From NCBI GenBank assembly GCA_013214065.1, contig JABSPK010000004.1:186001-250000 (forward strand): DNA of 64,000 nucleotides, read 5' to 3'. Both the position numbers and the translations under genes were made by a program. The notes under the pieces were generated by a model. It saw nothing but the letters and a program-made list of their open reading frames with translations, searched no databases and was not told the origin of the DNA. Position 1 is the first letter of the stretch; each line of letters begins with the position of its first letter. Shown here one piece after another: positions 1 to 64,000 of the stretch. The stretch is from Flavobacteriaceae bacterium. GTDB taxonomy: Bacteria; Bacteroidota; Bacteroidia; Flavobacteriales; Flavobacteriaceae.

Positions 1-351
1 TCCGAAAGTTTTTCCAATCCCGATGCGGTCACAACGGATGGTGCGTTCGACATCGAAGTTGCCAATTCACGGGTCAGGATCACTGTTAACGGAATCGCCT
101 TTTTAAAGCTTCGGGGCCGTACCGAAACCCTAGACGTTTTTGTTGCGGCCGGTGATTCAAGAATCGAGGCGGACGACTTGATCGCAAACACCGTACAGGT
201 CAACCATCGGGGGAGCAACGACCTTTTGGTTTATCCCGAATCAACCATCGAAGGGGTGATACGGGGGTATGGTGATGTAATCAGTTTGAACCGCCCGGAT
301 ACCGTTGATGTAGAAGAGCTATTTGAAGGGCGACTTATTTTTAGGGATTGA
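1..351 (+). CDS. C-terminal part of a DUF2807/GIN-domain protein (5' truncated by the window)
   Basis: An open frame runs from base 1 to a TGA at 349-351, giving 116 residues with no start in the window. The residues alternate in short beta strands with Gly/Asp/Asn turns (for example VFVAAGDSRIEADDL and GVIRGYGDVISL), which is the pattern of the DUF2807 head-GIN domain of secreted Bacteroidetes adhesin-like proteins. The upstream signal peptide is not visible. The stop overlaps the ATG of the next gene in a TGATG junction, so the two are probably co-transcribed. Family assignment is by pattern only; the function is unknown. Confidence 0.6.
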   Translation, partial: SESFSNPDAVTTDGAFDIEVANSRVRITVNGIAFLKLRGRTETLDVFVAAGDSRIEADDLIANTVQVNHRGSNDLLVYPESTIEGVIRGYGDVISLNRPDTVDVEELFEGRLIFRD

Positions 352-1448
352 TGGGACCTTTGGAAAACATTCGCAATTGGTTCTTTAAGCCTGCTGAAAA
401 CCAACCCAAGGAGCTTTTAATGGGGGTCGAACATGCGGATGCCGTATTTGGGCAATTGGCGGCGACGAAAGCGCTTCCGGGTTTGTCGGCAACCATAGCC
501 CATCATGGGGAAACGGTACTCCAGAAAGGGTATGGATGGGCTGACATCAATAAGGCATCCAAAATCGACCCGGCCCTGACCTTGTTCCGGGTGGCCAGCA
601 TTTCTAAATGTATCACGGGCTTGGCTTTTGGCAAAATGGTCGAACAAGGTTTGCTGGGCTGGGATGACTCCATCTATGACCATGTGCCGTATTTTCCTAA
701 AAAGAAATGGGATTTCACCCTAAGGCAACTTGCTAGCCATCAAGCGGGAATACGTCCATATCGTGGTAAGGAATTCGGATTGGACCAAGCCCTTTCCATC
801 AAACAAGGGATCGGGGTCTTCCAAGAAGATCCCTTGCTGTTCGAACCGGGTATGGGGTATCAGTATAATTCCTTTGATTTCGTACTCCTGGCCCTCGCGA
901 TGCAAGAAGCAGCGGGCATGCCCTTTGAAGAGTATGTCAAGCAAGAAGTATTGCTGCCATTGGATATGCGACATACCTTGACACCAAAGGAAATCGATCC
1001 TTCGAATGCCAAAGCGATGGAAAGCGCCCTTTTTTATACCAAGCGTTCGGGTAGGGGGTTTCGGGAAGCGATTCCCGTCGATAATTTCTATAAATTGGCC
1101 GGTGGAGGCTATTTGGCCACTAGCGCCGACATCGCGAAATTAGGTCAAGCGGTCTTAGCGGGTAAACTGTTGCGAAGCGACACCTATGCCGTCCTTTTTG
1201 AGGCGGGTTCGGTCAATGGTAGGTCTACCTATTACGGCTTAGGTTTTCAATCGAGTTTCAACCCTTCCGGGTTTCGTTTTGTAGGCCATGTTGGCAATAG
1301 CGTTGGGGCCTACACCAACTTTTTCGTCTTTCCTGATCAAGGGGTGGTCGTTTCGCTCCTGATCAATTGTTCAGATCCAGGGGTGCAAAAAGAGCTTAAT
1401 GGGGCAATTGACTCCGTGTTACAACTATTCAATTCGCACTCGCTATGA
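351..1448 (+). CDS. Serine beta-lactamase-like hydrolase (PBP4*/class C fold)
   Basis: 365 residues from the ATG at 351; an in-frame TTG one codon earlier is less likely. It has the penicillin-binding/class C motifs in order: S83-I-S-K86 (nucleophile and lysine), a PGMGYQYNS segment near 166-174 supplying the tyrosine (the usual YSN reads YNS), and GHVG near residue 310. No convincing signal peptide is seen, so it may be cytoplasmic. Such proteins are serine peptidases or esterases more often than antibiotic-resistance enzymes, and the substrate cannot be told. It overlaps the GIN gene upstream and the Crp/Fnr regulator downstream (ATGA), so the three form an operon. Confidence 0.85.
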   Translation: MGPLENIRNWFFKPAENQPKELLMGVEHADAVFGQLAATKALPGLSATIAHHGETVLQKGYGWADINKASKIDPALTLFRVASISKCITGLAFGKMVEQGLLGWDDSIYDHVPYFPKKKWDFTLRQLASHQAGIRPYRGKEFGLDQALSIKQGIGVFQEDPLLFEPGMGYQYNSFDFVLLALAMQEAAGMPFEEYVKQEVLLPLDMRHTLTPKEIDPSNAKAMESALFYTKRSGRGFREAIPVDNFYKLAGGGYLATSADIAKLGQAVLAGKLLRSDTYAVLFEAGSVNGRSTYYGLGFQSSFNPSGFRFVGHVGNSVGAYTNFFVFPDQGVVVSLLINCSDPGVQKELNGAIDSVLQLFNSHSL

Positions 1449-2041
1449 TTTCGCAAACGCTGTTGGAACGCTATGGGGCCGTCAAAATCCAATTGGATCC
1501 CAAGGAAATACTATTTGACAACGGGAATCAAGCACGCTATTACTTTCAAGTGATTTCCGGAAAGGTCAAAATGAACAACTTCAATAGTGAAGGCAAGGAG
1601 TTCATCCAAGGCATGTTTACTTCCGGAATGGGATTCGGTGAACCCCCTTTGCTGGTCGACCTGAACTATCCGGCCGGTTGCGAAGCTATGGAGAAAAGCT
1701 GTTTATGGCGTCTTTCTTCCGAACGATTCTTCAAGTTGCTTCAAGAGAACCCCGATGCCCATCTTGAACTGACCAAAAGCTTGGCCCATCGCCTGCACTA
1801 TAAGGCTACTATGGCCGCGGAAATATCATCGGAAAATGCCGGACATCGGATCTTGCGGTTGATCGATTATTTAAAGGAGCATGTACATCATAAATCCAAG
1901 GAGGAGGTCTTCATTGTCGATTTATCAAGGCAGCAGCTTGCCGACTTGACCGGACTGCGGGTCGAAACCGTGATCAGAACCGTAAAAGCACTCGAACATC
2001 AAGGGGAGTTACGCTTAAAGGCACACAAGATCATGCGATGA
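1445..2041 (+). CDS. Crp/Fnr-family transcriptional regulator
   Basis: 198 residues. The N-terminal cyclic-nucleotide-binding-type jelly roll (about 15-115, with FQVISGKVKM and GMGFGEPPLL) is followed by a dimerisation helix and a C-terminal winged helix-turn-helix (about 158-195). The recognition helix reads LRVETVIRTV, so the Glu and Arg of the FNR ExxSR motif are kept and the Ser is Ile. There is no N-terminal cysteine cluster, so it is not an oxygen-sensing FNR. The start overlaps the hydrolase stop by four bases. A perfect dyad lies 20 bp past its stop, ahead of a membrane protein and a truncated globin, which suggests that it controls them, possibly in response to NO or low oxygen. The regulatory link is inferred. 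Confidence 0.88.
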   Translation: MISQTLLERYGAVKIQLDPKEILFDNGNQARYYFQVISGKVKMNNFNSEGKEFIQGMFTSGMGFGEPPLLVDLNYPAGCEAMEKSCLWRLSSERFFKLLQENPDAHLELTKSLAHRLHYKATMAAEISSENAGHRILRLIDYLKEHVHHKSKEEVFIVDLSRQQLADLTGLRVETVIRTVKALEHQGELRLKAHKIMR

Positions 2042-2060
2042 TCGGTGAAAATCAGATGGA

Positions 2061-2076
2061 TATGACATAAGTCATA
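2061..2076. promoter_or_regulatory. Putative Crp/Fnr operator, TATGAC-N4-GTCATA
   Basis: A perfect inverted repeat with 6-bp arms (TATGAC/GTCATA) and a 4-bp ATAA spacer, centred at 2068.5. The N4 spacing is that of FNR-type sites. The centre is about 41 bp upstream of the start point expected from the -7 box at 2099-2106, the classical class II activator position. The regulator gene ends 20 bp upstream. Confidence 0.6.
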
Positions 2077-2098
2077 AAATCAAGCTGAGGTGGCGGAA

Positions 2099-2106
2099 TA
2101 CCTTTG
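2099..2106 (+). promoter_or_regulatory. -7 promoter element TACCTTTG for the small membrane protein/globin operon
   Basis: An exact match to the Bacteroidetes TAnnTTTG -7 element, 26 bases before the ATG at 2133. There is no clear -33 TTG, in keeping with an activator-dependent promoter driven from the dyad at 2061-2076. Confidence 0.6.
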
Positions 2107-2132
2107 CTTCATCATCTTTAAACACCAAGATC

Positions 2133-2414
2133 ATGAAGACGTACCTGACCTATCTAGAGGAATTCAAAAGAAACGAAAAAGGATATTCGTCCATTTTCAT
2201 CATCATCCAAAGTTGCTTGGGATCCATCGCCGCCATGTTCATTCTCATGCAGGGCACGAGTATATCCCAGTTGTTTCAATTGTTTTTGGTGACCATCACC
2301 TGCATGGTATTCAACGCCTCCATTTTGTCACAACAAAAACCGAAACTCATTTTTGAACTGTTCTTTATCGGTTTACTGGTCAACACCGTACTTTTATTGT
2401 TGAATAGCTTATAA
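2133..2414 (+). CDS. Small membrane protein of unknown function
   Basis: 93 residues. After a charged N-terminus (about 1-17) come three hydrophobic stretches (about 19-38, 44-62 and 71-92), so it is an integral membrane protein. Its TAA at 2412-2414 directly abuts the ATG of the truncated globin at 2415, so the two are translationally coupled. I do not recognise the family. The shared operon suggests a role linked to the haem protein or to the same stress, but that is inference. Confidence 0.7.
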   Translation: MKTYLTYLEEFKRNEKGYSSIFIIIQSCLGSIAAMFILMQGTSISQLFQLFLVTITCMVFNASILSQQKPKLIFELFFIGLLVNTVLLLLNSL

Positions 2415-2804
2415 ATGGGATTGACCGATATCCAAAACCGTAGGCATATCGATGAGGTGGTGCAAACCTTCTATCGGGAAGTTCGGGCCGATGCGGAACT
2501 AGGGGCGTTTTTCGAAACCGCTATATCCGATTGGCCCGCACATTTAAATCGGATCGCTGACTTCTGGGAATCCCAACTATTTTACACACGCAGCTACATT
2601 GGGAATCCGAAAGCCGTGCATTCTAGACTGGCAGCGGATCATACCGGAGGGATTACCCCGTATCATTTCGGACTGTGGCTTCGGCATTGGATGCAAACCA
2701 TCGATACCGCGTTTGAGGGCCCTAATGCCGACAAGTTAAAGCATGTAGCCCGTGCGATGGGAACCCAACTAATGCTTTCTATCCATAAAACCCAAAAGGA
2801 ATAA
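2415..2804 (+). CDS. Group III truncated haemoglobin
   Basis: 129 residues, the usual length for a TrHb3. It carries the group III landmarks: a B-helix QTFYREV, WPAHLNRIADFW in the E region, and TPYHFGLWLRHW, in which the first His is the likely proximal haem ligand, followed by the conserved WL. The two-on-two globin fold binds haem, and members of this group are linked to NO or O2 chemistry. It is second in an operon behind a small membrane protein and below a Crp/Fnr-type dyad, which supports a role in nitrosative or micro-oxic stress. Confidence 0.88.
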   Translation: MGLTDIQNRRHIDEVVQTFYREVRADAELGAFFETAISDWPAHLNRIADFWESQLFYTRSYIGNPKAVHSRLAADHTGGITPYHFGLWLRHWMQTIDTAFEGPNADKLKHVARAMGTQLMLSIHKTQKE

Positions 2805-2844
2805 GAGTTGGATTTCAATGATCGAATCGCACGGTATTTTGTAA

Positions 2845-2861
2845 AGTAAGGAATCCTTACT
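2845..2861. promoter_or_regulatory. Palindromic operator AGTAAGGA-A-TCCTTACT
   Basis: Perfect 8-bp inverted arms around one central A. The last base is the first base of a perfect -7 box (TATATTTG, 2861-2868), so a bound protein would occupy the -33/-7 spacer and act as a repressor. A second dyad with the same AGGAATCCT core lies at 3155-3167 before the next gene. Confidence 0.65.
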
Positions 2862-2868
2862 ATATTTG
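2861..2868 (+). promoter_or_regulatory. -7 promoter element TATATTTG
   Basis: An exact TAnnTTTG match 33 bases before the ATG at 2902 of the mini-thioredoxin. It directly abuts the palindromic operator. Confidence 0.6.
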
Positions 2869-2901
2869 TTTTGCGATTTTGCACAACTTAAAAAAAACAA
2901 C

Positions 2902-3135
2902 ATGGAACAATCAATTTTTTATCATGCGGGCTGTCCGGTCTGTGTGGAAGCGGAAAATGAAATTTTAGACCTAATCGGTAGTCAGAAAGTACGAGTAGTC
3001 GATTTATCAAAGGATAACGATGCTATCGAAAGGGCGGCATCCTATCAGGTTAAATCCGTTCCCGCCTTGGTCACACCAAAAGGGAATGTGCTTCATATCA
3101 ACTTCGGGGCGTCGTTGGATGATCTGAAAAAGTAA
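2902..3135 (+). CDS. Mini-thioredoxin with a CPVC active site
   Basis: 77 residues from the ATG at 2902. An upstream in-frame TTG at 2866 is rejected because it falls inside the promoter. The protein has a bare thioredoxin/glutaredoxin fold: a beta strand, then C11-P-V-C14, and a cis-proline segment SVPAL near residue 52-56. It has no signal peptide, so it is a cytoplasmic thiol-disulfide protein. It sits alone behind a strong operator and is followed by a second gene with the same operator, so both probably answer one redox or metal signal. The partner is unknown. Confidence 0.8.
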   Translation: MEQSIFYHAGCPVCVEAENEILDLIGSQKVRVVDLSKDNDAIERAASYQVKSVPALVTPKGNVLHINFGASLDDLKK

Positions 3136-3154
3136 AAATTTTTAAATTATAAAG

Positions 3155-3167
3155 TTAGGAATCCTAA
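3155..3167. promoter_or_regulatory. Palindromic operator TTAGGA-A-TCCTAA
   Basis: Perfect 6-bp arms around a central A, ending 11 bases before the ATG at 3179. It shares GTWAGGAATCCTWA with the site at 2845-2861, which indicates one regulator. The nearby MarR-type protein encoded at 4224 is the obvious candidate. Confidence 0.55.
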
Positions 3168-3178
3168 ATATAAAGACA

Positions 3179-3898
3179 ATGCATAAACACAAGTTCTATT
3201 TGGCAATATTGGCCTGTACCGTTTTGGTATCGGCCTGTGCGCAAGAAAACAACAAGAAAAACATTGATTTTCAAATCAAGAAGGTCAAGGTGACCCATCA
3301 TGCTGACCTTGCCGTTACGGTTTGGCAAATGACCTTAGCAGGTACGGCCGGGAAAACCGTTCCTCCGGCAAAGGGCCAATTGGATGGTGCACCGGTCTTA
3401 GGTTATGTGTTTCCAACCAGTTTGGGTGCCTCTGATGTAGGTTTCGGTACAACGGAGGGAATCGTTGCCTTGGCTTTGACTTCGCACCCAGATTTCGACG
3501 ATACGCCGCTTTGGGACGAGAATAGTGATCAAGACTACGATAATGATGGATTGGTCTGGCATCCGCATTGGGTCGTATTGATAAAAGACGAACGGGTTTC
3601 AGGTGGATTTTCAGTCAAGCAATTCAAGCAGGGTGATGATTCGGTGGTTTTACCGAAAACCAATCCGGGGATGCCCATGTATATGGATTCACCCGGGTTT
3701 GGGGTGCGTACCTCGAAACAAACCATCCAGGTGGTCGTTCCTGATTATCGGATCAATCATAAAACCGATTTCAACTATGACGGGGTTACGGCTTTCATGA
3801 AAGTCAATACCTCTGATGATACCCTGCCCTTATTGGGGGTCTATGAAGTTTATGGTGTGGCCAGTGGCGATCTTTCCCTTCCATATCGAGTCGAATAA
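3179..3898 (+). CDS. Predicted secreted lipoprotein of unknown function
   Basis: 239 residues. The N-terminus is a lipoprotein signal (hydrophobic LAILACTVLV, then SAC with the lipobox cysteine at about residue 20). The mature part has a DENSDQDYDNDG loop near 119-130 that looks able to bind Ca2+, and WHPHWV just after it. I do not recognise a named domain. It lies behind a palindromic operator shared with the mini-thioredoxin gene and is followed 4 bp later by a DUF2024 gene, so it belongs to the same inferred regulon. Confidence 0.7.
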   Translation: MHKHKFYLAILACTVLVSACAQENNKKNIDFQIKKVKVTHHADLAVTVWQMTLAGTAGKTVPPAKGQLDGAPVLGYVFPTSLGASDVGFGTTEGIVALALTSHPDFDDTPLWDENSDQDYDNDGLVWHPHWVVLIKDERVSGGFSVKQFKQGDDSVVLPKTNPGMPMYMDSPGFGVRTSKQTIQVVVPDYRINHKTDFNYDGVTAFMKVNTSDDTLPLLGVYEVYGVASGDLSLPYRVE

Positions 3899-3902
3899 TC
3901 TT

Positions 3903-4166
3903 ATGGAAATAGCAGTTTGGGACACCTATGTAGCACGCGCTGGCAACAAGACCATGCACTTTGACATTTTGGTACCTAAGGATGTCATAGACACTGAGAC
4001 GGTATTGCGCTATGGTCGGGATTATTTAAGTGCCAAAGCGTATGAAACGGGTACTTTGACGACTAGCGAATGTCGATTATGCCATATCGCTATGGCCCCT
4101 GAGCCCTTGGCGTTTTCTATTCGCAAGAAAGGATACCATATCATCGAAATCGAGAATTGCGATTAA
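3903..4166 (+). CDS. DUF2024 family protein
   Basis: 87 residues from the ATG at 3903; an in-frame start further upstream would overlap the lipoprotein heavily and is rejected. It matches my knowledge of DUF2024: MEIAVWDTYV at the start, MHFDILVP, RYGRDYL, SECRLCHI and a closing KGYHIIEIENC. The conserved CRLCH could bind metal or be redox-active. The function is unknown. It is 4 bp after the lipoprotein and so shares its transcript. Confidence 0.85.
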   Translation: MEIAVWDTYVARAGNKTMHFDILVPKDVIDTETVLRYGRDYLSAKAYETGTLTTSECRLCHIAMAPEPLAFSIRKKGYHIIEIENCD

Positions 4167-4170
4167 TTTG

Positions 4171-4189
4171 ATAAGGATAGCTAACTTTG
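4171..4189 (+). promoter_or_regulatory. Promoter of the MarR gene with a degenerate operator
   Basis: TAACTTTG at 4182-4189 is an exact TAnnTTTG -7 element 34 bases before the ATG at 4224. The bases 4171-4186 (ATAAGGATAGCTAACT) match 11 of 16 positions of the palindrome at 2845-2861 and overlap the -7 box in a similar place. Weak autoregulation is therefore possible. Confidence 0.4.
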
Positions 4190-4212
4190 CCTGTCGGCCT
4201 AGGCGGACAGGC
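4189..4212. repeat. Palindromic hairpin element in the MarR leader
   Basis: GCCTGTC and GGACAGGC flank a GGCCTAGGC core, so nearly all 24 bases pair in one stem. GCCTGTCGG-type palindromes of this sort are, as I recall, dispersed many times in flavobacterial genomes, so this is probably a REP-like unit. It lies between the -7 box and the start codon and would form a strong 5' leader hairpin. Confidence 0.5.
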
Positions 4213-4223
4213 AATTTAATCTG

Positions 4224-4832
4224 ATGAAGAAAACAGCATTCGATCCCCATTTCCAAGAATCGGACCTTCCGGCAAAGATCGTCGCAGGTTTGGAGCGCGT
4301 TGGGCAAGCGTATAAAGTGCTGTTATGGGATCATGCGAAAAAGATGGGTCTGAGTCCCATCCAAATCCAACTTTTGATTTTCATAGCATATCACCCTGCA
4401 GCATTGAACAAAGTGAGTGGTTTGGCGCGGGAGTTCAATGTTACCAAGCCGACCATCAGTGATGCCATCAAAGTCTTGTTCAAAAAAGGGTTGATCGAGA
4501 AGCACGCTACTAGCGAAGATTCCCGAAGTTATGTCATTGGTCTTTCACCAAAGGGAGCGGCCATCGTATCCGAAACCGAAGCTTTTGCAAATCCGGTTTA
4601 CGAATCCATCGAAGGTTTATCGGTCGAACAGCAAAAGCAGTGGTACCAAATGCTGTCAAAATTGCTCTTTCGATTGAAAAGCAAAAACGTCTTGCAGTTG
4701 CAGCGCATGTGTCAAACCTGCCGTTATTTTGAAAAGTCGGCTGATCGTGCGTACTGCCAACTGTTGGAAAGGCCGTTGACCATTGCTGAAATGCGAATCG
4801 ATTGTTTGGAACACCGACCCCTTGGGCAATGA
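4224..4832 (+). CDS. MarR-family regulator with a C-terminal four-cysteine tail
   Basis: 202 residues. The MarR winged helix lies at about 40-150 (LSPIQIQLLIFI, VTKPTISDAIKVLFKKGLI as recognition region, EDSRSYVIGLSPKG as wing). The extra C-terminal tail of about 45 residues carries C163-x2-C166-x11-C178-x15-C194, ending RIDCLEH. Four spaced cysteines suggest a Zn or Fe-S site, or a thiol switch that controls DNA binding. The upstream thioredoxin and lipoprotein promoters carry matching AGGAATCCT palindromes, making this protein their likely repressor. The ligand and the regulon are inferred. Confidence 0.85.
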   Translation: MKKTAFDPHFQESDLPAKIVAGLERVGQAYKVLLWDHAKKMGLSPIQIQLLIFIAYHPAALNKVSGLAREFNVTKPTISDAIKVLFKKGLIEKHATSEDSRSYVIGLSPKGAAIVSETEAFANPVYESIEGLSVEQQKQWYQMLSKLLFRLKSKNVLQLQRMCQTCRYFEKSADRAYCQLLERPLTIAEMRIDCLEHRPLGQ

Positions 4833-4971
4833 CCTCCGAACCCGCGAAAAGGGGTATCCATCGCTCGAAAAACGCCAATTACCGACAGTTCATCCCAAAA
4901 TACTGCACTTCATAGGAAATTTACCCGAGTTGTCCAGCTTCTCAATACTTTGGAGGGAGATAAGCGTTTCT

Positions 4972-5121
4972 ATGAGAAAAAGTGTACTCTTGTTTTTTCT
5001 TTTATTGGTAGCCATTTTCCTTTGGAAGGTTAGCGAAGTCGCTGAAGAAAATCAATGGAATGAAACTGCCGTTGATGAATTGGTTACCGAATCCAATGAT
5101 GGTAAAATCGCCAAGAACTAG
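4972..5121 (+). CDS. Small single-pass membrane or secreted peptide, hypothetical
   Basis: 49 residues: MRKSVLLFFLLLVAIFLW forms one hydrophobic segment, followed by an acidic, polar tail ending DGKIAKN. A purine-rich GGAGGGAG lies about 14 bases before the ATG, unusual in this genome. The frame stays open upstream to about 4783, but that part overlaps the MarR gene and looks non-coding. I recognise no family, and it could be spurious. Confidence 0.4.
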   Translation: MRKSVLLFFLLLVAIFLWKVSEVAEENQWNETAVDELVTESNDGKIAKN

Positions 5122-5173
5122 GGCCACGTCATCCTTCTGAGCTTGATTTTCGGCAATTAGCCCCCACTTTTAG

Positions 5174-5204
5174 TATCTTCGATTGAAATCCACTTGGTGG
5201 ATTT
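5174..5204 (+). promoter_or_regulatory. -7 element and leader hairpin before the membrane protein
   Basis: TATCTTCG (5174-5181) matches TAnnTTTG at 7 of 8 positions. It is followed by a perfect 8-bp hairpin AAATCCAC-TTG-GTGGATTT (5186-5204), 14 bases before the ATG at 5219. The hairpin has no U-tract, so it is not a terminator. Its role is unknown. Confidence 0.35.
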
Positions 5205-5218
5205 TAAAAGTATACATT

Positions 5219-5878
5219 ATGTTCGTAGGTCATTATGCGGCCGCACTGGCGCTCAAGGGAAAAGAACCGAAAACACCGTTGGGGCCGTTGTTCATTGCGG
5301 TCCAGTTCGTTGATATCCTTTTTTTTCCATTCGCCTTAATGGGGATTGAATCCATAGAATTCGTTCCGGGGTATACCGCCGTAAACGACTTTAAAATGGA
5401 ATTCCCATTTACCCACAGCATCGTCGGAACCTTGTTTTGGTGTCTGGTTTTCGCAACTGTTTATTATGTGCTGGCCGGCCCCAAACGTACAGATCGAAAA
5501 CGGATTGCATGGGTATTGGCGATCGGGGTGGCTTCCCATTGGGTTGCCGATTTGGTCGTACATACCCCTGATTTGCCTATTGTTGTCGGCGAACCGAAGT
5601 TGGGTTTTGGCTTATGGCAGTATAAGGTGGCCACGGTTTGGTTAGAGGCCTTGTTGCTGATCGCCGGATTGGGTTATTATTTGAAGAAAACCACCTCCCG
5701 CTCAAGAACCGGTAAATTCGCGGCCATCGCATTGGTCGCTTTTTTGATCGCAGTGAATTATTTGAATTATTACGTATTGCCGGCCAATAACGACCTGATG
5801 GGTTTAACCGTTTCGGCCTTGGTCACTTACTTTGTACTTGCCGGAATCGCTTTTTGGGTTGACCGGCAGCTGGCGTGA
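5219..5878 (+). CDS. Multi-pass membrane protein, DUF457/YdjM-like
   Basis: 219 residues from the ATG at 5219; an earlier in-frame start would place a Trp-rich stretch inside the leader hairpin. There are about six hydrophobic segments. Conserved-looking polar residues sit in membrane loops: GHYAAAL at the start, FPFTHSIVG, and SHWVADLVVHTPD. This His/Asp pattern resembles the DUF457/YdjM family once described as putative metal-dependent membrane hydrolases; the activity is unproven. The next gene starts 41 bp later. Confidence 0.6.
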   Translation: MFVGHYAAALALKGKEPKTPLGPLFIAVQFVDILFFPFALMGIESIEFVPGYTAVNDFKMEFPFTHSIVGTLFWCLVFATVYYVLAGPKRTDRKRIAWVLAIGVASHWVADLVVHTPDLPIVVGEPKLGFGLWQYKVATVWLEALLLIAGLGYYLKKTTSRSRTGKFAAIALVAFLIAVNYLNYYVLPANNDLMGLTVSALVTYFVLAGIAFWVDRQLA

Positions 5879-5919
5879 TCCCAATGGGGTCAAAGCAGGT
5901 AATTACTAAAAAACACACT

Positions 5920-6633
5920 ATGCCAAGAATCAATTATGTTATCGCCTTGCTATTGGTAGCCTTTCAGTTGGCTGCCCAAGACCGTGAAGGGTCGGCCAAA
6001 GAACTTTTCGGGTTTGAAGACACGGCTTTTCAAGAATTATCCTTATCCGAATGGAAAAAATTCAAGGCCTTCGAGCAAAAATTGGCCGATTCCAAAATGG
6101 CAAGTCCGTCAAAAGAACAACGGTTGATCGGATATGCAAAGGATTCCATCCGTATTCTCGGGGTAAAACTCATGGCGGTAAAGCTCTTGGATGAAAAGGC
6201 CCTGTTGCGAAAGGATATTGCCGAAAATGTCGGTTATTATCAAAATCTTTTGCAAGAGTTGCGGCTAAGTGCGATTCCACCCGTTGAATATGTCTTTTTG
6301 GAAGAAAAGATGGCCCTTTTGAACCAACGCGAATTGGAGCGACAACTAGGTTGGAGCCAAGGATTGAATTTGGCCTTGTTTGGAATTTTGTTGGTTTTGG
6401 GATGGTCGGCCCATCGCTTGATTCGATCGAGAAAGCAAGTCAGGCCCGAACTGAGCAAGCAGGAAATCACGGTGCGCCAGTTGATTTTGGAAGGCAAGAC
6501 CAACAAGGAAATCGCCAATGAGTTGTTTATCAGCTTAAGCACCGTCAAATCGCATATCACCAATATCTACGCCAAGTCGAAAGTCTCGAACCGAAAAGAA
6601 TTAATGCGAATGGGTACGGGTACTAGTACCTAA
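5920..6633 (+). CDS. Membrane-anchored LuxR-type transcriptional regulator
   Basis: 237 residues from the ATG at 5920, chosen because MPRINYVIALLLVAFQLAAQ is a clean signal peptide; a GTG at 5875 is possible. A helical, probably extracytoplasmic region (about 20-145) leads to a single transmembrane segment (LALFGILLVLGWSAHRL), then a C-terminal GerE/LuxR helix-turn-helix (about 180-232: LSKQEITVRQLILEGKTNKE, STVKSHITNIYAK). The DNA-binding part would be cytoplasmic and the sensor periplasmic. It lies 66 bp upstream of an outer-membrane receptor gene, its likely target. Confidence 0.8.
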   Translation: MPRINYVIALLLVAFQLAAQDREGSAKELFGFEDTAFQELSLSEWKKFKAFEQKLADSKMASPSKEQRLIGYAKDSIRILGVKLMAVKLLDEKALLRKDIAENVGYYQNLLQELRLSAIPPVEYVFLEEKMALLNQRELERQLGWSQGLNLALFGILLVLGWSAHRLIRSRKQVRPELSKQEITVRQLILEGKTNKEIANELFISLSTVKSHITNIYAKSKVSNRKELMRMGTGTST

Positions 6634-6699
6634 ATCATACCCCTGCTTTTCGGGTAACCAAGGTCTTCGGCCGTTACTTTGCATCGAAATTCCTTTGAT

Positions 6700-9021
6700 G
6701 TGAAACGACTGCTGGTTCTCTTTCTCTTGTGTTCATTACAACTCACAGCACAGCATGCTGCCCGACTATCGGGTAGGGTCATCGATACCCAAGGAATACC
6801 GATTGCCATAGGTGACGCCTTGCTTTTCGACCAAGACCAAGAGCGACTCCTCCAATATTCCACCGTAGTCAATGGCGCTTTCAGTTTGGATGGGGTTGCC
6901 TTTGGGGCGTATGTCTTGAAGATTTCAGGATTGGGCTACGCAACCTTCGAAACACCGATTACTATCAAAGAGGATCGCTTTTTGACCGTGACCTTACAGG
7001 AGGATATTACGGAATTGGATGGGGTTTCGGTCATCGCTGCAAAGAACCCCATCTCCTATGCATCCGGAAATGTGAAGGTCGATGTTACCAATCCGTACTT
7101 TAATACCATCTCAGACCCTGTTGAATTGATGGCCCGGATACCGACCGTTCAATTGGCCACCGATCGTGAATCGTTTACCTTATTGGGAAAGGGGACACCG
7201 TTGATTTATTTATCCGGGCAACGGATCAGTATGGAAGAATTCTTGAACTTGCTGGTCACCGCTATCCAATCCATTGAACTGATCAACAGTCCATCCGCGA
7301 AATATGAGGCCGATGGGCGTGCCGTGGTCAAAGTAACTTTATCGCGGCAGCAGAACCTGGGTATGCAGGGTAGTATTCAAGAAACCGTTTCCTTCAAACG
7401 GAATTTCAATAATTACCTGGCGTCGAACCTCACCTATGCCAATGATAAACTGACGCTAAGGGGCAATTTGGCCTATAACAAACTCCAACAATGGGAGAGC
7501 AACAGTTTCCTTTTTGAAATCCCGGAACGGGAGCTTGTGGTCGACTATGCAGTACGTATCCCGAAAAACCAACGTGTACAATGGAATGGTGGATTCGGGG
7601 CTTACTACCAATGGAACGAAACCGATTATATTTCATTGAACAGTTCGGTGCGCTTGCAGACCGATGAAGCCCCATTCGATACGGAGACCTCGATCAATGA
7701 TCGGGGAGACCTATCCAATGTGTTGACCGATACCCGTAACGACAATCGAAAAGACTACTATAGCGGTTCGGTAAATTTCAACAAAAAAGGGTCGGGGGGA
7801 CTCGAATACTTCGCTGGTTTGCAGTATTCCGGCTTTCGGCAAGAACTGGAGACCGAAATTGATAATGTCGAGCAAGGGCAGACCACTGCCGAAGGGCAGT
7901 TTCGGGAACAGGAGTATGCAATCAATGCTTTCGGATTTCGAATAGATCTTTCGAAAACATTCCATGAAAACTTCAAATGGGAGGCCGGTATCAATGCCAG
8001 TAGGGCCAAAGCGGAAGCTTTCACCCAAATTAGCGAAGGAATCGACATAATGGATCCTATAGATTTCGCTTATGACGAAGCCCTTTGGGCTGGATATGCC
8101 TCCGTATCGGGTAAATCCAAGCCCAAAATCGATTTCGAATTAGGGCTGCGGATCGAACACAATGAGGTCGATGGGGTCTTGGCTTCGGAAACATCGCCGC
8201 TAATCGCTAGGGAGAACACCAATCTATTTCCAAAAGCCAAATTCAATATGACTTTGGATAGTACCCAGACGCTGAACCTCAGCTACGCCCGAACCATCCA
8301 ACGCCCGGATTTTTCAAGATCCAGTTCCATCACCGTTTTTATCAATCCGTTTCTCGAGGGTACGGGTAACGTCAATTTAAGACCGACCTTGACCGATGAG
8401 GTTTCCTTGAGTTACCAAAAGGGCTCCAAAACGGTTTTCCTAAACCTCTATAAAAGTCGATACCCGACCAATTTTACCATTTCCTATGATGCTACCAATG
8501 ATATCGCCTTATTGTCCTTGGTCAATCTCGATAAGGAAATCGGAGGGTACCTCGGTCTCACCCTTCCATTCACCAAAGGGATATGGACTTCAAACAATAC
8601 CCTTACACTCAATTACAATGAAATCAAGGACGAAGGCGCGGGATTTTCATGGACAAGGCCCTTTATCTATGCTTATACCAACCACCAACTGCAAATCGCG
8701 AAAGACACCACTTTGGTCTTGGGGGCCTGGGCGATGGGGAAACGACGTGAAGGGATTTTTGAAAGAAATGGATTGGTCGTTTTCGAAGCCGCGGTCTCTA
8801 AACGCCTTTTCGAACATTGGGATCTTAGTGTGCGTTTCAACGATATCACCCGTGCGATGGACTTTGAAGAGCGCTACGCCCTGAACGGGGTCATCGCGGA
8901 TGGGGTTTACTTCGGTGACGTACGTGAAGTTGCGGTAGCCTTGAAATACCGCTTTGGGAATTCAGGCAATGCCAAATTCAAAAACCGGAACGTCGACGCC
9001 AATTCGGACCGCATAAGATGA
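6700..9021 (+). CDS. Outer-membrane beta-barrel receptor (TonB-dependent-like, OMP_b-brl_3 type)
   Basis: 773 residues from the GTG at 6700, chosen because MKRLLVLFLLCSLQLTAQ is then an exact signal peptide; a TTG at 6679 is the alternative. After the signal comes a carboxypeptidase-like regulatory domain (ARLSGRVIDTQGIPI to VTLQEDITEL), a plug-like domain (ELMARIPTVQL, YLSGQRIS, IELINSPSAKYEADG) and a long barrel with alternating aromatic strands ending near KYRFGNS. It is probably an outer-membrane receptor or transporter; the substrate is unknown. Its stop is 6 bp from the end of the convergent gldA. Confidence 0.8.
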   Translation: MKRLLVLFLLCSLQLTAQHAARLSGRVIDTQGIPIAIGDALLFDQDQERLLQYSTVVNGAFSLDGVAFGAYVLKISGLGYATFETPITIKEDRFLTVTLQEDITELDGVSVIAAKNPISYASGNVKVDVTNPYFNTISDPVELMARIPTVQLATDRESFTLLGKGTPLIYLSGQRISMEEFLNLLVTAIQSIELINSPSAKYEADGRAVVKVTLSRQQNLGMQGSIQETVSFKRNFNNYLASNLTYANDKLTLRGNLAYNKLQQWESNSFLFEIPERELVVDYAVRIPKNQRVQWNGGFGAYYQWNETDYISLNSSVRLQTDEAPFDTETSINDRGDLSNVLTDTRNDNRKDYYSGSVNFNKKGSGGLEYFAGLQYSGFRQELETEIDNVEQGQTTAEGQFREQEYAINAFGFRIDLSKTFHENFKWEAGINASRAKAEAFTQISEGIDIMDPIDFAYDEALWAGYASVSGKSKPKIDFELGLRIEHNEVDGVLASETSPLIARENTNLFPKAKFNMTLDSTQTLNLSYARTIQRPDFSRSSSITVFINPFLEGTGNVNLRPTLTDEVSLSYQKGSKTVFLNLYKSRYPTNFTISYDATNDIALLSLVNLDKEIGGYLGLTLPFTKGIWTSNNTLTLNYNEIKDEGAGFSWTRPFIYAYTNHQLQIAKDTTLVLGAWAMGKRREGIFERNGLVVFEAAVSKRLFEHWDLSVRFNDITRAMDFEERYALNGVIADGVYFGDVREVAVALKYRFGNSGNAKFKNRNVDANSDRIR

Positions 9022-9027
9022 TTCGGA

Positions 9028-9924
9028 TCAAGAAGCGGTCAATTCGGTGAAAAGTGTTTCGAGGTTTTTGTTCTTTCGACTCAATTGCAAGGTTTTTAGC
9101 TGGTTGTCATGGGCGAAATCGAATACGGCCGGGCGCATGTCGGTGTCGGTATCGAATTCGATTTCATAGACGAAACCACCTGTGTTTTTCACCTGCTTTA
9201 CATGCCCAAGTTGTTTGAGCAACACTTCTTCGACGCGATAATCAAATTCGACTTCGATGATTTGCGAGGTCGCCTCACGTAAGGCTTCGATTTTTTTATC
9301 GGCAACGATTTCCCCTTTGTTGATGATGATGACCCGATCGCATACGGCCTCGACTTCTTTCATGATATGGGTCGAAAGTAAAATGGTCTTGTGTCGCCCA
9401 ATTTCTTGGATCAGCTTGCGGATTTCGATCAGTTGGTTGGGATCGAGCCCGGTCGTGGGTTCATCCAAGATGAGTACTTCGGGATCGTGTAATAGGGCAG
9501 CGGCCAAACCCACCCTTTGGCGATAGCCTTTCGAAAGCTGTCCGATTTTTTTATGGGCTTCTTGGCCTAGTCCCGTTTTTTCGATGGCTTCGGCTATCGT
9601 AGCCTTATCGACCCCGTAAACCTTCGCATTGAACGCTAAATATTCCTTGACGTACATGTCGAGATAGAGCGGGTTGTGTTCTGGAAGGTACCCGATACTG
9701 CGCTGAACCGATTTTGGGGTTTGTAAAACGTCGAACCCGTTTACTTGCGCATCACCTTCATCGGCACTGTAATAGGTGGTCAGGATCCTCATCAAGGTCG
9801 ATTTGCCAGCGCCATTGGGTCCTAAAAAACCAACGATTTCCCCTTTTTCAATGGTGAAGGAAACCGATTTGAGTGCTTGTTGCTCGCCAAAGGATTTCGA
9901 GATGTTCGAAACGGATATCGACAT
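9028..9924 (-). CDS. gldA: Gliding motility ABC transporter ATPase GldA
   Basis: 298 residues. Walker A is GPNGAGKST (about 35-43), the ABC signature is LSKGYRQRVGLAAALLHDPE, Walker B is VLILDEPTTGLD and the H-loop is STHIM. The C-terminal extension (about 215-298) matches that of GldA. Family knowledge: GldA with GldF and GldG forms the ABC complex required for gliding in Flavobacterium johnsoniae. gldF and gldG are not adjacent here. A perfect -7 box lies 17 bases upstream of the ATG. gldB and gldC are elsewhere in the window. Confidence 0.92.
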   Translation of the reverse strand: MSISVSNISKSFGEQQALKSVSFTIEKGEIVGFLGPNGAGKSTLMRILTTYYSADEGDAQVNGFDVLQTPKSVQRSIGYLPEHNPLYLDMYVKEYLAFNAKVYGVDKATIAEAIEKTGLGQEAHKKIGQLSKGYRQRVGLAAALLHDPEVLILDEPTTGLDPNQLIEIRKLIQEIGRHKTILLSTHIMKEVEAVCDRVIIINKGEIVADKKIEALREATSQIIEVEFDYRVEEVLLKQLGHVKQVKNTGGFVYEIEFDTDTDMRPAVFDFAHDNQLKTLQLSRKNKNLETLFTELTAS

Positions 9925-9941
9925 GGGAGTGGTTTTGATTT

Positions 9942-9949
9942 CAAAAATA
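9942..9949 (-). promoter_or_regulatory. -7 element TATTTTTG of gldA
   Basis: An exact TAnnTTTG match on the minus strand, 17 bases before the gldA ATG at 9924. The rest of the roughly 305-bp gap to pheA holds the aromatic leader described next. Confidence 0.55.
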
Positions 9950-10055
9950 CACTTTCCATTCCATTTCGATATTCTGAATTCTTGGCGGATTCGCGAGCGG
10001 AATATTTACCGAAATCCCTGATTTGCCTAAAAATCCAAAAAATTCCGGGCATTGC

Positions 10056-10084
10056 TTTGAATTCTCGAAGGAATGGATAATCTT
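10056..10084 (+). promoter_or_regulatory. Possible promoter of the aromatic operon
   Basis: TTTG at 10056-10059 and TAATCTTA at 10077-10084 are spaced 17 bp, close to the -33/-7 arrangement. The -7 element matches only 6 of 8 positions. It is the best candidate upstream of the leader-peptide ATG at 10103. Confidence 0.3.
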
Positions 10085-10102
10085 AGCCGGGAATTACGGA
10101 TT

Positions 10103-10171
10103 ATGAACCATACTTATTTCTGGACCGGCTTTTATTTTTACTTCTTTGAGGGAGGTAAGGGGCTGTGCTAG
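10103..10171 (+). CDS. Aromatic leader peptide of the pheA attenuator
   Basis: A 22-codon frame that begins MNHTYFWTGFYFYFF, continues EGGKGLC and ends at TAG 10169-10171. Nine of its 22 residues are aromatic (5 Phe, 3 Tyr, 1 Trp), with the block FYFYFF read consecutively. It lies 58 bases before the pheA ATG, just upstream of a strong terminator hairpin. This is the classical layout of a ribosome-mediated attenuator: stalling at Phe/Tyr codons when those charged tRNAs run short would leave bases 10159-10164 free to form the antiterminator. There is no Shine-Dalgarno sequence, as usual here. Confidence 0.82.
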   Translation: MNHTYFWTGFYFYFFEGGKGLC

Positions 10172-10227
10172 TATAAGATAACGATACAACACTGAAAGTC
10201 CCGAAATCATTCGGGGCTTTTTTTTTT
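10159..10227 (+). terminator. Attenuator: terminator hairpin with competing antiterminator
   Basis: The terminator stem is AGTCCCGAA (10197-10205), loop ATCA, TTCGGGGCT (10210-10218) with one G-U pair, then ten T (10218-10227); pheA starts 2 bases later. GGGGCT at 10159-10164, inside the last leader codons, can pair with AGTCCC at 10197-10202 and would break the terminator. A ribosome reaching the TAG at 10169 covers GGGGCT and lets the terminator form; one stalled in the aromatic block leaves it free. The pairings are read from the sequence and the mechanism is inferred. Confidence 0.8.
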
Positions 10228-10229
10228 GA

Positions 10230-11057
10230 ATGAAACCGAAAATCGCCATACAAGGAGTAAAAGGAAGCAACCACCACCAGGTCGCCCTCGATTATTTTGG
10301 TCAAGACATAGCCTTGGTCGAGTGCCTTTCTTTTGATGCTTTGGTGCAACACCTTCTTGAAGGTACCGCCGATCAAGGGGTGATGGCCCTTGAGAACTCC
10401 ATTGCCGGTTCCATTATCCCGAATTACAACCTGATCTATCATAACGATTTACACATTATCGGGGAGTACTATTTGGGTATCCACCATAACCTCATGGTAC
10501 TGAAAGGCCAAACGATGGCCGATATCGAGGAAGTGCGTACCCACCCCATGGCATTGTTGCAATGCAAGCAGTATCTAAAACAATACCCGCAATTGAAACT
10601 GGTTGAGGACGTTGACACGGCCGAAACCGCGCGTCAGATCCAAAAGTCCCAGCTGGGGCATGTGGCTGCCATTGCCCCGAAGGTCGCTGCTGAATTATAT
10701 GGGTTGGACGTCATTGCGGCAGACATTCAAACGATCAAAAACAATGCGACCCGATTCATCGTATTAAAACGACAGAACAAGGTCCTTCCAAAAGAGGCGA
10801 TCAACAAAGCCTCTTTACGTTTCATAACCGACCACAAAAGGGGAAGCCTTGCCACGGTGCTCAATGTGATGAGCGATTGCAATCTCAACTTGACCAAGAT
10901 ACAATCGCTACCGGTTATCGAAACACCATGGAAATATGCGTTTTTCGTTGATGTGACCTTCGATGACTACGCCTCGTTTGAAAAATCAAAAGCCCTACTC
11001 GAAATCATGTCGGAAGACTTTCGGGTCTTGGGGGAATATCAGAATGCCTTGAAATGA
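10230..11057 (+). CDS. pheA: Prephenate dehydratase
   Basis: 275 residues. It converts prephenate to phenylpyruvate in phenylalanine synthesis. The catalytic domain runs from about 3 to 180, with ALENSIAGSI and the family motif NATRF (TRF, about 171-173). A C-terminal ACT domain (about 195-270) has GSLATVLNVM and LTKIQSLPV, so it is probably inhibited by phenylalanine. There is no fused chorismate mutase; that activity is on the last gene of the operon. It starts 2 bases after the U-tract of the attenuator and overlaps the aminotransferase by 4 bases. Confidence 0.95.
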   Translation: MKPKIAIQGVKGSNHHQVALDYFGQDIALVECLSFDALVQHLLEGTADQGVMALENSIAGSIIPNYNLIYHNDLHIIGEYYLGIHHNLMVLKGQTMADIEEVRTHPMALLQCKQYLKQYPQLKLVEDVDTAETARQIQKSQLGHVAAIAPKVAAELYGLDVIAADIQTIKNNATRFIVLKRQNKVLPKEAINKASLRFITDHKRGSLATVLNVMSDCNLNLTKIQSLPVIETPWKYAFFVDVTFDDYASFEKSKALLEIMSEDFRVLGEYQNALK

Positions 11058-12196
11058 AAACAGCGAACCGGTTACATAGCGTTCAAGAGTACTATTTCTC
11101 CAAAAAATTGCGAGAGGTCCGCGGATTAGTTGCTGCAGGTCGATCGATCATCAATATGGGGATCGGCTCTCCTGACCTCGCCCCATCTGAAGCGGTGATT
11201 GAGGCAATAAGCTCCGCATTGACGGATCAAGGGGCCCATCAGTACCAAAGTTATCAAGGATTGCCGGCTTTACGCGCTGCCATGGCCGAATTCTATGCCG
11301 ATAAATTCGGGGTACGACTCGATGCCGATAAGGAGATTTTACCCCTTATGGGTTCTAAAGAAGGGATCATGCATATCAGCATGGCGTTTTTAAACCCCGG
11401 TGATGAAGTACTTTTACCGAACCCCGGCTATCCGACCTATGCCGCGGTCACCCGATTGGTAGAGGCCGCACCCCGGTTTTACGACCTAAAGGCCGCAAAC
11501 GGGTGGTTTCCTGATCTGGAGGCTTTGGCGACACAAAACCTTTCAAAAGTGAAATTGATGTGGTGCAGCTATCCGCATATGCCCACAGGGGCCACGGCCG
11601 AAAACGAACAGTTCGAAGCCCTGGTGGCTTTTGCCAAATCACACGACATCCTTTTGATTAATGACAATCCGTATAGTTTCGTTCTGAATCCCAGTGCTAA
11701 AAGTATTTTGGCAGTGCCTGGTGCCGCAGGACAGGTATTGGAATTGAATAGCCTGAGCAAAACCTTCAACATGGCCGGATGGCGTGTGGGGATGCTTATG
11801 GGGGACCAAGAACATATCAATGCGGTTTTAAAAGTAAAGAGTAACATGGACTCGGGAATGTTCTATGGCATCCAAAAGGGGGCGATAGCCGCCCTTGAAA
11901 GCGGTCAGGAATGGTTCGAAGCGCTAGATGACGTCTATTCGCGAAGAAGGAGCGCGATCTATGAATTGGTCGAAGCCTTGGGCTGCTCATACGACCCTGG
12001 GGCAGTGGGGATGTTCGTTTGGGCCAAGTTACCGGAAGGCGCCAAAAAAGCCGAGACTTATATTGACGAGCTGCTCTATGATAAGAATATTTTCGTAGCA
12101 CCGGGAACGATTTTCGGAAGCAATGGGGAAGGCTATATCAGATTCTCCTTATGTGTCACCGAAGAAAAGATAAAAGAGGCGATAGCCCGATTATAG
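11054..12196 (+). CDS. Class I/II PLP-dependent aminotransferase, probably aromatic
   Basis: 380 residues. The fold-type I aminotransferase motifs are present: NMGIGSPDLAPS, YQSYQGLPALRAAMAEFY, NPGYPTYAA, INDNPYSF, and SLSKTFNMAGWRVG, in which the Lys binds PLP. Its place between pheA and tyrA, overlapping pheA by ATGA and one base from tyrA, points to the transamination of phenylpyruvate and 4-hydroxyphenylpyruvate to Phe and Tyr. By sequence alone it could also serve other amino donors such as aspartate. Confidence 0.88.
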   Translation: MKTANRLHSVQEYYFSKKLREVRGLVAAGRSIINMGIGSPDLAPSEAVIEAISSALTDQGAHQYQSYQGLPALRAAMAEFYADKFGVRLDADKEILPLMGSKEGIMHISMAFLNPGDEVLLPNPGYPTYAAVTRLVEAAPRFYDLKAANGWFPDLEALATQNLSKVKLMWCSYPHMPTGATAENEQFEALVAFAKSHDILLINDNPYSFVLNPSAKSILAVPGAAGQVLELNSLSKTFNMAGWRVGMLMGDQEHINAVLKVKSNMDSGMFYGIQKGAIAALESGQEWFEALDDVYSRRRSAIYELVEALGCSYDPGAVGMFVWAKLPEGAKKAETYIDELLYDKNIFVAPGTIFGSNGEGYIRFSLCVTEEKIKEAIARL

Positions 12197-12197
12197 T

Positions 12198-13067
12198 ATG
12201 GAAAATGTAGTGATCATCGGAGTTGGCCTAATCGGCGGTTCTTTTGCCAAGGGAATCAAGCGACTGCACCCTGCGGTTTCGATCCAGGGGGCCGATGCCA
12301 ATGCCCGACATTTGGAAGAAGCCCTCGCACAGGGCCTCATCGATGACAAGGCCGATACGGATGCCCTGAAAAAAGCCGATATGGTACTCCTTGCGATTCC
12401 GGTCGATGCCTTGGTCAGTGAATTGCCCAAAGTGTTGGATGCCGTCAACGATAGTTGTGTGGTCGTAGATGCAGGTTCGACTAAGGCCCTGATCTGCGAA
12501 ACGGTAGCCGATCATCCAAAACGTCGCAACTACTTGTCGTGCCATCCGATCGCTGGAACCGAATTCTCAGGTCCTTCGGCTGCCTTTGATGGCTTGTACG
12601 ATGGTAAGACGAACATTATTTGCGAGGTTGAAATGACCGCGTTTCAATTACAGGAACGGGCTTTGAAACTGTTTCAAGACCTGGGCATGCGCATCCGGTA
12701 TATGAACCCCGATGCCCATGACAAGCATATCGCCTACGTGTCGCACTTGTCGCACATCAGTTCCTTTATGTTGGGCAAGACCGTCATTGAAAAGGAAAAA
12801 AACGAACGCGATATCTTCGATATGGCAGGGAGTGGTTTTGAAAGTACCGTAAGGCTGGCCAAAAGTTCACCGGATATGTGGACACCGATTTTCGAACAGA
12901 ACAAGGCCAATGTTATCGAGACCTTGGACGAATACATACAAAATCTGGAAGCCTTTAAAGCGCTGATGCAATCAGGTGATTTCAAGGCGATCTACGATGA
13001 AATGAACAATACGAATCGAATAAAACAAATCTTAAAAGGAATACCCCTTACTAAAACAGCAGATTGA
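12198..13067 (+). CDS. tyrA: Prephenate dehydrogenase
   Basis: 289 residues. An N-terminal Rossmann domain has VIIGVGLIGGSFAKGI for NAD(P) binding. A helical domain with CHPIAGTEFSGP and HDKHIAYVSHLSHISSFML carries the prephenate-binding histidines. It oxidatively decarboxylates prephenate to 4-hydroxyphenylpyruvate for tyrosine. There is no C-terminal ACT domain, so feedback control may come from the attenuator or another enzyme. Its TGA overlaps the start region of the next gene. Confidence 0.93.
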   Translation: MENVVIIGVGLIGGSFAKGIKRLHPAVSIQGADANARHLEEALAQGLIDDKADTDALKKADMVLLAIPVDALVSELPKVLDAVNDSCVVVDAGSTKALICETVADHPKRRNYLSCHPIAGTEFSGPSAAFDGLYDGKTNIICEVEMTAFQLQERALKLFQDLGMRIRYMNPDAHDKHIAYVSHLSHISSFMLGKTVIEKEKNERDIFDMAGSGFESTVRLAKSSPDMWTPIFEQNKANVIETLDEYIQNLEAFKALMQSGDFKAIYDEMNNTNRIKQILKGIPLTKTAD

Positions 13068-13069
13068 AA

Positions 13070-14152
13070 ATGGAAAATTCAAAAAACTTACGGACCTGGT
13101 TAGATGAAATGGAATTACCGCACCCGTTGGTCATTGCCGGTCCGTGCAGCGCGGAAACCGAGGAGCAGGTGTTGAAGATCGCCCACGAATTGAAAGACTC
13201 CGACGTAAGCTACTACCGCGCCGGGATATGGAAACCGCGAACAAGACCCGGTAATTTCGAAGGGGTAGGTGCCATAGGCCTTAAATGGCTGCAAAAGGTA
13301 AAGGAAGAGACCGGATTGAAAACCGCTACCGAAGTGGCGAATAAAGCCCATGTCGATTTGGCTTTGGAGCACGATGTCGACCTGCTATGGATCGGGGCCC
13401 GTTCAACGGTGAGTCCATTTATCGTACAAGAGATCGCCGATGCCTTGGAAGGTACCGATAAGGTCGTTCTGATCAAAAACCCGGTCAATCCAGATCTATC
13501 TTTATGGCTTGGGGCTGTCGAGCGATTGCATTCGGCCAATATCGAAAAACTGGGGGTCATCCACAGAGGGTTTTCAACTTATCAAAAAACGAAATACCGC
13601 AACATTCCCGAATGGCAGTTGGCAATCGAATTACAGAGCAGGTTTCCTGACTTGCCTTTGATCAATGACCCTAGCCACATCACCGGAAAACGTGATATGG
13701 TCTTCGATGTATCGCAAACCGCCCTTGATTTGAACTTTGACGGTTTGATGATCGAAACCCATAACGATCCGGATAACGCTTGGAGTGATGCCGCCCAACA
13801 GGTCACCCCAACGGTGCTAAAGCAGATGTTCAAAGACTTGAAAATGCGAAAGGAGACCGATGAAGAAGCCGAGTATAATGCCCATTTGGCCAATCTAAGA
13901 GCCCAAATCGATGTAATCGACAATAAATTGATTGAAATGATGGGGGATCGTATGAAGGTTTCCGATGGTATCGGTGCCCTAAAAAAGAAACGCAACGTAG
14001 CCGTGCTTCAAACCAACCGATGGAACGCCATCTTGGGTAAGATGATCTTGGAAGGGGAGCAATATGGGTTGAGCGAGGAGTTCGTGCTCCGCATGTTCAA
14101 GGCCATCCACCAAGAATCGATCAATCATCAAGAAAAGATCATCAATGCTTAA
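13070..14152 (+). CDS. Bifunctional DAHP synthase (type I-beta)/chorismate mutase (AroQ)
   Basis: 360 residues from the ATG at 13070; a TTG two codons earlier is possible. The DAHP synthase barrel (about 10-265) has VIAGPCSAET, YRAGIWKPRTRPGNFEG, LLWIGARST, KNPVNPD and NDPSHITGKR. The C-terminal chorismate mutase type II domain (about 270-358) has LRAQIDVIDNKLIEMM, RMKVSDGIGALKKKR and FKAIHQESI. It therefore performs the first committed step of the shikimate pathway and the branch step to prephenate. As last gene of the operon it puts the whole route under the leader attenuator. Confidence 0.93.
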   Translation: MENSKNLRTWLDEMELPHPLVIAGPCSAETEEQVLKIAHELKDSDVSYYRAGIWKPRTRPGNFEGVGAIGLKWLQKVKEETGLKTATEVANKAHVDLALEHDVDLLWIGARSTVSPFIVQEIADALEGTDKVVLIKNPVNPDLSLWLGAVERLHSANIEKLGVIHRGFSTYQKTKYRNIPEWQLAIELQSRFPDLPLINDPSHITGKRDMVFDVSQTALDLNFDGLMIETHNDPDNAWSDAAQQVTPTVLKQMFKDLKMRKETDEEAEYNAHLANLRAQIDVIDNKLIEMMGDRMKVSDGIGALKKKRNVAVLQTNRWNAILGKMILEGEQYGLSEEFVLRMFKAIHQESINHQEKIINA

Positions 14153-14176
14153 AGCCTTTCTTGCTTAAAGATTTTA

Positions 14177-14207
14177 ATGCCATTTCAAACGAAATGGCAT
14201 TTTTTTT
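14177..14207 (+). terminator. Rho-independent terminator of the aromatic operon
   Basis: A perfect 10-bp stem ATGCCATTTC/GAAATGGCAT with an AAAC loop, followed by eight T. It lies 24 bases after the DAHP synthase stop. Confidence 0.88.
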
Positions 14208-14266
14208 GATTGGTACTGTAACAAATCGAAAATCCGACAATCATTCAACAAACAAATCACTACAAC

Positions 14267-14941
14267 ATGAGAGCCATAATTACAGTTTGCTTCGTCTTAT
14301 TCGCATCAACCTTGATCGCGCAACGTACCATCGACCGTGAAGTCGGTGAATTCAATAAAATCAAAGTATTCGACCTGATCGAAGTCAATATGATCCAATC
14401 CGATGAGAATAGGATCATGATCAAAGGGAGAAATGTGGATGACATCACCTGGACGAACAAAGACGGGGTATTGAAATTGCGCATGCAATTGGACAAGAAA
14501 TTCACAGGGGAAGACACCTTTATCGAGGTGTACTATACTTCGGTCGACGTAATCGACGCCAATGAAGGCGCCCGCATTACCTGCAATGAGATGGTCGATC
14601 AAAATAAAATTGAACTCAGGGCCCAAGAAGGTGCCCAAATCCGAATCGGTATGGAAGTCGCGTTTGCCGATATCAGGGCGGTGACCGGAGGGATCATCGA
14701 AGCTTCCGGATTGGCCGAAAATCAAAACATCGTGCTAAATACCGGAGGTATTTTCGATGGCAGGGACTTGCGGAGCGCAACCTTGGAAGTAAAGATCTCA
14801 GCGGGCGGTGAGGCCGATGTGTTCGCCTCTGAAAGGGTCGATATCAATGTAAGGGCCGGTGGTGACGTTACCGTTTACGGGCAGCCCCAACAAGTGAACA
14901 AAAAGACATTCGCTGGCGGAAGGGTCCGCATAGTGGAGTAA
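14267..14941 (+). CDS. Secreted GIN-domain (DUF2807) protein
   Basis: 224 residues. The signal peptide is MRAIITVCFVLFASTLIA. The mature part is beta-rich with repeated Gly/Asp turns (VGEFNKIKVFDLIEVNM, EGAQIRIGMEVAFADIRAVTGG, SAGGEADVFASERVDI), typical of DUF2807 head-GIN proteins, which probably form a short beta-helix exported to the periplasm or surface. It is monocistronic between two terminators. The function of the family is not established. Related domains occur at 1-351 and 36051-36593. Confidence 0.8.
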   Translation: MRAIITVCFVLFASTLIAQRTIDREVGEFNKIKVFDLIEVNMIQSDENRIMIKGRNVDDITWTNKDGVLKLRMQLDKKFTGEDTFIEVYYTSVDVIDANEGARITCNEMVDQNKIELRAQEGAQIRIGMEVAFADIRAVTGGIIEASGLAENQNIVLNTGGIFDGRDLRSATLEVKISAGGEADVFASERVDINVRAGGDVTVYGQPQQVNKKTFAGGRVRIVE

Positions 14942-14958
14942 ATTGAGGTGATAAAGAA

Positions 14959-14986
14959 AAAGCCCCGGTCTTCCGGGGCTTTTTTT
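14959..14986. terminator. Bidirectional terminator between convergent genes
   Basis: A perfect 10-bp stem AAAGCCCCGG/CCGGGGCTTT with loop TCTT. There are T on the plus side and A-rich sequence on the other, so it can serve both the GIN gene and the minus-strand gene ending at 14993. Confidence 0.85.
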
Positions 14987-14992
14987 GTTGGC

Positions 14993-15433
14993 TTACTTTT
15001 TGAAAATGTATCGGGTGATGAATATCCCTTTTCCATCCCCTTTACCGCCTTCACTCTCAACGGCACTGGTGACGAAAACCAATTCCCATCCATTGGTGAC
15101 CATGTCATTGATCATCGAAGTGATCAGGGCATCATTGGCCGCGATGTTCTGGAAACGGATGCCTCCTAGATTGTAGAAGTTCAACAATTTGGTCTCCTCG
15201 AAGTTCTTAACACGGATCTCACCCCTTTTCGATTTGTTACGGGTGTTGTCTTCTTCGGTCTGTACACTGGTGTATTCCCGATAATCCTTGTCTTCCAAGG
15301 CATTGATGATACGCGATCTTCCCAATCCGTTGGGTACGATCGATTCCACACTGGTAATGACCTTGAATTCTTGGGCTTCAACGCCGAAAGATGCGACAAG
15401 TGCCAAAACGACAAGTGATACGATTTTTTTCAT
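14993..15433 (-). CDS. Secreted protein of unknown function
   Basis: 146 residues. The signal peptide is MKKIVSLVVLALVASFGVEA. The mature part has an N-terminal half with a charged, Arg-rich patch (SKRGEIRVKN) and a C-terminal half with a DUF4177-like feel (MINDMVTNGWELVFVTSAVES and a final ITRYIFKK). I do not recognise a named family with confidence. It is transcribed alone, convergent with the GIN gene. Confidence 0.7.
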   Translation of the reverse strand: MKKIVSLVVLALVASFGVEAQEFKVITSVESIVPNGLGRSRIINALEDKDYREYTSVQTEEDNTRNKSKRGEIRVKNFEETKLLNFYNLGGIRFQNIAANDALITSMINDMVTNGWELVFVTSAVESEGGKGDGKGIFITRYIFKK

Positions 15434-15537
15434 GGTTGCTTATGTTTTATGAATTTGAATCCAATGTTAACAGGATTTTGTAAGAAAAGAAAATTGTTTC
15501 TTTGTTATTGTATAAATTGTTATCAACAAGCTATTTA

Positions 15538-16491
15538 ATGCTCGGAACCGTATATAAATCGACAGGCAGCTGGTATACCGTCAAATCGGCCGATACGGGG
15601 TTCTATCAATGTAGGATCAAGGGGAAATTCCGTATCAAAGGCATTAAAAGCACCAACCCGGTGGCTGTCGGCGATGAGGTCGAATTCGAACTGGAAACCG
15701 TCGGAGAGGAGGCTCTTGGGGTGATTACGGGCATTTCAGAACGCCGGAATTACATCATCCGAAAATCGGTCAACCTGTCGAAACAGACACATATTATAGC
15801 GGCCAACCTTGATCAAGTGTTCTTGATGGTGACCCTATACAACCCGACCACGTTTACGAGTTTTATCGATCGCTTCTTGGTTACGGCGGAGGCCTATGGC
15901 ATTCCGGCCGTCTTATTGTTCAACAAAATGGACCTCTATGACGACGAACAAGCCGTCGAGGTCGAATATTTGATCGCCCTGTATCGGAAAATCGGATATC
16001 CTTGTATTGAGATCTGTGCCAAGCAAGGAACGAATGTGACACAGGTGATGGAAATGATGAAGGGAAAGACCAGCATGTTCTCTGGGCATTCAGGGGTAGG
16101 CAAATCGACCCTGATCAACAAAATGGAACCCGAGTTGCGCTTAAAGACTTCCGAAATATCCAGCCAACACTTGCAAGGGCAACACACCACTACTTTTGCT
16201 GAAATGTATGACTTGTCTTTCGGGGCCAAGATCATCGATACCCCCGGAATTCGGGGTTTTGGTATCGTTGATATGGATAAGGAGGAAATCGGCGATTATT
16301 TCCCTGAGTTCTTCGCACTGAAATCAGCATGCAAATTCAACAATTGCCTGCATCTCGATGAACCCAAATGCGCCGTCAAAGCAGCTTTGGAATCAGGGGA
16401 ACTGCCATGGAGCAGATACCGAAGCTATGTACAGATGCTGGAGGAAGACACGACTGAGAGTTATCGCGTGGATATCCATAAAATAGACTGA
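15538..16491 (+). CDS. rsgA: Ribosome small-subunit biogenesis GTPase RsgA
   Basis: 317 residues from the ATG at 15538; an earlier start adds a non-conserved tail. An N-terminal OB fold (about 1-65) is followed by a circularly permuted GTPase in the order G4 NKMD (about 129), G1 GHSGVGKST (about 183) and G3 DTPG. The C-terminal zinc knuckle is CKFNNCLHLDEPKC. It matures the 30S subunit. Its TGA overlaps the dtd ATG (TGATG), so the two are co-translated. Confidence 0.95.
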   Translation: MLGTVYKSTGSWYTVKSADTGFYQCRIKGKFRIKGIKSTNPVAVGDEVEFELETVGEEALGVITGISERRNYIIRKSVNLSKQTHIIAANLDQVFLMVTLYNPTTFTSFIDRFLVTAEAYGIPAVLLFNKMDLYDDEQAVEVEYLIALYRKIGYPCIEICAKQGTNVTQVMEMMKGKTSMFSGHSGVGKSTLINKMEPELRLKTSEISSQHLQGQHTTTFAEMYDLSFGAKIIDTPGIRGFGIVDMDKEEIGDYFPEFFALKSACKFNNCLHLDEPKCAVKAALESGELPWSRYRSYVQMLEEDTTESYRVDIHKID

Positions 16492-16943
16492 TGCGCGCAG
16501 TGATCCAAAGGGTTTCGGAAGCAAGTGTCGTGGTTGAGGGCAAAACCGTTGCGGCCATGACAACAGGATTGCTGGTTCTGGTCGGTATCGAAGAAGCCGA
16601 CGGGCAAGAAGATATTGATTGGTTGGCCAAGAAAATCTGCAACCTTCGCATTTTCAATGATGAAGATGGCGTAATGAACCGTTCGTTACTGCAAGAAGCC
16701 GGCGACGCCATCGTCGTTAGTCAATTCACCTTACAGGCGGCGACCAAGAAAGGGAATCGCCCTTCGTATATCAAGGCTGCGAAACCTGAAACGGCCATAC
16801 CCTTATATCAAAGTTTCGTAAAGACCATGGAAGCCTATTTGGGAAAGCAGGTCGGAACGGGTATTTTTGGAGCCGATATGAAAGTGTCCTTGTTGAATGA
16901 TGGTCCGGTGACCATCATCATAGATACCAAAAGGAAGGAATAA
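16491..16943 (+). CDS. dtd: D-aminoacyl-tRNA deacylase
   Basis: 150 residues, the usual length for DTD. It has the start MRAVIQRVSEASVVV, the catalytic segment VSQFTLQAATKKGNRPS and the cross-subunit GTGIFGADMKVSLLNDGPVT with Gly-x-Phe/Pro features of the family. It removes D-amino acids mischarged on tRNA. It is coupled to rsgA by start-stop overlap. Confidence 0.95.
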   Translation: MRAVIQRVSEASVVVEGKTVAAMTTGLLVLVGIEEADGQEDIDWLAKKICNLRIFNDEDGVMNRSLLQEAGDAIVVSQFTLQAATKKGNRPSYIKAAKPETAIPLYQSFVKTMEAYLGKQVGTGIFGADMKVSLLNDGPVTIIIDTKRKE

Positions 16944-17023
16944 CTTTTCTGACATTTTTTTCGTTCATTCCGTAAGAAAAAGTACTTTCATGTCGTTAAG
17001 CTATTACCTAAACCGACCCATAC

Positions 17024-18925
17024 ATGCGCTTGTTTTTTCTAAGCCTTGTTCTTCCTTGTGTGTTAATTGCTCAGCAAGAAGGACTTACCTACAATTCCAT
17101 TGACCCAACCCTTCTTGAAAATGCCGATGCGGTGGTACGTCTAGACCAAACGGAAATTACCGTTGAGCGTCAAGATTACATGCAAATCGAATCCAAACGG
17201 GTCGTAACGGTATTGAACAAGGATGGTGAGCGTTTTGTGCATGCCTATGTCGGTTACGATAAGAACGATAAAGTTTTGGATTTAGAGGCCAGGGTTTATG
17301 ACAAGCTCGGTAAGGAAATCAAGAAATTCAAGGAAAAGGACTTTGTGGATCAAAGCGCCGTATCCGGCGGTACCCTGTATTCCGATTCCCGAATGAAGTT
17401 TTTGAGGTATACCCCGACCGCCTACCCCTATACCGTGGTTTTCGAAAAAAAGACGGGCACGATAAACACGGCCTTTCTTCCGAATTGGTATTTTTTGGAT
17501 GGGTACAATGTCAGTGTGGAGAAGAGTCATTATAAGCTCAATGTCCTTCCTTCGATCGCAGTTCGTCATAAAACCTATCACTTTGAAAAATTCGGTGTGC
17601 GTTCCGATAGTGGTCCAGTGACCTATGAATTCAGTGCTGGGCCCTTAACAGCCTTGAAAAGGGAAACCCTTTCACCTCCGTTTTCTGAAATCGCCCCATT
17701 GGTCAAGTTGGCCCTTGAACGTTTCCATATCGAAGGGATCGACGGTGAGGCAAAGGATTGGAATGGTTTTGGGAAATGGATGTACGAACGTTTGCTCAGA
17801 GATCAGGCGAATTTGGATGAGAGCACGGTTGCCAAGATCAGACAATTGGTAAACGGGGCGATGACCAATGAAGAAAAGGTCAGGACGATTTATGAATACG
17901 TCCAAAACAATACGCGTTATATCAGTGTGCAATTGGGAATAGGAGGTTGGATGCCTATTGCGGCTGACGAAGTCGATCGCGTTAAATATGGGGATTGTAA
18001 AGGCTTGACCAATTATACCAAAGCACTTTTGGACGCCGTCGGAATACCCTCCTATTATACCGTTGTCCATGCGGGCCGGCAAGCCAAGGATATCGACCCA
18101 AGTTTCCCGGCCATGCAAGGCAATCATGTTATTTTAAACGTACCCCTTGGAGAACGCGAGATCTGGTTGGAATGCACCAGTCAAAGAGATCCGGTGGATT
18201 TTCACGGCACCTTCACCGATAATCGCAAGGTTTTACGTGTGACCCCAGAGGGAGGTGAGATCGTTTCGACCAAGACCTATACAGCCGAAGACAGTGCCCT
18301 TAAGACCATTGCCCAATGCAATTTAGGAGCCGATGGATCGATCAAGGCATCGGTTGAATTGGAATCCACCGGCATCCAATATGCCAATCGTGACGATCTG
18401 CCGATGAAAAAGAAAGATGAACTCGAAACGTATTACAAGGAATATTGGAGCGATATCAATGATTTGTCTATTGACAACATTACCCTCGACAATGACAAGA
18501 ACCAAATCGTATTTACAGAGAAGGTCGTGGTCAATGCCTCCAACTATGCCAGTGTGGTAAACAACGAATTGTTGTTTGCCCCGAACATGTTCAACAAGAA
18601 CCGATATGTGCCCAAACGCCATCGACATCGAGAACAGGATATGGTTATCGCCAGGGGATATCACGATATTGATGAATTCATCATCCAACTTCCAGAAGGT
18701 TATTCGATTTCAAGCATGCTCCAAGACCTTGAAATCAAGAATGACTTCGGTATGTACCTCAGGAAAATCGAGCTGTTGGACCCCAATCGGATCAAATATA
18801 GTAGGGAGTTGATCATCAGGGCAGGTAGATATGATAAAGCTGATTACGAGTCGTACCGAAATTTTAAAAAGAAAGTCGCCCGCAGCGATAATTCACGAAT
18901 TGTTTTAACCAAAACCGAACCATGA
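17024..18925 (+). CDS. DUF3857/transglutaminase-like secreted protein (catalytic residues present)
   Basis: 633 residues. After the signal peptide MRLFFLSLVLPCVLIA comes an N-terminal DUF3857 beta domain (about 50-220) and a central transglutaminase-like core (about 280-400). The core shows the catalytic Cys in YGDCKGLTNY and His in QGNHVILNV; the third position reads WLECT, so Glu stands where Asp is usual. A C-terminal beta region follows. Its location is periplasmic or outer surface and its substrate is unknown. It overlaps the next gene by ATGA, and that gene encodes a paralogue that has lost the catalytic pair. Confidence 0.85.
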   Translation: MRLFFLSLVLPCVLIAQQEGLTYNSIDPTLLENADAVVRLDQTEITVERQDYMQIESKRVVTVLNKDGERFVHAYVGYDKNDKVLDLEARVYDKLGKEIKKFKEKDFVDQSAVSGGTLYSDSRMKFLRYTPTAYPYTVVFEKKTGTINTAFLPNWYFLDGYNVSVEKSHYKLNVLPSIAVRHKTYHFEKFGVRSDSGPVTYEFSAGPLTALKRETLSPPFSEIAPLVKLALERFHIEGIDGEAKDWNGFGKWMYERLLRDQANLDESTVAKIRQLVNGAMTNEEKVRTIYEYVQNNTRYISVQLGIGGWMPIAADEVDRVKYGDCKGLTNYTKALLDAVGIPSYYTVVHAGRQAKDIDPSFPAMQGNHVILNVPLGEREIWLECTSQRDPVDFHGTFTDNRKVLRVTPEGGEIVSTKTYTAEDSALKTIAQCNLGADGSIKASVELESTGIQYANRDDLPMKKKDELETYYKEYWSDINDLSIDNITLDNDKNQIVFTEKVVVNASNYASVVNNELLFAPNMFNKNRYVPKRHRHREQDMVIARGYHDIDEFIIQLPEGYSISSMLQDLEIKNDFGMYLRKIELLDPNRIKYSRELIIRAGRYDKADYESYRNFKKKVARSDNSRIVLTKTEP

Positions 18926-20934
18926 GAAAAAGTCTGTTGTTTTTTGCACTGGTCAGTGCATTGCAATTGAGTGCAAACGAAGTTAAATTCGGCAAAGTCT
19001 CCAAAGCCGAAGTCGAGGCGACGGAGCATCCTGTTGAAAAGGATGCCGAAGCCGCTATCTTATATAAAAAAGAACGGGTCTATTTCGACTACAATCCAGA
19101 AACCGGATGGTCGCAAATGCGGGAGGCGCATTACCGGATCAAAATTTATAAGAAGGAAGGCCTTGAAAGAGGTACTTTTCAAGTGCCGCTCTACGTATCG
19201 GGTACCGATGGGGAGCGTATCTCAGGAGTCAAAGGATATACCTTTAACCTGGCCAATGGTTCGGTCGAGAAGGTGAAACTTAAAAAAGATGGGGTTTTCC
19301 AAGAGGAAGTCAACAAATACAGAAACAAAGTTTCCATCACCATGCCAGAAGTCAAAGAGGGCAGTGTACTCGATATTGTATTCGATATTCGATCGACCCT
19401 GTATTGGCATATGGATGACTTTCAATTCCAATACGGAGTGCCGGTCAATGAAGTGGATGTGACCATCGAGATTCCGCAGAACTTCATTTTCAAGCGGTAC
19501 GGAAGGGGTTTTTATCCCATAGATATCGCACAATCGCGAAAGAACCGCAAGATCGCGGTATTATACAGGCAATCAAGCGACCCGGGGCGATTGGTTCAAA
19601 GTTCAGGTGCAAGGACGCAATCCGGTGAGCTTGATTTTTATGAAAACGTCTATAAGGTCAAATCAACGGCCATCCCTTCTTTAAAGGAAGTCGATTATAC
19701 GGATAACATCGATAACTACCGCAGTTCAGTCAAGTTCGAACTGGCATCCACCCAATTTCCAAACCGTCCGTATAAAAACTACAGCCTAAGTTGGGAAGAT
19801 GTGGCCGAATCGATTTACAAGTATGATAGTTTTGGTGGTGAATTGGCAAAAGTGAATTACTTCAAGGGTGATTTAGATCCTTTATTGGCCGAAGCTAGTG
19901 ACGATATGCAGAAGGTTGCCTTGGTCTATGGTTATGTACAAAATAAGATGACCTGGAACAATTTCAATTCCATCGGTAGTAATGGTCTTAAAAAGGCGTA
20001 TAAAGAAGGGGTCGGGAATGTGGCCGACATCAATCTCATGTTAACGGCCATGTTGCGTCATGCGGGTTTGAAGGCCGATCCGGTCTTGGTCAGTACCAAA
20101 TCGCATGGCATTCCACTCTTTCCCACACAAGATGGGTTCAATTATGTGATTACCGCTGTCCAGACCGATAAAGGAATGATCCTATGCGATGCCACCGAGA
20201 AGAAAGCCATTCCCGGGGTGTTGGCACCACGGGTAATGAACTGGAATGGGCGATTGGTGCGAAAAGACGGGAGTTCGACCTCGATCAAATTGACGCCGAA
20301 CGGCAATTCAAAACTCATATCCTTTGCGCAGGTCAAAATCGGAGAGGAAGGCCAAATTGAAGGGAAACTGCGAAACCAGTTCACCTACCAACGGGCTTTC
20401 CAGTTTCGAAAAGGGTTCGATGAAAACAAGGAAGACGATTATATCGAACAATTGGAGAACCGGTATGGTGAAATGGAAATCCTGGATTTTGAGCTTAAAA
20501 ACCTAAAACAAATGGGGAAACCCGTTTCCGAAATCTATTCGTTCGAAAAAGAGAACCAAACTGAAATCATCGGTAATAAGATCTACTTTAGGCCCATGTT
20601 GTTCATGGCCATGGACGAGAATCCGTTCAAGCTGGATTCACGGGATTATCCGGTCGATTTCTCTTATCCGAAAACCGGGAAGGTAACCATCAATTTTGAA
20701 ATCCCTGAAGGGTATCAAGTCGAGACCATGCCCGAAACGGTATCCTTTGCTTTGCCTGAGGGATTGGGAGCTTTCAAATACAATTTGAAGGCCATGGGCA
20801 ATAAACTGCAATTTTCCTGTTCGACCGAGATCAATACTTCGATCGTGCCACCTAATTACTACCAAGCCCTCAAGGAATTCTATTCGCGGATTATCAAAAA
20901 AGAAGCTGAGAAAGTAGTATTGACAAGGATATAA
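18922..20934 (+). CDS. DUF3857/transglutaminase-like protein, probable pseudoenzyme
   Basis: 670 residues with the signal peptide MRKSLLFFALVSALQLSA and the same architecture as its upstream neighbour (DUF3857, transglutaminase-like core, beta C-terminus). The position of the nucleophile reads GVGNVADINLML (Cys replaced by Val) and that of the His reads GFNYVITAV (His replaced by Tyr); the Asp of LCDAT is kept. It is therefore unlikely to be a transglutaminase or protease and may act as a partner or scaffold of the active copy. The 233 bp after it hold no feature I can support. Confidence 0.82.
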   Translation: MRKSLLFFALVSALQLSANEVKFGKVSKAEVEATEHPVEKDAEAAILYKKERVYFDYNPETGWSQMREAHYRIKIYKKEGLERGTFQVPLYVSGTDGERISGVKGYTFNLANGSVEKVKLKKDGVFQEEVNKYRNKVSITMPEVKEGSVLDIVFDIRSTLYWHMDDFQFQYGVPVNEVDVTIEIPQNFIFKRYGRGFYPIDIAQSRKNRKIAVLYRQSSDPGRLVQSSGARTQSGELDFYENVYKVKSTAIPSLKEVDYTDNIDNYRSSVKFELASTQFPNRPYKNYSLSWEDVAESIYKYDSFGGELAKVNYFKGDLDPLLAEASDDMQKVALVYGYVQNKMTWNNFNSIGSNGLKKAYKEGVGNVADINLMLTAMLRHAGLKADPVLVSTKSHGIPLFPTQDGFNYVITAVQTDKGMILCDATEKKAIPGVLAPRVMNWNGRLVRKDGSSTSIKLTPNGNSKLISFAQVKIGEEGQIEGKLRNQFTYQRAFQFRKGFDENKEDDYIEQLENRYGEMEILDFELKNLKQMGKPVSEIYSFEKENQTEIIGNKIYFRPMLFMAMDENPFKLDSRDYPVDFSYPKTGKVTINFEIPEGYQVETMPETVSFALPEGLGAFKYNLKAMGNKLQFSCSTEINTSIVPPNYYQALKEFYSRIIKKEAEKVVLTRI

Positions 20935-21167
20935 GGAACCGCAGCCTAGATTAAGGGGGTTAGTGCCTATTGAAAAGGATTGGATTGTAAGCGTTAATAG
21001 CCCATTTAATGGATTCCATAGGAAAGGGTCCTCCGATTTCGAAAGTATTGGGATCGGAACGGGTTCAATGCTTCGACTTGATCTGGGTGAAAGGAAAAAC
21101 AGCAATAGACCCTTAACATTGCCTATATTGTCGTTGAAAACAAAAAGAACACCTAAAAGTTCGACTG

Positions 21168-21494
21168 ATGAACATTGAAAATGCCCAGAAAGCGGTAGAT
21201 GATTGGATCAAGGCACATGGGGTGCGCTATTTCAATGAACTGACCAATATGGCCCAATTGACCGAAGAGGTCGGTGAGGTCGCCCGGATCATTGCTCGTC
21301 GGTATGGTGAGCAGAGTGAGAAAGCTTCCGACAAGGACAAGGATCTTGGTGAAGAACTAGCCGATGTATTGTTCGTCTTGTTGTGTTTGGCGAATCAAAC
21401 CGATATCGATTTACAGGCTTCTTTCGATAAAAAATTGGAGCTCAAGACCAAAAGGGATCATGACCGGCATCACAACAACCAAAAGTTAAAATAA
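21168..21494 (+). CDS. MazG-like nucleotide pyrophosphohydrolase
   Basis: 108 residues. The MazG metal-binding motifs are LTEEVGEVARII (about 30-41) and DLGEELADVLFVLLCLAN (about 63-80), giving the EExxE...ExxD metal site of all-alpha NTP-PPases. The length fits single-domain house-cleaning enzymes that hydrolyse (d)NTPs to monophosphates. A basic, His-rich C-terminus (KRDHDRHHNNQK) follows. It stands alone before aroA. Confidence 0.88.
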   Translation: MNIENAQKAVDDWIKAHGVRYFNELTNMAQLTEEVGEVARIIARRYGEQSEKASDKDKDLGEELADVLFVLLCLANQTDIDLQASFDKKLELKTKRDHDRHHNNQKLK

Positions 21495-21520
21495 ATACCG
21501 TTCGGCTGAGGGCGATTCCT

Positions 21521-21528
21521 TAAATTTG
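21521..21528 (+). promoter_or_regulatory. -7 element TAAATTTG of aroA
   Basis: An exact TAnnTTTG match 22 bases before the TTG start at 21551. Confidence 0.6.
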
Positions 21529-21550
21529 GAGCTTCCGAAAACGGCGCATT

Positions 21551-22780
21551 TTGAGAATACAGCTTACCTATCCGTCCAGTAAAAAAATCAGTGCGAGCGT
21601 ACAGATTACCGGCTCCAAAAGTGAGACGAACCGTTTGTTGCTCCTGCAAAAACTATTTCCGAATCTCAGTCTGACCAACCTTTCCAACAGTGACGATGCC
21701 CAGGTGATGCAGAAAGGTCTGGCCATCGATCAAGGAATAGTCGATATTTTTCATGCCGGTACGGCCATGCGCTTTCTGACCTCGTTCTTCGCCACCCAAA
21801 CGGGTAAATCGGTCGAATTGACGGGATCGCCCCGCATGAAGCAGCGCCCGATTAAAGTGTTGGTCGATGCATTGACCGATCTTGGAGCCGATATCCGATA
21901 TGTCGAAAACGACGGCTACCCGCCTTTGGCCATCAATGGCGTGAAGATTGTAAAGCAACAGGTTAGCTTACCGGCGAATATCAGTAGCCAATACATTTCT
22001 TCGCTCTGCCTTGTGGCCCCGAGTCTCGAAAACGGCCTTGAAATCGAATTGATCGGCAAAGTGACCTCGGTACCCTATATCAATATGACCTTGGGGTTGT
22101 TGGCCGAAATTGGGGTCACCGCGGATTTTGATGGGCAAACCATCCGTATCCAACCGAAATCGGAGGTTGCCGATACGACCATGGTAGTCGAATCGGATTG
22201 GAGTGCCGCGAGTTATTACTATAGCATCGCAGCGCTTTCCGAAGTAGGGTCGACCATTGAGTTGGCTTCCTATAAAGACCGTTCCCTTCAAGGTGATCGG
22301 GTCCTTGCGGAAGTCTATGCCGCGATGGGGGTGGTGACGGATTTTTTTGAAAACCATATCGTCCTGACCAAAACCGAAGCACCAAAGACGGCCCATTTGG
22401 TACTTGATCTTGCCAATGCTCCCGATATTGCGCAGACGGTAGCCGTAACCTGCTACGGACTTGGCATGACCTGTCATCTATCGGGCTTGCATACCCTCCC
22501 GATCAAGGAAACCGATCGTTTGGCGGCCATGAAGACAGAATTGGAAAAATTCGGCGCCACTGTCGTCATCGATTCCCAGAGTCTGCACCTGAAGGCCACG
22601 ACCCTCCATTCAGATCCGGTCGCGGTCGATACCTACCACGACCATAGAATGGCCATGGCTTTCGCTCCTTTGGCCATGAAAAGGGCTTTTCAGGTAAACG
22701 AGGCCGAAGTGGTTTCAAAATCGTATCCTGACTTTTGGAACGACCTGGCCGGTATCGGTTTTTCGGTCAAAGAGGCCTAA
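21551..22780 (+). CDS. aroA: 3-phosphoshikimate 1-carboxyvinyltransferase (EPSP synthase)
   Basis: 409 residues from a TTG; no ATG is near, and the TTG is placed correctly after the -7 box. EPSP synthase motifs: ITGSKSETNRLLLLQ (about 18-32), FHAGTAMRFLTSFFA, GSPRMKQRPI, SSQYISSLCL, EVGSTIELAS, LPIKETDRLAAM and YHDHRMAMAFAPLA. It transfers enolpyruvate from PEP to shikimate 3-phosphate, two steps before chorismate, the substrate of the mutase in the operon at 10-14 kb. It has its own promoter, outside that attenuator. Confidence 0.95.
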   Translation: MRIQLTYPSSKKISASVQITGSKSETNRLLLLQKLFPNLSLTNLSNSDDAQVMQKGLAIDQGIVDIFHAGTAMRFLTSFFATQTGKSVELTGSPRMKQRPIKVLVDALTDLGADIRYVENDGYPPLAINGVKIVKQQVSLPANISSQYISSLCLVAPSLENGLEIELIGKVTSVPYINMTLGLLAEIGVTADFDGQTIRIQPKSEVADTTMVVESDWSAASYYYSIAALSEVGSTIELASYKDRSLQGDRVLAEVYAAMGVVTDFFENHIVLTKTEAPKTAHLVLDLANAPDIAQTVAVTCYGLGMTCHLSGLHTLPIKETDRLAAMKTELEKFGATVVIDSQSLHLKATTLHSDPVAVDTYHDHRMAMAFAPLAMKRAFQVNEAEVVSKSYPDFWNDLAGIGFSVKEA

Positions 22781-22803
22781 GGTCAAATAATTCCTTGTTT
22801 TGC

Positions 22804-22835
22804 TTGACATCCCCTATAGCCAGATTGTATATTTG
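22804..22835 (+). promoter_or_regulatory. Promoter of queA
   Basis: -33 TTG at 22804-22806 and a perfect -7 TATATTTG at 22828-22835, 21 bases before the ATG at 22857. Confidence 0.65.
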
Positions 22836-22856
22836 CGCTCTTATAAAATTCCGTAG

Positions 22857-23906
22857 ATGAAATTATCAAACTTCAATTTTGAGCTACCCAACGAATTGTT
22901 GGCAGAGTATCCTGCAGAGAATCGCGATGAATCACGGCTAATGGTCGTTCATCGTGATACCGGAAAAATCGAGCATCGCATGTTCAAAGATATGATCGAG
23001 TATTTCGATGAAGGTGATGTGATGGTGTTGAACAATACCAAGGTATTTCCGGCCCGATTGTACGGCAATAAGGAAAAGACCGGGGCTCGTATTGAGGTGT
23101 TTTTGTTACGCGAATTGAACGATGAACAACGCCTATGGGACGTGTTGGTCGATCCCGCGCGTAAGATCCGAATCGGAAACAAACTCTATTTCGGGGAAGA
23201 CGAAAGTCTTGTGGCCGAAGTAATCGATAACACCACTTCAAGGGGAAGGACCCTTCGTTTTCTATACGACGGTTCGTACACTGATTTTAGACGTAAATTA
23301 CGCGAGCTGGGGCAAACGCCCTTGCCAAAATACATCAAGCGTGATGTTGAGCCCGAAGATGAGGAACGTTACCAAACGATTTATGCAAAACATGAAGGGG
23401 CCGTTGCAGCTCCAACCGCGGGCTTGCACTTTTCGAAACACCTTTTGAAACGCCTTGAGATCAAGGGCATCGATTTCGCCGAAGTAACGCTTCATGTCGG
23501 ATTAGGGACCTTTAGCCCGGTAGAGGTCGAAGACCTTTCGAAACACAAAATGGATAGTGAGGAATTGGTAATCGATGAACGTGCCACTGAAATCGTAAAT
23601 TCGGCCAAAGCCAAAAAGAGAAAGGTCTGTGCCGTGGGCACCACCGTCATGCGTGGTCTCGAAAGTGCGGTGTCTTCAGAACGCAGCTTGAATACCTTCG
23701 AAGGTTGGACGAACAAGTTCATTTTTCCTCCTTATGAGTTCAGTATCGCTGACTGTATGGTGACGAATTTCCACTTGCCGAAATCGACCTTGATGATGAT
23801 GATTTCCGCGTTTACAGGACACGAATTGATGAAGAAAGCCTACAAACAGGCTATTTTGGAACAATACAAGTTCTATTCGTACGGTGATGCCATGCTGATC
23901 TTGTAG
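22857..23906 (+). CDS. queA: S-adenosylmethionine:tRNA ribosyltransferase-isomerase
   Basis: 349 residues, full length. Family landmarks: the start [67 protein letters not shown] and [21 protein letters not shown]. It builds the epoxyqueuosine precursor on tRNA in queuosine synthesis. It is transcribed alone from a strong promoter and closed by a hairpin terminator. Confidence 0.96.
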
Positions 23907-23929
23907 TCGAAACGAAACGAATACCAAAG

Positions 23930-23961
23930 ATCCCGTTGCGATTCTCCGTGACGGGATTTTT
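23930..23961 (+). terminator. Terminator after queA
   Basis: Stem ATCCCGT (23930-23936)/ACGGGAT (23951-23957) around a 14-base loop, followed by T (23957-23961). It lies 23 bases after the queA stop. Confidence 0.65.
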
Positions 23962-23968
23962 ACTTTCC

Positions 23969-23976
23969 TACCTTTG
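23969..23976 (+). promoter_or_regulatory. -7 element TACCTTTG of rlmN, 5 bases from the ATG
   Basis: An exact TAnnTTTG match. Only five bases (23977-23981) separate it from the ATG at 23982, so transcription should begin at or almost at the start codon, giving a leaderless or near-leaderless mRNA. Confidence 0.6.
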
Positions 23977-23981
23977 CTGCG

Positions 23982-25022
23982 ATGAATGCCACCAAAAAAG
24001 ATATCAGGGCCCTGACCAAAGACCAATTACGCGAGTTTTTCGTTTCGCAAGGGGATCAAGCGTTCCGAGGCAACCAGGTATATGAATGGCTTTGGAGAAA
24101 ATCGGCCCATTCCTTCGAAGTCATGACGAACCTGTCTAAAGAGACACGTTCCATGCTCGAGGCGAATTTCACGATCAACCATATTGAAGTCGATACCATG
24201 CAGCGCAGTGGCGACGGTACGATCAAGAATGCCGTACGGCTTCACGATGGTCTCATTGTGGAATCCGTCCTCATTCCAACCGAAAATCGCAGCACGGCCT
24301 GTGTTTCCAGTCAAGTAGGATGTAGTTTGGACTGTAAGTTCTGTGCCACGGCGCGATTGAAGCGCATGCGCAACCTGAATCCCGATGAGATTTATGATCA
24401 GGTGGTAGCTATTGACAAAGAGAGCCGGTTGTATTTCAATCGTCCTTTGAGCAATATCGTGTTCATGGGTATGGGAGAGCCGTTGATGAACTACAACAAC
24501 GTGTTGAAATCCATAGAAAAGATCACGTCTAGCGAAGGTCTGGGTATGTCTCCAAAACGCATCACCGTCTCAACTTCGGGAGTACCGAAAATGATCCGAA
24601 AAATGGCTGATGACGAAGTGCGGTTCAAACTGGCCGTTTCGCTACATTCGGCCATTGATGAAGTGCGTACCTCGATTATGCCGTTCAATGCGACCTTCCC
24701 CTTGAGTGACCTGAGAAGTGCCCTTGAATATTGGAATGCGAAGACCAAAAATCGCATCACCTATGAATACGTGGTCTGGAAAGGGATCAACGACCGTCAG
24801 ATCGATATCGATGCTTTGGTCCGGTTTTGCAAATTCGCACCTTCAAAAGTCAACCTGATCGAGTACAACCCCATCGATGATGGTGAATTCGCCCAAGCCG
24901 ACGAATCGGCCATTGCGAATTATATCGAAACCCTTGAACGAAAAGGGATCACGGTTACGGTCAGACGTTCACGGGGTAAGGATATCGATGCCGCTTGTGG
25001 CCAATTGGCCAACAAAGCCTGA
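23982..25022 (+). CDS. rlmN: 23S rRNA (adenine-2503-C2)/tRNA methyltransferase
   Basis: 346 residues. It is a radical SAM enzyme with the cluster motif CSLDCKFCATA (CxxxCxxC), GMGEPLMNYNNVL, RITVSTSGVP and, near the C-terminus, the methyl-carrying Cys region AACGQLA. It methylates A2503 of 23S rRNA and A37 of some tRNAs. It follows the queA terminator and has a -7 box only five bases before its ATG. Confidence 0.95.
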   Translation: MNATKKDIRALTKDQLREFFVSQGDQAFRGNQVYEWLWRKSAHSFEVMTNLSKETRSMLEANFTINHIEVDTMQRSGDGTIKNAVRLHDGLIVESVLIPTENRSTACVSSQVGCSLDCKFCATARLKRMRNLNPDEIYDQVVAIDKESRLYFNRPLSNIVFMGMGEPLMNYNNVLKSIEKITSSEGLGMSPKRITVSTSGVPKMIRKMADDEVRFKLAVSLHSAIDEVRTSIMPFNATFPLSDLRSALEYWNAKTKNRITYEYVVWKGINDRQIDIDALVRFCKFAPSKVNLIEYNPIDDGEFAQADESAIANYIETLERKGITVTVRRSRGKDIDAACGQLANKA

Positions 25023-25096
25023 TTTGCAGGAAATCGATCCTTTGCCGCCACTAAGCGAAAACTGGGAACTAGGATGTTTTAGGAAGCTATTTTACC

Positions 25097-25104
25097 TAAA
25101 TTTG
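25097..25104 (+). promoter_or_regulatory. -7 element TAAATTTG of the polyprenyl synthase gene
   Basis: An exact TAnnTTTG match 36 bases before the TTG start at 25141. Confidence 0.6.
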
Positions 25105-25140
25105 ATGTTCGAAACCATGTTGGCGTTTTACGCATTTTAA

Positions 25141-26118
25141 TTGAAGGTCACAGCTCAAATACGAGAACCGATTGAGGAAGAAATGGAACTTTTCGAAGAG
25201 AAGTTCCGCGATTCCATGTCCTCTAAAGTGGCCCTGTTCAACCGCATTACCTACTACATCGTCAATCGCAAGGGCAAGCAAATGCGCCCCATGTTCGTTT
25301 TTCTGACGGCAAAAATGTTGAATGGTGGCGAGGTAGTACAACGCACCTATACGGGAGCATCCATTATTGAATTGATCCATACGGCAAGCCTCGTGCATGA
25401 TGATGTAGTCGATGATAGTCTCAAGCGTCGAGGTTTTTTCTCTATCAATGCGCTTTGGAAAAATAAGATCGCCGTCTTGGTCGGGGATTATCTTTTCTCC
25501 AAAGGGTTATTGGTCGCTTTGGAGCATGGCGATTATGATTTGTTGCACATCATTTCCGAATCAGTGCGTTCGATGAGTGAGGGTGAACTGCTCCAAATCG
25601 AGAAAGCGCGACTTCTCGATATCACCGAAGAAGTATATTACCAGATCATTCAGCAGAAAACGGCCCGTCTTATCGCCTCATGTTGTAGTATGGGCGCCGC
25701 GTCGGTCAAACCCGATTCGCCAGAAGTAGAGAAGTTCAGACGGTTCGGCGAATTATGCGGGATGGCTTTTCAGATCAAAGACGACCTATTCGATTACGGG
25801 AATGAACGTATCGGTAAACCGACCGGCATCGATATCAAAGAAAAGAAAATGACGCTGCCTTTGATCCATGCCTTGAACCAATCGGATAAGGCAGAGCGAA
25901 AATGGCTCATCAATTCGATAAAAAACCACAACAAAGACAAGCAAAGGGTCAAAGAAGTCATTGCCTTTGTCAAGAGGAAAGGTGGTTTGGAGTATGCCGT
26001 TGCCAAGATGTTGGAATTCAAAGATGAAGCCTTGGCCTTATTGCAAGACTACCCTGACTCCCCCTATAAGCATGCCTTGATCCTGATGGTCGAATATGTG
26101 GTCGACCGAAAGAAATAG
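25141..26118 (+). CDS. Long-chain polyprenyl diphosphate synthase
   Basis: 325 residues from a TTG; it covers the full conserved N-terminus. Trans-prenyltransferase motifs: GKQMRPMFVFL, the first Asp-rich motif HDDVVDDS (about 83-90) and the second DDLFDYG (about 217-223), with GKPTGIDIKEKKMTLPLIHAL. It elongates FPP/GPP to the side chain of menaquinone or a related polyprenyl. Chain length cannot be read safely. It is probably the ispB/hepT-type enzyme of this genome. Confidence 0.9.
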   Translation: MKVTAQIREPIEEEMELFEEKFRDSMSSKVALFNRITYYIVNRKGKQMRPMFVFLTAKMLNGGEVVQRTYTGASIIELIHTASLVHDDVVDDSLKRRGFFSINALWKNKIAVLVGDYLFSKGLLVALEHGDYDLLHIISESVRSMSEGELLQIEKARLLDITEEVYYQIIQQKTARLIASCCSMGAASVKPDSPEVEKFRRFGELCGMAFQIKDDLFDYGNERIGKPTGIDIKEKKMTLPLIHALNQSDKAERKWLINSIKNHNKDKQRVKEVIAFVKRKGGLEYAVAKMLEFKDEALALLQDYPDSPYKHALILMVEYVVDRKK

Positions 26119-26212
26119 CCAAAGTCGAAGACCCAACGGATAAAAATTTCCTTGCCGATACAACCATTTCGAAAAAGGCTGCGTCTATAGAATAGAGACA
26201 AACCGAGAACCA

Positions 26213-26782
26213 TTGAAGATCATTTCATTTTATAGCAATGAAAGACAGTTGCTGAAAAAAGCGACAGCTGGCCATCGTGCGGCCCAGCAGCATATCTATG
26301 ACCGCTATGCGCCAAAAATGCTCAGTGTCTGTAGGCAGTATATCAAAGATCTGCAATTCGCTGAAGATGTGATGATCGGAGGGTTTGTCAAGGTGTTCAA
26401 ACATTTAAAGGATTTTCGAAACCAAGGAAGCTTCGAAGGTTGGGTACGCCGGATCATGGTGAGGGAAAGTATCTCTTACCTGCGCAAAAAACAGTTTGTT
26501 GTTTATGACGACGCTACGGTTGATTTGGCTGGTGATCGCAATTTGCATGAAGATCATTTTGACGATGTTGAGCATATTCAGGCGATGATCGATGCCTTGC
26601 CCGAAGGGTATAAAATGGTGTTTGTTTTGTATGCGGTTGAAGGATACAAGCATCACGAGATCGCTGAAATGCTAGACATTTCAGAAGGCACTTCAAAGTC
26701 GCAGTTGTATAAGGCCCGTAAGGTCCTACAAGAAAATTTAAAACTAAAAGGCTTGGCCCCTAAAGGAACTGGCCAAGCGTAA
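26213..26782 (+). CDS. ECF-type RNA polymerase sigma factor
   Basis: 189 residues from a TTG. Sigma-70 region 2 lies at about 20-90 (YDRYAPKMLSVCRQYI, EDVMIGGFVKVFKHLKDF, FEGWVRRIMVRESISYLR) and region 4 at about 120-175 (IDALPEGYKMVFVLYAVEGYKHHEIAEML). It is followed 10 bp later by a membrane protein with the layout of an anti-sigma factor and then by an outer-membrane protein, a common flavobacterial envelope-stress arrangement. GTCTATAGAATAGAGAC at 26183-26199, just upstream, is a near-dyad and may be its own promoter. Confidence 0.9.
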   Translation: MKIISFYSNERQLLKKATAGHRAAQQHIYDRYAPKMLSVCRQYIKDLQFAEDVMIGGFVKVFKHLKDFRNQGSFEGWVRRIMVRESISYLRKKQFVVYDDATVDLAGDRNLHEDHFDDVEHIQAMIDALPEGYKMVFVLYAVEGYKHHEIAEMLDISEGTSKSQLYKARKVLQENLKLKGLAPKGTGQA

Positions 26783-26792
26783 ACAAAACGAT

Positions 26793-27524
26793 ATGGGGAA
26801 ATTGGAAGAACATATCAAAGCGAAATTGGAAGAGCGAAGTATCGAGCCAACGGATACAGGTTGGAAACGGGTCGCTTCGCAATTGGACCCGGAACCCCAA
26901 AGTGGTTTCAAATGGAAGTGGTATGCCGTTGCGGCCAGTCTGGTCGGTATCGCTATTGTGACCAGCATGTTCTTTCAGGGCCCATCAACGCAAGAGGAAC
27001 AGATCAAAGTCGTTGAAACGGAGTCTGCCAAACCACCGGTCGACCCTGTCGTTGAACAACGGATATCTCCAGTAGAAGAAGCCTTGGCCGAAACACAGGA
27101 TATTGAGGTTCCAAGGGTACGTGATCAGCGTACGGCAAAAGAAGAAAACGATCAGTTGGCCGCAGTGGTCGAAACACCACAGCTGGATCTGGATATTGAA
27201 CAAAGTCAGGAAGGGCCTGGGCAGGAAAAGCTCGTTGACGACGGGATCATCGATGCCAAAATCCAAGAAGTATTGACCCAGGTAACCGCCCTTGAAGGGA
27301 ACGCCATTGAAATAACCGAGGCCGAAATCGACTCCTTATTGCATGCGGCCCAAAAATCGATTTTACTCGATCAGCTGGTCAATGACAGTGGCAAGGTCGA
27401 CGCCATGGCCCTTTTGGGCGAGGTAGAAGCCGAATTGGATCAGTCCTTTCGGGATCAAATCTTCGAACGTTTGAAGAGCGGTTATCTCAAACTGCGAACG
27501 GCCGTTGCCGATAGAAACAATTAA
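26793..27524 (+). CDS. Probable anti-sigma factor, single-pass membrane protein
   Basis: 243 residues. A cytoplasmic N-terminal part of about 44 residues (EEHIKAKLEERSIEPTDTGW) precedes one transmembrane helix (WYAVAASLVGIAIVTSMFF), then a long acidic region rich in Glu, Gln and Val. The order sigma, membrane protein, barrel supports an anti-sigma role. There is no recognisable zinc-binding anti-sigma motif, so the function is inferred from context only. Confidence 0.6.
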   Translation: MGKLEEHIKAKLEERSIEPTDTGWKRVASQLDPEPQSGFKWKWYAVAASLVGIAIVTSMFFQGPSTQEEQIKVVETESAKPPVDPVVEQRISPVEEALAETQDIEVPRVRDQRTAKEENDQLAAVVETPQLDLDIEQSQEGPGQEKLVDDGIIDAKIQEVLTQVTALEGNAIEITEAEIDSLLHAAQKSILLDQLVNDSGKVDAMALLGEVEAELDQSFRDQIFERLKSGYLKLRTAVADRNN

Positions 27525-27558
27525 ATCCATTCATCAATCAAACCAACCCATTCCATGA

Positions 27559-27574
27559 CCTCCCGAAAGGGAGG
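27559..27574. repeat. Short hairpin CCTCCC-GAAA-GGGAGG
   Basis: A perfect 6-bp stem closed by a GAAA tetraloop, in the gap between the anti-sigma and barrel genes. Such CTCCCGAAAGGGAG units are, as I recall, dispersed in flavobacterial genomes. It could stabilise or attenuate the polycistronic RNA. Confidence 0.4.
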
Positions 27575-27604
27575 CTGGCTGGGGCGGTCATAAATCGAAA
27601 CACC

Positions 27605-28675
27605 ATGAGAAAAAAAACCGGAGCCTTTATCGCGATCGTACTATTGATCACCTCTGTGCCATTGCTTGCACAAAAAGATTACAACGATCGAATTACCGTA
27701 TTGAAAGAGCAAAAAGAACGCATCACCCAGCAAGAAAAAGATGCCTTGAAACTCGAAGTGAAGTCGATAAACGAGCGGCTCGAACGTGGGGCGATTTCAA
27801 CTGAAGAAGCCGCTATCTTAAAAGAGGAGGCCGCCAAAAAGAGAGCCTTGAACATCGAAAACCGATTGGCGATCATCGAAAACCAAATTGCCTTGCTCGA
27901 CCGTAACGAAGGCAAGACCTTGGTCTTGCTCGAGGCCGATACCATCTCCGATGACGACATCCGATTGAACCTTATGGTCGATGGTCGACCCTTCTTTAGC
28001 GTGAATTCGAAGAAGTGGAAAAAAGAAATCAAATACGATCGTCGTACCTATTCCGATTTCGTTATTGCCATTGGTTTGAACAATGCCATCATCGAAGATC
28101 AGTCTTTAGACGATTCGCCCTATAAAATCGGGGGAAGTCGATTTTTCGAAATGGGATGGCAATGGCGCACCCGGGTTTTTCGAAATTCCAATTTTTTGCG
28201 ATTGAACTATGGTTTTAACTTTCAGTTCAATGGACTTAAACCCGACAATAACCAGTATTTCGTTACCAATGGTGATCAGACCGAGCTTCAGGAATTTGAA
28301 TTTGAATTGAATAAATCGAAGTTCAGGATGGATAATCTTGTATTTCCGTTACACTTCGAATTCGGCCCATCGAAGTTTTATGAAGGCAAAGATCGTATTC
28401 GTTACTCCTTAGATCGACAATTCCGACTTGGAATAGGGGGGTACGGCGGTTTCAATATCGGTACCCGGCAAAAGTTGAAGTACACCAACAACGGTGATCG
28501 GATCAAAGACAAGCTTAAGCGCGATTACAACACCAGCGACCTGATATACGGTCTTAGTGCCTATGCCGGTGTTGGCGGTACCTTGTTGTACGTTAAATAC
28601 GATCTCAATCCGATTTTTAGGGATGCTCCGGTCAAACAACGGAATATCTCCTTGGGCTTGCGCTTTGACCTTTGA
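27605..28675 (+). CDS. Secreted protein with a coiled-coil N-terminus and a predicted outer-membrane barrel
   Basis: 356 residues. After the signal peptide (GAFIAIVLLITSVPLLA) comes a long charged helical stretch (about 25-105, heptad-like, rich in Glu/Lys/Leu) and then a C-terminal half with amphipathic beta strands, several aromatic-ending (FFEMGWQWRTRVF, FLRLNYGFNFQF, VGGTLLYVKYDL), ending in LGLRFDL with a terminal aromatic as in outer-membrane barrels. It is third in the sigma/anti-sigma operon and probably its output or sensor. I recognise no named family. Confidence 0.65.
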   Translation: MRKKTGAFIAIVLLITSVPLLAQKDYNDRITVLKEQKERITQQEKDALKLEVKSINERLERGAISTEEAAILKEEAAKKRALNIENRLAIIENQIALLDRNEGKTLVLLEADTISDDDIRLNLMVDGRPFFSVNSKKWKKEIKYDRRTYSDFVIAIGLNNAIIEDQSLDDSPYKIGGSRFFEMGWQWRTRVFRNSNFLRLNYGFNFQFNGLKPDNNQYFVTNGDQTELQEFEFELNKSKFRMDNLVFPLHFEFGPSKFYEGKDRIRYSLDRQFRLGIGGYGGFNIGTRQKLKYTNNGDRIKDKLKRDYNTSDLIYGLSAYAGVGGTLLYVKYDLNPIFRDAPVKQRNISLGLRFDL

Positions 28676-28909
28676 TCAAAGCGCATTGCGCATCGCCTCG
28701 GTAAACTCATTTTCAAGGTACGTCTTTTTGCAATGGGAACATTGTACCATTTGCAAACTACCGATTTTGAGTAAAGGTATCCAGAAGAGATGCAAATAAT
28801 TGGTCTGTTGGCTATAAGTCAGACTGTTATCTTGTTGGCAAAAAGGGCAATTGACCGCTAAGCGACGGCTTTGTTTCTTTCCGGTGCGGGTTCCGAAGAA
28901 AAGAATCAT
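28676..28909 (-). CDS. Small zinc-ribbon protein
   Basis: 77 residues from the ATG at 28909 (start MILFFGTRTGKKQ); an earlier ATG at 28933 is less likely. Two CxxC knuckles (CPFC, CSHC) 36 residues apart can bind one zinc. Between them is a hydrophobic NYLHLFWIPLLKIGSLQMVQ. This is the widespread small zinc-ribbon family of Flavobacteriia, of unknown role. It is convergent with the barrel gene (3' ends abut) and divergent from dnaG. Confidence 0.75.
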   Translation of the reverse strand: MILFFGTRTGKKQSRRLAVNCPFCQQDNSLTYSQQTNYLHLFWIPLLKIGSLQMVQCSHCKKTYLENEFTEAMRNAL

Positions 28910-28977
28910 ATCTCGGGCGTTTGTGTCTTTCAAAATACGAATTTTGGCTACCTTTAGCGACTACAGTTTGCCCAATC

Positions 28978-30951
28978 GTGATATCGAAAAGTACCATAGA
29001 TCAAGTTTATGAGACCGCCCGGGTCGAAGAGGTGATCGGTGATTTCGTCCAGTTGAAGAAATCCGGTTCCAACTTCAAGGGGCTTAGCCCCTTTAGCGAT
29101 GAGCGTACGCCTAGTTTTATGGTGTCGCCGGTCAAACAGATATGGAAAGATTTCAGTAGCGGTAAAGGAGGTAATGTCGTGGCTTTTTTGATGGAGCATG
29201 AGCATTTCAATTATCCGGAGGCTATTCGCTATTTGGCCAAGAAATACAACATTGAAATCGAGGAGACGGAGCAGACCGATGAACAAAAGGAAGCTGCCAA
29301 CGAACGGGAGAGCATGTATTTGGTCTCAGAATACGCGCAAAAATACTATGCCGATATCCTTTGGAACTCCACACTGGGCAAAGCCATTGGTTTGAGTTAT
29401 TTCAAGGAACGCGGGTTCACCGATGAGACCGTGAAAAAGTTCGGTTTGGGGTATAACCTCGATGAATGGGGTGCCTTTACGGATACGGCCATCGAACAGG
29501 GCTATCAATTGGAATATCTTGAAAAAACAGGATTGACCATTGTAAAGGAACAGCAAAACGGGCCTGCCAAAAAGTTCGATAGGTTCAAAGGCCGGGTCCT
29601 TTTTCCGATCCATTCGATGAGCGGTAGGGTATTGGGTTTCGGAGGGCGTATTTTAGGGAATGACAAGAAAGCCGCTAAGTACTTGAATTCGCCCGAAAGC
29701 GATATCTACCATAAAAGCAAGGTGCTTTATGGTATTTATTTCGCAAAGCAGGCCATTGCCAAACAAGATAATTGCTTTTTGGTAGAAGGATACACCGATG
29801 TGATCCAATTCTACCAAAGGGGGATCGAAAATGTCGTCGCCTCTAGCGGAACGGCATTGACACCGGAGCAAATACGATTGATCAATCGCTTGACCAATAA
29901 CATCACCGTACTATTCGATGGGGATGCTGCGGGCTTAAGGGCCTCACTTCGTGGTATCGATTTGATCCTCGAACAAGGCATGAACGTCAAGGTCTGTACC
30001 TTTCCTGAAGGGGAAGATCCCGACAGTTTCGCCAAAAACAATGCCCTTGAAGACGTGGTGTCGTTTTTAGCGGACAATGCCAAAGACTTTATCCAGTTCA
30101 AAGCTTCGATGTTGACCGATGAAGCAGCTGATGACCCTATCAAACGGGCCGATACCGTAAGGGACATCGTCAACAGTATCGCCAAGATACCCGATAGGAT
30201 CAAAAAGGAGATATACATCCAGGAATGTGCGAAGATCATGAACGTTTCCGAAGCGGTCTTGTACAATACCATGGCCCAAATCGATAAAAAAGGGGTTCAG
30301 GAATCCACTAAGAAAATCCAACAAGAGCAAAAGGCTTTCGAGGTGGTCAAACACGATCCGGTAATCGAAAAGGTCGATGTGCAATACGAACTCGAACGAA
30401 AGATCATCGAAATGCTATTGCTTTATGGCCAGCAGCAAGAAGAATTCGAGGATTTGGTGTTGAAAGAGGATGATGAAGGTGAATTGGTCTTGGCTCCCGA
30501 AACCGTCAATGCCAAGGTATACGAGAAAGTATATCTCGACCTTCAAGAAGATGAAATCGAATTATCGAACGAACAATTCAAAACCTTATACTATCGGTTG
30601 ATCGCCCAATTGAATGAGAACGATAGCTTTTCGGTGAGTACCTTTCTCAATGAGGTGGATCAACATATGGCGACTGAGATCAGCTCCATCCTAATGGAAG
30701 AGGAACGCTATGTATTACATGATTGGGAACGCAAGGATATCTATCCGAAAGGCAAGAAATCAGGGGTCGCCCAATTGGTAGGGGAGACCATTTTGACCCT
30801 ACGTTGTAATCTGATCAAGAACCGAATCGCCAAACTACAGGAAACTACGGCCGCCCCTTCGAACGACAATGCCGAAGTGTTGGAAGAGATCATGAACTAC
30901 CTCCAGTTGAACAAATTGTTGAACGCGAAATTGAACCGCGTGCTCTCCTAA
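28978..30951 (+). CDS. dnaG: DNA primase, zinc-binding residues replaced
   Basis: 657 residues from the GTG at 28978 (MISKSTIDQVYETARVEEVI, the normal DnaG start). The N-terminal CHC2 region is kept in shape, but GLSPFSDERTPSF and WKDFSSGKGG show that the four zinc ligands are Ser37, Ser40, Asp58 and Ser61 instead of Cys, His, Cys, Cys. The TOPRIM domain is intact (LVEGYTDVIQFYQRG, LFDGDAAGLRA), and a long C-terminal helicase-binding region follows. It makes primers for replication. A TACCTTTA box at 28949-28956 is the likely promoter. Confidence 0.93.
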   Translation: MISKSTIDQVYETARVEEVIGDFVQLKKSGSNFKGLSPFSDERTPSFMVSPVKQIWKDFSSGKGGNVVAFLMEHEHFNYPEAIRYLAKKYNIEIEETEQTDEQKEAANERESMYLVSEYAQKYYADILWNSTLGKAIGLSYFKERGFTDETVKKFGLGYNLDEWGAFTDTAIEQGYQLEYLEKTGLTIVKEQQNGPAKKFDRFKGRVLFPIHSMSGRVLGFGGRILGNDKKAAKYLNSPESDIYHKSKVLYGIYFAKQAIAKQDNCFLVEGYTDVIQFYQRGIENVVASSGTALTPEQIRLINRLTNNITVLFDGDAAGLRASLRGIDLILEQGMNVKVCTFPEGEDPDSFAKNNALEDVVSFLADNAKDFIQFKASMLTDEAADDPIKRADTVRDIVNSIAKIPDRIKKEIYIQECAKIMNVSEAVLYNTMAQIDKKGVQESTKKIQQEQKAFEVVKHDPVIEKVDVQYELERKIIEMLLLYGQQQEEFEDLVLKEDDEGELVLAPETVNAKVYEKVYLDLQEDEIELSNEQFKTLYYRLIAQLNENDSFSVSTFLNEVDQHMATEISSILMEEERYVLHDWERKDIYPKGKKSGVAQLVGETILTLRCNLIKNRIAKLQETTAAPSNDNAEVLEEIMNYLQLNKLLNAKLNRVLS

Positions 30952-30985
30952 AACAAAAACCATGGCCATGCCGGGGTTTTTGTTT
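30951..30985. terminator. Bidirectional terminator between dnaG and the response regulator gene
   Basis: An 11-bp stem AAACAAAAACC (30951-30961)/GGTTTTTGTTT (30975-30985) around a 13-base loop. A- and T-rich arms let it work on both strands. Confidence 0.65.
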
Positions 30986-31003
30986 AATGAAATGGAAGTA
31001 CGT

Positions 31004-31633
31004 TTAGTACAGCTCCAAAGCTTTGGCTTGTTGCAACAAATCGACGAGATTATCGACATTCAATTTGCGCATCAATCGAGCCTTATAGGTGCTCACCGTT
31101 TTCTCGTTGAGGTTCAACCCTTCGGCCACTTCCTTGTTTCGCTTACCGCTGGCCAGAAGTTGGAGTACTTCCACCTCGCGGGTTGATAGTTTTCTGAAGA
31201 ATCTTCTTGGTTTTTGAGTTCCTTCATCAAAGGCCAAGCGCTGGGCCAATTCATTGGTAATGAACATGTTTCCTTCTGCAACCTTCTTCAGGGCGGAAAT
31301 AATGTAGTCGACCTCTGCGGTTTTTGAAAGGTAACCGAAGGCGCCGGCCCTGATCGTATTCAAGGCATAAACATCTTCTGATTGACCACTGTACATCAGT
31401 ACTTTGGTATTCGGAAAATCTTGTTTGATTTTGCGGAGGGTGGCGATACCGTTGATTTCTGGAATATCCATTTCCAACATCACCACATCCGGTGAAACTT
31501 TCTCGAGCGTTTTGAAAAGCTCGCTTGTCGAAGACACATCACCGATCACTTCAAACTCCGTAGAGTTTTGAAGGACTTGTTTGACGCCAAGTCGCACAAT
31601 TGGGTGACTGTCAGCAATTAATACTTGAATCAT
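31004..31633 (-). CDS. NarL/LuxR-type response regulator with an atypical receiver
   Basis: 209 residues: a receiver domain (1-120) and a LuxR helix-turn-helix (about 145-205, LSTREVEVLQLLASGKRNKE, KTVSTYKARLMRKL). The phosphoacceptor position reads VVMLEMDIP, so Glu54 replaces Asp. The acidic pair is D8-S9 rather than Asp-Asp. Lys104 (YLSKTA) is kept. Glu at this place often mimics phosphorylation, so it may be constitutively active or controlled otherwise. No histidine kinase is adjacent. It is downstream of nadE. Confidence 0.88.
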   Translation of the reverse strand: MIQVLIADSHPIVRLGVKQVLQNSTEFEVIGDVSSTSELFKTLEKVSPDVVMLEMDIPEINGIATLRKIKQDFPNTKVLMYSGQSEDVYALNTIRAGAFGYLSKTAEVDYIISALKKVAEGNMFITNELAQRLAFDEGTQKPRRFFRKLSTREVEVLQLLASGKRNKEVAEGLNLNEKTVSTYKARLMRKLNVDNLVDLLQQAKALELY

Positions 31634-31746
31634 TGTGGTAGGATTTACTATATTCTGTTTGGCAAAATGTGTTTAGTAATCTAATGCTTACAATCGATGA
31701 AAGGCAAGTTAACCATTTTGCCTTACAAAATTGTGCTTTTTTTATT

Positions 31747-31771
31747 AAAACCACAGAATTTTTGTGGTTTT
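31747..31771. terminator. Hairpin between nadE and the response regulator gene
   Basis: A perfect 9-bp stem AAAACCACA/TGTGGTTTT with a 7-base loop; the T run lies inside the stem end. It probably terminates nadE (minus strand). Confidence 0.5.
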
Positions 31772-31791
31772 ATTCGTTTTAATAGCAGGAT

Positions 31792-32595
31792 TTAAGGTTG
31801 AGTGGTAACTTTTAGTGAATCAGGTATTTCACAAATGGGAATAGGAATCATCTTATGCTTGTTCGCGGTATTGAACTTTTTGTAGATTGTAAATACCTCT
31901 TTTTTTCTGTCAGAAAAGTCTTCTTCGGTTTTGCCCTGGTCATCCATCTGCATGGCCCATTCCAATTCAGGGTATGAGGCACCGATTTGATCTTCATCAG
32001 TACGACTATCGCCCCAGAGGCCATCGGTAGGGGCCGCTTCCATAATATCTTGATTTACACCGAGCACACTCCCAAGGGCATATACTTCCGATTTGAGCAA
32101 ATCGGCAATAGGGCTCAGGTCGACCCCGCCATCACCGTATTTGGTGTAAAATCCCACTCCGAAGTCCTCGACCTTGTTCCCGGTACCGGCCACTAAATAG
32201 CCTTTTAAGGCGGCGAAATAGTACAAGGTGGTCATGCGGAGCCTTGCCCGGGTATTCGCCAATGACATGAAGCGTTCTTCCTCATCGGCTACCGCCGGTA
32301 ATGCCGCTACCAAACTATCGAAAACCGGGGTCAAGTTCACCGGTTGCCGTTTGACATTTGGGAAATTCGATTGTAGCCAATCAATATGGCGGTCAGCGCG
32401 TGTGACTTGATTGGCCCCTTGATGGATGGGCATTTCAAGGCAAAGCAGGTCCAATCCTGTTTTCGCACATAAGGTAGAGGTCACGGCTGAATCGATCCCT
32501 CCCGAAACGCCGATGACGAAACCCTTGATGTTCGCGTTGTTCGCATACTCCTTTAACCAATTCACGATATGGGCGATGACCTTTTCTGTTTGCAT
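31792..32595 (-). CDS. nadE: NAD+ synthase, ammonia-dependent type
   Basis: 267 residues with no glutaminase domain. The PP-loop is VIGVSGGIDSAVTSTL (about 27-42). Further motifs are TRARLRMTTLYYFAA, GTGNKVEDFGVGFYTKYGDGGVD and LWGDSRTDEDQIG, with a C-terminal KHKMIPIP. It amidates nicotinic acid adenine dinucleotide to NAD+. It is divergent from gldB; the intervening 65 bp hold the gldB -7 box. Confidence 0.94.
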   Translation of the reverse strand: MQTEKVIAHIVNWLKEYANNANIKGFVIGVSGGIDSAVTSTLCAKTGLDLLCLEMPIHQGANQVTRADRHIDWLQSNFPNVKRQPVNLTPVFDSLVAALPAVADEEERFMSLANTRARLRMTTLYYFAALKGYLVAGTGNKVEDFGVGFYTKYGDGGVDLSPIADLLKSEVYALGSVLGVNQDIMEAAPTDGLWGDSRTDEDQIGASYPELEWAMQMDDQGKTEEDFSDRKKEVFTIYKKFNTANKHKMIPIPICEIPDSLKVTTQP

Positions 32596-32619
32596 AGCTG
32601 AGCTTTAATGTCAAAAATT

Positions 32620-32627
32620 TACCTTTG
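32620..32627 (+). promoter_or_regulatory. -7 element TACCTTTG of gldB-gldC
   Basis: An exact TAnnTTTG match 33 bases before the gldB ATG at 32661. Confidence 0.6.
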
Positions 32628-32660
32628 TGCCCTGTAAATTTAAATGCTAGGTCCTTAATA

Positions 32661-33632
32661 ATGAAGTTGAACCCGAAATACTTTTGGCTAGCGGTCTTCA
32701 TGGCCCTTGTTTTTTCTTGTAAAGAAGAGAACAAGCTAGAAAACCAAATCGCAGACATACCCGTTCAAGTAAGCCTGGCACGCTTTGATATCGAATTCGC
32801 CAAAGCGACACCGAAAGACCTTCCTGCATTGAAACGAAAGTATCCGTATTTGTTCCCCGAACGTTTCCCTGATAGTATTTGGGTAGCCAAAATGGGAGAT
32901 ACCATACAACATGAACTTTCCGAAGAAGTCGCTATGGGCTTCGGTGATTTTGAAACTGAGACCGAACAGCTTAGGGGATTGTTCCAACACCTTCGCTATT
33001 ACTTTCCCGGTATGCCCTTGCCGAAGGTCGTGACCATGACCTCAGACGTTGAATACAACAACAGGGTGATCTTGACCGATTCCTTGCTGTTGATCGGTTT
33101 GGATAATTATCTAGGGAAGGATCATCGTTTTTATCAAAGAATCCCCCGCTATGTCGCCAAGGGGCTTGATAAGCAATTCTTAGTGGCCGATGTGGCCAGC
33201 GCCTTTGCAAAGGCGGTCAACCGCTATCCGCGAAACCGTACCTTTTTGTCACGGATGGTGTATCACGGTAAAGAACTATACTTGAAAGAGATGCTGTTGC
33301 CTGGTTTGTCGGAAGCCGCTATCATAGGCTATGAGACCGATGAAATGGAATGGGCAGCGGCCAATGAAGCGCAGATGTGGCGGTATTTTATCGAAAGGGA
33401 ATTGCTGTACAGCACCGAATCCGGATTGGATCGAAGGTTTTTGGATCCCGCACCCTTTTCGAAGTTCCAATTGGAACTCGATACCGAATCACCTGGGCGA
33501 TTGGGTCGTTATATAGGATGGCAAATAGTTCGATCATTCGCCAAAAACCGTCCTGAAGTACCCTTGACCAAACTTTTGGTCTTACCGGCCGATGAACTTT
33601 TCAAAGAAGCAAATTACAAACCGAAGAAATAA
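32661..33632 (+). CDS. gldB: Gliding motility lipoprotein GldB
   Basis: 323 residues from the ATG at 32661, which opens a lipoprotein signal peptide (FWLAVFMALVFSC, Cys at about 20). The mature part matches GldB: FDIEFAKATPKDLPALKRKYPYLFP, VTMTSDVEYNNRVI and GLDNYLG. Family knowledge: GldB is an essential cell-envelope lipoprotein of the gliding machinery of F. johnsoniae. gldC follows after one base. Confidence 0.93.
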   Translation: MKLNPKYFWLAVFMALVFSCKEENKLENQIADIPVQVSLARFDIEFAKATPKDLPALKRKYPYLFPERFPDSIWVAKMGDTIQHELSEEVAMGFGDFETETEQLRGLFQHLRYYFPGMPLPKVVTMTSDVEYNNRVILTDSLLLIGLDNYLGKDHRFYQRIPRYVAKGLDKQFLVADVASAFAKAVNRYPRNRTFLSRMVYHGKELYLKEMLLPGLSEAAIIGYETDEMEWAAANEAQMWRYFIERELLYSTESGLDRRFLDPAPFSKFQLELDTESPGRLGRYIGWQIVRSFAKNRPEVPLTKLLVLPADELFKEANYKPKK

Positions 33633-33633
33633 A

Positions 33634-33966
33634 ATGGCAGTAGCACATACCTCGGAAATACGTTTAAAAGTGGGGCTCGATGAAAATCGGGTTCCCGAAG
33701 AACTCAGTTGGTCGGCCCAAGATGGGGGTATCGACAACGAAGAAGCCAAAGCCATGTTGTTGTCGGTTTGGGACAGCAAGCATAAGGAGTCGTTAAAAAT
33801 CGACCTCTGGACCAAGGACATGCCGGTCGATGAAATGAAAATCTTCTTCCATCAAACCCTGGTTTCTTTAGCGGATACCTTCATGAAGGCCACCCAAGAT
33901 GAGAAGATGACGGCCACCATGAAGGATTTCTGTGACTATTTCGCCGAGAAGTTGGAGCTGAAGTGA
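33634..33966 (+). CDS. gldC: Gliding motility protein GldC
   Basis: 110 residues from the ATG at 33634 (MAVAHTSEIRLKVGLDENRV). The family pattern VPEELSWSAQDGG, AMLLSVWD, KIDLWTKDMPVDEMK and FFHQTLVSLADT is intact. It is a soluble protein that improves gliding efficiency in F. johnsoniae. It is co-transcribed with gldB and convergent with the DUF2306 gene 5 bp away. Confidence 0.93.
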   Translation: MAVAHTSEIRLKVGLDENRVPEELSWSAQDGGIDNEEAKAMLLSVWDSKHKESLKIDLWTKDMPVDEMKIFFHQTLVSLADTFMKATQDEKMTATMKDFCDYFAEKLELK

Positions 33967-33971
33967 TTTGC

Positions 33972-34808
33972 TTAGCCGCTGATCCGAGGCAACCACATGC
34001 CCAGGGTCGCGGCGAAGATACCGATCGCGGTTATCGTTATGGCCAAGATCATGATCAAGGTCGATACCAAGGGTTGCCATAGGCCACCGCTCTTAATCGC
34101 TTTGCGATACCCTTCATACACCGCTAGGGGAATGAGGTATTGCCCGAAACCGAGAACCACCAGAAATGGACCTGTAAAGGTTTCCGGATCGAATCCTACC
34201 GGTCTGCCATAGATCAACAGCCAAAACATCAGTCCAATCCGGAAAAACCAGACCCCGTTTGCCACCAGAAACAATCGAAAGGCCCATTGCCCATGTTTCT
34301 CGAATTTACGTTGAAGGGCGAACCGTAAGGTGAGATAGGCGAATACCAAGATCAACACCCCATTGATGCTGACGCTGATATCACCGACCAGCCCACTGAT
34401 AGTACCTTTGGTAAGTACCATATAGATACCGCTGATGCTTACCAATACCATCGTGATCAGGTAGAACCTACCGTTCAAGCGATGAAAGGCTTTGAAACGA
34501 TTTCTGATAAAAGGAATGAACTGCAATGGGCCACCGAACAAGATGACCGCTGCAAAAAACACATGGATGCCAACGGCAAGGTTGCCCATGGTTTCACCTT
34601 CGACATAGCCATGGGGCAGCACCCTGTTCCATTTCATGAAGTCATTGTTTATGGCCGCGCCGCCGTAAAACAAGGCGACATATGTGGCGAAGAGCCACTG
34701 CCCGATTACCGCTATGGCAAACCATAGTACTGCTGTTTTTGGCAGTAAATGACGTATAACATGCTTTATTGTTTGGTCTTGTTCCAAACGTTCGTTTTTC
34801 GAATGCAT
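33972..34808 (-). CDS. DUF2306 multi-pass membrane protein
   Basis: 278 residues from the ATG at 34808. About seven hydrophobic helices. The DUF2306 pattern is visible: IHVFFAAVILFGGPLQFIPFIRN, FHRLNGRFYL and HGQWAFRLFLVANGVWFFRIGL, with conserved His/Arg that resemble haem- or quinone-type membrane proteins. The function is unknown. It is the last gene of the minus-strand run that starts at 38538, 48 bp after its neighbour. Confidence 0.75.
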   Translation of the reverse strand: MHSKNERLEQDQTIKHVIRHLLPKTAVLWFAIAVIGQWLFATYVALFYGGAAINNDFMKWNRVLPHGYVEGETMGNLAVGIHVFFAAVILFGGPLQFIPFIRNRFKAFHRLNGRFYLITMVLVSISGIYMVLTKGTISGLVGDISVSINGVLILVFAYLTLRFALQRKFEKHGQWAFRLFLVANGVWFFRIGLMFWLLIYGRPVGFDPETFTGPFLVVLGFGQYLIPLAVYEGYRKAIKSGGLWQPLVSTLIMILAITITAIGIFAATLGMWLPRISG

Positions 34809-34856
34809 GGGATTCAATTTTTATTGGGTTTGAAAGAAATAGATCAATGGCAAACA

Positions 34857-35540
34857 CTACATGCCAATACGGATCGGGTCTGGGGTTCGGAAACCTTTGA
34901 TCAACAGCCAAGTAATGAACGTGATGAAATGGATGCCATTCTGTGCATACGCATAAATACTCACGGAAAAGCCAAGAAGCTGTAGCCAACTGGCCGAGAA
35001 GACGATAACCATCGCCATCATACCCCATACCGTCAGAATTCGCGGAACCATTTGGCTTTTGAACAAGAAAAACAGCAGTAGGAAATTAGCTGAAGCATAC
35101 AAGATCAATGAGAAAATATGGGACCACAGGTAGTCTTTCACCTTGGCGAATCCTAAAATGCGAAAGGTTTCCGAAGTCGATCCCGATTCCGTAAACCGGG
35201 TTGCTAAATCGATTAGGGTTAGATGACTCATGTTTCCAATGACGATGAGGGTCAAGAAAACGATAAGCAATCCTAAAAAAATAGCAGCTAGGGTGTTGCT
35301 GTACCGCTTCATCCAGGGTAACATGATGCCACCGATAACAAGCCAAAGGGCCGAGGCCAAAACATCAAAGGGCATGATATAGCGCATGGCTTGACGCTGA
35401 TTGAAAACCGTCTCCATAAAGTCAGGTGCTTCGGTCATCGTGGTATTGATGCCCCGAAATAGTGTGGAAGGAATGCCAAAGACAATAACGCCCAGCATCA
35501 GGAGCCCGACGGTTCTTCCGAATCGTTTTGAATTGTTCAT
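34857..35540 (-). CDS. DUF4386-like multi-pass membrane protein
   Basis: 227 residues with about six transmembrane segments. The start RFGRTVGLLMLGVIVFGIPS, an extracellular loop ending METVFNQRQAMRY and later LILYASANFLLLFFLF fit the DUF4386 family of unknown function. It lies 36 bp after the upstream gene in the same operon. Confidence 0.65.
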   Translation of the reverse strand: MNNSKRFGRTVGLLMLGVIVFGIPSTLFRGINTTMTEAPDFMETVFNQRQAMRYIMPFDVLASALWLVIGGIMLPWMKRYSNTLAAIFLGLLIVFLTLIVIGNMSHLTLIDLATRFTESGSTSETFRILGFAKVKDYLWSHIFSLILYASANFLLLFFLFKSQMVPRILTVWGMMAMVIVFSASWLQLLGFSVSIYAYAQNGIHFITFITWLLIKGFRTPDPIRIGM

Positions 35541-35576
35541 ACTATTCGTTTTTTGATTGATAAATGATGATAAAAA

Positions 35577-36026
35577 TTACCCCCAGTGAAACAAGGGTCG
35601 TAGATAGTTGCGAAGCACATAACCCCATGGGATGACCAAAAGGTCCAACACCACACCGATGCTGTTGGCTTGGAATAATTCGATCGCCCCATCCGAAAGC
35701 ATACCGTCCTCCCGCAGTGGGAGGTAGACCAAAAGCAACCAAATGCTTTTGTATGAGAGTTGCAAAAGGATCAATGGGAGCATTTTCAACGGATAGCGAA
35801 TCCCTAGGCCCATCAGCAAAGCGAAAGCCGCCCAAAAACTAAAGGCGATGCCGTGTAAGGGGTCCCAAGGTTCACTGCTGGTAAATAGCGTGCTCCAAAT
35901 TTGTATGCCGAATGCCAAGAATACGAAAAGGTAAAAGGCCTTTAGGAGGTACCACCGCCATTTGGGTATCCCTTTGGTTTCATAAAAGGTCAGGGTAGGG
36001 CCTGGGGCCCCGTGTGTCGTTTGCAT
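35577..36026 (-). CDS. Membrane protein of unknown function (four helices)
   Basis: 149 residues. Four hydrophobic segments (about 24-45, 60-75, 82-102 and 120-135) with short polar loops; the loop LREDGMLSDG is acidic. I do not recognise a family. It lies 24 bp after the GIN gene in the GntR/ABC operon, which suggests an envelope-related role. Confidence 0.6.
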   Translation of the reverse strand: MQTTHGAPGPTLTFYETKGIPKWRWYLLKAFYLFVFLAFGIQIWSTLFTSSEPWDPLHGIAFSFWAAFALLMGLGIRYPLKMLPLILLQLSYKSIWLLLVYLPLREDGMLSDGAIELFQANSIGVVLDLLVIPWGYVLRNYLRPLFHWG

Positions 36027-36050
36027 GATGTTCGTTTTTTGATTGATGAT

Positions 36051-36593
36051 TCATTGATTGATGAAATTGATTTGTTCCGTTGTCCCTTCCAGGGTAAGGT
36101 CGGCACCTTTTTCGTTGGCTACCTCCAGTAGTGGACTATCGAGTCGCAATCTGCAATGGCTTTTGTCGGCCATTTGCAATCGAAACGTTGTGCATTGTAA
36201 GGTTCCTGAGTTTTCGAAAGAACCATTTGTCAGCTCCAGTGATTCAAGTTTGGGGTTGTGTATCTTGATCAGGATGGTGTCTTTGCCCCGCTTTTTACCG
36301 TTCAGTGACAGGTAAAGGACCCGGTCAACGATCTGGGTCGTTACGGAGTCGATAATTTCTTCTGGTGCGGAGACCGCGATCGAACCGATCGAATCTTGGG
36401 TAAAGACCACATGGATCGGCGCCTCGATCCGAATACCCTCAAAGTAATCCAAAGGCCTATCTTGGGTCATTCGGGCACCGAAACCCGCTTTTCGTTCCTT
36501 TTTAACGTGGTAATGGACCCGCGACTGAAAGGCGATCGAAAGCATGAATAGCAACGCTACCCCTCCTAGGGCGATGAGATTACTTGTTTTCAT
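36051..36593 (-). CDS. GIN-domain (DUF2807) protein with N-terminal membrane anchor
   Basis: 180 residues from the ATG at 36593 (MKTSNLIALGGVALLFMLSIAF as signal or anchor). The DUF2807-like beta domain reads FEGIRIEAPIHVVFTQDS, LELTNGSFENSGTLQCTTFRL and VANEKGADLTLEGTTEQI. The N-terminus overlaps the end of the GntR gene by about 14 bases. The third GIN-type protein of the window, here within an ABC/GntR operon. Confidence 0.7.
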   Translation of the reverse strand: MKTSNLIALGGVALLFMLSIAFQSRVHYHVKKERKAGFGARMTQDRPLDYFEGIRIEAPIHVVFTQDSIGSIAVSAPEEIIDSVTTQIVDRVLYLSLNGKKRGKDTILIKIHNPKLESLELTNGSFENSGTLQCTTFRLQMADKSHCRLRLDSPLLEVANEKGADLTLEGTTEQINFINQ

Positions 36594-36948
36594 CCTTGTT
36601 TTGTTCATATAGGGTTTTGACTTCTTCAAAGCTCACATCGAGTAGCCGCATTTTTTTGAACACATCGGGAAGGACGACTTCCTTGAATTCGTTTCTTCGG
36701 ATGGATAGTACTTTTTGATAGCCATCTTCCGAGACGAAATAACCGATACCCCGTTTGTTGTAAATTATTTCCATTTCCTGTAAGTGGTTAAAGGCCCGTA
36801 TGGCCGTATTCGGATTGACTTCAACCAGTACGGCGATCTCACGTACGGACGGAATCCGTTCGCCTTCCTGCCATTTCCTGATGAGGATGTTCTCGTAGAA
36901 GAAATCCACGATTTGAAGGTATATGGGTTTACTGCCGTCAAAATCCAT
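36580..36948 (-). CDS. GntR-family (YtrA type) transcriptional regulator
   Basis: 122 residues: an N-terminal winged helix-turn-helix (about 8-75, IYLQIVDFFYENILIRKWQEG, RIPSVREIAVLVEVNPNTAIRAFNHL, RGIGYFVS) and a short C-terminal helical part, the YtrA size. YtrA-type regulators usually repress an adjacent ABC transporter operon. It lies one base after the permease gene, and a 24-bp dyad at the operon promoter is its likely site. Confidence 0.88.
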   Translation of the reverse strand: MDFDGSKPIYLQIVDFFYENILIRKWQEGERIPSVREIAVLVEVNPNTAIRAFNHLQEMEIIYNKRGIGYFVSEDGYQKVLSIRRNEFKEVVLPDVFKKMRLLDVSFEEVKTLYEQNKDENK

Positions 36949-36949
36949 C

Positions 36950-37702
36950 TTATCCTTCTTTTTCCTTCATTTTAAAATAGGTGGCCAGCACGAGTACCGG
37001 CCCTAAAACCGATAAAAACAGTAACCGACCGACCCCGCTGAAATCTTCTTGGGCTAAATCAAAGGCCTTAGAGCCCAAACCGTTTTGTTCGAAAACGTCC
37101 AAACCGTGGTTCAAGACCCCATAGAGGAACATATTGAAAAAAATCAAGGCGATTATCGTGATCACGACCAAGAGTATGGTTTTCGCCCTTCGGTTCTTAC
37201 TGAAACTGGCCGCTCCGAAAAGGAAAACCGGCAGTAGGAATACATACGTCTTGAACATGGTCCAATAGTTTTCGAAGGTCATGTTGACAAAGTCGAGTTC
37301 CGCTCCGAAGAGCAGGCTTCCGAAGAATATGGAAACCCCGCCAAAAACAACTCCCAAGGCCAAAAACGCTAGGCTGTGCACCATTGTGGTACTGAGCCAT
37401 ATCGAAAGCAGGCGTTCGCCGGTAGAAATCGGTAAGGTCAAATAAAGGGAACGTTTCGTTTCGTCATGTAATTCCTTAAAATAGGAGAAACAGAGCACAA
37501 TACCGGAGAGGATATATAACAGTGCCAAAACCGCATAAAACGTATCGGCCGAAAGGGACTTGTTCCAAAAGAGTTTGAGTTGGATAAAGACGAACAACAG
37601 GGCGGCACAAATGGCCAAACTGGTCAGCAGGGTACTGCGCAGCAAGATGATGTCCCGCTTCAAATGCGACCAAATACGATGTATTGTTCCGTTTGTTGTC
37701 AT
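36950..37702 (-). CDS. ABC transporter membrane subunit
   Basis: 250 residues with about six hydrophobic helices (for example LLTSLAICAALLFVFIQLKLF, FYAVLALLYILSGIVLCFSYF, IILLVVITIIALIFF-type stretches). It overlaps the ATPase gene by 4 bases (ATGA). A YKE/TLPIS motif (RSLYLTLPISTGERLL) is typical of permease partners of YtrB-like ATPases. The substrate is unknown. Confidence 0.78.
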   Translation of the reverse strand: MTTNGTIHRIWSHLKRDIILLRSTLLTSLAICAALLFVFIQLKLFWNKSLSADTFYAVLALLYILSGIVLCFSYFKELHDETKRSLYLTLPISTGERLLSIWLSTTMVHSLAFLALGVVFGGVSIFFGSLLFGAELDFVNMTFENYWTMFKTYVFLLPVFLFGAASFSKNRRAKTILLVVITIIALIFFNMFLYGVLNHGLDVFEQNGLGSKAFDLAQEDFSGVGRLLFLSVLGPVLVLATYFKMKEKEG

Positions 37703-38538
37703 GGTCGTTGTCCGTTTAAAACCGAGTTGATCGAACTCGGTGCGTTAAGAATGCCATGGAACAAGAGTTCTAGATCGATTTCGGTTTCATCGAGATTTTT
37801 TTTGGCTAGAATGGACTTTCCGCCCAATCCACTTTCCGAATAAAGGGCAAGATTTTTCTGCGCCGCGCTGGCCTTTCCGAACCAGAGCTGCTCTGCCACG
37901 GCATCCAGTGAATGGTCAAAAGCCACTTGGGCACGGTCGAGAACGATGACATGGTTGATCAAACTATAGAGATCCCGAACTTGATGGGTAGAAATGACGA
38001 TGCATTTTTGATCCGTGGCGATTGAGGCCATGACTTTTCTAAACTGGCTTTTAGAGGGAATGTCAAGCCCGTTGGTCGGTTCGTCCATGAACAAGAACCG
38101 TGTCTGGGTCGCCAGGGCAAAGGCAATGAGTGCCTTTTTCTGCTGTCCGAACGATAGGTTGCCGATCTGCGCATCCATGCGGAGTCCGAACTCTTGGATC
38201 AGGGTTCGGAAGCGCTCCTTCGAAAAACGGGGGTACAATGGGGCGTTGATGGCTTCATAGGTGCTGACCTTGATGTTCGGCAGACTGAAGTCTTCAGGAA
38301 CCAAGAAGAGGTCCTGCAACCAACCCGAGCTTCTTGCGTTGATGTGGTTTTCACCCATCCGGTACTCACCCGCTTTGGGGTATAACAGTCCCGATAGGAT
38401 TTTCATCAATGAGGTTTTTCCTTCACCGTTTTTGCCGAAAAGGCCATAGATGTTCCCGCATTCAAGTTGCAACGAAACCCCGTTTAGGACTTTTTGGCCC
38501 TTAGGATACCAAAAATCAAGATTGGAAATGGTAATCAT
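37699..38538 (-). CDS. ABC transporter ATP-binding protein
   Basis: 279 residues. Walker A GLFGKNGEGKTSLMK (about 33-47), signature LSFGQQKKALIAFALA, Walker B FLFMDEPTNGLD, H-loop STHQV. The C-terminal about 60 residues are a variable extension. It is the first gene of the seven-gene operon. A perfect -7 box and a GntR-type dyad are just upstream, so the transporter is probably repressed by the GntR protein and induced by an envelope or lantibiotic-like stress, as known for YtrA operons. Confidence 0.9.
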   Translation of the reverse strand: MITISNLDFWYPKGQKVLNGVSLQLECGNIYGLFGKNGEGKTSLMKILSGLLYPKAGEYRMGENHINARSSGWLQDLFLVPEDFSLPNIKVSTYEAINAPLYPRFSKERFRTLIQEFGLRMDAQIGNLSFGQQKKALIAFALATQTRFLFMDEPTNGLDIPSKSQFRKVMASIATDQKCIVISTHQVRDLYSLINHVIVLDRAQVAFDHSLDAVAEQLWFGKASAAQKNLALYSESGLGGKSILAKKNLDETEIDLELLFHGILNAPSSINSVLNGQRP

Positions 38539-38542
38539 ATCT

Positions 38543-38566
38543 AGTGTATTAGATAACTAGTACACT
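38543..38566. promoter_or_regulatory. Putative GntR (YtrA) operator
   Basis: A 24-bp dyad, AGTGTA...TACACT, with 20 of 24 positions symmetrical. On the minus strand it lies directly between the -7 box (38568-38575) and the ATG at 38538, thus over the start point. This position fits repression. Confidence 0.7.
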
Positions 38567-38567
38567 G

Positions 38568-38575
38568 CAAATATA
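38568..38575 (-). promoter_or_regulatory. -7 element TATATTTG of the ABC/GntR operon
   Basis: An exact TAnnTTTG match on the minus strand, one base upstream of the GntR dyad. Confidence 0.65.
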
Positions 38576-38639
38576 GAAAAGAAGATCGAAAATAAAAATC
38601 CAACTTCGAATTTTCTAAAAAAACGGGTGATATGGGGCC

Positions 38640-38984
38640 TTACAAGGCGAGCACATCGGCATTGATGAACGTCCAATACAAACAGGCGGTATGCACCAAT
38701 TGATCGAAACCTTGCAAGATGAAATGTGTTTTAGGGCGTCCTTTGCTTGCTTGCATGGCTTTCTCGGTTATTAAATCGGTAAGCAAGTGCAAAACGACAT
38801 TGAATACCCCATAGCCCAGGCCTACCTGCCATGAATACAGCAAGGTGCCCGTTGCGGTCATCACGATTCCATAGAGCACTACGTGCAAAAGCAACGATTT
38901 CATGCGTTGGTTCTCGCTTCTTTGGGCATGTGGAAGGGCATAATCGGCCAGCCAATGGGCAAGGAGAATGATCAAAAAGTCCAT
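38640..38984 (-). CDS. DUF3307 membrane protein
   Basis: 114 residues. It has the DUF3307 pattern LLAHWLADYALPHAQ, LLLHVVLYGIVM, NVVLHLLTDLITEK and FDQLVHTACLY, with His/Asp residues in three or four membrane helices. The function is unknown. Its -7 box (TATCTTCG, 7 of 8, 38989-38996) is only 4 bases before the ATG. Confidence 0.8.
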   Translation of the reverse strand: MDFLIILLAHWLADYALPHAQRSENQRMKSLLLHVVLYGIVMTATGTLLYSWQVGLGYGVFNVVLHLLTDLITEKAMQASKGRPKTHFILQGFDQLVHTACLYWTFINADVLAL

Positions 38985-38988
38985 GAAT

Positions 38989-38996
38989 CGAAGATA
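38989..38996 (-). promoter_or_regulatory. -7 element TATCTTCG of the DUF3307 gene, 4 bases from the ATG
   Basis: 7 of 8 matches to TAnnTTTG on the minus strand. The ATG is at 38984-38982, so the mRNA would be leaderless or nearly so. Confidence 0.45.
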
Positions 38997-39038
38997 GTCT
39001 TTTTACAGTTGGATAATGTCAACACTGTTTTTTCAATG

Positions 39039-39647
39039 TCACAGACCCGAAACCTGCTGGTTGATACCATCGATGTATGTTAGCAATGCATCACCCCCGA
39101 TGCGGTTTGAAGAAGAGGTGACGAAATAAGGAGGCGCCTCCTCCCAGGCAGTATCGAGCAGCACTTTGAGATAGGCTTCCGTGGTTTGCTTGATGGTATT
39201 GGGTTTGAGCTTGTCGGCTTTAGTGAATATCAAGGCGAACGGAATACCGTTACCGCCTAGCCATTCCATGAATTCCAGATCGATCGGTTGTGGTTCGTGT
39301 CTGATATCCACCAAAACAAACGCACAGACCAGTTGTTTCCGTTTCAGGAAATAGTCGGTAATATACCGTTGAAAAGTCTTTTTGTCCCTTTTTGAGACTC
39401 TAGCATACCCATAACCGGGCAAATCGACCAAAAACCAATTGTCATTGATCTTAAAATGATTAATCAATTGTGTTTTTCCGGGTCGGCCTGAAGTCTTCGC
39501 CAGTCCTTTTTTATTGACCAACATATTGATCAAAGACGATTTTCCTACATTGGAGCGGCCGATGAACGCATATTCGGGGATGGGGTCCTTCGGGCACTTG
39601 GCCACGTCGGAATTGCTCATTACGAATGTTGCACTTTTAATTTTCAC
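39039..39647 (-). CDS. engB: Ribosome biogenesis GTPase EngB (YsxC/YihA)
   Basis: 202 residues from a GTG at 39647 (MKIKSATFVMSNSDVAKCP, the usual flavobacterial start). G1 is GRSNVGKSSLIN, G2 region GRPGKTQLINHF, G3 DLPGYGYARVS, G4 TKADKL, and FVTSSSN the G5-like segment. It is needed for 50S subunit assembly. It is 58 bp downstream of a hydrolase gene and may share its transcript. Confidence 0.95.
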   Translation of the reverse strand: MKIKSATFVMSNSDVAKCPKDPIPEYAFIGRSNVGKSSLINMLVNKKGLAKTSGRPGKTQLINHFKINDNWFLVDLPGYGYARVSKRDKKTFQRYITDYFLKRKQLVCAFVLVDIRHEPQPIDLEFMEWLGGNGIPFALIFTKADKLKPNTIKQTTEAYLKVLLDTAWEEAPPYFVTSSSNRIGGDALLTYIDGINQQVSGL

Positions 39648-39705
39648 AACTTGGGTTTAAGGTGTAGGATACTGCCAGGCCGGTCCGATGCCTTGTCGCT
39701 ATTGA

Positions 39706-40470
39706 TCAAAATCCCCGTTGGTCGAGCCAGGATTCCAATATCCTATTGAACTCGATCGGGTGCTCCATCATGGGGGCGTGACCGCATTTTTCGATCCAAA
39801 AAAGATCGGAATCCGGCAACAGCTCGTGAAATTCCTCAGCGACCTCAGGCGGGGTCACCGTATCGTTCTTGCCCCAAATGATACAGGTCGGCGTGTTCAT
39901 GTTTGGCAGGTCCTTGGACATGTTGTGGCGTATGGCACTTTTGGCGATCGCCAAGGTCTTGACCAACTTCATGCGATCGTTCACGGTGGCAAACACTTCG
40001 TCTACGATTTCTTTGGTCGCCACTTTTGGATCGTAAAAGACGTCCTCCGCCTTTTTCTTGATGAATTCGTAATCGCCCCGTTTCGGATAGCCGTCACCCA
40101 TGGCACTTTCATAAAGTCCCGAGCTTCCGGTGATGACCAGGGCCTTGACATGTTGGGGGTACATTTTGGTATGTAGCAAACCGATATGGCCGCCTAACGA
40201 ATTCCCTAATAAGATGACGTTTTCCAAACCTTTGTGCTCGATGAATTGCTCGAGGAACTTGGCAAAGTTCTTTACCGTGGTCTTTAAGGTCGGCATTTCG
40301 TATATCGGTAGTTCGGGTACGAGTACTTTGTAATTTTTCCGGGGAAAATGGTCCGTTACCCCGTGAAAATTGCTCAATCCACCCATCAGCCCATGTAAAA
40401 TGATGATCGGGGTCCCCTCACCAAACTCGATATATCGAAATTTCCCTTCTTGTTTAATCTGATCTTCCAT
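39706..40470 (-). CDS. Alpha/beta-hydrolase
   Basis: 254 residues. Oxyanion segment HGLMGG (about 27-32), nucleophile elbow LLGNSLGGHIGLL (Ser about 97), acid in IIWGKNDTVTPP and His in KCGHAPMMEHP. The fold is intact and no signal peptide is present. The substrate is not predictable; it resembles MhpC/BioH-like hydrolases. A perfect -7 box TATATTTG (40495-40502) is 24 bases upstream of the ATG. Confidence 0.88.
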   Translation of the reverse strand: MEDQIKQEGKFRYIEFGEGTPIIILHGLMGGLSNFHGVTDHFPRKNYKVLVPELPIYEMPTLKTTVKNFAKFLEQFIEHKGLENVILLGNSLGGHIGLLHTKMYPQHVKALVITGSSGLYESAMGDGYPKRGDYEFIKKKAEDVFYDPKVATKEIVDEVFATVNDRMKLVKTLAIAKSAIRHNMSKDLPNMNTPTCIIWGKNDTVTPPEVAEEFHELLPDSDLFWIEKCGHAPMMEHPIEFNRILESWLDQRGF

Positions 40471-40494
40471 CTACGACAGTTCGGTCTAGAGCGG

Positions 40495-40502
40495 CAAATA
40501 TA
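40495..40502 (-). promoter_or_regulatory. -7 element TATATTTG of the hydrolase gene
   Basis: An exact TAnnTTTG match on the minus strand, 24 bases before the ATG at 40470. Confidence 0.6.
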
Positions 40503-40670
40503 GGCATTTCAGTACAATGGAAATTAGCGCTTTTCGTCTTGCCTTATGCCTTGTTCCGTAATTGGGCTCCGCGCTTTTTGACCCTAAGGAGTTCAGAAAA
40601 GCCATCATTTTATTAGTTTAGTGTCAAATTGAAGCGAAAAAATTCTGATTTTATTAACAAAGTGTTTTTT

Positions 40671-40705
40671 TGTGGTAAATTGTGGTAATAATATTTATAT
40701 ATTTG
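40671..40705 (+). promoter_or_regulatory. dcw cluster promoter with tandem MraZ-type boxes
   Basis: Two direct repeats TGTGGTAAAT and TGTGGTAATA (40671-40690) are in exact 10-bp phase, with a degenerate third AGTGTTTTTT just upstream (40661-40670). A perfect -7 TATATTTG (40698-40705) follows 7 bp later and mraZ starts at 40732. Family knowledge: MraZ binds tandem G-rich 10-bp-spaced repeats at its own promoter, so this is the likely autoregulatory site, though the half-site differs from E. coli. Confidence 0.65.
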
Positions 40706-40731
40706 AGTTATAGAAAGTAAATAGGCTGGTT

Positions 40732-41205
40732 TTGGATATTTATTTCTTGGGTTCTTTTACATGCAAAGCTGACGCAAAGGGTCGGGTGATGCTTCCTATT
40801 GCCCTACGAAACCAGATGACACCGATACTCAAAGATGGGTTCTACATCAAGAAATCATACTACAACGAGTGCTTGGAGTTGTATCCTGCCTACGAATGGA
40901 GGCGCGTGATGGCCGAACTGAACGAAAAGAGTCGTTTCGAAGAGGAGAACGTCGATTTCATCAGGATGTTCACCGATGGTCTTCGCCAAGTGGAAATGGA
41001 CGCTACCGGAAGGTTGCTGATACCGAAAGACGTTATCGGGCTCGTTGGGATCACCAAGGAAGTCAAGATCGCCCCGATCGGGAAGCACTTGGAGATTTGG
41101 GACAAAGCCGCGTACGAGAAAGCGATTACCGCTTCGAAAAAAGACAAAAAGGAATTGGCGCGTCGCGTAATGGTCGACGGTAAATCCAAGCCCGATGTAT
41201 CATGA
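40732..41205 (+). CDS. mraZ: Transcriptional regulator MraZ
   Basis: 157 residues from a TTG; no ATG fits. Two AbrB-like SpoVT repeats carry the DxxGR signatures CKADAKGRVMLP (about 11-22) and MDATGRLLIPKDVI (about 88-101). MraZ represses or tunes the division and cell-wall operon it opens. Its end overlaps the rsmH start by 11 bases. Confidence 0.94.
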   Translation: MDIYFLGSFTCKADAKGRVMLPIALRNQMTPILKDGFYIKKSYYNECLELYPAYEWRRVMAELNEKSRFEEENVDFIRMFTDGLRQVEMDATGRLLIPKDVIGLVGITKEVKIAPIGKHLEIWDKAAYEKAITASKKDKKELARRVMVDGKSKPDVS

Positions 41206-42088
41206 TCCCGTCCTGTTGACGGAATCGGTTGATGGCTTGGACATTAAGGAGGACGGAGTGTATGTCGATGTCACCTTCGGTGGTGGTGGCCATTCCAAAG
41301 AAATATTGAAAAGACTTGGTGCAAACGGACGCTTGGTAGCGTTCGATCAAGATAAAGATGCGTTGCAAAACAGCATCGCCGACGAAAGGTTTCAATTGAT
41401 CAATGAAAACTTTCGCTATCTGAAAAGGTATTTAAAGTTCTATGGCATTGTAAAGGTTGACGGTATTCTCGCTGATTTCGGCGTTTCATCCCACCAGTTC
41501 GATCAAGCGGATCGCGGGTTTTCGATCCGATTCGATGCATCGCTCGACATGCGCATGGATGCTTCCAGCGCGCTCTCCGCTTTCGAAGTGGTCAACACCT
41601 ATGATGAAGCCCGACTGGCCGATGTGTTGTTTCAATACGGTGATTTGCGGAATTCGAGAAAAATCGCGGGCCTGATCGTTCGGTCACGTAGTGAGCGCGA
41701 AATCGGCACGACGGGAGCCTTAAAGGAAGTCCTGGGTCCCGTATTGCCCAAGGCACGTGAAAACAAAGTGCTGGCGCAGATTTATCAGGCCATCCGGATA
41801 GAAGTGAACCAAGAAGTCGAGGTGCTCAAGGAATTTTTACAGCAGGCACCCGGGGTTTTGGTCAAAGGGGGGCGACTCAGTATGATCAGTTACCATTCTT
41901 TGGAAGACCGATTGGTCAAACGATTCATTCGTTCAGGCAACTTTGAAGGAGAGGTCGAAAAGGACTTTTACGGGAACAGCAACCAGCCATTGAAGAAAGT
42001 AGGGGGTTTGATCGTGCCGAGTGCCGATGAGATCGCCAAGAACAACCGGGCCAGAAGTGCCAAGCTCCGCATCGCGGAGCGCATTTGA
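41195..42088 (+). CDS. rsmH: 16S rRNA (cytosine-1402-N4)-methyltransferase
   Basis: 297 residues. MraW motifs: YHDPVLLTESVDGL, the SAM motif VDVTFGGGGHSKEIL, LADFGVSSHQFD, GFSIRFDASLDMRMD, VLAQIYQAIRIEVNQE and SYHSLEDRLVKRF. It methylates C1402 of 16S rRNA. Second in the dcw cluster. Confidence 0.96.
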   Translation: MYHDPVLLTESVDGLDIKEDGVYVDVTFGGGGHSKEILKRLGANGRLVAFDQDKDALQNSIADERFQLINENFRYLKRYLKFYGIVKVDGILADFGVSSHQFDQADRGFSIRFDASLDMRMDASSALSAFEVVNTYDEARLADVLFQYGDLRNSRKIAGLIVRSRSEREIGTTGALKEVLGPVLPKARENKVLAQIYQAIRIEVNQEVEVLKEFLQQAPGVLVKGGRLSMISYHSLEDRLVKRFIRSGNFEGEVEKDFYGNSNQPLKKVGGLIVPSADEIAKNNRARSAKLRIAERI

Positions 42089-42124
42089 ATGCAAAATCGA
42101 TAAACGAACACTAAAAAGAACACA

Positions 42125-42442
42125 ATGAAAAAAGGACTGTTGGATATCTTGAAGGGTAAATTCTTGGTCAGTGGCGATGCCCCCAAGAATTGGCTGTTCT
42201 TGTTGTTCGCTTCCTTTTTGGCGGTCGTCATGATTTCTAGTTCGCACCACGCCGATAAGCGGGTGCACAAGATATCCGAATTGAACGAAGAGGTGCGTGC
42301 GTTGCGTAGCGAATTCGTTCAGAATCGCAAGCAGCTCCAACAATTGCGTTTGGAATCGACCCTGACCGAATCGGTCGTTTTAAGCGGTCTGCGCCCTGCT
42401 GGCAATCCTCCTCAAAAAATAAAAGTCAAATCGTCTAACTGA
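42125..42442 (+). CDS. ftsL: Cell-division protein FtsL-like
   Basis: 105 residues: a short cytoplasmic N-terminus, one transmembrane helix (NWLFLLFASFLAVVMISSS, about 22-40) and a leucine-zipper-like coiled coil (about 45-85, ISELNEEVRALRSEFVQNRKQ). Sequence similarity in this family is low; the call rests on size, topology and its place between rsmH and ftsI. Family knowledge: FtsL forms the FtsQLB-type complex. Its TGA overlaps the next ATG. Confidence 0.85.
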   Translation: MKKGLLDILKGKFLVSGDAPKNWLFLLFASFLAVVMISSSHHADKRVHKISELNEEVRALRSEFVQNRKQLQQLRLESTLTESVVLSGLRPAGNPPQKIKVKSSN

Positions 42443-44454
42443 TGCCTATCACCGAAAAAAATATCATGAATAGGCTGTATCTGGTCGCCGCCGGCTTCTT
42501 TATTTTCGCCGTGGCGGTGGTGGTCAAGTTGGTCGATATCCAAATGGTCAAAGGGGAGACCTATAAGGAACTGGCGATGCAGAAGACCGAACGCATGTTC
42601 ACAATTCAGCCTAATCGCGGCAATATCTATGCCGATGATGGAAGTCTACTCGCAGCCTCCGTGGCTAAATATGAGATCCGTTTCGATGCCAACACGGTCA
42701 CCAAAAACGACTGGGATGACCATATTAATGCCTTAAGTGATTCATTAGGCCAACTGTTCGGTAGGCCCTCTTCGCACTACCTCAATCTTTTTCGAAAGGC
42801 CAGGGCCAACAAAAACGGCTACAAATTGATCGCGCGAAACGTTTCGTATTTGGATTATGCTCGAATTCGAAACTTCCCCTTGTTCCGATACGGTCCACAT
42901 CGCGGCGGGTTCATTGAATCACACTGGGTAGTGCGTGAGTATCCGTTGGGAAAAATGGCGGCTCGGAGCATCGGTTATGAAAGGATAGACGGTGAAGGGC
43001 ATTTTACCAGGGTCGGATTGGACGGTGCTTTCGGAAAAACCTATCTCAGGGGTATCGAAGGCAAACGCCTGAAACAAAAAAGTGCGGGCAGTGAGTGGAA
43101 ACCGGTCGGTTTCGATAACATCATCGAACCCCAAGACGGAAGGGATTTGGTCACCACCTTGAATTCGAACATCCAAGACATAGCGCACCATGCGTTACTG
43201 AAGCAACTCGAATACTACAAGGCCGACCATGGCTGTGTGGTCGTCATGGAAACGGAGACCGGAGAGGTCAAGGCCATTTCGAATTTGGGACGTACCGAGG
43301 AAGGAAAATATTACGAACGCCTAAATTATGCCGTGGGTGAATCGCATGAACCGGGATCCACGTTCAAGCTAATGTCCTTGTTGGCGGCCCTTGAAGATAA
43401 TGTAGTCGACACCAGCACGGTGGTCGATACCGAAAAGGGGAGATGGCGGGTCTATGACCGTACCGTTAAGGATTCCAAATGGGGTGGCTACGGTAAAGTG
43501 TCCGTCGCAGAAGCCTTCGCGGTTTCCTCGAACACGGCCTTTGCTAAAATCATCCATGAAAATTATAAAGACCGTCCAGAGCAATTCGTCAACCGATTGA
43601 TGAATATGGATTTGCATAAACCTTTGAGCCTTCCGATCGTAGGTGAAGGTGAACCGGTACTCCGGTATCCTGGAGAGCAAGGATGGTCGGGGGTGTCCTT
43701 GGCGTGGATGTCACATGGCTACGAAGTCTCGATGACCCCTTTGCAAACCTTGGCCTTCTATAACGCCGTGGCCAACGATGGCAAATATGTGCGCCCGAAG
43801 TTCTTGAAAGAGGCCCGTGTCGGTGATCGCGTCTTAGAGCGTTTCGAGACCGAAGTGGTAAATCCATCCATCGCTTCGGCGAACAATATCGGTAAGGTCA
43901 AGCAACTGCTTAAGGATGTGGTTGAAAAGAAGAGCGGTACCGGACATGGCTTGTATTCGCCGGAATTTTCCATGGCCGGTAAAACCGGAACCTGTCAAAA
44001 GAATTACGTTGCCAAAGACCCTGATAAACTAGCGTATATCTCCTCATTCGTGGGGTACTTTCCTGCGGATCGACCCAAATACTCATGTATCGTGGTCATT
44101 CATGAACCCGATAAGAGTGTGGGGTATTACGGAGCCGACGTATCCGGACCTGTTTTTAGGTCGATGGCCCATAAGATCTATGCCAATTCACCCATCATCG
44201 ATGAGGTAGGGGGGCAAACCCCTGAAGATGATGAGTTGGATTCCGATTACAATGCTTTTTATGCCCATGCTGCTGACAACGATCGCACCCAAATGCCCAA
44301 CCTGAAAGGGATGTGCGGTATGGATGCCATAGCCCTACTGGAGAATTTAGGATTGAAGGTCGAGGTGCAGGGCAATGGTAAAGTGCGTTCGCAATCGGTG
44401 GCTCAGGGAACCGAAATCCATAAAATCGATAAAATCATCTTGACCCTTTCATGA
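42442..44454 (+). CDS. ftsI: Septal peptidoglycan transpeptidase (PBP3/FtsI, with PASTA domain)
   Basis: 670 residues. N-terminal transmembrane helix (about 10-32), PBP dimerisation domain, then the transpeptidase with SxxK S306-T-F-K (EPGSTFKLMS), SxN S362-S-N, and KTG K514-T-G (AGKTGTCQ). A C-terminal PASTA domain (about 605-668, PNLKGMCGMDAIALLENLGLKV) is present. It crosslinks septal peptidoglycan. It overlaps murE by 4 bases. Confidence 0.95.
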   Translation: MPITEKNIMNRLYLVAAGFFIFAVAVVVKLVDIQMVKGETYKELAMQKTERMFTIQPNRGNIYADDGSLLAASVAKYEIRFDANTVTKNDWDDHINALSDSLGQLFGRPSSHYLNLFRKARANKNGYKLIARNVSYLDYARIRNFPLFRYGPHRGGFIESHWVVREYPLGKMAARSIGYERIDGEGHFTRVGLDGAFGKTYLRGIEGKRLKQKSAGSEWKPVGFDNIIEPQDGRDLVTTLNSNIQDIAHHALLKQLEYYKADHGCVVVMETETGEVKAISNLGRTEEGKYYERLNYAVGESHEPGSTFKLMSLLAALEDNVVDTSTVVDTEKGRWRVYDRTVKDSKWGGYGKVSVAEAFAVSSNTAFAKIIHENYKDRPEQFVNRLMNMDLHKPLSLPIVGEGEPVLRYPGEQGWSGVSLAWMSHGYEVSMTPLQTLAFYNAVANDGKYVRPKFLKEARVGDRVLERFETEVVNPSIASANNIGKVKQLLKDVVEKKSGTGHGLYSPEFSMAGKTGTCQKNYVAKDPDKLAYISSFVGYFPADRPKYSCIVVIHEPDKSVGYYGADVSGPVFRSMAHKIYANSPIIDEVGGQTPEDDELDSDYNAFYAHAADNDRTQMPNLKGMCGMDAIALLENLGLKVEVQGNGKVRSQSVAQGTEIHKIDKIILTLS

Positions 44455-45914
44455 AGTTATTGAAAGACATATTGTATGGGGTAGGCCTCTCGGCAGTCAG
44501 TGGTGGTACTGACGTTTTGATCAATGCCATTCATTTCGATTCCCGAAAGGTGGCCATGGACGATGTTTTCGTTGCGATCAAAGGGTTGACCGTTGACGGT
44601 CACGATTATATACAAAAGGCCATCGATTCGGGTGTCAAAGCCGTTGTATGCGAACAAATACCGGAACTGACCGTTGGGGGTATTACCTACTTGCAGGTCG
44701 ATGATGCGAATAAGGCCTTGGCGATCATGGCGTCGAACTTTTATGGGATTCCCTCAAAGAACCTAAAATTGGTCGGAGTGACCGGGACCAACGGCAAGAC
44801 CACAGTGACTACTTTATTGTATAACCTATTCAAAAAAGCGGGGTACAAAGTCGGATTGATATCAACCATCAAAGTACTGATAGACGATGCCGAATTTCCC
44901 ACTACCCATACCACACCTGATGCGCTGACCATTAACAAGCACCTACACGAAATGAACGAGGCGGGCGTGGAGTTCTGCTTTATGGAGGTCAGTTCACACG
45001 GCATCCATCAGAAACGGGCAGAAGGCTTGACCTTTGCCGCTGCGATCTTCACCAACCTATCGCATGACCATCTCGATTACCACAAAACCTTTGCGGCCTA
45101 TCGCGATACCAAAAAGGAACTCTTCGATAAATTGCCCAAAACGGCATTTGCCCTGACCAACCTTGATGATAAAAACGGTAGGGTCATGTTGCAGAATACC
45201 AAGGCCAAGACCTATTCCTACGCCTTGAAATCGTATGCCGATTATCGCGGGCAGATCTTAGAGCATCAATTGGATGGACAACTATTAAAAATCGATGACA
45301 ATGAGATTTGGACCAAGCTCATTGGCAATTTCAATGCATACAACCTCCTGGCCATCTATGCCACAGCTGAACTACTCGGGCTTGAACGCCTAGAGATCCT
45401 AAAACTGCTCAGCGAGTTGGAAAATGTCGATGGCAGGTTTCAATATTACGTTTCAAAAGCACGCATAACGGCTATTGTTGATTATGCCCATACGCCGGAC
45501 GCACTAAAAAATGTGTTGGTTACCATCAACGCATTGAGGACTGGAAATGAAAACGTCATCACCGTAGTGGGGTGTGGTGGTGACCGTGATAAGTCTAAGC
45601 GTCCGGTTATGGGTCATATCGCTTCAGAGATGAGCAACCAAGCGATTTTCACTTCCGATAACCCAAGATCCGAGCCTCCGGCGACGATCATTGAGGAAAT
45701 GGAGGCCGGTGTCGAACCCCAAAACCAAAAAAAAGTATTAACGGTCGAGAACCGAAAACAAGCCATTCGAACGGCTTGTAAACTAGCCCATGCCAATGAC
45801 ATCATTTTGGTGGCCGGTAAAGGGCATGAAAATTACCAGGAAACGAACGGCAAACGTGTCGCATTCGATGACTTTAAGGAAGTAAGGAACGCATTGAACG
45901 AATTGGATAAATAA
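44451..45914 (+). CDS. murE: UDP-MurNAc-L-Ala-D-Glu ligase
   Basis: 487 residues. Mur ligase order: [16 protein letters not shown], the ATP loop [15 protein letters not shown] (about 103-117), [35 protein letters not shown], and [15 protein letters not shown]. The DNPR motif in [10 protein letters not shown] marks an enzyme that adds meso-diaminopimelate. It adds the third residue of the peptide stem. It is followed by mraY one base later. Confidence 0.95.
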
Positions 45915-45915
45915 C

Positions 45916-47136
45916 ATGCTCTATTATCTATTCGAATTTTTAGAACGACAATACCAATTGCCTGGGGCGTCTTTGTTCCAATTTTTGACTTTTCGGGCTG
46001 CCTTTGCCGTCATCCTATCGCTATTGATCGCCATGGTATATGGGAAACGGATCATCCTTTTCCTTAAGGCCAAGCAAATCGGGGAAAGCGTGCGTGACCT
46101 TGGTTTGCAAGGACAGAAACAAAAGGCGGGCACCCCGACCATGGGAGGCGTCATCATCATAATGTCGACCCTGATACCTGTTTTGTTGGTCGCTGACCTG
46201 AAGAACATTTACGTGCTGCTGCTGATTATTACCATGGTCTGGATGGGGGTTATCGGCTTTATCGATGACTATATCAAAATCTTCAAAAAAGACAAAAAGG
46301 GACTTAAAGGCCGGTTCAAGGTGTTGGGTCAGGTCGGACTTGGATTGATCGTTGGTTCGGTCCTGTATTTCCATCCCGGAGTGACCGTGAAGGAGAAGGA
46401 TACCTCTAGGATTACCGAACAGTTTACCGTAGAACAAGTGTACGGCAAAGAGATCAAGTCGGTACGCACCAATGTCCCGTTTTTCAAAAACAACGAATTG
46501 GACTATGCCGATTTTCTTGGTTGGATGGGTGAAGGGGCCAAAGACTATGCTTGGTTGATTTTCATACCGATCGTCATCGTAATCGTGACCGCAGTATCGA
46601 ACGGTGCCAATTTAACCGACGGGATCGACGGTCTGGCCGGGGGTACATCGGCCATCATCGTCTTGACCTTGGGGATTTTCGCTTGGGTTTCGGGTAATAT
46701 CGAATTTTCGGCCTACCTCGATATTTTCTATATCCCAAGGGTGGGTGAATTGGTCGTGTTCATTGCCGCTTTTGTCGGGGGCTTGGTGGGTTTTTTATGG
46801 TACAATGCCTTTCCTGCACAGGTGTTCATGGGCGATACCGGTAGTTTGACCATTGGAGGGGTAATCGCGGTCATCGCCATCATTGTCAGAAAAGAGCTGT
46901 TGATTCCGCTCTTATGTGGGATCTTCTTTGCCGAGACGGTATCGGTGATGCTCCAAGTCAGCTATTTCAAGCGAACCAAGAAAAAATACGGGGAAGGGAA
47001 ACGCCTTTTCCTGATGGCGCCTTTGCACCATCATTATCAGAAAAAACTATACCACGAAAGTAAGATCGTGACGCGATTTTGGATCATCGGGATCCTTTTG
47101 GCCATTTTGAGTATCGTCACTTTGAAAATAAGATGA
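45916..47136 (+). CDS. mraY: Phospho-N-acetylmuramoyl-pentapeptide transferase
   Basis: 406 residues with about ten membrane helices. MraY signatures: [20 protein letters not shown] (catalytic Asp pair), [24 protein letters not shown] and [10 protein letters not shown]. An insertion near residues 150-200 ([11 protein letters not shown]) is longer than in E. coli, as usual in Bacteroidetes. It makes lipid I. Co-transcribed with murD. Confidence 0.96.
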
Positions 47137-47137
47137 T

Positions 47138-48472
47138 ATGGGCCGTTTGGTGGTGCTGGGTGGCGGCGAAAGTGGTGTAGGAACAGCTCTATTGGGGCAA
47201 CAGCAAGGATTTGAGGTCTTTGTCTCAGACAAGGGTCCGATCCAAGAAAAGTATAAAGACGTTCTTGAAAATTTTGGAATTGAATGGGAGGAGAACCGCC
47301 ATACGGCCGAAAAGATCCTAAATGCCCAACTGGTCATGAAAAGCCCAGGGATACCGGATACGGTGCCCTTAGTGGTCGAGTTGGTGACTCAAGGGATTCC
47401 GGTGATTTCTGAAATCGAATTCGCCAGTCGCTACTCGGATGCGGTGGTCATTGGTATTACGGGAAGCAACGGCAAGACCACAACCACCATGTTGACGCAC
47501 CATTTGCTGAAACAGGCTGGTATGGATGCGGGTATGGCCGGAAATATCGGTGATAGTTATGCCAAAATGGTAGCTGATCATGATTACGCGCATTATGTGC
47601 TCGAGATCAGCAGTTTTCAACTCGATGGTATTGTTGATTTTAAACCGCATATCGCGATCTTGACGAACATCACACCCGATCATTTGGATCGTTATGACAA
47701 TCGCTTTGAAAACTACGTGGCCTCGAAATTTCGAATCACCATGAATCAGGGCCCAGAGGACTACCTGATTTATGATGCCGATGATGCGACGATCACCGAC
47801 TGGTTACGAACCAATCCCATACAATCGAAATTATTGCCTTTTTCCTTGCAACAGCGATTGCAGGAAGGGGCGTATCAAGACGCAGATCGAATAATTATGA
47901 ACGTGGAATCAAAAACCTTTGAAATGAGTACTGACACCTTGGCCTTGGAAGGGCAACACAATGTAAAAAACGCGATGGCCGCCAGTATGGCCTCCCTCTT
48001 GGTAGGTGTGCGAAAAGAAGCCATTAGAAACAGTATTCAAACGTTCCAAGGGGTGCCACACCGTCTTGAAAAGGTCTTGAAGATCAATCATGTCGAATAC
48101 ATCAACGACTCGAAAGCCACCAATGTGAATGCGACCTATTTCGCTTTGGATGGCATCAAGAAACCCATCGTTTGGATCGTTGGTGGCGTTGACAAGGGCA
48201 ATGACTATAGTGAACTCATGCCTTTGGTGCGTGAAAAGGTCAAGGCCATCATCTGTTTGGGTATGGACAATACCAAATTGGTTACGGCTTTCGGAAACGT
48301 CATCGATCTCATGATCGAAACCTATTCTATGGAAGAAGCGGTCAAAGTAGCCTACAAGATAGGTCAACGGGGTGATGCGGTTTTGCTTTCGCCGGCCTGT
48401 GCCAGTTTCGATCTCTTCGAAAATTACGAAGACCGGGGCAACCAGTTCAAAGACGCCATTAAAAAACTATAG
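47138..48472 (+). CDS. murD: UDP-MurNAc-L-Ala D-glutamate ligase
   Basis: 444 residues. An N-terminal Rossmann part (LVVLGGGESGVGTALL), the ATP loop GITGSNGKTTTTML (about 107-120), EISSFQLD, NITPDHLDRY, HNVKNAMAA, NDSKATNVNAT and LLSPACASFDLFENYEDRG are all in place. It adds the second residue of the stem peptide. It starts one base after mraY. Confidence 0.95.
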   Translation: MGRLVVLGGGESGVGTALLGQQQGFEVFVSDKGPIQEKYKDVLENFGIEWEENRHTAEKILNAQLVMKSPGIPDTVPLVVELVTQGIPVISEIEFASRYSDAVVIGITGSNGKTTTTMLTHHLLKQAGMDAGMAGNIGDSYAKMVADHDYAHYVLEISSFQLDGIVDFKPHIAILTNITPDHLDRYDNRFENYVASKFRITMNQGPEDYLIYDADDATITDWLRTNPIQSKLLPFSLQQRLQEGAYQDADRIIMNVESKTFEMSTDTLALEGQHNVKNAMAASMASLLVGVRKEAIRNSIQTFQGVPHRLEKVLKINHVEYINDSKATNVNATYFALDGIKKPIVWIVGGVDKGNDYSELMPLVREKVKAIICLGMDNTKLVTAFGNVIDLMIETYSMEEAVKVAYKIGQRGDAVLLSPACASFDLFENYEDRGNQFKDAIKKL

Positions 48473-48477
48473 GGAAA

Positions 48478-49680
48478 ATGAGGGCGCTGGCAAGAAATAT
48501 TAAGGGGGATAAAGCCATTTGGGGCATCGTTGCGCTATTGGCACTGTTCTCTTTTTTGCCGGTTTACAGCGCCAGCACCAATTTGGTGTACGTCAAGGAT
48601 ACCGGAACGACCATTAGTCACTTGATCAAACATGGGGTCTTGTTGTTCTTGGGTTTTATGATCATCTATGCCGTACATCGCATCCCGACACATTATTTTA
48701 AAGGGCTTTCGTTGATCGCCTTGCCCATCGTTTTGCCTTTATTGGCCTATACCCTTACGGTCGAGACCCAGATCGGTGCGGTCACGGCCAACCGCTGGAT
48801 CCGAATCCCGTTTATCGGGGTGAATTTTCAGACCTCGACTTTGGCGTCGGTGGTGTTGATGATTTGGATCGCCCGATACCTTTCGAAGATCAAGGACAAA
48901 ACGATCAGTTTCAAAGAAAGCATTTTACCGCTTTGGGTTCCGGTAGCACTGGTGGTCTTACTCATCGTGCCCGAGAATTTCTCAACAGCGGCGATCATCA
49001 CGGTCATGGCCTTGATGCTTTGTTTTTTGGGAGGGTATCCGTTAAAGTACCTGCTTTCGATGGTGGGTGTGGGCCTACTCATCGCCACCACTTTTTTGAC
49101 CGTACTCTTCGTAGCACCAGATAAAATACCATCACAACGGGCTTTGACCTGGAAAAACCGTATCGAGACTTTCGTCTATCCGGAAAAAGCCTCGGCCGAT
49201 GCCTCACGACAAGTAGAGTACGCCAAGATGGCCGTCGCCGAAGGGGGTCTGATGGGCAAAGGGGCCGGCAAGAGTGTCATGAAGAACATCCTCTCGCAAA
49301 GTACCTCTGATTTCATTTTTGCGATCATTATAGAAGAATATGGATTGATAGGAGGAATCGGACTTTTGTTTTTCTACCTCTTATTGCTGTTTCGTATCGT
49401 GGTGGTGGCCAATGCCGCCAAATCGATTTTCGCGAAACTGCTGGTCATCGGTGTCGGATTACCCATTGTGTTCCAGGCCTTCATCAATATGGCCGTGGTG
49501 GTCGAACTGTTCCCGACCACAGGGCAACCCTTACCCCTGATCAGTATGGGCGGTACCTCCATTTGGATGACCTGCTTGGCCATAGGGATCGTATTGAGTG
49601 CAAGTGACAAAGAACAGGAAGTCGGTCAGACGACGGTCGACGATAACAACCCTTTAGAAGTGTTGAGTGGGCAATTATAG
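48478..49680 (+). CDS. ftsW: Septal peptidoglycan polymerase FtsW (SEDS)
   Basis: 400 residues with about ten membrane helices. SEDS landmarks: [66 protein letters not shown] and [15 protein letters not shown]. FtsW polymerises glycan strands with the FtsI transpeptidase encoded earlier in the cluster. It overlaps murG by 14 bases. Confidence 0.95.
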
Positions 49681-50755
49681 GTTTATCATTTCCGGAGGGG
49701 GGACGGGAGGACATATTTATCCGGCAATCGCCATTGCCAATGAACTGAAGCGAAGGTTTTCCGATGCGGAGTTCTTGTTCGTTGGGGCGAAGGATAAAAT
49801 GGAGATGGAAAAAGTACCCCAGGCCGGGTATCGGATCAAAGGCCTATGGATTAGTGGATTACAAAGGAATCTGACGGTCAAGAACCTGTTGTTTCCGATT
49901 AAATTGATAAGTAGTTTGTTTCGAGCACATCAAATCGTACGTCAGTTCAAACCCCATGTCGCGGTCGGTACCGGTGGTTTCGCCAGTGGTCCGGTCTTAC
50001 GTATGGCGGCTATGAATGGTATTCCAACGGTTTTGCAGGAACAAAACTCTTTTGCGGGGATCACCAACAAATTATTGGCTTCCAGAGCAGAGAAGATCTG
50101 TGTGGCCTACGATGGTATGGAGCGGTTTTTTCCGGCATCCAAGGTCGTCATGACCGGAAATCCGATCCGCAAGGACCTTATCGATATCAAAGTGCCGCAA
50201 ACCGAAGCCAAAGAGCGGTTCGGGTTTCAAAAGAATGCTACGGTCGTTTTGGTTTTAGGGGGAAGTCTAGGGGCCCGACGTATCAACCAATTGGTCGCTG
50301 ACCACTTGACGCTTTTCGAACGGAAAAAGGTTCAATTGTTATGGCAATGCGGTAAGCTGTATTACAGCCAAAATCAAAACAACCAATCGGAAACGGTCAA
50401 AGTGAAGCCTTTTATCAAGGATATGGACCATGCCTATGCAGCCGCCGATCTGATCATTTCAAGGGCAGGGGCCGGTTCGGTCTCTGAACTCTGTTTGGTA
50501 GGGAAACCGACACTGTTCATTCCGTCCCCTAACGTGGCTGAAGACCATCAAACGAAAAACGCGCTTGCCCTCGTCAACGAAGGGGCGGCGGTAATGGTCG
50601 AAGAAGAGGAAATCGATGAACGGTTCGAAGCGGTTTTCCAATCGCTATTGGAAGATGCCGATTTGCAAAATCGTTTGGCGAAACGCATAAAAAGTTTGGC
50701 GATGCCCCATGCGACGACGGCAATCGTTGATGAAATCGAAAAAGTGCTGGTATGA
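49667..50755 (+). CDS. murG: UDP-GlcNAc:lipid I transferase
   Basis: 362 residues from the GTG at 49667. GT-B fold: the loop [55 protein letters not shown], and [25 protein letters not shown]. It completes lipid II. Coupled to ftsW and to murC by overlaps. Confidence 0.95.
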
Positions 50756-52104
50756 CATTGAAAGACATCCATAACGTCTATTTCATCGGTATCGGAGGTA
50801 TCGGTATGTCGGCCTTGGCACGGTATTTCGAGTTCATCGGAAAGCAAGTCGCAGGCTATGATAGGGCGCGCACCCCGCTGATCGAAGAGCTGATGGCTTG
50901 TGGTATCGACGTGCATTTTGAAGACGACCTGAAGGCCATTGCCCCTCAATATTTAGAGCCGGCACATACCTTGGTGGTCTATACCCCAGCCGTCCCCAAA
51001 GCGCATTCCGAATTGGATTATTTCAGCAAGTCCGGGCACAGGGTGATGAAACGCGCCGAAGTTTTGGGGTTGATAACCAAAGACATTTTTTGCCTAGCGG
51101 TCGCAGGAACCCACGGAAAAACAACGACTTCAAGCATTTTGGCCCATTTGCTCTATGAGGCCGGCAACCCCATCATTGCTTTTCTAGGTGGGATTTCGGA
51201 AGACTTCAATAGCAATTTCGTGCTCAACGGCAATGAGTATGCGGTTGTGGAAGCCGATGAGTACGATCGGTCGTTCTTACACCTGCATCCGAACGTTGCC
51301 TGTATCACCTCGATGGATGCCGATCATTTGGATATTTACGGCTCGGGCGAAAAGCTGGAAGAATCCTTTAGGGCCTTTGCATCCCAGATCAAGCCCGGCG
51401 GTACCCTTATTGTTAAGAGCGGACTGCCTATTAACGGTTTGACCTATGGTATCGAAGACGGCTCCGACTATGAAATCAAGAACATCCGAATTGAACAAGG
51501 AACCTACGTATTTGACATCCAAACCCCGAATGAAACGGTTCGAGACATCCGTTTCAATAAGCCGGGCCAACACAATTTGCTCAATGGATTAGCTGCTTTC
51601 GCAATGGCGGTGCAAACGGGCTCACCGACGCACCGCCTAGCTGAAGCGATGGCCTCCTTCAAGGGGGTAGAGCGCAGGTTCTCTTACCGATTGAAAAATG
51701 AGCATATCGTCTTTATCGACGATTATGCCCACCATCCGACTGAAATCGATGCGGTGTACCAGGCAGTGGTCGAAATGCATCCCGATGCGCGGGTTTTGGT
51801 TGTTTTTCAACCTCATTTGTTCTCACGCACCCAAGATTTTGCCGATGCTTTCGCGGCGAGCCTTTCGCGGTTTGATAGCGTGCTATTGCTCGAGATCTAT
51901 CCCGCTAGGGAATTACCGATAGCAGGGGTCGATTCGGCCTGGCTATTGGAAAAAATAAAGAACCCCAACAAAAAACTGATCGAAAAAGAAAATATCCTCC
52001 ATGAAGTCCGATCCCAAAGCCCTGATATACTGATCACCATGGGGGCCGGCGACATCGGACTTGAAGTTGAACGAATAAAATCAGGATTGGCCTATGCGAG
52101 TTAA
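50752..52104 (+). CDS. murC: UDP-MurNAc L-alanine ligase
   Basis: 450 residues. [16 protein letters not shown], the ATP loop [14 protein letters not shown] (about 121-134), [32 protein letters not shown] and [13 protein letters not shown] give a complete MurC. It adds the first residue to UDP-MurNAc. murF and ddl are not in this cluster. The end overlaps ftsQ by 11 bases. Confidence 0.95.
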
Positions 52105-52813
52105 TTGGAACCTTTTGAAAACGTTGACCCTGTTGTTGACAATCATCGTGTTATACGGTTTTGCCGACTATAGGAGCAATGCCAAAACAATCGATGGTCT
52201 GACCATTAAATTCATGGGCGACAACGACTTATATATCAATGAGGATGCAGTTAATAAATTGTTAATACAAAATTACGGTAGCGTAAAAAATAGGGCAAAA
52301 GAACAAGTAGTTTTGAATACCATAGAAACGGTAATCAGTTCCGATCCTATGGTCAAAAATGCCCAAGTCTACCTCACCGTCGAGGGTGAGCTTATTTCAA
52401 AAATTGTTCAGCGAGAACCTATAGGAAGGGTTGAAGGGGCCTCCAAATTTTATTTGGATGACATGGGGAAACGCATGCCTTTATCGAAGTTTCATTCGGC
52501 ACGCGTTCCCATTATCACGGGTAAAATTACGGGGGAGACCCTTGAGGATGCCTATGCCATCCTGACCTATATCAATGAGGACGATTTTTTGAGAAAGAAC
52601 GTAATCGGTATCCATATTGAGGATGTCGACAAGTATCAGTTAAAGCTCAGGGTAGAGAATTTTGTAGTGAATTTGGGTAGTGTGGATAATCTTGATGAAA
52701 AATTTAAAAATTTCATGGCATTCTACGTGAAAGCGGCCAAAGACAATTCTTTGGAAAAATATGCCATGGTCAATCTTGAATTTGATAACCAAGTGGTTTG
52801 CACAAAAATATAA
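52094..52813 (+). CDS. ftsQ: Cell-division protein FtsQ/DivIB
   Basis: 239 residues. One N-terminal transmembrane helix (about 8-24), then a POTRA-like part (about 40-105) and a beta domain (GASKFYLDDMGKRMPL, ARVPIITG). Length and order before ftsA fit FtsQ. It is a bitopic divisome scaffold. Low sequence identity is typical of the family. Confidence 0.88.
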   Translation: MRVNWNLLKTLTLLLTIIVLYGFADYRSNAKTIDGLTIKFMGDNDLYINEDAVNKLLIQNYGSVKNRAKEQVVLNTIETVISSDPMVKNAQVYLTVEGELISKIVQREPIGRVEGASKFYLDDMGKRMPLSKFHSARVPIITGKITGETLEDAYAILTYINEDDFLRKNVIGIHIEDVDKYQLKLRVENFVVNLGSVDNLDEKFKNFMAFYVKAAKDNSLEKYAMVNLEFDNQVVCTKI

Positions 52814-52816
52814 GGT

Positions 52817-54148
52817 ATGGAACAAGGTAATTATTCAGTTGGATTGGATATCGGTACGACCAAGATCGTAGCGATTATCGGACGTGAGAACGAATATGGA
52901 AAAATCGAGGTATTGGGTTGTGGTCGATCCAAGAGCCTTGGGGTCCATAGGGGAGTGGTGAACAATATCACCCAAACGATTTCATCGATACAACAGGCCG
53001 TGGAACAAGCGGAGCTTGATGCAGGCTTGAAGATCGGTTCGGTGGTCGTCGGTATCGCAGGGCAACATATTAGAAGCTTGCAACACAGTGATTACATTAC
53101 CCGGACCAATGCCGAAGAAGTTATCGGTGAAGAAGACCTCGACAAGCTTTGCAACCAGGTTTACAAACTCGTCATGCTGCCCGGTGAAGAGATCATCCAT
53201 GTGCTGCCCCAAGAATACAAAGTGGATGGCCAATCGGAGATCAAACAACCTATCGGTATGTACGGCGGGCGCTTGGAAGCGAACTTCCACGTGGTAGTTG
53301 GGCAGGTCACTTCGATTAAGAATATCGGACGGTGCATCAAAAGTGCCGGTTTGGATTTGGGGAACATCACTTTGGAACCCCTTGCTTCTGCCGACGCGGT
53401 CTTGAGTCAAGAAGAGAAAGAAGCCGGGGTCGCCTTGATCGATATCGGGGGTGGAACCACGGATCTCGCGATTTTCAAAGATGGGATCATCCGCCATACG
53501 GCCGTTATCCCTTTTGGAGGTAATGTCATTACAGAAGACATCAAAGAGGGTTGTTCGATCATCGAAAAGCAAGCCGAATTATTGAAGATGAAATTTGGAT
53601 CCGCATGGCCTGGGGAGAACAAGGACAACGAGATCGTTTCCATACCCGGCCTACGAGGGCGCGAACCCAAAGAGATCACCTTGAAAAACCTTTCGAAGAT
53701 CATCCATGCCCGGGTCGTTGAGATCGTAGAGCAGGTGTACGTCGAAATCAAAAACTACGGCCACGAGGAACAAAAGAAAAAATTGATCGCCGGCATTGTA
53801 TTGACCGGTGGGGGTAGTCAATTGAAACACTTAAAACAACTGGTCGAGTACATCACCGGTATGGACACCCGAATCGGATACCCTAACGAGCATTTGGCGG
53901 GCGATTCCGATGAAGAAATCGCCAGTCCGTTATATGCAACGGCCGTCGGTCTTTTAATGAAGGCCCTAGATGGTAAACCCCGGTACAACCAGGAATCTGA
54001 AGAAGCCGAAATCGGGGTCACCGAAGAGGTCTTGGTCGGTCAAGAGCAGGTCGGCGAACCTGTTGCCCAAGGCACCGCGAAACAACGCAAATCGATCTTC
54101 GATAAATGGTCGGAGAAACTGAAGGATTTTTTGGATAACGCCGAATAA
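52817..54148 (+). CDS. ftsA: Cell-division protein FtsA
   Basis: 443 residues. Actin-like ATPase: SVGLDIGTTKIVAIIG, the 1C region (VGIAGQHIRSLQ), IDIGGGTTDLAIF, VLTGGGSQLKHLKQLVEYI. The C-terminal region ends in an amphipathic basic helix (KWSEKLKDFLDN) that would bind the membrane. It tethers FtsZ to the membrane. Confidence 0.95.
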   Translation: MEQGNYSVGLDIGTTKIVAIIGRENEYGKIEVLGCGRSKSLGVHRGVVNNITQTISSIQQAVEQAELDAGLKIGSVVVGIAGQHIRSLQHSDYITRTNAEEVIGEEDLDKLCNQVYKLVMLPGEEIIHVLPQEYKVDGQSEIKQPIGMYGGRLEANFHVVVGQVTSIKNIGRCIKSAGLDLGNITLEPLASADAVLSQEEKEAGVALIDIGGGTTDLAIFKDGIIRHTAVIPFGGNVITEDIKEGCSIIEKQAELLKMKFGSAWPGENKDNEIVSIPGLRGREPKEITLKNLSKIIHARVVEIVEQVYVEIKNYGHEEQKKKLIAGIVLTGGGSQLKHLKQLVEYITGMDTRIGYPNEHLAGDSDEEIASPLYATAVGLLMKALDGKPRYNQESEEAEIGVTEEVLVGQEQVGEPVAQGTAKQRKSIFDKWSEKLKDFLDNAE

Positions 54149-54177
54149 GAAACTAAGCCCACTATAAATAAGACAAC

Positions 54178-56139
54178 ATGAGTAAGAACACTGAATTTGA
54201 TAATATCGCTTTCGATTTGCCCAAGAACAAAAGTAACGTGATCAAGGTCATCGGCGTTGGCGGTGGTGGTAGCAATGCCATCAACCACATGTTCCAAGCC
54301 GGGATCAATGGTGTCGATTTCGTGGTTTGCAATACCGATTCGCAAGCATTGGACAATAGTCCGGTCCCTAATAAAATCCAACTGGGCGTCTCTTTGACCG
54401 AAGGTTTGGGTGCCGGGGCCAACCCGAAAGTTGGTGAGCAGGCTGCCATGGAAAGCATGGAAGAGATCAAGACCATGTTGGAGCACAATACCAAAATGGC
54501 ATTTATCACTGCCGGTATGGGAGGCGGTACGGGTACGGGGGCCGCACCGATCATCGCCAAGATCGCAAGGGAGGCCGATGTTTTGACCGTGGGTATCGTT
54601 ACCATGCCTTTTCAATTCGAAGGGGCCATGCGTTGTAAACAAGCGCAGACCGGTATCGAGAAACTTCGTGCCAATGTGGATTCGTTGATCGTCATCAACA
54701 ACAATAAACTACGTGAAGTCTATGGTAATTTGGGCTTCAAAGCGGGCTTTTCGAAAGCCGATGAGGTTTTGTCGACAGCAGCAAGGGGCATTGCTGAGGT
54801 CATTACCCATCACTATACACAGAACATTGACCTTCGCGATGCGAAAACCGTATTGTCGAATAGCGGTACCGCTATTATGGGGTCTGCCACAGCTTCGGGA
54901 TCGGCCCGGGCCAACGAGGCCATTATGAAGGCTTTGGATTCACCCCTACTGAACGACAATAAAATCACAGGGGCCAAGAACGTGCTGTTATTGATCGTGT
55001 CGGGCAGTCAAGAGATCACCATCGACGAAATCGGTGAAATCAATGATCATATCCAGATCGAGGCCGGTCATGGTGCCAATATCATTATGGGTGTCGGTGA
55101 AGATGATGGCTTAGGCGATGCTATTGCCGTGACCGTTATTGCCACTGGGTTCAACATGGACCAACAAGATGACATCGTCAATACCGAAACGAAGAAGATC
55201 ATCCACACTTTGGAAGATGAGCAAAAGGCCGTTCATGACTTAACCGCTGAACCTAGAATTAACAAAGTGGCCCCATCAGAACCGATAGAGGAACCGATGA
55301 TCAAGCACGAGTTGGTCATGGAAGAAGAGGCGACCCTTCCTGAACCTCCAGCATCCGATTTGATAGAAACCACTAATTATATAAGAAACTTCCATGTGTT
55401 CTATGAAGAAGTAGTTCCAGAACCGGTAACCGAGGAATTGGCAACCGACGTGACCGATGATTTCATCATTATCGAGGCCAAGAACATTTTGAACGACATC
55501 GAAGTTGTCGATCCAGAAATCGTTTCTTCAAAGAAAACTGAAGAAGATCAGTTCGCCCTGACTTTCGATATGCCTTTGAACGAGGTGGCCAAGGAAGAGC
55601 AACAACATACCATCACCTTCGATCTCGATGAAGAAGTCAAGGATATCAGTGTTAACGAATATATCGAGGTAAGTCCGGTATTGGATTTCAACAAAGAGGG
55701 GGAGACCCGGTACGATCTGGAGGAGTATATGGAGTTGGAAACCCAACTTACCGGTGCCAAATCAGTAGCGGAGACCCACGAGCCCAAAATGGTCGAAGAC
55801 GAGTTGGTTTTTGAGAAAAAGACCATCAAGGTCGACGCGACCCAGGCGGGTACCTCCAACGAAGGTGGCGCCGACCCTTTTAATAGCTCGATCGATGATT
55901 TGTTGAAAGAACGGGCCGATGAGCGCCGTAAAAAACTAAAGAGTTTCAATTACAAGTTCAAGAACAACCGCAGTAATATCGATGAAATCGAAAAGCAGCC
56001 GGCCTACAAGCGGCAGGGCATCGATCTTGACGAAGAACCGAAAGAACAAAAAGTATCACGAATGAGTTTGGGTAAGGATAGCAATGACGAAATCCAGTTG
56101 CGTTCGAACAACTCCTTCTTGCACGATAATGTTGATTAG
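54178..56139 (+). CDS. ftsZ: Cell-division protein FtsZ with a long C-terminal extension
   Basis: 653 residues. The GTPase core (about 1-330) has VIGVGGGGSNAINHM, the tubulin signature GGGTGTG (about 118), FNMD-type GFNMDQQ and the T7 loop. The remaining about 320 residues form an acidic, Glu/Asp/Val-rich linker, then a basic stretch (ERADERRKKLKSFNYKFKN), the conserved EKQPAYKRQGIDLDE and a short tail ending NNSFLHDNVD. This tail is much longer than in E. coli (383 residues total). It is closed by a terminator. Confidence 0.95.
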   Translation: MSKNTEFDNIAFDLPKNKSNVIKVIGVGGGGSNAINHMFQAGINGVDFVVCNTDSQALDNSPVPNKIQLGVSLTEGLGAGANPKVGEQAAMESMEEIKTMLEHNTKMAFITAGMGGGTGTGAAPIIAKIAREADVLTVGIVTMPFQFEGAMRCKQAQTGIEKLRANVDSLIVINNNKLREVYGNLGFKAGFSKADEVLSTAARGIAEVITHHYTQNIDLRDAKTVLSNSGTAIMGSATASGSARANEAIMKALDSPLLNDNKITGAKNVLLLIVSGSQEITIDEIGEINDHIQIEAGHGANIIMGVGEDDGLGDAIAVTVIATGFNMDQQDDIVNTETKKIIHTLEDEQKAVHDLTAEPRINKVAPSEPIEEPMIKHELVMEEEATLPEPPASDLIETTNYIRNFHVFYEEVVPEPVTEELATDVTDDFIIIEAKNILNDIEVVDPEIVSSKKTEEDQFALTFDMPLNEVAKEEQQHTITFDLDEEVKDISVNEYIEVSPVLDFNKEGETRYDLEEYMELETQLTGAKSVAETHEPKMVEDELVFEKKTIKVDATQAGTSNEGGADPFNSSIDDLLKERADERRKKLKSFNYKFKNNRSNIDEIEKQPAYKRQGIDLDEEPKEQKVSRMSLGKDSNDEIQLRSNNSFLHDNVD

Positions 56140-56177
56140 TAGTGTTTAGTTTGTCTCCATTTTTAATGGAACGTTTG

Positions 56178-56211
56178 AACCCGAAAGTTGAAAAGCTTTC
56201 GGGTTTATTTT
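56178..56211 (+). terminator. Terminator after the dcw cluster
   Basis: A 10-bp stem AACCCGAAAG/CTTTCGGGTT with an 8-base loop, followed by T-rich sequence. It lies 38 bases after the ftsZ stop. Confidence 0.8.
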
Positions 56212-56212
56212 T

Positions 56213-56220
56213 TATCTTCG
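56213..56220 (+). promoter_or_regulatory. -7 element TATCTTCG of yqeY
   Basis: 7 of 8 matches to TAnnTTTG, 19 bases before the ATG at 56240, directly after the ftsZ terminator. Confidence 0.45.
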
Positions 56221-56239
56221 CAGCCCTGAAAAGTTTGAA

Positions 56240-56692
56240 ATGGGTTTGCAAGAGCAAGTAATGACCGAAATGAAGGCAGCAATGAAGGCCAAGGACACCG
56301 TGGCCCTAGAATCGTTGCGTGCCATTAAGTCGGCGCTGTTGCTCGCCAAGACCGAAAAAGGGGGCGGTGATGGGCTTTCGGAAGCCGACGAGGTGAAGTT
56401 GGTGCAGAAATTGGTCAAGCAACGTAAAGACAGCGCGGCCATTTTCACCGAGCAGGGCCGTAACGATCTAGCCGAACCCGAATTGGCCCAAGTAGCCGTA
56501 TTGGAGCGCTTTTTGCCCGAGCAATTGACTGAATCGGAGATTGAAAAAGTCGTCGTTCAGACCATTGATGCTATCGGTGCCGAAGGCATGAAGGATATGG
56601 GGAAGGTCATGGGCATCGTGTCCAAGGAATTGGCCGGACAAGCTGACGGTAAGACCATTTCAAACGTAGTAAAGGCAAAACTAAATTCATAA
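56240..56692 (+). CDS. GatB/YqeY domain protein
   Basis: 150 residues, the YqeY size. It reads KAAMKAKDTVALESLRAIKSALLLAKTEK, VQKLVKQRKDSAAIF, ELAQVAVLERFLPEQLTE and KDMGKVMGIVSKELAGQADGKTISNVVK, the full GatB/YqeY tail domain. Its fold is that of the tRNA-binding tail of the amidotransferase subunit GatB, so a role in amidation or tRNA binding is proposed for the family. It lies 8 bases before tRNA-Arg. Confidence 0.9.
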   Translation: MGLQEQVMTEMKAAMKAKDTVALESLRAIKSALLLAKTEKGGGDGLSEADEVKLVQKLVKQRKDSAAIFTEQGRNDLAEPELAQVAVLERFLPEQLTESEIEKVVVQTIDAIGAEGMKDMGKVMGIVSKELAGQADGKTISNVVKAKLNS

Positions 56693-56700
56693 AGACATAA

Positions 56701-56774
56701 GGCCGCGTAGTTCAACTGGATAGAATATCAGATTTCGGCTCTGAGGGTTGGGGGTTCGAATCCTCCCGCGGTCA
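56701..56774 (+). tRNA. tRNA-Arg (anticodon TCG)
   Basis: 74 bases that fold into a complete cloverleaf: acceptor GGCCGCG/CGCGGTC plus discriminator A, D arm GTTCAACTGGATAGAAT, anticodon stem TCAGA/TCTGA with loop TTTCGGC (anticodon TCG, reads CGA), T arm GGGGGTTCGAATCCTCC. The 3' CCA is not encoded, as usual in this phylum. Confidence 0.95.
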
Positions 56775-56787
56775 CGAATAAATAAAG

Positions 56788-56840
56788 AAGTCCCACGTCA
56801 AATCAAGCTTGCTTGAATTTGTAAGTGGGACTTTTTTATT
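56788..56840 (+). terminator. Terminator after tRNA-Arg
   Basis: AAGTCCCAC (56788-56796) pairs with GTGGGACTT (56825-56833); the intervening bases form an inner AAGC/GCTT-type stem, and a run of T follows. The 3' arm and T run are repeated twice more downstream in the tandem repeat. Confidence 0.75.
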
Positions 56841-57050
56841 TTCAGCACGTAGTGCTGGAGGAATACCGAACGAAGTGAGGTAATCCGGTCCTTTCCTTAA
56901 TTGGGCGTGTTGAATTTGTAAGTGGGACTTTTTTATTTTCAGCACGTAGTGCTGGAGGAACACCGAACGAAGTGAGGTAATCCGGTCCTTTCCTTAATTG
57001 GGCGTGTTGAATTTGTAAGTGGGATTTTTTTATTTTCAGCACGGAGTGTT
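56813..57050 (+). repeat. 97-bp tandem repeat, about 2.4 copies
   Basis: TTGAATTTGTAAGTGGGA begins units at 56813, 56910 and 57007, so the period is 97 bp. The first two units differ at one base (GAATACC versus GAACACC). The third is truncated after about 44 bases and is more diverged. Each full unit contains the 3' arm and T run of the tRNA terminator, a dyad CAGCACGTAGTGCTG, and CCGAACGAAGTGAGGTAATCCGG. No gene is supported in this 350-bp gap. GTTTGCGACATGTCCAAAC at 57062-57080 is an additional imperfect dyad. Confidence 0.9.
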
Positions 57051-57126
57051 TTACTGAAAACGTTTGCGACATGTCCAAACTTACCTAATTTTCGTAGTGT
57101 AAATCCTAGGAATAAGAAGGCGATAT

Positions 57127-58605
57127 TTAAAGCCTGTCTAGAAATCGGGCGGCATGCGCATGGTGGGCCTCTTGCTTCTCTGGATGCATTTTGTCATAAG
57201 TACGCACCAGCATTCCCAAACGTGGGTTTTTAAGGAAGAAATCACGGTGTACATCCATAAACCGCCAAAATAGGCCATCCCAGACCTGTTGCCAGTCCCC
57301 TTTTTTATAATCACTCATTTTTATGACATAGTTGCTGCCACTGATATAGGGTTTGGTAGCGAAAAGTCCCCCATCTGAGAATTGGCTCATCCCGTAAATA
57401 TTAGGCACCATCACCCAGTCATAGGCATCGATGAACAGTTCCATGAACCAACGGTACACTTCGTTTGGATCGAATTCGCACAAAAGCATGAAATTACCCA
57501 AGATCATCAAACGTTCGATGTGGTGGCAATAGCCGGTTCGGAGTACTTTTTTTATCGTGTTGTCAATGGGTTCGATACCCGTCGTGCCATCGTAGAAAGA
57601 TGCAGGGATCTTACGGTTGAAATTCCAGAAATTACGGGTTCTGATTTCCCCACCGTGCACTTGGTAAATTCCCCTGATAAATTCGCGCCATCCGATGATT
57701 TGGCGTACGAAGCCTTCCGTCGAATTGATGGGGATCTGTGATGTTTCCGCAAAATCAAGACTGCTTTCCAATAGGTGCTGTGGAGTGAGTAAGCCAACGT
57801 TCAACATTGGGGTCAAAACGCTGTGGTTCAAGATGTATTCCGATTTGACAATCGCATCTTCATAGGTGCCGAATTCGGCGAAACGAAATTGTAGGAATTG
57901 GTCTAGCCAGGCCTGCGATTCGCTATATGTGGTCGGATACCAAGGGGTGGTCTCCAAGCTTCCGGGGTTATTGGCGAAATGAAGCTCGGTATAGGCCACC
58001 GCCTCTTCGTAATAAGGGTTCTTATCCGGGAAGTGGATTGGTGGGGGTACTTTTTTGGCGGGATATTTTTTCCGATTCTCCGTGTCGAAGGTCCACTTGC
58101 CCCCTTTGGGTTTTCGATCATTATCGAGCAAGATGCCACGCTGTTTTCGTTGTTCGGTGTAGAACTGGGTCTGATGATAGCGTTTCCTTCCTTTCTTGAA
58201 GTAGTACCCAATGGCCGTATTGTCGTTGAGAAAACATGGCGATTCGGAAATGTGCAATGAGATTCCGGTAGCGGTGCAAGCTGATGAGATCCGTCTGAGT
58301 AACCAATCATCGACCGGATCGATAATTTCAATGCGTCCTACTCCGGCTTTGGCCAAATCGGGAATCAGCAGTCGTATGTCGGAACGACTATCCTGTGCTT
58401 CGATATAGATTAACGAAATCCCTTGGGTTCCGGCATGATCTGCAAAAGCACGCATACTGGCCCTGTGAAAGGCTATTTTTTGTTTGTGAAAGGCATACCG
58501 TGTAAAAAACAGCTGTTCTTCCAACAAATAACAAGGGGCTTTGAAAGAAAACAACGGATTGTTTTCAAACAATTGATGTGGAAAAAGTAGGCAAACGGTC
58601 TTCAT
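57127..58605 (-). CDS. FeS-BCP/PhrB-type photolyase-cryptochrome lacking the Fe-S cysteines
   Basis: 492 residues. The N-terminal Rossmann-like antenna domain (about 1-130) has the class mark [16 protein letters not shown]. The helical FAD domain has [42 protein letters not shown] and MSDYKKGDW, all at FeS-BCP positions. The ligands known in PhrB (Cys350, 438, 441, 454) are replaced: TGIEPIDN for the first, MSDY-K-KG-D for the next two, and the segment with the fourth is deleted (VWDGLFWRF). The protein should bind FAD but not a 4Fe-4S cluster. Role: (6-4) photolyase or photoreceptor, unproven. Overlaps DUF2256 upstream. Confidence 0.88.
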
Positions 58606-58736
58606 GCTTGTTTGTTTCTACGGCAGCGTTCACTGCAATACTTGACATGCTCCCAATCGCGTTCCCATTTCTTGCGCCAACGAAAAGGGCGCTGGCAGCG
58701 CAAACAGGTTTTCACGGGCAGCTCACTTTTTTTCAT
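58602..58736 (-). CDS. DUF2256 zinc-finger-like small protein
   Basis: 44 residues, too short for many gene finders. It has the DUF2256 pattern: [20 protein letters not shown], then [12 protein letters not shown], with CxxC and CxxxC pairs that could bind zinc. Its start overlaps the flavin reductase stop and its stop overlaps the photolyase start (both ATGA), so it is translationally coupled to both. DUF2256 genes are often next to photolyases. The function is unknown. Confidence 0.9.
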
Positions 58737-59371
58737 GGTTCACGCTTGAAATCAGGGGTTTCATCGACCCGGGCATACGGGAATTCGGCCAATTTGGTCA
58801 AACCGTAATAGCTGTTAAGACCAGAAATGCCAACGCCTTCAAAAGTCGAAAGGTCGATTTCGGAATTCGGGCTATACAAGTCGTCATCGACATGGATAAA
58901 ATTGATTTCCCCAATAACCAAAAAGGTTCCGTTATGCTTTATCGGCATGATTTCAACCAATGCCAACCCGATCCTTATCCTGCTTTCGGCAACGAATGGA
59001 GCGGCTATGCCTTCAACGAAAGTAGGGGTAAGCCCGCAGCGATCGAATTCGGAAACCGTTCGATCGAATTTCGCGGACGTATAGTGGGCCTTTTCGATCA
59101 AGTCGGTATGGACGTGGTTGATAGTGAAACTGCCGGTGGTTTTGATATTGTCCAAGCTGTGCCGCGGAACAGTGTCCGGTCTACAGATATAGGCCATCAA
59201 TGCCGGATCGCTACCCAAATGGACTACTGAACTGATTATGGCCAGATTCATTTGTCCTGAAGTCGAAACAGTGCCGATCAGGTTTGCGGGTTTGATGCCC
59301 GATAGGGCATTGATCAAGCGTAAACGGGGTACCCTATCCAATTTCGCGATGGCTAGTTTGTCCAGTTCCAT
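58733..59371 (-). CDS. Flavin reductase-like FMN-binding split-barrel protein
   Basis: 212 residues. The split-barrel core (about 22-160) has [47 protein letters not shown] and [22 protein letters not shown]. Such proteins bind FMN and use NAD(P)H to reduce flavins. In this operon it may supply or maintain reduced flavin for the two photolyase-type proteins; that is inference. Start 8 bp after the upstream gene; end overlaps DUF2256 by 4 bases. Confidence 0.85.
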
Positions 59372-59379
59372 ACCGTGGC

Positions 59380-60489
59380 TTAAAGTTCTTTTTTACACCG
59401 TTTCCAAAATGCGAAAAACGAGCGATAATACCCATTTACCGAAAACATCCAGTCCCTCGGGGTTTCGATGCCTTCGTAATGACGATTGAGCGGATGTTCC
59501 TTGTAATGGAGTTGGGACATTCCCAAGTTTTGTTTCAGGGCTTCGAATTCCCCAACGAACACCTGAATGCCTGGAATGTTCTTGGCCAACGCCATCATGA
59601 AATCCACACTTTGTTGACCAATCGGGTATTGGGCGAAAACCGAGGGCTCCAAAAGTAAGATTCGGTTGGCATTCTTATCAGCCATCCAATTCGGATCAAG
59701 ATTATAAAAATTGTATATCAGCGTGGGTCTGTCGGGTACTATCGATAGTGCATCCGATTCAGGAAAGGGGGTATAGAAAACCGGTTGCACGATTTTTTCT
59801 AGCGCATCGGGAACCGGAATCGAAACGATTTCATCGTAGGAAACGTCCAAAAAGGTACCATGTTGGTCGCTTTGGCAATAGGTGTTGATATTGCCTTGAT
59901 TGGCGTAGTATTTTTTGCTGCTGTTCGCCCCAACGACCCATTGCCAGCTTAAGGCATTACTGGCCCAATCAGCGTCTAGTAAATGGTAGTACATCCATCG
60001 GGCGGGGAGCAACCAATGCGACTTCGAAATATTTCCCACGATGGAGGCGACGTACATGCGAAGGTGGTTGTGCATATAACCCGTTTCATAAAGGGTCTTG
60101 AGGCCGTTGTCGATGGCATCGATACCCGTTTGCGCATCCAATATCGCTTGGGCAATCCCTCGGTTTTCAACTCCCGACTGTGGCTGTCTGATGGCTGAGT
60201 TGATCTCATGGCCCATGGCGATCCAAAGTTGTTGCCAATAGTCGCGCCAAGCCAATTCCTGTAGGAACTTTTCGATGCTGTTCGGGGGGTAGCCTCGGTT
60301 CAACACGGATTCCATCACCATTTTGGTCGATAGGATACCGCGTGAGATATAGGGTGAAAGGTAGGTGACCGCCCCATCAAGGAAATTACGGGTTTTGCCA
60401 TAACGGATGAGGTCAACGGCCAGCATCCGTTCGATGATGGTATCGGTATCGGTCGGGAACCTATGACGGGCCAAGACGTTCTCTGTCAT
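59380..60489 (-). CDS. Photolyase-like FAD-domain protein with a C-terminal antenna-like domain
   Basis: 369 residues. There is no N-terminal photolyase antenna domain: the protein starts directly with the helical FAD-binding domain (about 15-225) carrying YLSPYISRGILS, ELAWRDYWQQLW, GIDAIDNGLKTLYETGYMHNHLRMYVAS and SWQWVVGANSSKKYYANQGNINTY. The last about 140 residues look like a Rossmann alpha/beta domain (TLIYNFYNLDPNW, RILLLEPSVFAQYPIG, VDFMMALAKNIPGIQVFVGEF), which resembles the photolyase N-terminal antenna domain. Domain order thus appears permuted. It overlaps TIGR03643 by 4 bases. Confidence 0.8.
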   Translation of the reverse strand: MTENVLARHRFPTDTDTIIERMLAVDLIRYGKTRNFLDGAVTYLSPYISRGILSTKMVMESVLNRGYPPNSIEKFLQELAWRDYWQQLWIAMGHEINSAIRQPQSGVENRGIAQAILDAQTGIDAIDNGLKTLYETGYMHNHLRMYVASIVGNISKSHWLLPARWMYYHLLDADWASNALSWQWVVGANSSKKYYANQGNINTYCQSDQHGTFLDVSYDEIVSIPVPDALEKIVQPVFYTPFPESDALSIVPDRPTLIYNFYNLDPNWMADKNANRILLLEPSVFAQYPIGQQSVDFMMALAKNIPGIQVFVGEFEALKQNLGMSQLHYKEHPLNRHYEGIETPRDWMFSVNGYYRSFFAFWKRCKKEL

Positions 60490-60770
60490 GGTCTTTTACT
60501 GATTTTGTTGTTCGAAATGTGACGCTGTCGGCTGCATTTGAACCGGTCGATTTCAGGATTCCTTTTTTTTAGGTGTTTGCTGCTTACCCCACTGTTCACC
60601 CTCTTTCGCCAACGATTGAAACTGCTGCGTTTCAATTCGGAGCGCATAAGTTTGATGACTTCCTTTTCAGCCAAGCCAAATTGATATTCGATGGCCTCGA
60701 AAGGGGTGCGATCTTCCCAGGCCATTTCGATGATCCGGTCGACTTGTGCTTCTGTTAGGGCAGCGGACAT
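60486..60770 (-). CDS. TIGR03643-family protein
   Basis: 94 residues. It matches TIGR03643: LTEAQVDRIIEMAWEDRTPFEAIEYQFGLAEKEVIKLMR, with a helix-turn-helix-like part, followed by a basic, Arg/Lys-rich tail (SSFNRWRKRVN) that could bind nucleic acid. The family is known from clusters with photolyases. It lies 3 bases after the Lacal_2735-type gene and is coupled to the FAD-domain protein by ATGA. Confidence 0.85.
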   Translation of the reverse strand: MSAALTEAQVDRIIEMAWEDRTPFEAIEYQFGLAEKEVIKLMRSELKRSSFNRWRKRVNSGVSSKHLKKRNPEIDRFKCSRQRHISNNKISKRP

Positions 60771-60773
60771 GTC

Positions 60774-60935
60774 TTAAGTGAGGGCTTCGATCTTTTGCAT
60801 CACCGCTTCGGCTTCCGCAACTTTTTCATCACTCAATTTTCGGTTGCTGGTCGACAGTCGATGTGCTTCGGCAAGCAACTTGCGATACTGGTCTTGCAAT
60901 TTCTCTTTTTCAGTTTTTCTAGTAAAGAACCCCAT
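60774..60935 (-). CDS. Lacal_2735-family small protein
   Basis: 53 residues from the ATG at 60935: MGFFTRKTEKEKLQDQYRKL, then LAEAHRLSTSNRKLSDEKV and AEAVMQKIEAL, one amphipathic charged helix pair. It is the short flavobacterial family known as Lacal_2735. The function is unknown. It opens the six-gene operon ending at 57127 and is preceded by a perfect -7 box. Confidence 0.85.
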   Translation of the reverse strand: MGFFTRKTEKEKLQDQYRKLLAEAHRLSTSNRKLSDEKVAEAEAVMQKIEALT

Positions 60936-60965
60936 AATGTTTAATAAATTATAAAAAAACTTAAA

Positions 60966-60973
60966 CAAAAATA
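60966..60973 (-). promoter_or_regulatory. -7 element TATTTTTG of the photolyase operon
   Basis: An exact TAnnTTTG match on the minus strand, 30 bases before the ATG at 60935. Confidence 0.55.
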
Positions 60974-61105
60974 AGATATTATAGGCGCACTTGAAAAAAA
61001 TGACCGTTGTAATCCTTAGCATTTAGGAAAATTTAACGGCTTCTTAAATCCAGCTTGCTGGGGATATTTCTATCTTGAAGCTTCCAATTCAAAATCAATC
61101 ACTGT

Positions 61106-63553
61106 ATGAAACGCCTATTATCCTTGCTTCTGTTGCTTTTTGTTGCTAATGCCTTCGCACAAGACAATCTCTCTTACCAACAGCCACCCCAGGAAATCCT
61201 GGAACTTGCCGATGTTGATCTAGCCCCTTTGGTGCGCATTGACAGCAAAGGCGAACGCATGGTCTTGATCTATCGGAACCAGTATAAATCCATTCGCGAA
61301 CTTTCGGAAACCGAAATGCGCCTCGCCGGACTACGTATCAATCCAGTAACCAATATCGGCAGTCGTACGCGGTTTTATACCAATTTGAAGGTCAAAAAAG
61401 TGGCTGATAAAGAAGCTTTTCAAGTTGCAGGATTACCAGAAAATGCACGTCTTTCCGGTTTCACCTGGTCACCGGATGAATCCATGATAGCCTGTTTGAA
61501 TACCACGGCGACCGGGGTCGAAGTCTGGGTATTGGATATCGCTTCCGCTTCCGTCAAGAAGATATCGGGTGCTACCATTAACGCGAACATGGGAAGTGCA
61601 CTTCGTTGGTTCGGTGACAACCAACACCTTTTGGTAAAGGTACTTTCACCTAATAGAAAGGCTTTGATAGATACGAAGTCGGCGGTTCCGACCGGGCCGA
61701 CCATCTCGGTCAGTGACGGTTCCAAAGCCCAGAACAGGACGTACCAAGATCTTTTGAAAACCCCTAATGATGAATTCAATTTCGAGCAGTTGGCTTTGTC
61801 CGAAATCAAAAAAATAGCCATTGACGGTACGGTTTCCGATTTTCTTCCAGAGGCCATGTATCGAGGTGTCAGCTTTTCACCAGACGGCCAATACGTCATG
61901 GTCAGCAAAATCAAGCGGCCGTTCTCTTATTTGGTCACCTACTCCCGTTTTCCTAGTGAAAGTAATGTGTATGACACCAATGGGAACTTGGTGGCCCAGG
62001 TAAACGATGTTCCTCTTGATGAGGTGCGCCCCAAGGGTTTTATGTCAACACGCATGGGAAAACGGAACATGCAATGGCGTGATGACCAGCCTGCAACTTT
62101 GGTTTGGACCGAAGCCTTAGACGAAGGGGATGCCGCCAAGGAGGTCGCTTACCGTGATGCCCTGTATCAGTTAAAGGCTCCATTTACCGGTAAATCCGAC
62201 CTATTGTTGCAGACTGCCCAACGTTTCGGGGGCGTTGAATGGGGTGACGAGGATACCGCGGTCGCCTACGATTATTGGTGGAATACGCGAAACTTGAAGA
62301 CCTATCTTTTCAATCCTTCCGATGCTTCCGAAGCTCCCAAGGTCATTGGCGACCGCAATTACCAAGACCGTTACAGCGATCCGGGAAATTTCGTGACCGC
62401 CAAAAACGCCTATGGTAGACGCACCTTGAAAGAAAGCGAAGGAAAATTGTTTTTGATGGGCGATGGGTATACCAAAGACGGACAGTTCCCATTCGTTGAT
62501 GCCTTTGATCTACAAACCCAGGAAACCGAACGGCTCTATCAATCGGAGTACACCGACAAATTGGAAAGCTTGAATGCGGCGATCGATATGGATGCGGGTA
62601 AAATTTTGGTACGCATTGAATCACAGACCGAATATCCCAACTATTACTTCAGGAATATCAAAGGGGATAACGAACTTACTGCCTTGACGGCTTTTGAAAA
62701 TCCGTTCAAGAGTTTGGAAGAGGTAGACAAAAGGGTCATCAATTACAAGCGGGACGATGGCCTCGACCTTGAAGGTACTTTGTATTTGCCCTTGGACTAC
62801 GAGGAAGGTAAAAAATACCCAATGATCCTTTGGGCCTATCCTAGGGAATTCAAGGATAAATCAAGTGCTTCACAAAGTACGACCAACCCGAATGAATTCG
62901 TTTATCCATATTGGGGTTCCCCGATTTACTGGGTGACACGGGGTTATGTGGTCTTGGATGACGCTGCTTTTCCGATCGTTGGCGAAGGGGATGAAGAGCC
63001 CAATGATACGTTTAGGAGCCAGTTGGTCGGCAACGCTAAGGCGGCCATTGATGCGGTCGATGAACTCGGGTATATCGATCGTGAAAAAGTAGCTGTTGGC
63101 GGGCACAGTTATGGAGCCTTCATGACGGCCAATCTGCTCTCGCATTCCAACCTATTCGCTGCCGGTATCGCCCGTAGCGGGGCGTACAACCGTACCTTGA
63201 CACCCTTCGGTTTTCAAAGTGAGGAGCGTAGCTATTGGGAAGCCCCTGAGGTGTATTACACCATGTCACCCTTTATGCATGCCGATAAGATGAAAACACC
63301 TTTGCTTTTGATTCATGGGGTCGCTGACAACAACTCAGGAACGTATCCCTTGCAAAGTGAGCGGTATTTCAATGCCTTGAAAGGTTTAGGGGCACCTGTG
63401 CGTTTGGTCATGTTGCCCAAAGAGAGCCATGGATATCGTGCAAAAGAGTCGATCATGCACATGCTTTGGGAACAAGACAGTTGGTTGGAGACCCACGTAA
63501 AAAACAAAAAGACGGAAACCGCGATCGAAAATGCCGAACAGTTCAAGGATTGA
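61106..63553 (+). CDS. Secreted S9-family prolyl-oligopeptidase-like peptidase
   Basis: 815 residues. The signal peptide is MKRLLSLLLLLFVANAFA. A beta-propeller (about 60-540, SPDESMIACL, FSPDGQYVMV) precedes the alpha/beta-hydrolase catalytic domain (about 560-800). The triad is S668 in GGHSYGAFMTANLL, D741 in HGVADNNSG and H775 in ESHGYR. It is a peptidase cleaving oligopeptides in the periplasm or outside. The sequence is closest in feel to the S9D glutamyl endopeptidase group, which is not certain. Confidence 0.92.
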   Translation: MKRLLSLLLLLFVANAFAQDNLSYQQPPQEILELADVDLAPLVRIDSKGERMVLIYRNQYKSIRELSETEMRLAGLRINPVTNIGSRTRFYTNLKVKKVADKEAFQVAGLPENARLSGFTWSPDESMIACLNTTATGVEVWVLDIASASVKKISGATINANMGSALRWFGDNQHLLVKVLSPNRKALIDTKSAVPTGPTISVSDGSKAQNRTYQDLLKTPNDEFNFEQLALSEIKKIAIDGTVSDFLPEAMYRGVSFSPDGQYVMVSKIKRPFSYLVTYSRFPSESNVYDTNGNLVAQVNDVPLDEVRPKGFMSTRMGKRNMQWRDDQPATLVWTEALDEGDAAKEVAYRDALYQLKAPFTGKSDLLLQTAQRFGGVEWGDEDTAVAYDYWWNTRNLKTYLFNPSDASEAPKVIGDRNYQDRYSDPGNFVTAKNAYGRRTLKESEGKLFLMGDGYTKDGQFPFVDAFDLQTQETERLYQSEYTDKLESLNAAIDMDAGKILVRIESQTEYPNYYFRNIKGDNELTALTAFENPFKSLEEVDKRVINYKRDDGLDLEGTLYLPLDYEEGKKYPMILWAYPREFKDKSSASQSTTNPNEFVYPYWGSPIYWVTRGYVVLDDAAFPIVGEGDEEPNDTFRSQLVGNAKAAIDAVDELGYIDREKVAVGGHSYGAFMTANLLSHSNLFAAGIARSGAYNRTLTPFGFQSEERSYWEAPEVYYTMSPFMHADKMKTPLLLIHGVADNNSGTYPLQSERYFNALKGLGAPVRLVMLPKESHGYRAKESIMHMLWEQDSWLETHVKNKKTETAIENAEQFKD

Positions 63554-63589
63554 CCTTGAGCTGTAGTCGGTGCAATGCGTTTCAGCACC

Positions 63590-64000
63590 TTAGCGATCGT
63601 TCTTCCTTAGATGCAATACGAAGGTAGCGTTGAAACCGAAAAAGAGGTTGCCGTCACGGGTATTGAAGTTATTCCTGGTTTGGGTGATGAAAGCGTCTTC
63701 TGCGATATTCGGCGCATTGCTCAAATGGAATTGGAGCATCAAATCTGTCATTTCCCAATTGACGCCAATGGCAAACGCATCAAATGTGGTGACCGATTCA
63801 ACGGGGTTGGTGAGGTAATAGTATTCCGAGGAAATGGAAACATGCCCACCGATCCGGTAGCGTCCTCCAAAGCCGATCGCAAAATGGTTTCTAGGGTCTT
63901 CCGCACTCAATGAGGAGTTACGATGTATGAAGGTCGGTGCCACTTGGAGTGAGAGGTTCCTAGTGAATTTACGGGCCAATAAGGCTTGGGTGGTAAAGGA
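63590..64000 (-). CDS. DUF5777 outer-membrane beta-barrel (5' end outside the window)
   Basis: 137 residues from the window edge to the stop, with no start visible. The pattern ARKFTRNLSLQVAPTFIHRN, NHFAIGFGGRYRIGGHVSISSEYYYL, TFDAFAIGVNWEMTDLMLQFHLSNAPNIAEDAFI and GNLFFGFNATFVLHL fits the C-terminal half of DUF5777 barrels. It is convergent with the S9 peptidase, 36 bp apart. The function is unknown. Confidence 0.78.
   Translation of the reverse strand, partial: SFTTQALLARKFTRNLSLQVAPTFIHRNSSLSAEDPRNHFAIGFGGRYRIGGHVSISSEYYYLTNPVESVTTFDAFAIGVNWEMTDLMLQFHLSNAPNIAEDAFITQTRNNFNTRDGNLFFGFNATFVLHLRKNDR

Follow-up and report, generated by a model that had tools for sequence, protein, structure and literature searches.

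Aromatic-rich leaders and terminators ahead of pheA point to ribosome-mediated attenuation in Flavobacteriaceae

Introduction

Upstream of pheA in Escherichia coli, the pheL leader combines a short Phe-rich frame, a terminator and an alternative pairing. Attenuation by leader peptides is known in detail from Proteobacteria and Actinobacteria; to our knowledge, it has hardly been described in Bacteroidota. The leaders of trp and his operons likewise rely on a stalled ribosome and on the choice between antiterminator and terminator, for other amino acids and at other loci. In Flavobacterium psychrophilum, a pheA 5′ element has been reported that lacks an Rfam hit and is conserved across other genera of Flavobacteriaceae, as well as clues to leader-peptide attenuation ahead of operons for amino-acid biosynthesis (PMC9723704); the passages of that paper that concern the pheA element give neither a leader sequence nor a mechanism for it. 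Apart from PMC9723704, our literature search on attenuation in Bacteroidetes turned up nothing specific; a study that PMC4833913 cites, Lopatovskaya et al. 2010, may be relevant.

Here we analyse the leader of a pheA operon in a 64,000-nucleotide stretch of a Flavobacteriaceae genome (the window). An earlier, sequence-only reading of the window had proposed a ribosome-stalling attenuator at this site. Conservation, an antiterminator that tracks its terminator and a conserved operon now support that proposal, and we conclude that the element is very probably a ribosome-mediated transcription attenuator of the trp/phe-leader type.

Results

The region upstream of pheA in the window holds the following features:

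10056–10086 (+): promoter-like site, TTTG at 10056–10059 and TAATCTTAG at 10078–10086
10103–10171 (+): leader peptide ORF, 22 codons from ATG to TAG, MNHTYFWTGFYFYFFEGGKGLC
10115–10123 (+): first aromatic codons, Tyr-Phe-Trp (codons 5–7)
10130–10147 (+): control block, Phe-Tyr-Phe-Tyr-Phe-Phe
10194–10227 (+): intrinsic terminator, stem 10194–10205/10210–10221, ten T at 10218–10227

The 22-codon frame with nine aromatic residues described in the sequence-only reading is present, the residues being Y5 F6 W7 and F10 Y11 F12 Y13 F14 F15. Its account of a strong terminator also holds for the ten T and for the 2 bases between the end of the T-run and the pheA ATG at 10230; the distance from the leader stop to the terminator is 22 bases, not 26. 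Folding of the leader RNA, proposed there as a check, was better than in all 200 of 200 shuffles (z −3.3). The gene upstream of the leader, whose sequence looks like that of an ABC transporter ATPase, runs divergently; the terminator at 10194–10227 therefore ends no other same-strand gene. A conserved box of the form TAN(1-3)(Y)TTAG precedes the leader ATG by at most 40 nt in 142 of 158 distinct loci; a control window contained it in 5. It lies mostly 13–26 nt from the ATG (as TAN(1-3)YTTAG) and resembles a Bacteroidota promoter whose 5′ UTR would be very short.

Relatives bear out the conservation that had been put forward as a test of the proposal. An aromatic-rich mini-frame with a terminator was found at 168 of 169 Flavobacteriaceae pheA loci (the window's own copies excluded); the sole exception (L018) lies at the end of a contig, where 149 bases precede pheA. 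Every family locus with the leader has a hairpin with a T-run 3′ of it. The loci came from 80 named genomes plus additional family genomes, some genomes being in both sets, and gave 160 distinct leader-to-pheA sequences. Best pheA matches were sampled first, so that distant family members are under-sampled, and 37 of 397 family genomes had no pheA match. Twenty-six additional family loci (L175–L200, genomes partly overlapping) all have the leader, some with a pheA just 49–54% identical, and so does L226, whose pheA is 44% identical. At L020 and L049, the best-scoring hairpin with a T-run lies 260–300 bases past the leader; either it outscored a nearer terminator or the spacing is unusual.

The same plan, with different terminator sequences, recurs in most of the loci sampled from other families of Bacteroidia: across six families (25 loci), an aromatic frame was found in 21 and a terminator close behind it in 20. 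The four loci lacking the aromatic leader (L201, L215, L216 and L217) belong to four genomes of one such family and may have lost it. Their pheA ranks among the closest found beyond the window's own family, and L233, L234 and L249 of the same family keep the leader. In other classes of the phylum (15 loci), the leader was absent from 12 (L239–L248, L253 and L254). It was present in L219, L224 and L238, in which pheA is far closer to that of the window than is the pheA of their neighbours, which suggests either transfer of the operon together with its leader or misplacement.

Two further elements lie ahead of the terminator:

10159–10164 (+): antiterminator strand GGGGCT, complement of the terminator 5′ arm, which it tracks across the class
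10135–10161 (+): leader hairpin 1:2, 10135–10146 with 10150–10161, −7.9 kcal/mol

The pairing that had been read from the window alone, GGGGCT (10159–10164) with AGTCCC (10197–10202) of the terminator arm, comprises five Watson–Crick pairs and one G-U, and the complementarity follows the terminator sequence in relatives. It appears as GGGACT/AGTCCC, GAGACT/AGTCTC, GGAACT/AGTTCC and GGAGCT/AGCTCC, and as AGGATTGT with AATCCTG arms; GCCGGG types occur outside the family. When leaders were matched with the terminators of other loci (54 loci, one per distinct arm), the longest match between leader end and terminator arm fell from a mean of 6.35 bases to 4.86 (sd 0.13), and 0 of 2000 re-pairings equalled the true one. 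The result was the same for the 24 distant loci alone (20 of other Bacteroidia families, 3 of other classes and L226), at 6.33 versus 5.02 and again 0 of 2000. In L132 and L155 the frame stops where the antiterminator strand starts, and the strand is nonetheless kept. In some loci (for example, L192, L195 and L224), strict complementarity extends over just 4 bases.

An automatic alignment also shows the antiterminator covariation, with some rows one base out of register. On the pheA tree, the two best antiterminator columns (74/139 and 85/138) change in the same direction only; the support they give has the expected sign, and the events are too few for significance. Taken together, the covariation and the re-pairing test argue for an antiterminator whose formation would exclude the terminator. 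Leader hairpin 1:2 covaries above shuffles; a tree-aware test gives no support, and we do not uphold it as an independently covarying element. It may act as a pause or protector hairpin. A mini-hairpin in the spacer between the antiterminator strands (GTAT...ATAC) was discarded, its stems being hardly longer than in shuffles.

Clustered codons for an operon product within a short ORF, and a terminator between that ORF and the first gene, are what an attenuator is expected to have, and both were found. Stalling, termination and the sensing of Tyr or Trp besides Phe are what we infer from these sequences. Transcription would start just upstream of the leader. With plentiful charged tRNA-Phe and tRNA-Tyr, the ribosome would reach the leader stop and cover 10159–10164; the terminator at 10194–10227 would then form and RNA polymerase would halt before pheA. 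If Phe or Tyr were scarce, the ribosome would stall in the aromatic block, leaving 10159–10164 free to pair with the terminator 5′ arm and permitting read-through as far as the DAHP synthase/chorismate mutase gene.

In our stall model, the ribosome covers 15 bases, counted downstream from the first base of its P-site codon. Stalls at codon 16 or earlier left the terminator 5′ arm in upstream pairing (about 0.7); stalls at codon 18 or later left it free (about 0.1). Leaders of 23 codons have their last aromatic codon at position 16; the leader of the window has it at position 15, and there the model gives about 0.5 and 0.1. The model thus puts the switch point at the last aromatic codon, and by its values read-through would be possible from a stall at any aromatic codon, Trp codon 7 included. 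Of 106 distinct 23-codon leaders, 78 have Trp as codon 7 and the remainder mostly Phe or Tyr. The same simple folding model did not predict termination of untranslated RNA; this leader may differ from that of E. coli trp, or the model may be too simple. The window's terminator (−16.2 kcal/mol) is more stable than its antiterminator fold (−10.4 kcal/mol), so competition between them would be kinetic; averaged over the family, the two differ little (−14.8 and −14.4 kcal/mol).

Control could instead be translational, the hairpin beside the pheA start blocking or admitting ribosomes and the leader acting through coupling or reinitiation. The close spacing of stem end and pheA start (8 bases in the window, 5–10 in many family members) would suit such an arrangement, which we nevertheless consider very improbable: among relatives with leader and hairpin, the gap from hairpin to pheA ranges from 5 to more than 100 bases, and the T-run is always kept.

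The leader codons bear on a second alternative, in which the nascent peptide, rather than codon supply, stalls the ribosome on free aromatic amino acid. Family leaders have a consensus of approximately MTKTYFWNGFYFYFFFKRGTGLL, and the strong conservation of the FYFYFF(F) block, with WNG ahead of it in many, is what an arrest peptide might look like. Codons 10 and 12 alternate between TTT and TTC with Phe constant, so the amino acid appears to be under selection at both. Codons 13–15 (TAC TTC TTT) and the strand GGACTG are near-invariant at the nucleotide level, as expected if both also pair as RNA. Against an arrest peptide, Phe and Tyr interchange at several positions, the block is very different across the class and the residues past it track the RNA pairing; we rate it as even less probable than translational control.

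That a chance or unrelated small ORF merely sits next to an ordinary terminator is the least credible explanation of all: Phe and Tyr codons are T-rich and may cluster randomly in A+T-rich DNA, but the aromatic density (8 of 10 residues) was equalled by only 1 of 2000 dinucleotide shuffles of the intergenic region and at 0 of 55 other gene starts tested in the window, and family-wide conservation, synonymous variation, co-varying pairing and the lack of a same-strand upstream gene needing a terminator likewise speak against it.

The attenuator would control the following genes, whose identities are those named in the sequence-only reading:

10230–11057 (+): pheA, prephenate dehydratase with ACT domain (PF00800, PF01842)
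11054–12196 (+): class I/II aminotransferase (PF00155)
12198–13067 (+): tyrA, prephenate dehydrogenase (PF02153, PF20463; NF006307 above cut-off)
13070–14152 (+): DAHP synthase fused to chorismate mutase (type II) (PF00793, PF01817)
14178–14208 (+): probable operon-end terminator, inverted repeat AATGCCATTTC/GAAATGGCATT followed by a T-run

Gene order is conserved in all 77 loci long enough to show the four genes. A second PF00793 protein of the genome, considered as another DAHP synthase, is a KDO-8-phosphate synthase, and no type II DAHP synthase was found in the genome; the operon therefore has the only DAHP synthase found there. Across 100 family genera, each genome has one strong DAHP synthase/chorismate mutase match, except about three (G042, G047 and G277), with the location of that match within the pheA operon established for the 77 loci only. 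The usual second match has the strength of a KDO-8-phosphate synthase, and type II DAHP synthases numbered 0 among the 100 genera.

Comparable leaders stand before two other operons of the same genome. Ahead of hisG (C18, L209), a 17-codon His3 frame, MKNVSTHHHIVTIAQAR, is followed by a strong terminator, and ahead of trpE on the minus strand of C19 (L211), a 17-codon Trp3 frame, MQLRNTSWWWKNLRQIS, is followed by a terminator. These are likely His and Trp leader attenuators, and with both in one genome attenuation seems to be a general habit there. Two further weak RNA-model matches in the genome lie at gene ends and were taken as ordinary terminators.

Discussion

If the pheA leader is an attenuator, it could have a wider role. 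A single leader might read the supply of Phe, Tyr and, in most Flavobacteriaceae, Trp, and so set the cell's only DAHP synthase, hence entry into the shikimate pathway, across much of Bacteroidia. We offer this broader proposal tentatively and hold it to be rather doubtful at present.

With its conservation across the family and much of the class as sampled, the leader provides a ready model with natural variants. Because the operon has the only DAHP synthase found, it also yields a testable account of how aromatic amino-acid synthesis is controlled in these bacteria. It adds an RNA family missing from Rfam, and small ORFs that annotation likely overlooks. A search of the leader region against Rfam gave no family above its own threshold. 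Phe_leader (RF01859) scored 24.3 bits, below its gathering score of 55, so the leader is not a member by score; the T-box covariance model had no match up to E 10 in 9900–10400.

The mechanism proposed is a textbook one, and a conserved pheA 5′ element has already been reported in a Flavobacterium (PMC9723704). New here are the leader sequence, how deeply it is conserved, its co-varying switch and the connection to the only DAHP synthase found. With the E. coli pheA leader (pheL; RF01859), the window's leader shares the Phe-rich frame, the terminator and the alternative pairing; unlike it, the window's leader mixes in Tyr and Trp codons, Trp being frequent in relatives too, and leads an operon of four genes that include tyrA and DAHP synthase.
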